A DNA stretch of 37,227 nucleotides from Gemmatimonadota bacterium (GTDB taxonomy: Bacteria; Gemmatimonadota; Gemmatimonadetes; Longimicrobiales; Gaopeijiaceae). The stretch spans positions 1 to 37,227 of the forward strand of contig SHZR01000026.1 of NCBI GenBank assembly GCA_009692205.1, in the 5' to 3' direction. The notes beneath the pieces were generated by a model, which saw only the letters and a list, made by a program, of their open reading frames with translations, searched no databases and had not been told where the DNA came from. The number at the start of each line of letters is the position of its first letter. Within the stretch, counting starts at the first letter, position 1. A program made the translations under genes and the position numbers. Positions 1-37,227 of this stretch are shown one piece after another.

Positions 1-84
1 CGCCTCGGCAAGCGGCTCGGGCGCATCACGCCTATGACGTTGGCCAAGGCGCTCGGAGCACTGCGGGAGATGTTTGCGGAGTAG
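1..84 (+). CDS. C-terminal end of a MazF/PemK-like toxin (partial)
   Basis: The window opens inside a plus-strand frame that reads 27 codons to a TAG at 82-84. The tail has the pattern R-L-G-K-R-L-G-R-I-T, then a helix with A-L-x-x-L-R-E. This resembles the C-terminal helix of MazF/PemK endoribonuclease toxins, which typically ends R-(I/L)-G-R-L-(x)5-10-ALR-x-x-L. MazF proteins cleave mRNA and are neutralised by a small antitoxin encoded just upstream, which would lie outside this window. Only about a quarter of a normal 110-aa toxin is present, so activity and partner cannot be judged. A different short protein with a similar amphipathic C-terminus is possible. Confidence 0.5.
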   Translation, partial: RLGKRLGRITPMTLAKALGALREMFAE

Positions 85-93
85 CTCCTTGAC

Positions 94-131
94 CAACCCG
101 AGGGGTTGATCGGGCGCGGCTGGTCGCGCCC
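94..131. terminator. Tandem hairpins between convergent genes
   Basis: Two inverted repeats fill the gap between the MazF-like gene and the converging gene that ends at 131. The first is CAACCC/GGGTTG (94-99 with 103-108). The second is GGGCGCG/CGCGCCC (112-118 with 125-131, 6-nt loop). Neither is followed by a T-run, so this is a candidate bidirectional terminator, not a classical intrinsic one. Confidence 0.4.
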
Positions 132-796
132 TAGCCTCGCCGCGCCATCCAAATCACATGGCGCGCACCCTTGCCCGCATGTGCCCGTACCGTGACCTCC
201 TCGACCACAAAGCCCACCGCACGAAGCCGTCTCGTGAACGTCCTGTCCGGCCCCGCGGACCAAATCGCCAACGCACCGCCCCGTCGGAGCGCCGTAAACG
301 CCACGGATAGCCCTCCCTTCGCGTACAGCCACTGATTGGACGCTCGCGTCAGCCCGTCCGGCCCGTTGTCCACGTCCAACACGATGGCGTCAAACCCCGC
401 AGGCTCCTTCTTGAGGAGAAGGGTCACGTCGACCGCCTGAACCTGCGTGCGGGAGTCGTCCAACGGTCGCCCTGCGAACTCTCCCAGAACGCCGCGGTTC
501 CACTCCACCACCTCAGGCACGATCTCAGCGACCACGACCTCCGCATCGACGCCCAGCGTCTTCAGCGCAGCCGACAACGTGAAGCCCATCCCCAGCCCAC
601 CGATGAGGACGCGAGCCTTCGATCTTCCCCGTAGGTTCTTGCAAGCGATGATGCCCAACGCGTCTTCAGACGCATGCGCCCGCGTGTTCATCAGATCCTG
701 TCCGCCTACGATCTTGATGAAGTAGTCCGCACCCCGTTGATAGAGGCCGAGTTGGGCGCCCTCGCCGGGGATCGATGCACTGCGGATGAGGCGCAT
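131..796 (-). CDS. Spermidine synthase-like, SAM-fold protein
   Basis: The predicted 221-aa protein has the Rossmann fold of the polyamine synthase/methyltransferase superfamily. The glycine-rich nucleotide loop I-G-G-L-G-M-G-F-T-L is followed by an acidic strand end (V-V-V-A-E-I) and a D-A-I-V-L-D-V-D-N-G-P strand like the aspartate loop of spermidine synthases. The N-terminal Y-F-I-K-I and Q-D-L-M-N-T-R segments resemble the substrate-side beta hairpin of that family. The open frame extends upstream to 1033, but that extension is Arg-rich and unlike the family, so the ATG at 796 is preferred; its ribosome site is weak. Many bacterial proteins of this type lack a proven aminopropyl donor specificity, so polyamine synthesis should not be assumed. 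The gene stands alone. Confidence 0.7.
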   Translation of the reverse strand: MRLIRSASIPGEGAQLGLYQRGADYFIKIVGGQDLMNTRAHASEDALGIIACKNLRGRSKARVLIGGLGMGFTLSAALKTLGVDAEVVVAEIVPEVVEWNRGVLGEFAGRPLDDSRTQVQAVDVTLLLKKEPAGFDAIVLDVDNGPDGLTRASNQWLYAKGGLSVAFTALRRGGALAIWSAGPDRTFTRRLRAVGFVVEEVTVRAHAGKGARHVIWMARRG

Positions 797-904
797 AGCG
801 GACTTCTGTGGGCGTGATCGGGCGGGGTGGTCGAGGGTCACGATTTGCGTGACGTTCAAGAACTCGCTGTCTTCATACCACGAGTATATCGCGCGTGGTG
901 CCGG

Positions 905-1495
905 GTGAGACCAAACCAAGACTGGAGGAGCTCGCTGATAGCCACTCACCAATCGCTGGCACCGCCGACGGGCTCCCCACTCCTGAAGACACTTCTGCTT
1001 GCGGCGTGCTTCTCCACGCCGCAAGCCGCTCAAACGTCAGCGACACCGATGACCCCGTCGGCACCGCACGAAGCGCTCACCTTCTTCGAGGGCGTGTGGA
1101 CGATTGAGGAGCAGCCAGCGGAGCAGCAGTTCGTCGAGGCTTGTGCTTGGCTCACCGCCGGGCGGCGGCACATGGTGTGCCGTTCGACGTGGCGTGGCGC
1201 AACCGAGCCGCGCGAGGGCGTGAGCATCTTCAGCTATCGTGCCGAAGACTCGACCTACCTTTACTACGGACTCCGAGCCGGTGGTGCGGTGGAGGCGCTG
1301 GAGGGCCGTCGGGTACCGGATGGATTTCAGTTCTGGACTCCTCTCCGGAGTGAGCCAGACCAGGAACGCACCCGTGTGACCATGACACGCATCGGACCCC
1401 AGCGCTTTCGCTTCGTTGCGGAGTCCGCAGTTGGCGATGGTCCGTGGCAGCCAGAAGGAACCGAGCACTACGTGGGCGTGCCCCGCATTCCGTGA
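905..1495 (+). CDS. Secreted hypothetical protein (DUF1579-like)
   Basis: The protein has a hydrophobic segment L-L-K-T-L-L-L-A-A-C-F followed by A-Q, which looks like a signal peptide, with a Cys that could be a lipobox cysteine (L-A-A-C). The mature part has the F-x-G-x-W-x-I motif near its start and the aromatic, strand-rich pattern (Y-L-Y-Y-G, F-R-F-V-A-E, Y-V-G-V) of small beta-barrel periplasmic proteins of the DUF1579 kind. No catalytic motif is visible. The start is uncertain: GTG at 905 and GTG at 827 are both in frame, and neither has a strong ribosome site. 905 gives the more reasonable leader. It is divergent from the spermidine-synthase-like gene. Confidence 0.55.
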   Translation: MRPNQDWRSSLIATHQSLAPPTGSPLLKTLLLAACFSTPQAAQTSATPMTPSAPHEALTFFEGVWTIEEQPAEQQFVEACAWLTAGRRHMVCRSTWRGATEPREGVSIFSYRAEDSTYLYYGLRAGGAVEALEGRRVPDGFQFWTPLRSEPDQERTRVTMTRIGPQRFRFVAESAVGDGPWQPEGTEHYVGVPRIP

Positions 1496-1539
1496 CGCTC
1501 GGTGCGGCGGCGGCGGCGTTTGAGCGCGACCGGCTAGCG

Positions 1540-2412
1540 TCAGGCCTCCGCCAGCCCCTCTGGCCGCATGGCGAACATGTGCTTCGTTCCGTCGCGCGCC
1601 AGCGAGATCATGTGATTCGGCTCCACCACGTGCCACGCAGGATCGTCGGTCAGTCGCTCCGAGGAGACGACGAACGACGTGGAACGCTCGTCCTTTCGGC
1701 GCCTAGGCGAACCCCTCCACGCCGGCTGATAGAGCTCTCGCTCAATCACGTACAGGGACTCGGGGCGACGTCCTTGATCGTTGGCGAACCGACACGCCGC
1801 CGCGCGGTCTCCGTCCGTGATGGCAAGGTTCAGATACGACGGATGAGATCCTCCGAGCTCGTCCACGAGCTTGAGCACTTTCCACACCGCCCGGTTCAGG
1901 GAGCGGGCGAGCGCGTGCTCGTCCTCGAGGTTCGATCCCATGAGATCGTCCATGAATACCGCGAACAAGTGCTCGGAGTCCGTGCTCCCGCGGATGACAT
2001 CGAACGCCTCCTCGCAGAGGCCTGCCACTAGGGGCCGGCGTATGCTGCGGAACGATCCGATGTGCCCGTTGTGCATGAAGAGATAGCGGTCGTGCTGGAA
2101 CGGATGGCAGTTGACCTCGGCCACGGGCATCCCGATCGAAGCCGCGCGCACGTGCGCCATCACGCACGGGCTCGACACGACGCTGGCGAGGCTCCGCAAG
2201 TTGGCGTTGCTCCAAGCGGGCGTGATCGAGCGGAAGAGCGCGGGCCGCTCGTGTTGCTCCGGCGCGTACCACCCGACGCCGAAGCCGTCGCCGTTGAGCG
2301 GCTCCTCGCGCTCGGACGAGTGATAGCTCTGCATGATGAGCGAGTGCGACGGGTCGATGAGCAGCGACTCGAGGCGGATCGGCGGACCGAGATACAGCGT
2401 GAATCGGCACAT
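1540..2412 (-). CDS. Class II glutamine amidotransferase, EgtC/YafJ type
   Basis: The 290-aa protein begins Met-Cys-Arg-Phe, so Cys2 would become the N-terminal nucleophile of an Ntn-type glutaminase after Met removal. Other family marks are the N-G-D-G-F-G-V-G-W-Y block near residue 40, A-H-V-R-A-A-S and N-C-H-P-F substrate-loop motifs, H-N-G (oxyanion Asn-Gly), and G-S-T-D-S-E-H. This pattern is shared by EgtC, the gamma-glutamyl hydrolase of ergothioneine synthesis, and YafJ-like proteins of unknown substrate. No egtB or egtD neighbour is present, so the ergothioneine role is not supported by context. The open frame starts 12 codons earlier, but the ATG that puts Cys at position 2 must be the true start. 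It is divergent from the DinB-like gene with 20 nt between. Confidence 0.8.
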   Translation of the reverse strand: MCRFTLYLGPPIRLESLLIDPSHSLIMQSYHSSEREEPLNGDGFGVGWYAPEQHERPALFRSITPAWSNANLRSLASVVSSPCVMAHVRAASIGMPVAEVNCHPFQHDRYLFMHNGHIGSFRSIRRPLVAGLCEEAFDVIRGSTDSEHLFAVFMDDLMGSNLEDEHALARSLNRAVWKVLKLVDELGGSHPSYLNLAITDGDRAAACRFANDQGRRPESLYVIERELYQPAWRGSPRRRKDERSTSFVVSSERLTDDPAWHVVEPNHMISLARDGTKHMFAMRPEGLAEA

Positions 2413-2432
2413 GTCGCTAAGATCCCGGAACC

Positions 2433-2999
2433 ATGTCCCAGCCCGCAAGCCGAGCCATCACTCCCCCCTGGACCGTCGACGGCTGGGACCTGGCCGCCGA
2501 CCTCGCGAAGATCGAGCAGCAGTGGGGCGCCGTCCGTGACGTCCTCGAGGATGCCGCCCGCTTCGACGTCCGTCACGCGGCAACGTCCGCGTGGGGCTTG
2601 GGCGAGCAAGCGGGGCACATCGTGATCACCACGCTCGCGATCGCCAAGGGGGTCGGGGGCAACCTGGCCGAGCCGGAGCGCGACCGCGACCAGGAGCGGG
2701 CGGGAATGGCCGAAGCGCTGCTCCGCGCGGGCGACTTCCCGCGGGGCCGCGGCACAGCCCCGAAGGCGCTCGACCCCGCCGGCCACTCGCGCGAAGAACT
2801 CGCCGCGCTCGTCCCCCCTGCCGTCCAGGCGTAGTCGGCTCTCTCGGCACGGGCCGACGCGCTCGCCTCGTGCCCCGGCCGGTTCCGACACGTCTCCTTC
2901 GGCTACCTCACGAGCGCCGAGTGGGTGCGCTTCTGCGCGATCCACACGGCCCACCACCTCGCGCTGGTGCGCGATATCGAAGCGAACCCGCGGGCGTAG
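2433..2999 (+). pseudogene. DinB-like protein interrupted by an in-frame TAG
   Basis: The first 133 codons (2433-2831) encode the N-terminal part of a DinB/DUF1569-type four-helix protein, with the G-L-G-E-Q-A-G-H-I motif that supplies the first metal-binding histidine. A TAG at 2832-2834 stops it. The same frame then continues for 54 codons to a TAG at 2997-2999 and encodes the missing C-terminal helix with H-T-A-H-H, the second and third histidines of the fold. Together the two parts give 188 codons, a normal DinB_2 length. The gene is therefore a recent nonsense pseudogene, a sequencing error, or an amber readthrough case. DinB proteins are thiol-dependent or metal-dependent enzymes; the substrate is unknown here. 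Confidence 0.75.
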
Positions 3000-3005
3000 C
3001 TCGCG

Positions 3006-3872
3006 CTACTGGGTGCTTCCCAGCAGCCGGTCGAACCACGCCACCATCGCCGCCGTGGCCTGCGCCCGGTCTGCCGCGCGAGTGAAGCCGTGATCCCCGC
3101 CCGGAATGATGATCAACTCGGACTCGACGCCAGCGCCCTGGAGCGCCTCGTACATCCGGTGACTGTGCGACACGTTCACGAGCCTGTCCGCGTCTCCGTG
3201 GATGAGCAGCGTGGGCGGATCGTCGGAGGTGACATGGAGAACCGGCGAGATCCCCGCTGCGAGATCGTCGGCGAAATCGAGGGCCGGGAAGCGCTCGCTG
3301 GGACCGACCATTTCTGTCAGGTCCACCGGTGGGTAGTAGGCGACGACCGCCGCGACGCGGCTCGGCGTCTTCAGCACGTCACTATCCTCGGCCAGACCGT
3401 CGTCCGACACTGTGCCGAGCATGAGGGAGAGGTGGCCACCCGCGCTGCCCCCGTACACGCCGAGGCGCTCGGAGTCGATGCCGAGGTCATCCGCGTGGAG
3501 GCGCACGTAACGGAGCGCGAGCCTCACGTCCGCCTCGGCCTCCGGCACCTTGAAGCGCGGCGAGCTGCCGTGCCGCACCGCCATCACCGTGAAGCCTTTC
3601 TCCAGGAGCCCCGCGAACCCGCGTACGGCAACGGTCGGTGAGTTCCACCGAGACACCCAGCCACCGCTCACCATATAAAGGATGGCCGCGCCGTTCGCAT
3701 CGGCCGGCTGGAAGACGTCGAACGTGAGCGCCATGCCTTCCTTGTGCCCGTACACGACGTCGGGCGTGATGCGGACATCATCGAGCGCGGACTCCTGCGC
3801 GAGGGACGCCCCCGGCGTCGCCGACATCAGCAGGACCAGCGCGAGCCCGAGAATCTTGGCCGTTCTCAGCAT
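3006..3872 (-). CDS. Secreted alpha/beta-hydrolase (esterase/peptidase-like)
   Basis: The 288-aa product starts with a clear signal peptide (M-L-R-T-A-K, hydrophobic core, then A-S-L-A-Q). The mature part is an alpha/beta-hydrolase of the BD-FAE/acetyl-esterase kind. It has an oxyanion region V-S-G-G-W, a nucleophile elbow G-G-S-A-G-G with Ser143, an acid strand H-G-D-A-D-R-L-V and a catalytic His in G-G-D-H-G-F. ATG at 3872 is preferred because a GGGAGG ribosome site lies 4 nt upstream and the leader begins there; the frame is open further upstream to 3953. It probably hydrolyses esters or short peptides in the periplasm. The substrate cannot be read from the sequence. Confidence 0.8.
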   Translation of the reverse strand: MLRTAKILGLALVLLMSATPGASLAQESALDDVRITPDVVYGHKEGMALTFDVFQPADANGAAILYMVSGGWVSRWNSPTVAVRGFAGLLEKGFTVMAVRHGSSPRFKVPEAEADVRLALRYVRLHADDLGIDSERLGVYGGSAGGHLSLMLGTVSDDGLAEDSDVLKTPSRVAAVVAYYPPVDLTEMVGPSERFPALDFADDLAAGISPVLHVTSDDPPTLLIHGDADRLVNVSHSHRMYEALQGAGVESELIIIPGGDHGFTRAADRAQATAAMVAWFDRLLGSTQ

Positions 3873-3991
3873 GTGACCTCCCACGCGTTCCGTTTCCCAT
3901 TCTTGGACACTGGCACAGCGTGCATCATGCGATGAAAGCGGCCCCCGCGCCACCGCCGCTTGACCCCCCCCGCCATGCCGAACGTTCGCCC

Positions 3992-4492
3992 ATGACCACC
4001 CCGATCGATCCCGGCGTCGTCGTCGGCCACGTGCACCTCAAGGTCGCGGACCTCGACAGGGCCATCCGCTTCTATTCCGAGGCTCTCGGGTTCGAGGTGA
4101 GGCAGCGCATGGGCGGCCAAGCCGCGTTCCTCTCGGCGGGCGGATATCACCACCACGTTGGCCTGAACACCTGGGAGTCACGCGGCGGCGGCCCGCCCGC
4201 GCCGGGCACGACGGGGCTCTTCCACGTCGCGTTCCTCTACCCGAGCCGTGCCGCGCTGGGGCAGGCGTATCAGCGGCTGATCGAGCATGCGATTCCGCTC
4301 GAAGGCGCTTCCGACCACGGCGTGAGCGAGGCGCTCTACCTGCGGGATCCCGACGGCAACGGCATCGAGATCTACTGCGACCGGCCGCGAGAGGCCTGGC
4401 CGCGGGACCCCGCCGGCGGCCTCCAAATGGTCACGCGCCGCCTCGACCTCGAAGACCTGCTGGCAGCGGCCGAGTCGACCGACCTCGCCTAG
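3992..4492 (+). CDS. VOC-family protein, glyoxalase/extradiol-dioxygenase fold
   Basis: The 166-aa protein matches the single-module vicinal oxygen chelate pattern. It begins G-H-V-H-L-K-V-A-D-L-D-R-A-I-R-F-Y (first metal His, and the D-x-x-x-A-x-x-F-Y helix), has H-H-H-V-G-L-N-T-W in the middle, and closes with L-Y-L-R-D-P-D-G-N-G-I-E-I-Y, whose Glu is the last metal ligand. The H-V-G-L-N-T-W segment resembles CatE/catechol-2,3-dioxygenase-like members. The real function may be ring cleavage, isomerisation or resistance. ATG at 3992 is chosen because the fold begins just after it; the frame is open to 3920. It converges on the PP2C gene with 15 nt between the stop codons. Confidence 0.75.
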   Translation: MTTPIDPGVVVGHVHLKVADLDRAIRFYSEALGFEVRQRMGGQAAFLSAGGYHHHVGLNTWESRGGGPPAPGTTGLFHVAFLYPSRAALGQAYQRLIEHAIPLEGASDHGVSEALYLRDPDGNGIEIYCDRPREAWPRDPAGGLQMVTRRLDLEDLLAAAESTDLA

Positions 4493-4507
4493 GGAAGGCC
4501 TCTGCTC

Positions 4508-5371
4508 CTAGGGGAGGTCTCTGCGGATCGTGCGCGCCACGATCATGGTGATGTTGTCCCGCCCCCCGCCGTCGAGCGCGTCTTGGAGCAAGTCCTCGGA
4601 CGCCTGCTTCGCCGAGGTCATGGTCGAGAGGCGCTCGTGGATGCGCTCGTCCGAGACGTGGCGCGTGAGGCCATCGCTGCACATGAGGTGCACGTTGTCC
4701 CAGTCGCTCGCGTAGGTCGTGACGACCGGGCGGGACTCGGAGCCGCCGATGGAGCTGGACAGCGTCCGGGACCACCTCTGGTAGGCCGGATGTCCGGACT
4801 CGAGCACGCCCGAGTCCACGAGGTCCTGCCCCACGGTCTGGTCGTGAGACACCTGCCGCAGGGTGCCCTTGTTGAACAGGTAGTAGCGGCTGTCGCCCAC
4901 CTGGACGAGGTACTCACGCGGCCAGAGCCCGATGAGCAAGGTGAGCGTGGTCGCCAGATGGCCAGTCTCTGGAGTCTCCTGGGCCAACCTCAGGAGTTCT
5001 TCGTGCACCCGCAGGGTCGCCGCAGACAGGGTATCCGCGAACACGACCTCGTCGGCGGCGTCGGCCGTGTAGTACGTATTGATGCTCTCGCCCACGTAGC
5101 GCGTCACCGCCTCGAGTGCCGCTCGGCTCGCGGTCTCACCACGCGCCCCGCCCCCTACTCCGTCGGCGACCATCGCCAGAAAGGCGAGTCGCTCGGAGCC
5201 GACGGGCACGCGCCCGAGCTCCGGCAGGCTCGTAACCAGGACGTCCAGCTGGGCGCGAAGATTGCCGACCAGGAAGTGGTCCTGGTTCTCTTGACGCACG
5301 AGCCCGGGATGCGTGAGCGCGTGGAGGTCGATTTCGTCGTCGCGCGGCTTGCGATTGGCAGACTGGGACAC
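4508..5371 (-). CDS. PP2C-type Ser/Thr protein phosphatase
   Basis: The 287-aa product carries the metal-binding motifs of bacterial PP2C (PPM) phosphatases in order. These are R-Q-E-N-Q-D with Asp31, M-V-A-D-G-V-G-G with Asp70 and Gly71, T-T-L-T-L-L, V-Q-V-G-D-S-R-Y-Y-L-F, C-S-D-G-L-T, and G-G-R-D-N-I-T near the end. It should remove phosphate from Ser/Thr using Mn or Mg, opposing Hanks-type kinases, none of which is encoded in the window. The start is GTG at 5371; no ATG fits in frame near the first motif. It follows the small membrane-protein gene by 47 nt and is probably cotranscribed. No receptor or membrane segment is seen, so it is cytoplasmic. Confidence 0.85.
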   Translation of the reverse strand: MSQSANRKPRDDEIDLHALTHPGLVRQENQDHFLVGNLRAQLDVLVTSLPELGRVPVGSERLAFLAMVADGVGGGARGETASRAALEAVTRYVGESINTYYTADAADEVVFADTLSAATLRVHEELLRLAQETPETGHLATTLTLLIGLWPREYLVQVGDSRYYLFNKGTLRQVSHDQTVGQDLVDSGVLESGHPAYQRWSRTLSSSIGGSESRPVVTTYASDWDNVHLMCSDGLTRHVSDERIHERLSTMTSAKQASEDLLQDALDGGGRDNITMIVARTIRRDLP

Positions 5372-5418
5372 GCCACCCAACCTGGGAGGCGCCCCTCCGC
5401 CAGACAAGTCATCGGGCC

Positions 5419-5754
5419 TCACTTCTTGGGTCGGTCGCCACCCCGCACGAGCTGCTCGATCTCGCCGAGGAGCGAGTCGGAGCCTGCTTCGCTCGCCCCG
5501 AAGAGCCCGTCTGAGGTCTCGCCTGCCTCCATGCGTCGAACGGCCCCATAGAGGTTGAGCCATCCGTCGAAGCGCTCGCTCACGCGCACCACGGAGTAGA
5601 ACCACCTCGGGCGCTCGCCCCCGCCGGAGACGAAGTCGACGATGAGGGCCAGGATCGACAGCTGGATCACAAGCAGGCTCTTGAGGCCGTCCAGCGCCAG
5701 CTTGACCTGGAAGATGACGAAGTCGCGCAGCGTCACCTTGCGTGTCGCGACCAC
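5419..5754 (-). CDS. Small membrane-associated protein of unknown function
   Basis: A 111-aa protein that I cannot assign to a family. It has a hydrophobic stretch near residues 24-42 (L-K-S-L-L-V-I-Q-L-S-I-L-A-L-I-V-D-F-V), a Gly-rich turn, an aromatic segment W-F-Y-S-V-V-R-V-S-E-R-F-D-G-W-L-N-L-Y-G, and an acidic then basic C-terminus. The reading frame is real rather than a shadow: it fills the gap between the PP2C gene and the divergent operon and lies in the same operon orientation as the phosphatase. Start is GTG at 5754, with a second GTG at 5736 possible. It may anchor or regulate the phosphatase, but this is inference from position only. Confidence 0.6.
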   Translation of the reverse strand: MVATRKVTLRDFVIFQVKLALDGLKSLLVIQLSILALIVDFVSGGGERPRWFYSVVRVSERFDGWLNLYGAVRRMEAGETSDGLFGASEAGSDSLLGEIEQLVRGGDRPKK

Positions 5755-5859
5755 CCTCGGCTTGTGGGCTATGTGCGAATCTATCCGCCAAGGGGCTCAG
5801 CGGCGACGACGCCCCGGGTGTCCTTACCACTTACTGACCCGAGCCCATCCCACCCCGGG

Positions 5860-5889
5860 TGGCCAGGAACCTTTCCCCGGCCGTACCAT
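5860..5889 (+). promoter_or_regulatory. Putative promoter of the DUF4159/MoxR block
   Basis: TGGCCA at 5860-5865 and TACCAT at 5884-5889 lie 18 nt apart, each matching four of six positions of a sigma-70 type consensus. Transcription would start near 5896, giving a leader of about 37 nt before the ATG at 5933. The gap between the divergent start at 5754 and 5933 is the only place a promoter for the plus-strand block can lie. The match is weak and the organism's own consensus is unknown. Confidence 0.3.
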
Positions 5890-5932
5890 ATGGGATGAGT
5901 CCGCCGCCCGATCACCCTCGCGGAGTCCGTCG

Positions 5933-6832
5933 ATGAGGCGCTTCCTTCTACGAGCCTGCACGCTGATGGCCGTCGCGACAGTCGCGATCGTGGCTCTCGC
6001 GCGTCGGGGCACGGAGGAGCGTCGGGGCCCGTACGTCATCGGGATCGGGGCGGAGCTCATGGCGCAACAGGCGCCCCAGCAGGGTCCCGCAGTGGTGGAT
6101 CGGGCGATGTTCGACGACCCGCGCGGGCCCTACCTGTCGCGCGAAGAGGTCTTCGCCACAGCGGGCAAGTTCCCGTTCTACTGGACGCGGGCGATCTACT
6201 CGGGAGGCGGGTTCGGCCGGCGCGGCTTCGGCGGCGGCTCCTGGGCGGTGGACTTCCCCAAGAGCGACCAACAGTTCCTGGTCGTCGTCAAACGGCTGAT
6301 GCACCTGAACGCCTACGACTGGGAGAACCCGGTATACCTGGGCGACCCCATCCTCCGCCGCTTCCCACTCATCTACATGCTCGAGGTCGGCGGCATGTTG
6401 CTGAGCGACGAAGAGGTGGAGGGGCTGCGGGGCTATATGGACGCGGGCGGCTTCGTGATCGTCGACGACTTCTGGGGCGCTGACGAGTGGGACGTGTTCG
6501 AGTACAACATGCGCCGAGTGTTCCCGGAGCCGGAACGGCAGTTCGTGGACATCGCGCTCGACCACCCGCTGTATTCCGCGTATTACATGATCGACCACGT
6601 GGAGATGACGCCGGCGATCAACAACACCCAGCAGCGCACCGAGTGCTACGGCTGCTTCACGCAGGTGAAGGGGATGTATGACGACGAGGGACGCTTGATG
6701 ATGGTGGTCAACTTCAACACCGACCTGGGCGACGCCTGGGAGTGGGCAGAAGATCCCTCGTACCCCCTCGAGACGTCGACCTACGCGTTCGAGATCGGCA
6801 CGAACCTCATCGTCTATTCGATGAGTCACTGA
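5933..6832 (+). CDS. DUF4159-family exported protein (first copy)
   Basis: A 299-aa protein with an N-terminal signal or anchor (M-R-R-F-L-L-R-A, then A-V-A-T-V-A-I-V-A-L-A). The body has the DUF4159 layout: F-Y-W-T-R-A-I-Y-S-G-G-G, a W-A-V-D-F-P-K-S-D block, a strand-helix pair Y-M-L-E-V-G-G, and G-G-F-V-I-V-D-D-F-W-G, which resembles the strand-and-acidic-turn of a GATase1-like fold. The C-terminus ends with aligned aromatic and Tyr motifs (Y-A-F-E-I-G-T-N-L-I-V-Y). DUF4159 is a recurrent neighbour of MoxR/vWA operons and has no proven activity. The start ATG follows the promoter gap. The gene is 7 nt from the next and is paralogous to the gene at 12732. Confidence 0.8.
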   Translation: MRRFLLRACTLMAVATVAIVALARRGTEERRGPYVIGIGAELMAQQAPQQGPAVVDRAMFDDPRGPYLSREEVFATAGKFPFYWTRAIYSGGGFGRRGFGGGSWAVDFPKSDQQFLVVVKRLMHLNAYDWENPVYLGDPILRRFPLIYMLEVGGMLLSDEEVEGLRGYMDAGGFVIVDDFWGADEWDVFEYNMRRVFPEPERQFVDIALDHPLYSAYYMIDHVEMTPAINNTQQRTECYGCFTQVKGMYDDEGRLMMVVNFNTDLGDAWEWAEDPSYPLETSTYAFEIGTNLIVYSMSH

Positions 6833-6839
6833 GGCGGCC

Positions 6840-9125
6840 ATGGACGGGCTCTTCGAGTTCTTCTTCAAGTACCGCCAAATCGTCTTTGAGCAGGGCGACT
6901 TCGCGTTCGCCGCGCCCGCGTCCGTGCGCACATGGCTCGGTATCGCGGGGGTGATCGGCGCGAGCGCCGTCGCGACGTACACGATCGCGCGGGGCAAGAG
7001 CTCGGTGCTCGACCGCGGCGTCATGGCCGGCCTCCGCGTGGCTCTGATCGGGGCGCTGGTGTTCTGCCTCATGCAGCCGTCGCTGACGCTCTCGACGGTC
7101 GTGCCGCAGCAGAACTTCGTCGGCGTGCTGCTCGACGATTCGCGCAGCATGCTCCTCGAGGACGAAGCGGGAGTGCCTCGGACCCAGTTCCTCGCCGAGT
7201 CTTTCACCCCGGAGGAGAGCGAGCTGTTGGCGGGGCTCTCGGAGCGCTTCGTGCTCCGGTTCTTCCGCTTCTCGGACGTCGCGCGCCGCATGGACGGCCT
7301 CGGCGAGATGACGTTCGACGGGACGCACTCGAACCTCGCGAACGCGCTCGACGCGGCTCGCGAAGAGCTCTCCGGCGTGCCGCTCTCGGGCCTCGTCATG
7401 GTCACGGATGGCGCCGACACGGGCGAGCGCCCGCTCACCGAGGCGATCGTTCCCCTCCAGGCCGCGGGCATCCCGGTGTTCACGGTGGGCGTTGGTGACG
7501 AGTCGATCGCGCCGGACATCGAGATCGGCCGGGTCGAGCTGCCTCGCACCGCCCTCGCGGGCTCCACCTTGATGGTGGACGTCGTCGTCACCCAGGACGG
7601 CTTCCGTGCCGGCACGATCGTGCCGGTGATCGTCGAGGACGACACGCGCATCCTCGTCGAGGAGAACGTCGAGCTCGGCCCCGACGGCGAGCCGGTCGTC
7701 ACGCGCATCGCGTTCGAGCTTCCCGAGGCAGGGGCGAAGCGTGTGCGCTTCCGCATTCCCGCGCAGCCGGGTGAGCGCGTCGACCGCAACAACGCGCGCG
7801 ATGCGTGGATCGACGTGCGCGGCGAGCGCGAGAAGATCCTCTATTTCGAAGGTGAGCCCCGCTGGGAAGTGAAGTTCATGCGGCGCGCGGTCACCGACGA
7901 CCAGAACCTCCAGCTCGTGCTCCTCCAGCGGACCGCGGAGGGCAAGTTCCTCCGCCTGGAAGTGAGCGACAGCACCGAGCTCGAGTTCGGCTTCCCGACC
8001 ACGCGCCAGGAGCTCTATCGCTACCGCGGGCTGGTCCTCGGCAGCGTGGAGGCATCGTTCTTCACGCACGATCAGATCCAAATGATCGCCGACTTCGTCT
8101 CCGAGCGCGGCGGTGGGCTCCTCTTCCTGGGCGGGCAGAGCGCCTTCGCCGAGGGTGGCTGGGCGGGCACCGCGGTGGAGGAGCTGATGCCGGTGGTGCT
8201 CGGCGAGCCGGACGGCGGCCCCGATGGCTTCTTCGCGGAAGTCGACGTCCGGCCCACTCCGGCCGGGCTCGTGCATCCGGCGGTGCAGCTCGATGCCGAG
8301 CCCGAGGATGTCACGGAGCGCTGGGAGGCGCTCCCGTCGTTGACCACCGTCAATCCGCTCGTCGAGATCCGGCCCGGCGCGACGGAGCTGCTCAGGGGAA
8401 CGCGGAGCACCGGCGGCGAGCAGACCGTACTCGCCTTCCAGCGGTACGGCCGCGGGACCTCGATCGCGTTCACGCCGCAGGACTCCTGGCTCTGGCAGAT
8501 GCACTCGGACATTCCGCTCGAGGACCAGACCCACGAGTCGTTCTGGAAGCAGATGCTCCGCTGGGTGGTGGACGGAGTGCCTGACGCGGTGGTGGCGGCG
8601 GCAGACCAGGAGCAGGTTGAGCCGGGCGAGATCGTCCGCGTCGTCGGAAGCATTGCGGACTCCACGTTCATCGAGGTGAATGACGCCTCGGTCACCGCCA
8701 CGGTCACGAGCCCGAGCGGCGCGATCGAGGTGGTCCCGATGGAGTGGACCGTCGAGGAAGACGGGGAATACGCAGCCGAGTTTCGGCCCTCCGAACTGGG
8801 AGACTACGAGATCACGATCAGCGCCGAGCGCAACGGTGCGACGCTGGGCTCCGACGTCACGTACGTGCACGCCGCGCCGAGCGACCGAGAGTACTTCGGC
8901 GCCGCCCGGCGGACGCAGCTCCTCCAGCGCATCGCGGACGACACCGGCGGGCGGTTCTACACGAGCGACGACGTATCCTCGCTGCCCGAGGACATCACGG
9001 TCACGGGAGCGGGGGTCACGCTCGCGGAGGAACTCGACCTCTGGGACATGCCGGCCCTCTTCATGCTCATGCTGCTGCTCATGGGAGCCGAGTGGGGCTA
9101 CCGCAGGGTCCGGGGGCTCGTTTGA
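6840..9125 (+). CDS. Membrane vWA/GATase1-like protein (BatA-like)
   Basis: This 761-aa protein has two N-terminal membrane segments (about 33-50 and 62-80). A von Willebrand A domain follows, with a metal-ion-dependent adhesion site D99-D-S-R-S103, a T-H-S-N-L loop and L-V-M-V-T-D-G. Next come one or two Ig-like beta regions, then a glutamine-amidotransferase-like domain (E-R-G-G-G-L-L-F-L-G-G-Q-S-A-F near 430-445) without an obvious catalytic Cys. A second beta domain and a C-terminal membrane helix (A-L-F-M-L-M-L-L-L-M-G) close the protein. The architecture is that of large BatA/YegL-like proteins found beside MoxR. It is likely an inner-membrane scaffold with a periplasmic domain. A GAGG ribosome site precedes the ATG, and its stop overlaps the next start as TTGA. 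Confidence 0.8.
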   Translation: MDGLFEFFFKYRQIVFEQGDFAFAAPASVRTWLGIAGVIGASAVATYTIARGKSSVLDRGVMAGLRVALIGALVFCLMQPSLTLSTVVPQQNFVGVLLDDSRSMLLEDEAGVPRTQFLAESFTPEESELLAGLSERFVLRFFRFSDVARRMDGLGEMTFDGTHSNLANALDAAREELSGVPLSGLVMVTDGADTGERPLTEAIVPLQAAGIPVFTVGVGDESIAPDIEIGRVELPRTALAGSTLMVDVVVTQDGFRAGTIVPVIVEDDTRILVEENVELGPDGEPVVTRIAFELPEAGAKRVRFRIPAQPGERVDRNNARDAWIDVRGEREKILYFEGEPRWEVKFMRRAVTDDQNLQLVLLQRTAEGKFLRLEVSDSTELEFGFPTTRQELYRYRGLVLGSVEASFFTHDQIQMIADFVSERGGGLLFLGGQSAFAEGGWAGTAVEELMPVVLGEPDGGPDGFFAEVDVRPTPAGLVHPAVQLDAEPEDVTERWEALPSLTTVNPLVEIRPGATELLRGTRSTGGEQTVLAFQRYGRGTSIAFTPQDSWLWQMHSDIPLEDQTHESFWKQMLRWVVDGVPDAVVAAADQEQVEPGEIVRVVGSIADSTFIEVNDASVTATVTSPSGAIEVVPMEWTVEEDGEYAAEFRPSELGDYEITISAERNGATLGSDVTYVHAAPSDREYFGAARRTQLLQRIADDTGGRFYTSDDVSSLPEDITVTGAGVTLAEELDLWDMPALFMLMLLLMGAEWGYRRVRGLV

Positions 9126-10126
9126 GGCGGGCGCTCGTCCTCGCCCTCTGCACCGCTCTCCTCGCCGCTGCCGCGCCGGACGAGACGCACGCGCAGAGCC
9201 GCACGCACGCAGTCATCGTCGTGGGCATCGGCGGCACTGCCGAGTACCGCGAAAGCTTCCACGCCGAGGCTTCGCAGATGTTCACCGCGTTGACGACCGA
9301 GCACGGATTCTCGCGGGACGAGGTGACCTACCTCGGCGAGACGGTCGAGACCGCGCCGGACATGATCACCGACCGCTCGACGCGCGCCAACGTGCTGAAG
9401 GTGCTCGGCGAGATCGCTCAGCGCGCGGGACCTACGGACCGCGTCCTGGTCATCCTCATCGGGCACGGGACCGACCAGGGGGGTGAGGCTCAGCTCAATC
9501 TCCCCGGGCCGGACATCACACCCACGGATTTCGAGCTCGCGGGTTTGGCGTTTCCCTCGCAGCCGCTCGCTCTCGTGCACACGGGAAGCGCGAGCGGCGG
9601 CTGGGTCGAGCCCCTCGCGGGCCCGAACCGCATCGTCATCGCGGCGACTCGTACGGCCCGCGAGCAGAACGCCACCGAGTTCGGGCAGTTCTTCGCGCAG
9701 GCGCTCTCGGGCGCGGGCGCGGACCTCGACCACGACGAGCGCGTCTCCCTGCTGGAGGCCTTCCTGTTCGCCAAACAGGAGGTCGAGCGGTACTACGAGG
9801 AGCAGAACGAGATCCTGACCGAGCACGCCGTGCTCGAAGACAACGGCGACGGCACCGGGAGCACGGACGCAGGCCCCGAAGGGCCGGACGGCGTCCTCGC
9901 CTCCACGTTCACGCTGGGCGGTGCGGCCGCCGCCGTGCGTACATCCGACGACCCCGTGCTCGCCCGCCTGTACGCGGAGCGGGACGGGATCCAGCGTCGC
10001 ATCGACGAGCTGCGCGTCGTGCGGACGGCGCTCACCGAGGACGAGTTCCTCGCGCGCTTGGAGCCGTTGCTCATCGAGCTCGCGCTCAAGAATCGCGAGA
10101 TCCGGGAAGCCGGCGGGGGCGTATGA
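9122..10126 (+). CDS. Secreted caspase-like (C13-like) protein, Cys replaced by Ser
   Basis: The 334-aa product starts at TTG 9122, overlapping the previous stop by 4 nt (TTGA). It has a signal peptide (R-A-L-V-L-A-L-C-T-A-L-L-A-A-A-A, cut near T-H-A-Q-S). The body has the caspase/legumain haemoglobinase layout. V-I-V-V-G-I-G-G begins the first strand, L-V-I-L-I-G-H-G supplies the His115-Gly dyad motif, and H-T-G-S-A-S-G-G-W lies where the catalytic Cys is expected, with Ser156 aligned to that Cys. A C-terminal block has D-L-D-H-D-E-R-V-S-L-L-E-A-F and E-D-N-G-D-G, which look like calcium-binding loops. It may be a Ser variant or an inactive pseudoprotease. The next gene starts within its stop as ATGA. 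Confidence 0.75.
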   Translation: MRRALVLALCTALLAAAAPDETHAQSRTHAVIVVGIGGTAEYRESFHAEASQMFTALTTEHGFSRDEVTYLGETVETAPDMITDRSTRANVLKVLGEIAQRAGPTDRVLVILIGHGTDQGGEAQLNLPGPDITPTDFELAGLAFPSQPLALVHTGSASGGWVEPLAGPNRIVIAATRTAREQNATEFGQFFAQALSGAGADLDHDERVSLLEAFLFAKQEVERYYEEQNEILTEHAVLEDNGDGTGSTDAGPEGPDGVLASTFTLGGAAAAVRTSDDPVLARLYAERDGIQRRIDELRVVRTALTEDEFLARLEPLLIELALKNREIREAGGGV

Positions 10127-12735
10127 GGTCGCTCGCGTGGGTCGCGCTGCTGCTCGCCGCCCCGCTCGCGGGCCAGGACCCCTCCGCCGCGCGCGCCGCG
10201 CTCCGCTCGGGAGAATACGAAGACGCGATCGACGAGTACCGCGGCGCGCTTCGGAGCGATGCCGGACTCGTGGACGCGCGCATCGGCCTCATGCAGGCGT
10301 TCCTCGCGACCGGAGCGTACGAGGAGGCCGTCACGGTCGGTCGCGAGGCACCCGTGCCCGGCGCAGTGGCGAACGCCACGGGCGAGGCGCTGCTGCGCTT
10401 GGGACGACTCGACGAGGCGGAAACCGCCTTCACCGAGGCGACGCGGGTGGGCGGGCCCTGGGCCCTTACTGCCGACGCGAACCTCGCCGAGCTGCTTTTC
10501 ATGCGTGGCCAGGTCGACGAGGCCATGAGCCGCTTCGATCGCTTCATCGACGTCTACAACAACGCCAACGGGGGCATGAACGCGCGCGATCTCGTCGCGG
10601 TGGGACGAGCGGTCACGTACCTCGGGCGCAACGAACCCAACCTGTTTCAGGACGCGCTGCGCGCCTACGACGAGGCCGCCGCTGCCGACCCGGGCTGGCA
10701 CGAGCCGCGCGTGCGGCTCGGCAACCTCTTTCTCGAGAAGTACGACAGCCCGGCGGCCCAGGAGGAGTTCCAGGCGGTCCTCGCGGAGAACCCGAACAAC
10801 CCCGCGGCCCTGCTCGGCATGGCGAAGGCGGTCGAGTTCGACGGGCAGGAGGACGCCCGCGCGACCATCGACCAGATCCTCGAGATCGATCCCAACCACG
10901 TCGAGGCGCGCATCCTGCTCGCGATGCGCTACCTCACGAACGAGCGCCACGCCGAGGCGCGCGCCGAGGCCGAGCAGGCGCTCCAGGTAAACCCTCAGTC
11001 TCTCCTGGCACTCACGGCGCTGGCGGGCTCACGCATGCTCGCGGACGACGTCGCGGGCTTCGAGCAGGCGAGGCAGCGCGTCTTCGCGATCAACCCTCGC
11101 TACGCCGAAATGGATGCGAGCCTCGCCGAGCTGGCCGTGCAGACGCGCCGGTACAGCGAGGCGGTCGAACGGGCGACCGAAGCCGTACGCCTCGACGCCG
11201 CGTCGTGGAAGGCGTGGGGGCTGCTTGGCATGAACCAGCTCCGGCTCGCGGACATCGAGACGGGCAGGTTGAACGTCGAGCGCGCCTTCGCGGGCGATCC
11301 CTTCAACCCGTGGTTCAAGAACAGCCTCGACCTGCTCGACACCTTCGATCGGTTCGCTCTCCACCCGACCGAGCACTTCGACCTCTTCCTGCACGGCACC
11401 GAGGGCGATCTGCTCGCGACGTACGTCGCGCCCATCGCCGAGGAAGCGTACGACAGCCTCTCGCGTCACTACGGCATTCAGCTCGAGTCACGCGTACGCG
11501 TGGAGCTGTTCCCGAGCCACGCCGACTTCTCGGTGCGCACGTTGGGCGAGGCCGGCCTCGGTGCTCTCGGCGTGAGCTTCGGCCCGCTGCTGGTCATGGA
11601 TTCGCCCGGCGCACGCACGCAAGGAGAGTACAACTGGGCGTCGGTCTTCTGGCACGAGCTCTCGCATACGTTCCACCTCGCACTCACGAACGGCCGCGTA
11701 CCGAGGTGGTTTTCCGAAGGCCTCGCGGTGCACGAGCAGCGCAAAGGCCGCCCGTGGTGGGGACATCAGCCCACCCTGCCCTTCCTGCAGGCACTCGGCG
11801 ACGGACGGCTGAAGCCGGTCAGCGAACTCAACGACGGCTTCATGCGGCCCGACTATCCGGAGCAGGTCATCTTCTCTTACTACCAGGCCTCGCTGGTCTT
11901 CCAGGTGATCGAGGAGCGCTGGGGCTTCGATGCGATCCGCTCCATGCTCGACGGATACCGGCGTGGCGAGACCACCGAGGCGCTCTTCGAGTCGGTTCTC
12001 GGGATGCCCATCGAGGCCTTCGACGACGAGTTCGACGACTACCTGCACACGCGCTTCGAGAGCCCGCTGGCGGCGCTGGTGGAGCTGGGTGAGCCGCCCG
12101 GGGACGGCGCCGGCGTTCCCGACCTCGAAGACTGGGTACGCGCGCATCCCGGGGACTTCCTCGGACGGATGCGACTCGGCGCTCTCTTGCTGCGGGATCG
12201 CCGCTTCGACGACGCCGAGGTGCAGTTCCGCGAAGCGCTGCGCATGTTCCCGGAGTACGGCGAGGCGGACAGCCCCTACTGGTTCCTCGCGCAGATCCAC
12301 CGCGAGCGCGGAGAGACCGAGCGCGCGGCGGCGGCGCTCTCTCGCCTGAACTCCCTCTCGGAGTCGAACTACCAGGCGCTCGTCCTCGAGGCCGACCTGC
12401 TGGAGGAGCTGGGCCGTCCCGCCGAGAGCGCGGCCGCTCTGGCCAAGGCGGTGCAGGTCTGGCCTTACGAGATGGAGCTGCATGAGCGGCTCGCGACCCT
12501 CAGCACGAGCATGGGCAACGCCGAGGACGCCGTCCGCGAGCGTACCGCGGTCGTCGCGCTCGCGCCGGCCGACCGCGCCCAGGCCCTCTACCTCTTGGCC
12601 GTCGCGCAAAGGGACGCGGGCGACGCGGCCGGGGCCCGCCGGTCCGTGCTGCGCGCGCTCGAGATCGCGCCGAACTACGACAGCGCGCTCGAACTCCTGC
12701 TGGAGCTGAGGGGCGCCGGAGCTTCCGCTCGATGA
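10123..12735 (+). CDS. TPR protein with a peptidase MA-like zinc metallopeptidase domain
   Basis: The 870-aa product begins with a short signal peptide (M-R-S-L-A-W-V-A-L-L-L-A-A-P-L-A-G). It continues with a long tetratricopeptide-repeat array (about residues 20-400; repeated A-L-x-x-G-x-x-x-x-A and G-x-x-D-E-A-x-x-x-F patterns). A gluzincin domain carries H511-E-L-S-H515 and the third ligand Glu532 in W-F-S-E-G-L-A, which is the HExxH plus distal Glu pattern of the peptidase MA-like clan. A second set of TPRs follows (about 670-870). The domain order TPR-HExxH-TPR suggests a periplasmic protease that picks client or partner proteins by TPR contacts. It is translationally coupled to genes on both sides. 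Confidence 0.85.
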   Translation: MRSLAWVALLLAAPLAGQDPSAARAALRSGEYEDAIDEYRGALRSDAGLVDARIGLMQAFLATGAYEEAVTVGREAPVPGAVANATGEALLRLGRLDEAETAFTEATRVGGPWALTADANLAELLFMRGQVDEAMSRFDRFIDVYNNANGGMNARDLVAVGRAVTYLGRNEPNLFQDALRAYDEAAAADPGWHEPRVRLGNLFLEKYDSPAAQEEFQAVLAENPNNPAALLGMAKAVEFDGQEDARATIDQILEIDPNHVEARILLAMRYLTNERHAEARAEAEQALQVNPQSLLALTALAGSRMLADDVAGFEQARQRVFAINPRYAEMDASLAELAVQTRRYSEAVERATEAVRLDAASWKAWGLLGMNQLRLADIETGRLNVERAFAGDPFNPWFKNSLDLLDTFDRFALHPTEHFDLFLHGTEGDLLATYVAPIAEEAYDSLSRHYGIQLESRVRVELFPSHADFSVRTLGEAGLGALGVSFGPLLVMDSPGARTQGEYNWASVFWHELSHTFHLALTNGRVPRWFSEGLAVHEQRKGRPWWGHQPTLPFLQALGDGRLKPVSELNDGFMRPDYPEQVIFSYYQASLVFQVIEERWGFDAIRSMLDGYRRGETTEALFESVLGMPIEAFDDEFDDYLHTRFESPLAALVELGEPPGDGAGVPDLEDWVRAHPGDFLGRMRLGALLLRDRRFDDAEVQFREALRMFPEYGEADSPYWFLAQIHRERGETERAAAALSRLNSLSESNYQALVLEADLLEELGRPAESAAALAKAVQVWPYEMELHERLATLSTSMGNAEDAVRERTAVVALAPADRAQALYLLAVAQRDAGDAAGARRSVLRALEIAPNYDSALELLLELRGAGASAR

Positions 12736-13496
12736 GCGGGGCGCGCCTGCTGGGCGCGGCATTCCTCGCCCTCTCGACCGCGGGTCTCGCGCCTTCGGGT
12801 CCGGACGTACGCCAGTCCGCCGACGAGCTGAACGCGCCCTACGACGGCCTCTACCACTTCGCGCGGGTCCGTTACGGCGGGCGTGACGGCGGCTTCGGGT
12901 TCCGTCGGCGCGGAGGCGAGGCCACGTGGGCCCACGACTATCCGCGTGCCGATCACAATTTCCTCAAGATCATGCAGGAAGCCACGCTCGTCCCCGTGCT
13001 CACCGACGGCTCGAACGTCGTGGCGCTCGACGATCCCGACCTGTTCCTCTACCCGGCCGCGTACATCGTGGAGCCGGGCTTCTGGCAGCCGTCGGACGAG
13101 GAAGCACGCTCGCTCGGGGAGTATCTCGAGAAAGGCGGCTTTCTCATCGTGGACGACTTCCGGGGCGACGACGAGCTCGACAACCTCCAGACCCAGCTCC
13201 GGCGCGCGCTGCCGGAGGGCAACATGGTCATGGTCGGCGACACCGACGAGATCTTCGACGCGTTCTTCCGGATCACGCCGCAGGAGGTCGTCCCGCCCTA
13301 CGGAGGGCTCCCTCCCTTCTGGTACGGGATCTACGAGGACAACGACCCGACCCGGCGGCTCCAAGTGATCATCAACGCCAACAACGACATGGCCGAGTAC
13401 TGGGAATACAGCGACTTCGGCTACTACCCCATCGACCTGTCTAACGAAGCGTACAAGCTGGGTGTGAACTATGTAGTGTACGCCCTGACGCACTAG
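12732..13496 (+). CDS. DUF4159-family exported protein (second copy)
   Basis: A 254-aa DUF4159 protein with an N-terminal signal peptide (M-S-G-A-R-L-L-G-A-A-F-L-A-L-S-T-A-G). It shares the layout of the first copy at 5933: Y-H-F-A-R-V-R-Y-G-G, W-A-H-D-Y-P-R-A-D, G-G-F-L-I-V-D-D-F-R-G-D-D, and a C-terminal Y-K-L-G-V-N-Y-V-V-Y-A-L. The two copies flank the vWA, caspase-like and metallopeptidase genes, consistent with an old duplication followed by divergence. The start overlaps the preceding stop as ATGA, so its translation is coupled to the metallopeptidase. The region after the stop (13497-13626) holds no gene. Function unknown; a role as an exported partner of the vWA proteins is inference. 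Confidence 0.8.
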   Translation: MSGARLLGAAFLALSTAGLAPSGPDVRQSADELNAPYDGLYHFARVRYGGRDGGFGFRRRGGEATWAHDYPRADHNFLKIMQEATLVPVLTDGSNVVALDDPDLFLYPAAYIVEPGFWQPSDEEARSLGEYLEKGGFLIVDDFRGDDELDNLQTQLRRALPEGNMVMVGDTDEIFDAFFRITPQEVVPPYGGLPPFWYGIYEDNDPTRRLQVIINANNDMAEYWEYSDFGYYPIDLSNEAYKLGVNYVVYALTH

Positions 13497-13546
13497 GAGA
13501 GGTTCCCCTGGGGACACCCAGGATCGCCCCTCCCGCACCGCGACGA

Positions 13547-13553
13547 TAGGTTG
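13547..13553 (+). promoter_or_regulatory. Shared TAGGTTG element upstream of moxR-like gene
   Basis: The gap before the MoxR gene carries TAGGTTG, and the gap before the DUF4175-like gene carries the same heptamer at 17763-17769. Both lie in the only spaces longer than 60 nt inside this block. A TAnnnT core could act as a -10 element of internal promoters. No convincing -35 can be placed, so this is a low-confidence site. Confidence 0.2.
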
Positions 13554-13626
13554 TCCCCCCGCGGTGTCCTCCCCACCGACATCGACTGGGGCTCCCCGCC
13601 CCATCACAACTGAAACGGAGACGACC

Positions 13627-14667
<1,041 letters not shown>

Positions 14668-14682
14668 GCGAGAGGTCCTCAG

Positions 14683-15600
14683 TTGGCCGCCCCGCGCACC
14701 CGAGCCGGCTCTGGCACGCAGTTTCTCGATCCTGCCGTCCTCGGCCGGATCGGAAACTTGCAGCTGTTGGCCAAGACCGTCGTCGACGGCTTCCTGACCG
14801 GGCTGCACCGCTCGCCCTACCTGGGGTTCAGCATCGACTTCGCCGAGCACCGGGCATACATGCCCGGAGACGACATTCGGCGCATCGACTGGAAGCTCTT
14901 CGCGCGCACCGACCGGTACTACATCAAACTGTTCGAGGCGGACACGAACGCGAACTTCGTCGTCTTGCTCGACGTGTCGAAGTCCATGAGCTACGTGAGC
15001 CACTCGCTCACCAAGCTCGACTACGCGCGCTACCTCGCGGCGTGCCTGACGTTCTTCTCGAGCCAGCAGCGCGACCGCGTCGGGCTCGTCACCTTCGACA
15101 GCGAGATCGTCGAGTGGGTGCGGCCGTCCATGAAGCACCTCGACACCGTGCTGCACGTGCTCGACCGCGCGACGGCTGGGCGTCGGGGAAGTCTCGAGGC
15201 GCCGCTGCTGCAGGTGACGGAGCTCCTGGGCCGGAAGGGGATCCTGGTTCTGATCTCGGATTTCTACGAGGATCCCGACAAGGTCATCTCCGCGGTGGGG
15301 CCGCTGCGTGCGAGCGGGCACGACGTGGTCGTCTTCCACGTGATGGATCCGGCGGAGCTCGAGTTCCCGTTCGAGGATCCGTCGGGCTTCGAGGACATGG
15401 AGACGCAGGAGCAGATCCCCGTCATTCCGCTCAAGCTGCGCGAGGACTATAAGAGGATGGTGAGCGCGCATTCCGAGGCGCTCCGTGATCGCTTCACCGG
15501 GAACCGGATCGACTACACGCTCCTGGACACGTCGAAGCCGCTCGATCTCGCGCTCTTCCAGTACCTGCTCGCCCGCGAGCGACTGAGCAAGACCCGATGA
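14683..15600 (+). CDS. DUF58/vWA-like protein
   Basis: The 305-aa protein is a DUF58 member. It has [11 protein letters not shown], then [23 protein letters not shown], the most diagnostic family stretch. This is followed by a vWA core with D97-V-S-K-S101 (MIDAS) and [10 protein letters not shown]. The initiation codon is TTG at 14683, preceded by AGAGG. DUF58 proteins pair with MoxR in nearly all known MoxR operons and are thought to be the ATPase's direct client or adaptor. It lies 15 nt after moxR and its stop overlaps the BatA-like start as ATGA, so the three genes are translated together. Confidence 0.9.
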
Positions 15601-17726
15601 GCCTTACCTTCCTCGTTCCGCTCTTCCTGCTAGGGATCGCGGGCATCGTGGTCCCCATCGTCGTGCACCTGACGCGGCGCCAGCGGCGCAACGTGGTGCA
15701 CTTCCCGTCGCTCATGTTCCTGGAGAAGGTCCCCTACCAGGAGCAGCGCCGCCGCCGCATCCAGCACTGGTTCCTCCTCATGCTGCGGGCGCTCGCGCTC
15801 GCCATGCTTGCGTTCGCGTTCGCGCGGCCGTTCCTCGACGATTCTGAGCTGGGTCTCCTGGCCTCTGGCGGGCCGCGCGAGGTCGTCGTGCTCGTGGACC
15901 AGTCGTACAGCATGGAGCTCGGCGACCAGCTCGAGACCGCACGCGATGGCGCGCAAGAAGTCTTCGATGGTCTCGGTCCGCTCGACCGCGCCTCGCTGGT
16001 GAGCTTCTCGCAGGGCGCTCGCGTGCTCGCGCGTTCGACCTCCGATCGCGCGCGCCTCCAGACGGCGGTCGACACCCTACAGCTCAGCTCGGGATCGACC
16101 CGGTACGGCCCGGCGCTCAAGGTCGCGCAGGCGATTCTCGAGGAGTCCACGCTGCCGAGTGGCGAGGTCTACCTCTTCAGCGACTTCCAGCGCAACGGAT
16201 GGATCGGTGACGAGGGGGTCCGGCTCCCGCCCGGCTCGAGGTTCATCCCGCGGCCGACGGGCGAGGAAGAGCTCGACGACAACTTCCTCGTCACGGACGT
16301 CACGCTACCGCGGCAGTTCGTCGCGGGTCGCGAGCGCATCACGCCGACGGCTCGCATCGTGCGCCGCGGCGGGTCGTCTCCGCGAGACGTCGAGGTCGCG
16401 CTCGAGATCGACGGCCAGCGACTGCAGTCCCGGACCGTGAGCATGGCGCCCGACGCGGCCGCGGGGGTCGCGTTCGAAGCCTTCACGCTGTCGCGTCCGC
16501 ACACGCGAGGCAGCGTCTCGTTACCCGACGATGGGCTCCACGCCGACAACACGCACCACTTCGTGGTCTCGCCCGGAACCTCGCTCGCGGTGCTGATCGT
16601 GGAGGGGGCCTCGGCGGCGCGTGACGTGAGCCTCTACCTGCGACGCGCCCTCGAGATCACCGACGACGGCCGCTTCCGGGTCACCGTCCGCCGCGCGAGC
16701 AGCGTGCGGCCGGCAGACCTCGAGGGAATCGATGCGGTCTTCCTGAACGACGTGCAGATCGACGGCGCCTCGGCGGAGCGCCTACGGGCCTTCGTCGACG
16801 CCGGGGGCGGCATCCTGATCGCGCTCGGCGAGCAGGGTGGCTGGCCCGCGTCGGCCGCCGATCTCCTGCCCGGCCAAATAGGGCCGGTCCAGGATCGCCT
16901 CCAAGGGCGCGGAGGGCGCCTCGGCCACCTCGAGTACGGGCACGCCATCTTCGAGGCGTTCGCCGGGCCCCGCAGCGGGGACTTCACGGGTGCTCGGTTC
17001 TTCCGCGCGCGGGCGTTCCAGCCCTCGCCCGAAGCGGCTGTGCTCGCGCGCTTCGACGACGGGTCGGTCGCGCTCGCCGAGCTGCGTCGTGGCCGTGGCA
17101 AGGTGCTGGTGTGGACGAACACGCTCGACGGCTTCTGGAGCGACCTCGCCCTCCAGCCGGTCTACCTGCCGTTCGTGCACCGCCTCGCCGAATACCTGGG
17201 GGGCCGCGCTGAAGCGACCCCGTGGTTCACCATCGGCCAGATTGTGGACCTCGCCAATGCCGACGCCCTCCTGACCGCGGGGCTGGTGGCGTCCGAGGCG
17301 ATCGGCCTGGCCGAGGGCCTCAACCAGATCGCGCTCACGCCTTCGGGCACGTCGATCCAACTGCCGGCGGACGAGGGACCGCGGTACCTGCCGCTCGAAG
17401 AGCACGGGTTCTACACGGTGCGGCCCCCGGCCTCGGAGCCGGAGCGGCCGTTCGTGCTGGCGGTCAACGTGGACATCGAGGAGTCGAACCTCACGCGCTT
17501 GGACCCCGAGCAGCTCTCGCTCCAGATCATGGCGGAGCCCGGCGCGGCGTGGGGTGGGCTTAACGTGGACCAGGCCGCCGCCCTCCAACGGGAGGACCAG
17601 GAGCGTCGCCAATCCCTATGGCGCTGGCTCCTGCTGGGCGCGCTCGCGTTGTTCATCGCAGAGACCGCCCTCTCGAACTGGGTGTCCCGCACGGGCGGGG
17701 GGGCGCAGGGGGCGGTCGCGGGTTAG
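15597..17726 (+). CDS. BatA-like membrane vWA protein
   Basis: The 709-aa protein starts with the aerotolerance-regulator N-terminal domain: a helix at about 5-25 ([13 protein letters not shown]), the H-L-x-R-R-Q-R-x-x-V-x-F-P-S-L-M-F-L signature, and a second helix at 57-80. A vWA domain follows with D101-Q-S-Y-S105. Next come a beta region, a GATase1-like segment ([16 protein letters not shown]) and a C-terminal membrane helix near 675-698. It is a distinct paralogue of the 761-aa protein at 6840, with the same final domain order. An inner-membrane scaffold remodelled by MoxR is the likely role. It is translationally coupled to DUF58, and 69 nt separate it from the DUF4175-like gene. Confidence 0.85.
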
Positions 17727-17737
17727 TAAACGGTCAG

Positions 17738-17757
17738 GTGGCGGGTCTTTGCGCCAC
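17738..17757. repeat. Small hairpin in the gap before the DUF4175-like gene
   Basis: GTGGCG/CGCCAC (17738-17743 with 17752-17757) forms a 6-bp stem with an 8-nt loop, 11 nt after the BatA-like stop. It has no T-run and is followed by the TAGGTTG element at 17763-17769. It may partially attenuate transcription or be a chance structure. Confidence 0.25.
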
Positions 17758-17762
17758 AGCGG

Positions 17763-17769
17763 TAGGTTG
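17763..17769 (+). promoter_or_regulatory. Shared TAGGTTG element before the DUF4175-like gene
   Basis: The second occurrence of the heptamer seen at 13547. It sits 26 nt before the ATG at 17796 and could be the -10 of an internal promoter. No good -35 element is visible, so it is only a candidate. Confidence 0.2.
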
Positions 17770-17795
17770 CAGGGGGCTCGCAACGGGAGAGGGAC

Positions 17796-20700
17796 ATGAG
17801 GGATTCCGACAGGCGGCTGGCGCGCACTCGAATCTTCGATGTCGTGCGGGGTGTGCGGTGGCGGTGGCGGACCCGACAGATCCTCCGCGGCTTGGTCTGG
17901 GTGGGCAGTCTCACGGGCCTGGTGGCCTTCGCGTCGGCCTTCGGCCTCGAGCGCGTGCGCTTCGCCGCCGAGTGGGTGATCGCTTTCCGCTACCTGACGT
18001 GGGGCACCCTCCTCGTCTCCGCCGTCTTCTTCCTGGTTCGCCCGTTGCGCCAGCGCGTGACCGACGCGCAGGTCGCGCTTTACCTCGAGGAGCACGAGCC
18101 CACGCTCGAGCACTCGGTCGTGAGCGCGCTCGACGACGGCGCCACCACGTTCTCTCCCGACCTACACGAGCGGGTGATCGACCTCGCGCTGGAGAAGGCG
18201 CGCCAAGTGCACTACGGTCGGCGCGTCGAGCAGGGTCGACTCTACCGCTTCGCGGGCGCGCTCACCGGACTCGTCGTGCTCGCCCTCGCCACCACGCTGC
18301 TCGGGCCGGCGCATCTCCGGAACGGTCTGACGGCGCTGCTGGTGCCCACGCGCGCCGCGGCCGCGGTGAACCCGTATTCGGTGGCCGTCACGCCAGGCGA
18401 TGCCACGATCCCACGCAACTCCGACCAGATGATCACGGCTGTGCTCGGTGGCTTCGATGCCGCAGACGCGTCGATCTTCATTCGCACCGAGTCCGAGCAA
18501 GGCTTCTCGCGTCTCAGCATGCTCCCGGGCATCGAGGCCGGCTTCGAGTTGCTGCTGCTAGGTGTGGCGGAGCACACGGAGTACTTCGTGGAGTCTTCGG
18601 GCGTCCGCTCGCCGACGTTCACCATTGAGGTGGCGGACCTCCCTTACGTCGACCAGCTCGATCTCACATACATCTATCCGGCCTACACGGGCATGCCGCC
18701 TCGCGTCGTCGAGGACGCAGGGGACGTCGCCGCGCTGCCCGGGACGGTCGTCGAGCTCCGTATCGCGCCGACGATGCTCGCGCCGGCGGGCCGCTTACTC
18801 CTCGATCAGGAGGCGGCGAGCGAGCTGACGCTCCAGCCCGGCGGCACATTCACCACACGCTTCACGATCGGGGAAGACCGCTACTACTCGATCGAGCTCG
18901 CGCGCGCGAGCGGCGCGCTCGTGCCTGCGTCGCCCGAGTACACCATCGACGTGCTCACGGACCGGGACCCGTCGATCGGGTTCTCGCGGCCCGGACGGGA
19001 CGACACGGCTTCGCCCATCGAAGAGTTCTACTTGGAGATGAGCGCGAACGACGACTACGGCGTTCGTGACGTGCGCCTGGTGTACTCGGTGAACGCGGGC
19101 CCCGAGGACACGATCCCGGTCTTCCAGACTTCGGGTGCGCCACTCGCCGAGGTGTCGGCCGGCCACACGCTCTTCCTCGAGGAGTGGCAGCTCGAGCCGG
19201 GCGACCTCGTCTCGTACTACGCGATCGCGCGGGACAACCGTCCCGGCGTTTCGAATCCCGTCACGAGCGACATCTACTTCATCTCGGTCCGGCCCTTCGA
19301 GCGCGCGTATCGCGAGGCCGAGCAGGGGGGCGGAGGCGGGGGTGGCGGCGGTGGCCAGCAGGAGACGCCGCTCTCCGAGTTGCAGCGGCAGATCATCGCG
19401 GCCACGTTCAACCTCATTCGGCAGCAGGACAGCTATTCCGATAGCGAGTTCAGCGAGTATGTGGTCAGCGTCGGACTCTCGCAGGAGCGGTTGATCGGTC
19501 AGGTCGGCACACTGCTCGAGCGGATGCGGAACCGCGGCCTGACCCAGCAGGACCAGGGCTTCGTCGATGTATCCACGGTGCTGCCGCTCGCCGTCGACGC
19601 GATGACGCGCGCGAAGGAGCATCTCGACCGCCAAGAACTACGCGACGCGCTCCCGGACGAGCAGGAGGCGCTGCGTTACCTCCAGCAGGCCGAGGAGACC
19701 TACGAGCGCATCGTGCAGCAACAGCAGGGCGGCGGCGGCGGGGGCGGCGGCGGCGGGGACCAGCAAGCCGCCGAGGACCTGGCCGACCTGTTCGAGTTGG
19801 AGCTCGACAAGCTCCAGAACCAGTACGAGACCGTGCAGCGTGGACAGCGCGAGCAGAGCGACAACGAGGTCGATGAGTTGCTCGAGCAGCTCCAGGAGTT
19901 GGCTCGTCGGCAGGAGCAGGAAGCCGAGCGTCAGCGCCGCAGGGCGATTCAGCAATCCGGACAGTCGTCGGGCGGCGGCCAGGCCCAGCGCGACCTCGCT
20001 GAGGAGACCGAAGAAGCTGCGCGTCAGCTGCAGCGACTGGCACGCGAGATGAACGACCAGCAGCTCGAGGAGACCGCGCGCGACCTCCAGCAGGCAGCCG
20101 AGTCCATGCGCCAGTCCGCGTCGCAGTCGGGCGCCGCGGGATCTTCAGAGTCGGCGTCTGCGCTCCAGCGGCTCGAGGAGGCGCGTCGCAGCCTCGAAGA
20201 CGCGAGGGAAGCGCGGGCGGGCAGGGACACCGAGGAGGCGCTCCAGCAGGTCGAGGAGCTCCAGCAGCAGCAGCGCGAGGTGCAGCGCGACGTGCGTAAC
20301 CTACCCGCGCAGCGCAGCCCGGAACGGACGCAGCAGATCGAGGATCTGCGCGAGCGGAAGGACCAGATGAATGAGGCCGTCGCGGACCTCGAGCGCGAGC
20401 TCGACCGTGCCGCCAGCGGCGCGCGCGCCGACAACCCGGAGGCCGCGCGGGACCTGCAGGCTGCCTCCAACCTAATCCGCGAGTCGAAGCTGCGTGAGAA
20501 GATCCAGTACTCCCGCGGCACTATCGAGCAGTGGGACCCGCAGTCGGCCGTGACGTTGGAGCTCAACATCGAGGCCGACCTGCAAGCACTCCGCGACCAG
20601 CTCGAGCAGGCTCAGGGCCAGTCGAGTCAGCGCTCCGAGGATCCCATGGAGCGCGCGCTCGACGAGACGCGAGAGCTGGTCCGCGGGATGGAGGCGATGG

Positions 20701-21377
20701 GCCGCAGGCTCAACGAGCCCGGCCAACAGGGTCAGCAAGGCGACCAGGGTCAACAGGGTCAACAGGGTCAGCAGGGCCAACAAGGCCAACAAGGCCAGGG
20801 TGGTCAGCAAGGGCAACAGGGCCAGGGTGGCCAGCAAGGCCAGCAAGGGCAGCAGGGCCAACAGGCTGGTCAGCAAGGGCAGCAGGGCCAGGGTGGCCAG
20901 CAGGGTCAGCAAGGCGACCAACAGGGTGGCGGCGGGGGCGCCGACGGCTTTGCCGGCGGCATCCGGGACTACTCGGCCTTCGGTGGCGGCACGCGCGGAG
21001 ACCCGCGGCAGCTCACCCCGGAGGAGAGGCGTCAGTACCAAGGCGAGCTGGAGCAGCGCGCCGACCAACTCGGCAACCTGCGCGACCAGTTCCGAGACAT
21101 GGGGCGGCCGGTCGGGGACCTCCAAGAGGTGCTCGAGGGCCTCGAGCGTCTCCAGGGGGGCAGCATCACGGACCCGCGGGATCTCGCCCTGATCCACGAG
21201 GACATGCTGGACCAGCTGAAGCGGATCGAGTTCGGGCTACGCCGCGAGGTCGAAGGGGAAACGACCCGGTGGGCCACGCTCACCGGTTCGGACGACGTGC
21301 CCGACGGGTATCGCGCCCTGGTCGAGGAGTACTACAGGTCGCTGGCGCGCGCGCAGACGAGCGCACCGAGCAACTAG
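17796..21377 (+). CDS. DUF4175-like giant coiled-coil membrane protein with a collagen-like tail
   Basis: The 1193-aa protein has membrane helices at about 31-50, 61-82 and 150-168, then Ig-like beta domains to about residue 500. Gly-rich linkers (ten glycines near residue 510 and again near 650) flank and lead into a coiled-coil region extremely rich in Gln, Glu and Arg (about 660-970). A Gly-x-x tail of repeated G-Q-Q/G-Q-G triplets follows (DNA 20721-20929, about residues 976-1045). It closes with G-G-x-R-x-Y-S-A-F and a helical C-terminal domain. Proteins with the N-terminal architecture are called DUF4175 and often close MoxR/BatA operons. The start ATG has GGGAGAGGG upstream. It is probably anchored in the inner membrane with the rod reaching into the periplasm. 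Confidence 0.8.
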   Translation: MRDSDRRLARTRIFDVVRGVRWRWRTRQILRGLVWVGSLTGLVAFASAFGLERVRFAAEWVIAFRYLTWGTLLVSAVFFLVRPLRQRVTDAQVALYLEEHEPTLEHSVVSALDDGATTFSPDLHERVIDLALEKARQVHYGRRVEQGRLYRFAGALTGLVVLALATTLLGPAHLRNGLTALLVPTRAAAAVNPYSVAVTPGDATIPRNSDQMITAVLGGFDAADASIFIRTESEQGFSRLSMLPGIEAGFELLLLGVAEHTEYFVESSGVRSPTFTIEVADLPYVDQLDLTYIYPAYTGMPPRVVEDAGDVAALPGTVVELRIAPTMLAPAGRLLLDQEAASELTLQPGGTFTTRFTIGEDRYYSIELARASGALVPASPEYTIDVLTDRDPSIGFSRPGRDDTASPIEEFYLEMSANDDYGVRDVRLVYSVNAGPEDTIPVFQTSGAPLAEVSAGHTLFLEEWQLEPGDLVSYYAIARDNRPGVSNPVTSDIYFISVRPFERAYREAEQGGGGGGGGGGQQETPLSELQRQIIAATFNLIRQQDSYSDSEFSEYVVSVGLSQERLIGQVGTLLERMRNRGLTQQDQGFVDVSTVLPLAVDAMTRAKEHLDRQELRDALPDEQEALRYLQQAEETYERIVQQQQGGGGGGGGGGDQQAAEDLADLFELELDKLQNQYETVQRGQREQSDNEVDELLEQLQELARRQEQEAERQRRRAIQQSGQSSGGGQAQRDLAEETEEAARQLQRLAREMNDQQLEETARDLQQAAESMRQSASQSGAAGSSESASALQRLEEARRSLEDAREARAGRDTEEALQQVEELQQQQREVQRDVRNLPAQRSPERTQQIEDLRERKDQMNEAVADLERELDRAASGARADNPEAARDLQAASNLIRESKLREKIQYSRGTIEQWDPQSAVTLELNIEADLQALRDQLEQAQGQSSQRSEDPMERALDETRELVRGMEAMGRRLNEPGQQGQQGDQGQQGQQGQQGQQGQQGQGGQQGQQGQGGQQGQQGQQGQQAGQQGQQGQGGQQGQQGDQQGGGGGADGFAGGIRDYSAFGGGTRGDPRQLTPEERRQYQGELEQRADQLGNLRDQFRDMGRPVGDLQEVLEGLERLQGGSITDPRDLALIHEDMLDQLKRIEFGLRREVEGETTRWATLTGSDDVPDGYRALVEEYYRSLARAQTSAPSN
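20721..20929 (+). repeat. Collagen-like G-Q-Q/G-Q-G triplet repeat tract
   Basis: About 70 codons are built almost only of Gly and Gln with Gly mostly at every third position, broken by D-Q and A-G insertions. The DNA is an imperfect array of 9-nt units ggtcagcaa/ggccaacag with mixed codons, so it is a protein-level repeat and not a clean DNA satellite. Length can vary by slippage. It lies within the DUF4175-like gene. Confidence 0.85.
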
Positions 21378-21402
21378 CCGCAGGGCCGTTCCCGGCGGGG
21401 CA

Positions 21403-21430
21403 GAGGGCGGCGGGGCAACCCGCCGCCCTC
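21403..21430 (+). terminator. Strong GNRA-capped hairpin ending the MoxR block
   Basis: A perfect 12-bp stem, GAGGGCGGCGGG at 21403-21414 with its complement at 21419-21430, encloses a GCAA tetraloop at 21415-21418. It lies 25 nt after the DUF4175-like stop. The following bases are tcgcacg, not a T-run, so termination efficiency is uncertain, but this is the strongest hairpin I found in the window. Confidence 0.65.
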
Positions 21431-21521
21431 TCGCACGTCCGAAACCGACGGGCCCTTGGTTTGGGACGGCCGCACGTCATTAGATTCTCCCGCCCTTCTT
21501 CCCGAGCCCACCGCCCCACAT

Positions 21522-23204
21522 ATGTCCGGACCGCAGTTCATCTATCACATGTCCCGGCTCTCGAAGATCGTCCCGCCCAAGCGGGAGATCCTCAAGAACA
21601 TCAACCTCTCGTTCTATCCGGGCGCGAAGATCGGCGTGGTCGGGCCGAACGGATCCGGTAAGAGCTCGCTGCTGCGCATCATGGCCGGGCTCGACACGGA
21701 CATCGTCGGCGAGGCGTGGGCCGCGAAGGGCACGAAGATCGGCTACCTGGCGCAGGAGCCGGAGCTCGACCCGAAGCTCGACGTACGCGGCAACGTCGAC
21801 CTGGCGGTCCGCGAGACGCGCCAGCTGCTCACGCGATTCGAGGAGGTGAGCCTCAAGTTCGGCGAGGTCTCGAGCGACGAGGAAATGAACGCGCTCATCG
21901 AGGAGCAGGCGAAGCTCCAGGACAAGATCGACGCGTGCGGCGCGTGGGAGCTCGACCGCAAGATCGAGATCGCGATGGACGCGCTGCGCTTGCCGGCGGG
22001 TGACACCAACGTCGAGACTCTCTCCGGAGGCGAGCGGCGCCGCGTCGCGCTGTGCCGCATTCTGCTCGAGCAACCGGACCTGCTGCTTCTCGACGAGCCG
22101 ACGAACCATCTCGACGCCGAATCGGTCGCTTGGCTCGAACATCACCTCGCTGCGTTCCCCGGCACGATTGTCGCGATCACGCACGATCGGTACTTCCTGG
22201 ACAACGTGGCCCAGTGGATCCTCGAGCTCGACCGCGGCGAGGGCATCCCTTGGAAGGGCAACTACTCGTCCTGGCTCGAGCAGAAGAGCGAGCGACTGAG
22301 GCTCGAGGAGAAGTCGGAGTCTGCGCGGCAGAAGACGCTCCTGCGCGAGCTCGACTGGATCAGGATGTCGCCTCGCGCGCGCCACGCGAAGGGAAAGGCG
22401 CGCATCACCGCGTACGAGGACCTGCTTGCCCAGGACGAGCGAGAGCAGGTGCGCACGGCGGAGATCCTGATCCCCAAGGGACCACGGCTCGGCAAGACCG
22501 TGATCCACGCGGAGCACCTGACCAAGGGCTTCGGAGACCAACTGCTTCTCGACGACCTCTCTCTCGACGTACCGCCCGGAGCGATCGTGGGCATCATCGG
22601 CGCCAACGGCGCCGGCAAGACCACGCTCTTTCGCATGATCGTCGGCAGCGAGAAGCCCGACTCGGGCACGCTCGCCGTCGGCGACACGGTGCAGCTCGCA
22701 TACGTCGATCAGTCGCGGGCGGCTCTCGACCCGAACAAGACCGTCTTCGAAGAGGTGAGCGGCGGCCAGGATATCCTCCGCTTCGGGCGCGCAGAGGTGA
22801 ACCCACGCGCGTACTTGTCATGGTTCGCGTTTCGCGGGTCGGACCAGCAAAAGAAGGTGGGCGTGCTGTCAGGCGGCGAGCGCAATCGGCTCCACCTCGC
22901 CAAGCTTCTCAAGGAGGGCGGCAACGTCATGCTCCTCGACGAGCCCACGAACGACCTGGACGTCGATACGCTGCGCGCACTCGAGAATGCGATCCTCGAC
23001 TTCGCAGGATGCGTCCTCGTCATCTCCCACGACCGTTGGTTCCTGGACAGGATCGCCACGCATATCCTGGCGTTCGAGGGCGACTCGCGCGTCTTCTGGT
23101 TCGAGGGCAACTACCAGGAGTACGAGGAGAACCACCTCCAACGTGTGGGCGCAGAGGCCGCGCAGCCTCACCGGCTCAAGTACCGGAAGCTGGTGCGGGA
23201 CTGA
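21522..23204 (+). CDS. ettA: ABC-F translational throttle EttA
   Basis: The 560-aa protein has two ABC ATPase domains and no membrane segment. The first has G-P-N-G-S-G-K-S at residues 41-48, L-S-G-G-E-R-R-R-V-A and L-L-L-D-E-P-T-N-H-L-D. The second has G-A-N-G-A-G-K-T, L-S-G-G-E-R-N-R-L-H and L-L-D-E-P-T-N-D-L-D. The length and the near-invariant first ten residues (M-S-G-P-Q-F-I-Y-H-M) match EttA, which binds the ribosomal E site and gates entry into elongation according to ATP level. The interdomain linker with M-S-P-R-A-R-H-A-K-G-K-A-R is also EttA-like. ATG at 21522 is chosen; the open frame continues to 21456 without family similarity. A hairpin upstream separates it from the MoxR block. 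Confidence 0.93.
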   Translation: MSGPQFIYHMSRLSKIVPPKREILKNINLSFYPGAKIGVVGPNGSGKSSLLRIMAGLDTDIVGEAWAAKGTKIGYLAQEPELDPKLDVRGNVDLAVRETRQLLTRFEEVSLKFGEVSSDEEMNALIEEQAKLQDKIDACGAWELDRKIEIAMDALRLPAGDTNVETLSGGERRRVALCRILLEQPDLLLLDEPTNHLDAESVAWLEHHLAAFPGTIVAITHDRYFLDNVAQWILELDRGEGIPWKGNYSSWLEQKSERLRLEEKSESARQKTLLRELDWIRMSPRARHAKGKARITAYEDLLAQDEREQVRTAEILIPKGPRLGKTVIHAEHLTKGFGDQLLLDDLSLDVPPGAIVGIIGANGAGKTTLFRMIVGSEKPDSGTLAVGDTVQLAYVDQSRAALDPNKTVFEEVSGGQDILRFGRAEVNPRAYLSWFAFRGSDQQKKVGVLSGGERNRLHLAKLLKEGGNVMLLDEPTNDLDVDTLRALENAILDFAGCVLVISHDRWFLDRIATHILAFEGDSRVFWFEGNYQEYEENHLQRVGAEAAQPHRLKYRKLVRD

Positions 23205-23231
23205 GGGCGGTAGGCGCTTCCATGCGTTCGC

Positions 23232-23261
23232 CTGACACGCGACGAGCGGCCGCCTTATCTT
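23232..23261 (+). promoter_or_regulatory. Putative sigma-70 promoter of the pseudopilin-like pair
   Basis: CTGACA at 23232-23237 (five of six positions of TTGACA) and TATCTT at 23256-23261 (four of six of TATAAT) are separated by 18 nt. Transcription would begin near 23268, about 29 nt before the GTG at 23297. An AGGA ribosome site at 23285-23288 fits the start. Confidence 0.4.
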
Positions 23262-23296
23262 GACCGCGGCAGTGCTCGTGCATCAGGAAGCGGCCC

Positions 23297-24373
23297 GTGG
23301 CGCGTAAGAATAAGAAGAACAAGAAGAAGGAATCCGCGAGGAAGCAGGCCACCAAGCGGAACGCCGAGGCGAGTGCGGATGTGGCACCCTCCGGCGACAC
23401 GGCGCCGGTGGCTGTAGTGCACATGCCCCCTGCCGCGGCCGCGGAGCCGGCGCCGCTCCCGTCAGCGCCCCTGGCCCCCGCTCCGCCCTCCGATCTCGAC
23501 GAGCCGGTCGTGGAGGACATCGACCTCGATCTCGACGCCGACGCCGACTACGCGAGCCTGGTGGCGCAGGTCGCTGGGTTGCCGGACGACACAGCTCCGC
23601 CAGCCCCCGGGCCCGCGCGGAGGCCTCGACCCGCGAAGCCCGTGCCGACCGAGGACCTCGTCGAAGTGCTCGATCTGGACGACGACGAGGGGGCCTCCGA
23701 GGCGATCGACCGTTTGCTCGCCCAGGCCTTGGGGGGCGCGCCGCGCGAGGAGGCGACGCCCGAACCGGAAGTGGCCTTCATCGACCTCGACCTCGACGCC
23801 GACGTGACGCCGGCGCCGCCCCGCGCGCGTGCGTCACGGCCCGCGCCGGCCGGCGGCCCTCCTCCCTCTCGACTCGTGCAGGCCGCGGCGGCGGGAGGAA
23901 TGGACGATGTCGATGAGCCCGGCATCTCGCTCGATCTCGGCGAGGTCAGCACGCCCGAGGCCCGCTACCGCGTGCCGGTCGCGGATACTCGCCAGGCCGC
24001 TCGCTGGAAAGCGCTCGCCTCCGGCGTGCTCCTCGTCTTGGCGGGCGCGGTGGCCGTCGCTCCGCCGCAATGGGTCCGCCCGGAGCCCCCGGCGCAACTC
24101 AACGCCGCTGCCCGGACGCGCGACATCCGCATGGCGCTCTTGCTCCAGGCACAGCAGGTGGAGGCCTTTCGCGTGCAGTCGCAGCAGCTTCCCAACAGCC
24201 TGGACGAGCTGCTCGCACTGCTAAGTGGCGTGCGCTACGCGCGCTCGGGCAACCGCGCGTATCAGTTGATCGCGTACGAAAGCGACGGCAACGCCATCGT
24301 GTACGACTCGGCGAATCCCGCGCAGCCATTCCGTATTCTCATGAGCGCGTGGGCCCCCGGGAGCGCGCCGTGA
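23297..24373 (+). CDS. Single-pass membrane protein with acidic repeats and pseudopilin-like C-terminus
   Basis: The 358-aa protein starts at GTG with a strongly basic head (K-K-N-K-K-N-K-K-K-E). A long Ala/Pro-rich disordered region follows, with recurring acidic motifs (D-I-D-L-D-L-D-A-D, L-D-L-D-D-D-E, F-I-D-L-D-L-D-A-D, S-L-D-L-G). A single membrane helix lies near residues 235-255 (A-S-G-V-L-L-V-L-A-G-A-V-A-V-A). The remaining part has R-D-I-R-M-A-L-L-L-Q-A-Q-Q-V-E-A-F-R then L-P-N-S-L-D-E-L, reminiscent of the helix and beta turn of type II secretion pseudopilins. The acidic motifs look like interaction motifs. No known family is recognised with certainty. Its stop overlaps the next start as GTGA. 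Confidence 0.65.
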   Translation: MARKNKKNKKKESARKQATKRNAEASADVAPSGDTAPVAVVHMPPAAAAEPAPLPSAPLAPAPPSDLDEPVVEDIDLDLDADADYASLVAQVAGLPDDTAPPAPGPARRPRPAKPVPTEDLVEVLDLDDDEGASEAIDRLLAQALGGAPREEATPEPEVAFIDLDLDADVTPAPPRARASRPAPAGGPPPSRLVQAAAAGGMDDVDEPGISLDLGEVSTPEARYRVPVADTRQAARWKALASGVLLVLAGAVAVAPPQWVRPEPPAQLNAAARTRDIRMALLLQAQQVEAFRVQSQQLPNSLDELLALLSGVRYARSGNRAYQLIAYESDGNAIVYDSANPAQPFRILMSAWAPGSAP

Positions 24374-24921
24374 GCTTCATGAGAGGCAGGACCGGAGCGA
24401 CGCCGAGCGACGTGCTCGTCTTCCTGGCCACCGTCAGCCTGGCCGCTACCCTGCTGTACCCGGCGTGGAGTGCGCGCGGGTTCCGCAGTCGCGTAGCCAG
24501 CGCGGCGGCCGATGTCGATGGGCTCGCCGCCGCCGCTCGTTCGACCCTGGAGTTCGGTGGGCCCTGGCCCAGCCCGGCCGCACCCGGCGAAGCGCCCCCC
24601 GAGCTGATCGGCCTCTCCGCTGAGGGGGGCATCTTCTCGAGACTGGACTACACGCTGGGCTGGACGTCCTGGCAGGTCGTGGACTCGGTCGAGGCCCCTC
24701 CCCCCCCTCCCGCCATCGCCGGTGACGCGCCGCCGGACTCCGTGGGCCCGATGCTGGAGCCGATCGTCAGGACGGTCGGGGGGATCGCTGTCTACTCGGG
24801 CGACAGTGCTCTGCTCGCGGAGCTGTCGCAGCGGTACGCCCGCGAGGTCTCGTTCGTGCTCGACTCGATGTGGCTGCTCGTGCTCCCCGAGAGGGGCGAC
24901 GCTTCGGTCGGGAGTCGCTGA
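24370..24921 (+). CDS. Pseudopilin-like membrane protein
   Basis: The 183-aa product starts at GTG 24370, overlapping the preceding stop (GTGA). Its head S-F-M-R-G-R-T-G-A-T-P-S-D-V-L-V-F-L-A-T-V-S-L-A-A has the length and hydrophobicity of a prepilin N-terminal helix but lacks the usual Gly-Phe-(T/S)-L-x-E. An amphipathic helix (R-S-R-V-A-S-A-A-A-D-V-D-G-L-A-A-A) continues from it as in pseudopilins. The rest is a small beta-rich domain with G-W-T-S-W-Q. Lack of the conserved Glu5-like residue suggests a divergent or inactive pilin-like subunit, or a different single-pass protein. It converges with the gene at 24926 with only 4 nt between stops. Confidence 0.65.
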   Translation: MSFMRGRTGATPSDVLVFLATVSLAATLLYPAWSARGFRSRVASAAADVDGLAAAARSTLEFGGPWPSPAAPGEAPPELIGLSAEGGIFSRLDYTLGWTSWQVVDSVEAPPPPPAIAGDAPPDSVGPMLEPIVRTVGGIAVYSGDSALLAELSQRYAREVSFVLDSMWLLVLPERGDASVGSR

Positions 24922-24925
24922 CGGC

Positions 24926-25609
24926 TTAACCGCGCGCGACGTCCTCGGACCACGTCGCGAGCGTCGCGCAGAGCTCGTCCAGCACGTCGTCGTCCGTGCG
25001 CCCGGATCGCTTGGGCACGTGGAAGCCGTGGTCCGCCCCCTCGACAACGTGCAATGACGGAGGCGGGCGCACGCCCGCGAGGGGCGGCCTCAGGAGATCC
25101 AGGTCGGCGAGCTTGTCGCGCGTACCTTGCAGGAAGAGCATCGGCAGGCGCACGTCGGTCAGGTGCGCGCCGCGCGCCGCCGACGCACGGCCCGGCGCAT
25201 GGAGGGGAAAGCCGAAGAACGCCAGTCCGCGCACGCCGGGCAGCGGCTCCTCGGCAGCCGCTAAAGACGTCATGCGCCCGCCCATCGACTTGCCCCCCGC
25301 GAACAGCGGGAGCCCCGGCGCCAACCGCGCAGCCTCCGCGACGGCCGAGCGCACGGTCTTCATGAGCACAGGCGCTGGATTGGGCGCCCCGCGTCCCGCC
25401 TCCGTGTAGGGGAAGTTGTAGCGAAACGACGCGACTCCAGCCCCGGCGAGGCGCTCCGCCACCGCCTCCATGAACGCGTGGCGCATGCCCGCCCCCGCCC
25501 CGTGCGCGAAGACATACAGCGTCCGGACGTCGCGGGGACGGACGAGGATGGCCGAGACGTTCCCCGAGGACGCGGTCGCGAGGAAGCGGTGCTCGGAGGT
25601 AGTGGTCAC
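24926..25609 (-). CDS. Alpha/beta-hydrolase of the KANL3/Tex30 type
   Basis: The 227-aa protein has the short alpha/beta-hydrolase layout of the KANL3/Tex30 and dienelactone-hydrolase relatives. V-F-A-H-G-A-G-A-G-M-R-H (oxyanion strand) is followed by F-R-Y-N-F-P-Y, the nucleophile elbow G-G-K-S-M-G-G, F-F-G-F-P-L-H, L-F-L-Q-G-T-R-D, and the catalytic His in E-G-A-D-H-G-F. These proteins have no agreed substrate. No signal peptide is visible, so the protein is likely cytoplasmic. The start ATG at 25609 is the first in frame. The next gene upstream on this strand is 18 nt away and may be cotranscribed. Confidence 0.8.
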   Translation of the reverse strand: MTTTSEHRFLATASSGNVSAILVRPRDVRTLYVFAHGAGAGMRHAFMEAVAERLAGAGVASFRYNFPYTEAGRGAPNPAPVLMKTVRSAVAEAARLAPGLPLFAGGKSMGGRMTSLAAAEEPLPGVRGLAFFGFPLHAPGRASAARGAHLTDVRLPMLFLQGTRDKLADLDLLRPPLAGVRPPPSLHVVEGADHGFHVPKRSGRTDDDVLDELCATLATWSEDVARG

Positions 25610-25627
25610 GCGCGGCTACTCCTTGGG

Positions 25628-26290
25628 TCAGCCGATCCCGACCCCGAGCCCGAGGCTCAGGATCGGCCAGAACTTGAGGTACGATCCCGCGTCGTCCTCG
25701 AATTGTGCCGCCTCCTGATCGAGCGCGGTGCGCAGGGGCACCGCGTCGTCCGACAGCGTTCCGCCTTCGGCGCTGAGCTGGACGTTGGGCTCGCCCATCA
25801 GCGCCACGCCGAAGTCGACGAACAGCCCGATGCCCGGAGTCGTGTGTCTGCCGAAGCCAATCAGCACGTACGGTACTGTGCCGTCGGAGGCGAGCACGCC
25901 CACCAACGTGCCGATCTGCTGCGGGGAGAACCGGTCGCTCCCGACGTCCGTCGAGTCCGTGAGGACCGCGGAGAAGCTCGGGTCGTCGGACTTGAAGAGC
26001 AGTCCTCCGCCAATGCGCATGGCGCCGTTTAGGTAGACGTCCACGCCGACGTTGTACAAGGTCGGCAGTTCGAACGTGACGTCGATGCCGCTCAGCGTGA
26101 GCGATGGCTCGATGGGAGTCAGCCCCATTCCTCCGCGGACGACGACCCGTTCGCCCAGTCCGAGGGCGACCTCCCCACCGAGGCCCAGGGTTCCGACGCG
26201 GCCGCCGATGCCCACGGCCTGGGCTCGTGCGTCGTCCGGAAGTGTCGCGGCCACGGCGAGCGCGACCACGAGTACGGACTTCTTCAGCAT
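25628..26290 (-). CDS. Secreted outer-membrane beta-barrel-like protein
   Basis: The 220-aa product has a signal peptide (M-L-K-K-S-V-L-V-V-A-L-A-V-A-A-T-L, cut near A-R-A-Q). A set of alternating hydrophobic and polar strands follows (V-G-I-G-G-R-V-G-T-L-G-L-G-G-E-V-A-L-G-L-G, V-G-V-D-V-Y-L, M-R-I-G-G-G-L-L-F). The C-terminus is Gly-rich and strand-like (I-L-S-L-G-L-G-V-G-I-G) but lacks the usual terminal Phe. The sequence resembles small outer-membrane barrels such as OmpW/OprF-like N-domains, without a definite family match. No enzyme motif is seen. It sits upstream of the hydrolase gene; the functional link is unclear. Confidence 0.65.
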   Translation of the reverse strand: MLKKSVLVVALAVAATLPDDARAQAVGIGGRVGTLGLGGEVALGLGERVVVRGGMGLTPIEPSLTLSGIDVTFELPTLYNVGVDVYLNGAMRIGGGLLFKSDDPSFSAVLTDSTDVGSDRFSPQQIGTLVGVLASDGTVPYVLIGFGRHTTPGIGLFVDFGVALMGEPNVQLSAEGGTLSDDAVPLRTALDQEAAQFEDDAGSYLKFWPILSLGLGVGIG

Positions 26291-26325
26291 GACTGCCTTA
26301 GGCCGTGGGTCTTCGCGGCTTCGGG

Positions 26326-26353
26326 GCGTCGCGCTGGGCGGCCCGCGCGACGC
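26326..26353 (-). terminator. Hairpin after feoB1
   Basis: GCGTCGCGC at 26326-26334 and its complement at 26345-26353 form a perfect 9-bp stem with a 10-nt loop that can itself pair GGG with CCC. It lies 11 nt beyond the feoB1 stop on the minus strand. No T-run follows, so it is a candidate terminator of the metal operon only. Confidence 0.45.
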
Positions 26354-26363
26354 ATCAAGGTAG

Positions 26364-28292
26364 CTAGAAGACCCTGACTGCGATGAACGCTCCCACGTAG
26401 GCGAGCAGCAGCATGTACGCGAATTGCAGAGCGGGCCACTTCCAGCCGGCGGTCTCGCGACGCATGACCGCTACCGTCGACATGCACTGAAGCGCGAACA
26501 CGAAGAAGATCAGAAGGCCGATCGCGGCACCCGGCGTCAGGTCGCGACGGAGCGCCTCCTGCAACCCGAGCGAGTCGTCGGCCGTGTCCTCCACGCCGTA
26601 GATCGTGCCCAGCGTTCCAACGATCACCTCGCGCGCGGCCAGCGACGTCACGAGCCCGACGCCGATGCGCCAATTGAACCCGAGGGGCTCGATCGCGGGC
26701 TCGATCAACTGCCCCATGCGCCCGAGCGCGCTGTCGTCGATGGGCGGCGGCCCGCCCTCGCTCCGCGGGAACTGCGTGAGCGTCCACAACACGATCGCGA
26801 CCGCGAAGATGATCGTGCCCGCGCGCCGCAGGAAGACTCGACTCCGGTCGAGCAGTCGGAGCCCGAGCGAGCGCGGGGAAGGCAGTCGATACGGCGGGAG
26901 CTCCATGAGGAACGACGACGGCTTGGCCCTCAGAAGCGTGCGCTTGAGCAGGAACGCCGTGCCCACAGCGGCGAGGATGCCGAGCCCGTAGAGACCGAGC
27001 AACACCGCGGCCCTCTGGCCCAGGAACGGTCCGAGCAGCGGGCGGTCGGGGATGAACGCCGCGATGAGCAGAGCGTACACCGGCAGCCTGGCCGAGCACG
27101 TCATGAAGGGCGTGACGAAGATCGTCGCGATTCGGTCGCGCTCGTCGTCCACCGTCCGGGCAGCGAGGATCGCCGGGATGGCGCAGGCATACCCCGACAG
27201 CAGCGGCAAGAAGGCCCGGCCCTGAAGCCCCACGCGGTACATCATGCGATCCGCGATCACCGCGGCCCGCGCCATATACCCCGAGTCCTCGAGGATGCCG
27301 AGGAAGAGGAACAGGATCAGGATCTGTGGGAGGAAGACCACCACCGAGCCCACGCCGGCCCAGATGCCGTCGACGAGAAGCGAGCGGAACCAGGCGTCGG
27401 GAAGCGTCGCCGCGATCCAATCCCCAGAAGTCGAAACGACGACATCCACGCCGTCGATGAGCGGCGTCGCCCACGCGAACATCGCCTGAAAGACGACCAG
27501 CACGACCGCCAGGAATACGAGCGGCCCCCAGACCCGGTGCAGACAGATCGCATCGAGCCGTTCGCTCGCGAGGGACGGCCCTGGAGGCACGAAGCCCGCC
27601 TCTGTCACGATGCCCCGCACGCGACGACGGCGCTCCGCGAACGCATCCATCATCGGGAGCACGGTCCCATGCGGAACGTTGGTGACCGCGCGCCCATGCG
27701 GACCAGCCGTGCGGCTTGCGACGCCCGCGAGAAAGCTTCGGACGGCATCGATACCTGCGCCTTCGCGCGCATCCGTACGGATCACCTCGACGACGCCGAG
27801 TCGGGCCGCGAGTACCGCGTCGTCGACTCTCCCGCCGCGCGCCTCCAGCTCGTCGCACATATTGAGGACGAGCAGCGTGGGCAGGTCGAGCTCGAGCACG
27901 GGCTCGACGAGCATGAGCTGGCTCTCGAGCCGCGTGGAGTCCACGATGAGGACGAGCGCGTCGGGGCTGCGAAGCCCCTCGATCCGGCCCTCGAGCACGT
28001 CGCGCGTGATCTTCTCGTCGAGCGTCCGGGCGGAGAACCCGTGCACGCCGGGGAGGTCGACCAAATCGACCGAGCGCTCCGCGTCGACCTGCACGCGCCC
28101 GACATGCTTCTCGACGGTGACGCCCGGATAGTTGGCGACCTTCTGGCGGAGACCTGTCAGTCGGTTGAAGAGCGTCGTCTTGCCGGAGTTCGGAGGGCCG
28201 ATCAGCGCGACGAGGGGGCCACCGGGATCGTCGAGCAGGGTCGTGGCCGACGCGGTGCCTGGCCCTTCGCCCTCGCAGTGCGCCTCACCCAC
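26364..28292 (-). CDS. feoB: Ferrous iron transporter FeoB, canonical gate type
   Basis: The 642-aa protein has an N-terminal small GTPase domain: G1 G-P-P-N-S-G-K-T at 32-39, the switch V-A-N-Y-P-G-V-T-V-E, G3 D-L-P-G-V-H-G-F and G4 N-M-C-D. A membrane part with about ten helices follows. The first gate carries T-P-F-M-T-C-S-A-R-L-P-V-Y, the classic FeoB signature with the metal-contacting Cys. The second part has L-E-L-P-P-Y-R-L-P. FeoB imports Fe(II) across the inner membrane with GTP. The gene lies directly after the small FeoA (15-nt gap). GTG at 28292 is chosen because the GTPase begins shortly after it. Length is short compared with the 770 aa of E. coli FeoB. Confidence 0.9.
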   Translation of the reverse strand: MGEAHCEGEGPGTASATTLLDDPGGPLVALIGPPNSGKTTLFNRLTGLRQKVANYPGVTVEKHVGRVQVDAERSVDLVDLPGVHGFSARTLDEKITRDVLEGRIEGLRSPDALVLIVDSTRLESQLMLVEPVLELDLPTLLVLNMCDELEARGGRVDDAVLAARLGVVEVIRTDAREGAGIDAVRSFLAGVASRTAGPHGRAVTNVPHGTVLPMMDAFAERRRRVRGIVTEAGFVPPGPSLASERLDAICLHRVWGPLVFLAVVLVVFQAMFAWATPLIDGVDVVVSTSGDWIAATLPDAWFRSLLVDGIWAGVGSVVVFLPQILILFLFLGILEDSGYMARAAVIADRMMYRVGLQGRAFLPLLSGYACAIPAILAARTVDDERDRIATIFVTPFMTCSARLPVYALLIAAFIPDRPLLGPFLGQRAAVLLGLYGLGILAAVGTAFLLKRTLLRAKPSSFLMELPPYRLPSPRSLGLRLLDRSRVFLRRAGTIIFAVAIVLWTLTQFPRSEGGPPPIDDSALGRMGQLIEPAIEPLGFNWRIGVGLVTSLAAREVIVGTLGTIYGVEDTADDSLGLQEALRRDLTPGAAIGLLIFFVFALQCMSTVAVMRRETAGWKWPALQFAYMLLLAYVGAFIAVRVF

Positions 28293-28307
28293 GCGGGAGG
28301 ACGCGCC

Positions 28308-28556
28308 TCAGCCCACTTCCTGGAGCGAAGTGAGGAGGCGCACGCAAAGGCAGGCCGCCGTCTCCCGCCGCAGGGCTAGCAGCGAGCCGTCGACGGATAC
28401 GATCGCGTGGCCCGACGGGGAGGATCTCACCGGACAGATGCGGCACCCCGGCAGCACCCCGCGCTCGAGCAAGGGCTCGGCCTGATCGGCCGGAAGGTCG
28501 ATGCTCACGAGCTCGACCGTCTGGCGCAGCGGGATGGAGGGGAGTCGCAGGTCCAA
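28308..28556 (-). CDS. feoA: FeoA-domain protein
   Basis: An 82-aa SH3-like FeoA protein: L-P-S-I-P-L-R-Q-T-V-E-L-V-S-I, then L-L-E-R-G-V-L-P-G-C-R-I, G-H-A-I-V-S-V-D-G-S-L-L-A-L-R-R-E-T-A. These match the beta strands and the typical L-x-x-x-G-(I/L)-x-(P/E)-G-x turn of FeoA. FeoA is a small cytoplasmic partner of FeoB. The frame opens at TTG 28616, but that start would place an imperfect palindrome (28595-28615) inside the coding region and would add an unlike head, so TTG at 28556 is preferred. It has no strong ribosome site, so the start is uncertain. The gene is 15 nt from feoB1. Confidence 0.8.
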   Translation of the reverse strand: MDLRLPSIPLRQTVELVSIDLPADQAEPLLERGVLPGCRICPVRSSPSGHAIVSVDGSLLALRRETAACLCVRLLTSLQEVG

Positions 28557-28594
28557 GGGCTTACTTAGTGAAACGAATGGTGAGGCGAGTGGGC

Positions 28595-28615
28595 TGAGAA
28601 TGAAATTGACTCTCA
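28595..28615 (-). promoter_or_regulatory. Imperfect palindromic operator upstream of feoA
   Basis: A 21-bp inverted repeat has arms TGAGAATGAA and TTGACTCTCA with one central base; eight of ten arm positions pair. It sits in front of the preferred feoA start, where a metalloregulator could block transcription. The arms differ from the regulator-gene palindrome at 31946, so another repressor, such as a Fur-type protein, may use it. Confidence 0.35.
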
Positions 28616-28661
28616 ACCAACCTAGGCGGCCCCAACCCGGCGCGAAAGGGGCCAGAGATGG

Positions 28662-30884
28662 CTAGGCGGCCACCAATCGCCACACCTGCGCCACCAGGAA
28701 GCACACGGTGAATCCCATCGCGAGCGGAAGCGCCGTGGCCAACGTGGTCCATTTGGCGCTCCGCGTCTCCTGGAAGATCGTGTAGATCGTCGTCGAGCAC
28801 GGGTTATGGAGGAGGCTGAAGAGCATCAGGTTGACCCCCGTGAGGAGCGTCCACCCCCCGGCGCGCAGGAGCTCTGAGGTCGCACCGACCGAGTCCGCCT
28901 CGAACATGACGCCGGCGCCGGAGCCACCCGCCAGGCCCCCCGTCAGGACGGTGAGCATGAGGACGGTCGGAATCACGATCTCGTTCGCAGGGATGGCGAC
29001 CACGTACGCGAGCAGGATCACGCCGTTCAGGCCGAGCAGGAGCCCGACCGGATTGAGCCAGCCGACCAAGTGCTGCGCGAGGCTCTCACCCCCGAAGGAG
29101 ATGTTGGCGATGAGCCAGATCACCGCGCCCGCAGGAGCGGCGAAAACCACCGCCCTCCAGAGGACGATCAGCGTCCGATCGATGATCGACGTGTAGAGCG
29201 TCTGCAGGATGCGCGGCGGCCGGTAGGGCGGAAGCTCGAGGCTGAAGCTCGTCGCCTCTCCCCGCAGCACGGTCCGGGAGAGCAGCCAGGAGGAGAGGAA
29301 CATCATCGTGATGCCGAGCAGCGCGATGCCCACGACCGCCGCGGCGCTCACAAGACCGCCCAGGCTCGCCGGCGCGAGGGCACCGATGAAGATCGTCGCG
29401 ATCAGGATCTGCGTCGGCCAACGCCCGTTGCATAGCGAGAAGTTGTTCGTGATGATCGCGATCAGGCGCTCGCGCGGGCTGTCGATCACGCGCGTCGCCA
29501 CGACGCCCGCGGCGTTGCAGCCGAACCCCATGCACATGGTAAGCGCCTGCTTGCCGTGCGCGCCGGCCTTCTTGAAGAGCGCGTCCAGGTTGAACGCGAC
29601 CCTCGGCAGGTAGCCGAAGTCTTCGAGTAGCGTGAAAACCGGGAAGAAGATGGCCATCGGAGGCAGCATGACGGCGATGACCCACGCGGTCGCGAGGTAG
29701 ACGCCATCCAGGACGAATCCACTCAACCACCAGGGCACGGAGGCAGCCGCGGCGACCCCGTTGAGCCACGGGTGCACCGTACCGATGAGAAGCGTGGCGA
29801 GCATGCCGGAGGGGACGTTGGCCCCCTCGATCGTGATCCAGAACACGATCGCCAGGATGAGCAGCATGAGCGGGAAGCCGAACACCCGGCTCGTCAGCGC
29901 CTTGTCGAGCTTGCGGTCGAACGCGAAGCCGGCACGCTTCAGGCCCGTCATCTGGGCACGGCCAGCCACCTCCTCTGCCGCATCGTAGCTGTGCTGGGTG
30001 ACCACGTCGTGGAAGTCGGTCGGCAGGTCCCAGCGCCACCGCGTCGCCGCGTCGAGGAGGCGTTGACGGTCGGCCTCCGGCGGCGGCGCGTGCACTGCCT
30101 CCTGGCTTCCGCTGGCGAGCTGACCCAACTCTCCGGAGCGCACCGCCTCCTGGACCGCCTCGTCGGCGTTGAGGAGCCTGAGTGCCACCCACCGCGAGTT
30201 CGGCACCTCGGGATACACCGACTCGACGACCGGCGCCAGGCCGACCACCGCGCGTTCCACGTCCGGTGCGTAGCGACCCGCGCGGAATGGGGATGTCGTC
30301 CGCGTCCCTGCCGCCACGTCGAGGGCCGCGGAGATGAGCTCGTCGATGCCGGAGTCCTGGCGCGCCACGCCGGGAATCACCGGCACACCGAGCTCCTTCT
30401 CGAGTCGCACCGGGTCGACCGCCACTCCGTGCCGGCGCGCCTCGTCCATCAGGTTCAGGAAGACGACCACCCGGTCCGTGATCTCGAGGATCTGGAGGAC
30501 CAGGTTGAGGTTGCGCTCGAGCCGCGTGGCGTCGACCACCACCACGGTGACGTCCGGGCGGCCGAAGAGGACGAAGTCCCGAGCTACCTCTTCATCCACG
30601 CTGCCCGCCTGCAGGGAATACGTCCCGGGAAGATCCACGATCTTGACGCGCTTGCCGTCGTGCTCGAACGCGCCCTCGGCCCTCACCACGGTCTTGCCGG
30701 GCCAGTTGCCGGTATGCTGCCTGAGTCCCGTCAGAGCATTGAAGACCGTGCTCTTGCCGGTGTTGGGGTTACCGGCGAGCGCGATCAGGTAGTCCCACCG
30801 GTCGGGGCTGAGACCCAGCCGGACGAGACTCTTGGTACGGTGCTCCGCGCAGGAGCCGCACGAATCCAAGGCGAGGCTGGCCAT
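28662..30884 (-). CDS. feoB2: FeoB-type metal transporter, NNF-CNGR gate type
   Basis: The 740-aa protein carries two N-terminal Cys (Cys9 and Cys12 in D-S-C-G-S-C-A-E-H). A FeoB GTPase domain follows, with G1 G-N-P-N-T-G-K-S at 38-45, H-T-G-N-W-P-G-K-T-V, D-L-P-G-T-Y-S and N-L-M-D. A helical middle domain and about ten membrane helices follow. The gate motif is N-N-F-S-L-C-N-G-R-W-P instead of P-F-M-x-C-S-A-R-L-P. This marks the second FeoB clade; a member in Porphyromonas gingivalis was reported to import manganese. ATG at 30884 shares its A with the regulator's stop (TGATG), so the two are coupled. Fe versus Mn use is not settled by the sequence. Confidence 0.88.
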   Translation of the reverse strand: MASLALDSCGSCAEHRTKSLVRLGLSPDRWDYLIALAGNPNTGKSTVFNALTGLRQHTGNWPGKTVVRAEGAFEHDGKRVKIVDLPGTYSLQAGSVDEEVARDFVLFGRPDVTVVVVDATRLERNLNLVLQILEITDRVVVFLNLMDEARRHGVAVDPVRLEKELGVPVIPGVARQDSGIDELISAALDVAAGTRTTSPFRAGRYAPDVERAVVGLAPVVESVYPEVPNSRWVALRLLNADEAVQEAVRSGELGQLASGSQEAVHAPPPEADRQRLLDAATRWRWDLPTDFHDVVTQHSYDAAEEVAGRAQMTGLKRAGFAFDRKLDKALTSRVFGFPLMLLILAIVFWITIEGANVPSGMLATLLIGTVHPWLNGVAAAASVPWWLSGFVLDGVYLATAWVIAVMLPPMAIFFPVFTLLEDFGYLPRVAFNLDALFKKAGAHGKQALTMCMGFGCNAAGVVATRVIDSPRERLIAIITNNFSLCNGRWPTQILIATIFIGALAPASLGGLVSAAAVVGIALLGITMMFLSSWLLSRTVLRGEATSFSLELPPYRPPRILQTLYTSIIDRTLIVLWRAVVFAAPAGAVIWLIANISFGGESLAQHLVGWLNPVGLLLGLNGVILLAYVVAIPANEIVIPTVLMLTVLTGGLAGGSGAGVMFEADSVGATSELLRAGGWTLLTGVNLMLFSLLHNPCSTTIYTIFQETRSAKWTTLATALPLAMGFTVCFLVAQVWRLVAA

Positions 30885-31924
30885 CAGCCGACCGCCTCCA
30901 TGGCTTGGACGACGCGTTCGATCCGGATCCACTCGGCCTGCTCGCGCCGCAGCGCGATGAGCGCGCCCCGGATGCGATATGCCACGGGGTCCCCACCCGC
31001 GCTGACGAGTTCGGGCACGATCTCGGTTCCTTTCACGACGCCGAGGTCGAGTAGCCGCCTACGCTGGGACCCTCGGCAGGCCGGAGAGAGATCCACGACC
31101 CGCCCGCCGTCGCCCAGCGAGAGGTCGAGCAGCGTCTCCGCGGGCCGGTCGGCCGATGCGCCCGCCGGTAGATGGCGTACCGAGACGTTGCGAGCGACCA
31201 CGGCGGCGATGGGCCACTCACGGCCGCGCGCGCGTACGAGCACCATCCGGTCGGAGCGCTCGAGCACGTCGAGACGCGCCCCGAGGCCGAGGCCGTCCGC
31301 GAGAAGAGCGTCGTAGATCTCGCGCGGCTCGTCTTCCAGGTGCACGATCTCGACGGTGCGGCCTGGCCCGGCGCCCGCGAGGGTGAGGCGCTCGACCTCG
31401 GGTAGCTCGCCCCCCGGGGTCGGGATCGGGTCCCCGTGGGGGTCCCAGGCGGGATGACCCAGCCGGGCAGCCAGTTCCTCCGCCTCCGCAGCAGAGAGCG
31501 CGTGCTCCATCAGGTCCGCCTCGGCGTGCCACTCCCCCGGGGGCACACCGGTGCGGTCGGCGAGATAGCGCTCCCACAGCCGATGCGTGCGAACCAGCCT
31601 GAGCGCTGAGTCCCGCCCGTGGTCGGTGAGCCGCGGGCCCGCCTCTTCCGAGCGCACGAGCCCCAGGTCGACGAGGCGAGAGAGGAGCCCCACGGCCTTC
31701 CCGGTCGACACCTCGAGCTGGCCCGCGATGCTCTCGAGCGTACTGATGCGCCCGATGCTCTCGCACGTGTACACGTACTTCAGGGCATCCTCAACGAGCA
31801 CCCGCTCGGTGTGCCGCGACGCCCGGGCGACGCGCGCCACCAGCCCGACCCGAGGCCACGCGAGCAGCGCGGCGACCGCGACCAGGGCCGCGAACACGAG
31901 GAGTGCGAGTCGGGGGTCCACCAT
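30884..31924 (-). CDS. Membrane-anchored DtxR/MntR-type regulator with two FeoA domains
   Basis: The 346-aa protein starts at ATG 31924. Residues 4-23 form a hydrophobic helix (P-R-L-A-L-L-V-F-A-A-L-V-A-V). A winged helix-turn-helix lies at about 45-95. The dimer/metal domain has H114 and E118 (R-T-H-R-L-W-E-R) and H133, D137, E140 and H141 (W-H-A-E-A-D-L-M-E-H). D46 (V-E-D-A-L-K-Y) aligns with Asp8 of MntR and D137 replaces the Cys102 of DtxR, favouring Mn. The MntR Glu11 position is Lys here. Two FeoA-like SH3 domains follow (about 165-241 and 262-337). It represses transcription when metal-loaded. It is coupled to feoB2, and an operator lies 21 nt before the ATG. Confidence 0.85.
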   Translation of the reverse strand: MVDPRLALLVFAALVAVAALLAWPRVGLVARVARASRHTERVLVEDALKYVYTCESIGRISTLESIAGQLEVSTGKAVGLLSRLVDLGLVRSEEAGPRLTDHGRDSALRLVRTHRLWERYLADRTGVPPGEWHAEADLMEHALSAAEAEELAARLGHPAWDPHGDPIPTPGGELPEVERLTLAGAGPGRTVEIVHLEDEPREIYDALLADGLGLGARLDVLERSDRMVLVRARGREWPIAAVVARNVSVRHLPAGASADRPAETLLDLSLGDGGRVVDLSPACRGSQRRRLLDLGVVKGTEIVPELVSAGGDPVAYRIRGALIALRREQAEWIRIERVVQAMEAVG

Positions 31925-31945
31925 ACTGCGAAAGACCTTTGGAAT

Positions 31946-31967
31946 ATTTTTAGGCGCGACTAAAAAT
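31946..31967. promoter_or_regulatory. Perfect palindromic metalloregulator operator
   Basis: The arms ATTTTTAG (31946-31953) and CTAAAAAT (31960-31967) are exact complements around GCGCGA. Length and TTAG...CTAA core resemble DtxR/MntR/SirR-type boxes. It is unusually AT-rich for this DNA and lies between the divergent regulator and ZIP-like genes, so a single site could control both. Binding by the adjacent regulator is inference. Confidence 0.7.
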
Positions 31968-31994
31968 GATGCAGGAGACCTCGGTGTCAAGCGG

Positions 31995-32696
31995 GTGGTG
32001 TGCCCCGTGCTTGCCGCCGACTGGGGCGGCAGCGAAGCTCTCTGCCATGGATCGTTGCGGACGGAATGGCTGCGGGCCCGGCGCTGCTTGGGGTACCTGA
32101 TCGCCGCGCTCGCGGCGCCCGCCGCAGGCCCTCTGCTCTATCGGCTCCTCCATGAGCGTCCGCGGGCGGCTCGGATCCTCGACAGCTTCGTGTACGTGGC
32201 CGTGCCGCTGCTCGTCGCGTGGCAGGTGGTGCCGGACGCCTGGCAACGCAGGAGCGTCCTTCCCCTTCTTGCCGTCGGTGCCGGCGTCCTGATCCCCACG
32301 TGGATCGAGCGCGCCTCCCACGCCCTTCGGCACCGCACCGACGCGTTCGCCCTCGTCGTCGGGCTCTCCGGGCTGGTGCTCCACGCCCTGCTCGAGGGCG
32401 CGGCGCTGGCTCCTCTCGAGGAGGCGAGGCCCGCGGTCTCGTTCGCATTGGCCGTCACGCTCCATCGCGTTCTGGAGGGACTCGTCGTCTGGTGGCTCTT
32501 GCGCCCTCGCTACGGGATCGGCGTGGCGGTGGTGGGAGTCGGCGTCCTCCTCACGGCGACCCTGACCGGACTCGGGGTGGGACTGGAACTCCTCGCGGGC
32601 GTGGACGGCTCCGGAGTCGCGCTCTACCAAGCGCTCGTCGCCGGCTCGCTCGTGCACGTGGTCTTTCATCAGGGGCGTCATGACCACAGCCATTGA
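31995..32696 (+). CDS. ZIP-like divalent-metal permease
   Basis: A roughly 233-aa protein with about seven hydrophobic segments. Two of them carry the H-x-x-x-E-G pattern (L-H-A-L-L-E-G-A-A-L and L-H-R-V-L-E-G-L-V-V), like the metal-binding H-N-x-P-E-G of ZIP transmembrane helix 4. The C-terminus is His-rich (F-H-Q-G-R-H-D-H-S-H). ZIP proteins move Zn, Fe or Mn into the cytoplasm. The start is uncertain: GTG at 31995 or 31998, or TTG at 32055. None has a good ribosome site; AGGAG at 31973-31977 is too far upstream. It is divergent from the metalloregulator across the 31946-31967 operator, which supports a metal role. A small membrane protein of another kind cannot be excluded. Confidence 0.6.
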   Translation: MVCPVLAADWGGSEALCHGSLRTEWLRARRCLGYLIAALAAPAAGPLLYRLLHERPRAARILDSFVYVAVPLLVAWQVVPDAWQRRSVLPLLAVGAGVLIPTWIERASHALRHRTDAFALVVGLSGLVLHALLEGAALAPLEEARPAVSFALAVTLHRVLEGLVVWWLLRPRYGIGVAVVGVGVLLTATLTGLGVGLELLAGVDGSGVALYQALVAGSLVHVVFHQGRHDHSH

Positions 32697-32831
32697 GCGG
32701 CCGAGGCACGCGCGCGCGGCTGCTGGGAGCCGGGTCCGGCTGGCGCCCCGCCGGCCTGCCGCCGATGATTAGCTTCGCCTCGTGCCCCCGCTGATCCACT
32801 TCTTCCGTCGTCGCGAGAGGGTCTCGACGTG

Positions 32832-33851
32832 ATGAGCGCTCGCGCAGTCCTGCGCATGTCGGGACCGATGCTGGCCTGCGCGCTCCTCTCTCCGGCACTC
32901 GCGGCGCAGTCGACGTTCCAGGCCAGACTTTCCGCGGACACCGTCGACGTCGGCGAGGTGTTCGAGCTCCGCGTGCGTGTTCCAATCCCTGCCGGCAGCG
33001 TCGTCCACTTCCCGGACACGGTGGCGACGACGGAGGTGCTCGAGAGCGTCGGGCCCGTGCGGTGGAGCGCGGAGCCCGAACCCGCTGGGGGTGCGACGCT
33101 CACGCTCGCGTATCCGGTCATGGCGTACGGAGCGGGCATGGTTCCGGTCCCGGGCTTCGACGTCTTCGTCAGCCCTTCGGGAGGCGGAGGCGAGGGCGCG
33201 CTACTGCCGGGAGGGTCCGTCGTGGGAGCGTGGAACGCCGCACCCACGCGGGGCGCGGCCTACGTGCGTCCGCTCAGAGTCCCGCGCCGAGGCGTGTGGG
33301 TGACCCCAGTCTTCACGCCCGAGCAGGTCGAGGCGGGGATCGAGCCGATGCCGTCGGCCGACGTGCTCGGATCGAGTTGGCACTGGCCCTCCGCGGCGGC
33401 CGGCCTCCTTTTCACGAGCTTGCTGGCCGTCGTGGTCGTCCGGACCGCGCGTGCCCGGATGGAGCCGCGAGCGCGAAGCGCGCGTGACGGCACGCCGTGG
33501 ACACCCCAGGCGTCACGCCAGCACGCGCTCGCTGAGTTGGATCGGCTTCTCGAGGAGGGCCTGCACGCAAACGGCCGCACGCACGAGCTCTATACACGCA
33601 GCAGCTCGGTCGTGCGCCACTACGTGAAGCGGCTGAACCCGGAGTACTCGGCCGCCTTCACTAGCTCAGAGTTGATGGGCCGGCTGGGAGCCCGCCGCAC
33701 GAACAGGCACGAGAGCGCCGCGCTGTTCGAGCAGATGGGGACTGCAGAGGTCGTGAAGTTCGGGCGTCTCCGACCGGGAAGCAGGGAAGCTGAAGCGCAC
33801 GTGCGGTCGCTCCGCGCGTGGGTCGAAGGATCGGGCGGCACGCCGTGGTGA
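32832..33851 (+). CDS. batD: BatD-like exported protein
   Basis: The 339-aa product has a signal peptide (V-L-R-M-S-G-P-M-L-A-C-A-L-L-S-P-A-L-A-A-Q). An Ig-like beta domain begins A-R-L-S-A-D-T-V-D-V-G-E-V-F-E-L-R-V-R-V, as in BatD proteins. One membrane helix lies near residue 195-215 (A-A-G-L-L-F-T-S-L-L-A-V-V-V-V). The cytoplasmic C-terminal helical domain has L-Y-T-R-S-S-S-V-V-R-H-Y. It opens a four-gene bat operon. ATG at 32832 is preferred, with GAGAGGG about 10 nt upstream; GTG at 32829 is also in frame. It is shorter than the usual BatD (500-600 aa). The stop overlaps the BatA start as GTGA. Confidence 0.75.
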   Translation: MSARAVLRMSGPMLACALLSPALAAQSTFQARLSADTVDVGEVFELRVRVPIPAGSVVHFPDTVATTEVLESVGPVRWSAEPEPAGGATLTLAYPVMAYGAGMVPVPGFDVFVSPSGGGGEGALLPGGSVVGAWNAAPTRGAAYVRPLRVPRRGVWVTPVFTPEQVEAGIEPMPSADVLGSSWHWPSAAAGLLFTSLLAVVVVRTARARMEPRARSARDGTPWTPQASRQHALAELDRLLEEGLHANGRTHELYTRSSSVVRHYVKRLNPEYSAAFTSSELMGRLGARRTNRHESAALFEQMGTAEVVKFGRLRPGSREAEAHVRSLRAWVEGSGGTPW

Positions 33852-34804
33852 CCTTCGAGCTCGCGCGCCCGGCCTGGCTCTGGCTGCTCGCCATTCTGCC
33901 GCTGTGGTGGTGGTACGTCCGCCCGGGCTCGGGTTGGGGGCTGCTCGTCGCTCGCGGCGACGAGGCCCGGTCCGTGTCGCTGCGTCGCTGGACGGCCGCG
34001 GCCGTCGAGGGCGCCCCGCGACTCCTCCGCGCCGCGGCCGTCGCGTGCTTGGTGGTGGCGCTCGCGAGGCCGCAGCTCGTGCGCACCTATCGGGAACCGC
34101 GCAGCGAAGGCGTTGGCATCGCCATCGCCATCGACCTCTCCACGTCGATGTGGGCGCTGGACATGGGACCGGGAACGACGCGTCTCCAGGCAGCCAAGGA
34201 GGCCGTGCAGCGCTTCCTCGTGAGTCGCGACGCCGACGACGACATCGGGCTCGTGTCGTTCGCTGGAGAGGCCCACGTCCGACTTCCGCTCACCTACGAT
34301 CGGTACGTGGTGCAAGAGGCTGTCTCTGGGCTCGAGGTCGGGCTGCTCCTCGACGGCACGGACATCGCGGGCGCGATCGCGATGGGCGCAGGGCTCCTCA
34401 AGGATGCGCCGCAGAGCAGCAAGATGCTCATCCTCGTCACGGACGGCGCACACAACAAAGCCGGCCTCGTCCCCGGCATGGCCGCGAGGGCCGCAGCGGC
34501 CGTCGGCGTGACGATCTTCCCGATCGCGATCGGCTCGGAGGAGGCACTCCAGCGGGGCGGCTCCGGCATGGAGACCGTCCTCGCGCAAGCGGCCCGCATC
34601 ACCGGCGGGCGCTACTTCCGTGCGACGGACGTCTCGGCACTCGATCAGATCTACGCGGAGATCGATCGGCTCGCGGTCCGCTCCGAGGAGATCGTCGAGC
34701 GGACCGAGGTCACGCCGGTGGGGCACTGGTTCTTCCTGGCCGCGCTCGCCCTCCTCGTGGGCGGGAGCACGCTGCGCGCATCCCCGTGGGGAGTCCTGCC
34801 ATGA
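33848..34804 (+). CDS. batA: BatA-like vWA protein
   Basis: The 318-aa protein has N-terminal membrane helices (A-W-L-W-L-L-A-I-L-P-L-W-W-W-Y and L-L-R-A-A-A-V-A-C-L-V-V-A-L). A vWA domain follows with the full metal site D96-L-S-T-S100, T-D-I in the G-T-D-I-A-G-A-I loop and V-T-D-G-A-H-N. A C-terminal helix (W-F-F-L-A-A-L-A-L-L-V-G-G) closes it. This is a typical BatA, an inner-membrane protein of the Bacteroides aerotolerance system; its true function is unresolved. GTG at 33848 overlaps the BatD stop (GTGA), and the stop overlaps batB as ATGA. Confidence 0.88.
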   Translation: MTFELARPAWLWLLAILPLWWWYVRPGSGWGLLVARGDEARSVSLRRWTAAAVEGAPRLLRAAAVACLVVALARPQLVRTYREPRSEGVGIAIAIDLSTSMWALDMGPGTTRLQAAKEAVQRFLVSRDADDDIGLVSFAGEAHVRLPLTYDRYVVQEAVSGLEVGLLLDGTDIAGAIAMGAGLLKDAPQSSKMLILVTDGAHNKAGLVPGMAARAAAAVGVTIFPIAIGSEEALQRGGSGMETVLAQAARITGGRYFRATDVSALDQIYAEIDRLAVRSEEIVERTEVTPVGHWFFLAALALLVGGSTLRASPWGVLP

Positions 34805-35811
34805 CGCTCGCGCGCCCGGAGTTGCTCGCGCTCGTGCCGCTCGGCGCGGCGCTCCTCACGCTCGCGCTCGTGGTCCAGTGGAAGCGCCTCCGGAGGCTCG
34901 AACAGCTGTTCGGCGATTCCGCGCTCCGGCGGCTCCTCCCGCTCGCGGCGCGTCGTTTTCCCGTCGCCCGCCTGCTCTGCCTCGTGCTGGCGGGCGTCGC
35001 GATCGCCCTTGGCGCAGTGGGCGTTGCGCAGGACGCGCCCGCGCCCCCTCCGCCCGTAGCGCCGCTCGACCTGGCAATCGCGGTCGATGTGTCGCTCTCG
35101 ATGGGCGCGGCCGACACCGAGCCCAGCCGCGTCGCCCGCGCGCGGCAGGTCGTCACGCGTCTGTCCGAGGCCCTGCCGGGAGCACGCACCGTGCTCGTGG
35201 TCTTCGCAGATTGGCCCTACACCCTCGTGCCTCCCACGGACGATCCCGCCGTCGTGGGCTATTTCGCAGAGGCGCTCGAGGCGAACCTCCTGCTCGACCG
35301 TGACCAAGGGACCGCACTCTCGGCCGCGATCGCGCAGGCGCGTGAGGCGCTCGCGTCGCGTCCTCGCCCGGGGGCCCGCCGCGTGATCCTGGTGCTCTCC
35401 GACGGTGGCGCGCACGAGGGCGAGTCCGCGGTGCTCGCCGAAGCCGCTGCCGCAGCCGCGGACGGCTTGGAGGTGTGGGCGGCGGGGCTCGGCACCGAAC
35501 GCGGCGCGGAAATCGGGACCGAGACCGGTCCGGTGTTGGACGCAGGGGGCGTCCCCCTGGTGGCACGCCTCGACGAGGCTCTCTTGCAGCGGATGGCCGC
35601 GGCTGGAGGCGGACGCTACGAGCGCGTGAGTGACGACCGAGGCCTGCGCTCGCTCGTCGCCGGACTCCAGGATCTGGCGGAGCCATCGGCGACGGACCGC
35701 CCCGCGTCCGGAGACCTGACCTTCCTGCTCGCGCTCTTCGCGTTCCCGCTGCTCCTGATCGAGGGGGCCTTGGACGGGGGGAGGGGCGCGCGGCCCCGGG
35801 AGGACGCATGA
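34801..35811 (+). CDS. batB: BatB-like vWA protein
   Basis: The 336-aa protein has a membrane helix pair (A-L-L-T-L-A-L-V-V and L-C-L-V-L-A-G-V-A-I-A). A vWA domain follows with D96-V-S-L-S100, T-A-L-S-A-A-I and L-V-L-S-D-G-G-A-H-E. A C-terminal helix (L-T-F-L-L-A-L-F-A-F-P-L-L-L-I) closes it. It is the second vWA subunit of the Bat operon, and is expected to sit with BatA in the inner membrane. ATG at 34801 overlaps the BatA stop and the stop overlaps the TPR gene as ATGA. Confidence 0.87.
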   Translation: MTLARPELLALVPLGAALLTLALVVQWKRLRRLEQLFGDSALRRLLPLAARRFPVARLLCLVLAGVAIALGAVGVAQDAPAPPPPVAPLDLAIAVDVSLSMGAADTEPSRVARARQVVTRLSEALPGARTVLVVFADWPYTLVPPTDDPAVVGYFAEALEANLLLDRDQGTALSAAIAQAREALASRPRPGARRVILVLSDGGAHEGESAVLAEAAAAAADGLEVWAAGLGTERGAEIGTETGPVLDAGGVPLVARLDEALLQRMAAAGGGRYERVSDDRGLRSLVAGLQDLAEPSATDRPASGDLTFLLALFAFPLLLIEGALDGGRGARPREDA

Positions 35812-36581
35812 GCCGCGTCGAACAAGCTCTTTGGCTGCGCGCGACTGGAGCGATGCTGCTCTGTCTTCTCGGCGTCGTCCTCTCGGGCACCATCGAGCGG
35901 AGAAGCGACGAGCGGGGGAACCGCCTCTACCGGAACGGGAACTTCCCCGGAGCGGCACGCCTGTACGGCGACCACGCGCGCGCCGACTCCGCCCTGGACC
36001 GCCTTCACTACAACTTCGGCACGACGCTCATCGATCTGGGCAGCCCCTCGGCCGCTGGCGAGCTCGAGAGAGCCGCCGCGAGCCCCGACAGCGGTCTGCG
36101 CGTGCGGGCCCTCTTCAACCTCGGCCGACTGCACCTCCTGCGCGCGCGGGAGGCTCCCGCGTCCGACTCGGCGAGGGCGTACGCCGGCCGGTCCGTGGAT
36201 GCCAACAAGCAGGTCCTCCGCCTCGAGCCCGGCCGGGCGGACGCGCGTTGGAACCTCGCGCTCGCGCAGCGGATGCTCGACTCCATGAACGCCGAGTCCG
36301 GGCGCGCGGGCACGGAGAGCGTGGATGGATCGTCCGACTCGGACGAGCGCGTCCTTTCAGACGAGCTCCGCGAGTTCGAGGACGACAGCGAGGTGAACGA
36401 CGCTCCTCGCCAGGGCGCCGACGAGGCGCTCGCCCAAGCCGACGAGTCGACCCCGCTTTCCGAGGTCGAGGCCATCCTGTCGGCCGATGTCGATCGGTCG
36501 GTCATCGTGAGGAAGCTCCTCACCTACGAAGGACGAGTGCAGCGCCGGGTGCGGGCCGGCCGCGCCTCGCCCCGCTGGTGA
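35808..36581 (+). CDS. batC: BatC-like TPR protein
   Basis: The 257-aa product has a membrane anchor or signal (A-T-G-A-M-L-L-C-L-L-G-V-V-L-S-G). A TPR region follows (G-N-R-L-Y-R-N-G-N-F-P-G-A-A-R-L-Y, L-H-Y-N-F-G-T-T-L-I-D-L-G, A-L-F-N-L-G-R-L-H-L-L and A-R-W-N-L-A-L-A-Q-R-M-L). An acidic, Ser/Asp-rich linker and a short helical C-terminus come last. This is the usual BatC pattern. It ends the co-translated bat operon, 4-nt overlapped with batB. Confidence 0.8.
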   Translation: MSRVEQALWLRATGAMLLCLLGVVLSGTIERRSDERGNRLYRNGNFPGAARLYGDHARADSALDRLHYNFGTTLIDLGSPSAAGELERAAASPDSGLRVRALFNLGRLHLLRAREAPASDSARAYAGRSVDANKQVLRLEPGRADARWNLALAQRMLDSMNAESGRAGTESVDGSSDSDERVLSDELREFEDDSEVNDAPRQGADEALAQADESTPLSEVEAILSADVDRSVIVRKLLTYEGRVQRRVRAGRASPRW

Positions 36582-36622
36582 CGGCTTGGGTGCCCCGGCC
36601 GAACCTGTTAGAAATAGGAATT

Positions 36623-36647
36623 GGCGGGCCCCGGGTGGGCTCCCGCC
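36623..36647 (+). terminator. Hairpin after the bat operon
   Basis: GGCGGG (36623-36628) pairs with CCCGCC (36642-36647), with partial inner pairing of CCC and GGG. It lies 41 nt after the batC stop. There is no T-run, so it is a candidate terminator. The rest of 36582-36721 shows no gene. Confidence 0.4.
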
Positions 36648-36721
36648 TCATGCGGCATCGGCCGCTTTGACAAGCGGGAGACCACGAAGTCGCGAGAGCG
36701 CCGGTCGCTTCGCGTCCACCG

Positions 36722-37079
36722 TCGGCCGTCGGCCTGATTCCCTCGGGGATCGGACCCCTGGATGAGCGGGCGGGAGGCCTTCACGCCGCCGGCTCGTACC
36801 TGATCGTCGGCGCCCCGGGACCCGCCAAGATGGTGGCCGCCCTGCAGTTCCTGCATGCGGGGAGCCAGATCGGCGAGAAGTGCCTGCTCCTGAGCAACGC
36901 CGACCTGGAGGGCATGCTCGGCGTGGCGAGAGGCTGGGGCTTCGACTTCGAGCGACCCTGGGAGCAGGGCACGATGAAGCTCCTCGGGTTCAAGGACGAC
37001 TTCGAGCTGCGGGCGATTCGCTCGGTCGAGCCGGACGAGGTCCTGGAGGAACTCGACGCCCTCGTGGGACGCGACGTGG
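36722..37079 (+). pseudogene. KaiC/RAD55-like ATPase fragment cut by an IS element
   Basis: Plus-strand frame with the KaiC-type head (L-I-P-S-G-I-G-P-L-D-E-R-A-G-G-L), then G-S-Y-L-I-V-G-A-P-G-P-A-K-M-V-A-A-L-Q-F-L-H-A-G, and K-C-L-L-L-S-N-A-D-L-E-G-M-L. The P-loop reads G-A-P-G-P-A-K-M where G-P-P-G-T-G-K-T is usual, so Gly and Thr needed for ATP binding are gone. No ATG, GTG or TTG precedes the domain in frame after a TGA at 36668-36670; ATG at 36650 is cut off by that TGA after six codons. At 37080 the IS3-like end replaces the C-terminus, and the frame runs to 37138 through IS sequence. It is probably a dead gene. Confidence 0.7.
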
Positions 37080-37108
37080 TGAACCGGACCCGGTTTCCTG
37101 GACAAGGG

Positions 37109-37128
37109 GGCGGCCTAATCAGGCCGCC
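37109..37128 (-). terminator. Hairpin at the end of the IS transposase gene
   Basis: GGCGGCCT (37109-37116) and AGGCCGCC (37121-37128) form a perfect 8-bp stem with a 4-nt loop containing part of the transposase stop codon. IS elements often end transcription this way. Confidence 0.45.
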
Positions 37129-37226
37129 ATGCGGGTGAGCTGCTTGCGGATCTCGGCCGGGGTCTTGTGGCCGTGCCGCTCGACGAGCCAACCGCGGTTG
37201 TAACGCTCGATGAACTCTCCGATCAC
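37119..37226 (-). CDS. IS3-family transposase OrfB, C-terminus (partial)
   Basis: The minus strand reads V-I-G-E-F-I-E-R-Y-N-R-G-W-L-V-E-R-H-G-H and then K-T-P-A-E-I-R-K-Q-L, ending at TGA (37119-37121). The Y-N-x-x-W-L-(x)n-G-x-x-T-P-x-E pattern is the last part of IS3-group integrase-type (DDE) transposases, downstream of the catalytic Glu. The catalytic domain would lie beyond 37227. It is the coding part of the element whose end is at 37080. Confidence 0.8.
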   Translation of the reverse strand: MIGEFIERYNRGWLVERHGHKTPAEIRKQLTRMAA

Positions 37227-37227
37227 G

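Follow-up and report, generated by a model that had tools for sequence, protein, structure and literature searches.

The gene at positions 9122 to 10126 of the window (the whole 37,227-nucleotide stretch of DNA that was analysed) quite probably encodes an exported pseudopeptidase of the C13 type, with a legumain/caspase fold, that possibly binds calcium and would be kept as a subunit of a MoxR/vWA system. It lies on the forward strand, as do all the parts of the operon described here, begins with TTG at 9122 and specifies 334 amino acids, its stop codon ending at 10126. Read by eye, the N-terminus resembles a signal peptide (9122-9196), with an RR pair, a hydrophobic stretch and a cleavage-like site, THA-Q; the structural model has a helix at residues 2-15. 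This supports the apparent export of the protein, which had been proposed in the preliminary description of this DNA. The translational coupling to both neighbours that was claimed there agrees with the overlaps found on either side: the TTG start shares bases with the stop codon of an upstream vWA gene (TTGA, 9122-9125), and the gene's own stop codon overlaps the ATG of a TPR metallopeptidase gene downstream (ATGA, 10123-10126). Each overlap is 4 bp long; that between the vWA and pseudopeptidase genes is seen again in 97 of 230 homologous loci. Direct fusion of the vWA and pseudopeptidase genes, which long open frames had hinted at, was seen in none of the 230.

The AlphaFold2 model of the 334-residue protein (pLDDT 91.4, pTM 0.80) retrieves legumains as its best Foldseek matches (E 5e-9, probability 1.00), followed by GPI transamidase, caspase-11 and metacaspases, and so presents the alpha/beta fold of the clan CD caspases and haemoglobinases; the preliminary description had staked its caspase-like reading on structure prediction, and the predicted fold is caspase-like. 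Taken alone, the window protein matches nothing in Pfam or NCBIfam, PF01650 included, and searches of NCBIfam, PADLOC and Rfam yield nothing for the protein or for the window. Among 46 relatives, 31 match PF01650 (Peptidase_C13) at E<=0.1, the best at 9.4e-10, and one (L272) scores above the curated cut-off (36.6 bits versus 22.8). Profile-profile alignment (hhalign) of the family with Cys-bearing C13 proteins gives a probability of 99.2% and an E value of 7e-20 over 204 columns. Matches to metacaspases are weaker: they are all that the window protein finds among PDB sequences, weakly, over residues 33-142, and the profile of the 46 relatives meets metacaspase-4 at 3e-5 over residues 51-119. 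A search of the source genome with PF00656 (C14) found other loci and not this gene, and membership in C14 was rejected on this ground and on the weakness of the PDB matches. Neither is the protein a pseudo-orthocaspase in the sense of a C14 p20 domain with an altered His-Cys dyad, since by profile it is not C14 and its His is kept. "Caspase-like" was therefore the right word at the level of the clan, but Foldseek, the PF01650 matches and hhalign agree that, as judged from model and sequence, the nearest family is C13 (legumain) and not the C14 caspases. A C14 protein with GHG and DSCHSG intact, apparently exported, is encoded in the source genome too (L001:1417-2304, contig C32 of G000), and another Gemmatimonadota caspase-like protein (L278:1180-2244), in which RGAG replaces the His motif and DAADAAG occupies the Cys segment, is apparently dead at both. 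The sole C14 protein of Gemmatimonadetes known at the time of an earlier survey was without the dyad (PMC3501461).

Of the two catalytic residues of a C13 peptidase only one is present. The catalytic His, which in C13 follows a core strand as part of an HG motif, is matched by H115 (CAC, 9464-9466) in GHG, which aligns with the His of Cys-bearing C13 proteins and is found in every one of 226 distinct family members. The catalytic Cys is matched by S156 (AGC, 9587-9589) in the segment S156-A-S-G-G, which the hhalign alignment sets on the Cys of the relatives with no gap. Both residues had been picked out correctly at the outset. The 226 members come from sampled genomes and are related to each other, so that counts among them are not counts of independent events. 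Cys occurs at position 156 in none of the 226, and the family is accordingly not one of active C13 peptidases but only a pseudopeptidase relative of them.

The preliminary description had weighed a Ser-type caspase against a pseudoprotease and had suggested looking at whether Ser is fixed among homologues. It is not: residue 156 is Ser in 185 members, Thr in 25, Pro in six, Glu in five, Ala in two, Asn in two and Asp in one. On a tree of 105 members, built with column 156 omitted, all non-Ser members retained and Ser-bearing members thinned, the site has changed between Ser and non-Ser at least 14 times. (The window protein's nearest relatives in that tree carry Thr; closer, Ser-bearing relatives exist outside the thinned set.) When columns are ordered by conservation, that of S156 comes only 59th among 307, in contrast with invariant H115, D201, E212 and E234. 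Because Ser156 is not fixed, a Ser-type caspase is disfavoured, and the pseudoprotease is the favoured one of the two. A true clan CD hydrolase of the serine/threonine type, working with a dyad of Ser156 (or Thr) and His115, would have to treat the Pro, Glu, Ala, Asn and Asp members as secondary losses. It can appeal to Ser or Thr in 210 of the 226 (93%), to SG following in most, to the invariance of H115, and to retention of the fold and of the segment around the former nucleophile; a hydroxyl at 156 together with an invariant His is more than many pseudoenzymes keep. On the same tree, however, the hydroxyl has been gained or lost at least nine times, two loci of the window's own family (L027 and L034) have Pro at 156 and retain a vWA gene upstream, and other proteins with Ser at the catalytic Cys position, metacaspase 4 of Trypanosoma brucei (PMC6657590) and SERA5 of Plasmodium (PMC4671257), are reported to be inactive or non-enzymatic. 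We regard such a hydrolase as improbable, and its more elaborate version, a calcium-gated caspase-fold hydrolase or acyl-transferase with a Ser/Thr-His dyad inside a MoxR/vWA machine, as very improbable; if true, the Ser/Thr-His dyad would define a hydroxyl-nucleophile branch of clan CD. The combination of an unvarying His with a residue 156 that has drifted to Pro and Glu speaks against a serine protease and in favour of a pseudopeptidase: a site apparently free to drift since the Cys was lost fits a pseudopeptidase better.

That loss is old and not peculiar to the window gene, since Cys is missing throughout the operon-linked family. The Cys is retained, in ACYSGG and the like, by C13 proteins outside the operon, whether from the same class, from Gammaproteobacteria or from other groups; gammaproteobacterial members linked to the operon carry Ser at 156 instead. 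Cys therefore disappeared from the operon-linked family either in a single event or at an early stage. Acidobacteriota possess a second version that has diverged further, in which SASF, EASF or SGSF-like segments replace SASG (L200-L202, L247, L254-L263); those with Glu at 156 have a vWA gene nearby and no match to the TPR metallopeptidase. Some acidobacterial members have a Cys one residue past the catalytic position, in PCSG, SCSG, TCSG or NCSG (L191/L199, L246, L251, L256). These variants, together with Ser at position 158 in 222 of the 226 members, might be taken to mean that the nucleophile has moved to a nearby residue, either S158 or 157. Position 157 is occupied by Ala in 170 of the 226, however, and members with EASF or AASF have no Ser, Thr or Cys at either 156 or 157. 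The Ser of the SG pair is common to most of the aligned Cys-bearing relatives, so that conservation of S158 is no evidence of catalysis, and a nucleophile displaced to 157 or 158 is accordingly judged highly unlikely.

What the family does hold constant lies elsewhere. H115, D201, E212 and E234 are invariant in the 226 members, and R170 and D131 nearly so. D201 and E212 delimit a loop of the EF-hand type (9722-9757; D201-x-D203-x-D205-x-R-V-S209-L-L-E212) whose relaxed pattern, DxDxDxxxSxxE in type, recurs in 226 of 226 members and also in several Cys-bearing C13 relatives; matches to the EF-hand_5 profile are weak and confined to four of 46 relatives. Of the calcium-like loops that had been pointed out at the start, this one is thus upheld by its pattern, but a second acidic loop, DNGDGTG (D240-N-G-D-G, 9839-9859), is less conserved. 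The invariant His, with D201/E212, E234, D131 or R170, might form a metal- or ligand-dependent site that is independent of residue 156, making the protein some other enzyme or a ligand sensor (a calcium switch), and the constancy of just these residues speaks for it. Yet the His, the HG motif and the D and E of the loop are shared with Cys-bearing C13 relatives, the loop being aligned by hhalign with its C13 counterpart, and may therefore be inherited structure. We consider such a site unlikely.

The pseudopeptidase gene sits in a long operon of one polarity. A DUF4159 gene (5642-6832, its true start probably downstream of 5642) is followed by the vWA gene (6840-9125), the pseudopeptidase gene and the gene for a TPR protein with a Peptidase_MA-like metallopeptidase domain (10123-12735, HELSH...E). 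Beyond these lie genes for a second DUF4159 protein (12732-13496), a MoxR-type AAA+ ATPase (13564-14667, AAA_3 at 1.8e-60), a DUF58 (vWA-like) protein (14683-15600), a BatA/vWA membrane protein (15597-17726) and a large DUF4175-like protein (17796-21377). (Another vWA-domain protein, VWA_2 at 4.3e-18, is encoded at 33904-35811, outside the operon.) The vWA partner is modelled with hydrophobic helices at residues 27-49, 56-77 and, C-terminally, 738-758, a vWA domain, beta domains and an amidotransferase-like alpha/beta domain; its MIDAS motif, DxSxS, is intact in 74 sequences apart from a single S to T change. Its best Foldseek matches, with low whole-chain TM-score, are eukaryotic oligosaccharyltransferase subunits and amidotransferase-like proteins. 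One partner finds its closest matches in an oligosaccharyltransferase subunit and amidotransferase-like proteins and the other resembles legumain and the GPI transamidase subunit, which may reflect common folds only. The metallopeptidase motif HExxH...E is retained in 133 of 137 neighbouring homologues.

The gene is present in 149 of 295 genomes of the window's class (about half), which is not chance. In Acidobacteriota, 103 of 297 sampled genomes (about a third) give a match at E<=0.001, which in some of them is confined to weaker relatives that bear Cys; a few Gammaproteobacteria carry family members, and a plasmid collection gave one partial match. The vWA gene is found in the fetched stretch for 221 of the 226 distinct members, upstream and on the same strand where checked. 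When a search of the same 295 genomes for the vWA protein is set against that for the pseudopeptidase, 147 genomes have both, two the pseudopeptidase alone (G031, G126), four the vWA protein alone (G074, G193, G242, G277) and 142 neither, several of the exceptions being partial or contig-edge matches. This near-obligate link, a genomic one, singles out the upstream vWA protein, a membrane protein, as the partner. Genes for the TPR metallopeptidase, MoxR, DUF58, BatA and DUF4159 proteins follow in most loci for which the stretch is long enough; the TPR metallopeptidase is a common neighbour that is absent beside some subclades.

A pseudopeptidase in this setting would lack peptidase activity. 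A calcium ion in the EF-hand-type loop might steady its fold, and the former active-site groove, or the C-terminal helical hairpin of the AlphaFold2 model (residues 278-331, 9953-10114), could bind a partner, either the MIDAS-bearing vWA protein or a client peptide. Within a MoxR/DUF58/BatA-type system the protein may thus be a subunit that recognises or scaffolds other components on the periplasmic side, and the co-encoded TPR metallopeptidase would be the likely proteolytic member.

Several known systems are comparable in part. Legumain and other Peptidase C13 proteins (PF01650), among them the catalytic subunit of GPI transamidase, share the fold, HG motif, SG segment and, for the 31 of 46 relatives that match at E<=0.1, the sequence profile; the window family differs in having no catalytic Cys in any member and in possessing the C-terminal hairpin and a bacterial operon partner. 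Bacterial pseudo-orthocaspases (PMC6426788) are likewise caspase-fold proteins with Ser for Cys, the commonest replacement in prokaryotic C14 proteins (PMC3501461). They belong to C14, however, mostly also lose the His (to Tyr) and come mainly from Alphaproteobacteria and Cyanobacteria, whereas the window family is C13-like, invariantly keeps its His, is apparently exported and is bound to an operon. Trypanosoma brucei metacaspase 4 and SERA5, already referred to, are eukaryotic members of the C14 and papain families, and their context is not shared. In MoxR-vWA ternary systems (PMC7159879), MoxR and vWA genes also accompany caspase-fold domains, but there the domains form part of fusions with the vWA or VMAP proteins of conflict systems; in the window the C13-like protein is separate, apparently exported and part of a BatA/DUF58/DUF4159-type operon with no PADLOC match.

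Pseudo-caspases are already known in C14. No paper on the present family was found in the open-licence literature, nor any report there of a family of C13-type pseudopeptidases that is exported, has an invariant His and an EF-hand-type loop, and is matched nearly one for one by a vWA protein throughout a bacterial class. The family offers a tangible way into an uncharacterised periplasmic system of the MoxR/BatA/DUF4159 kind, and its Cys-bearing and Cys-less relatives form a natural set for asking what role the caspase fold plays after catalysis has been lost.
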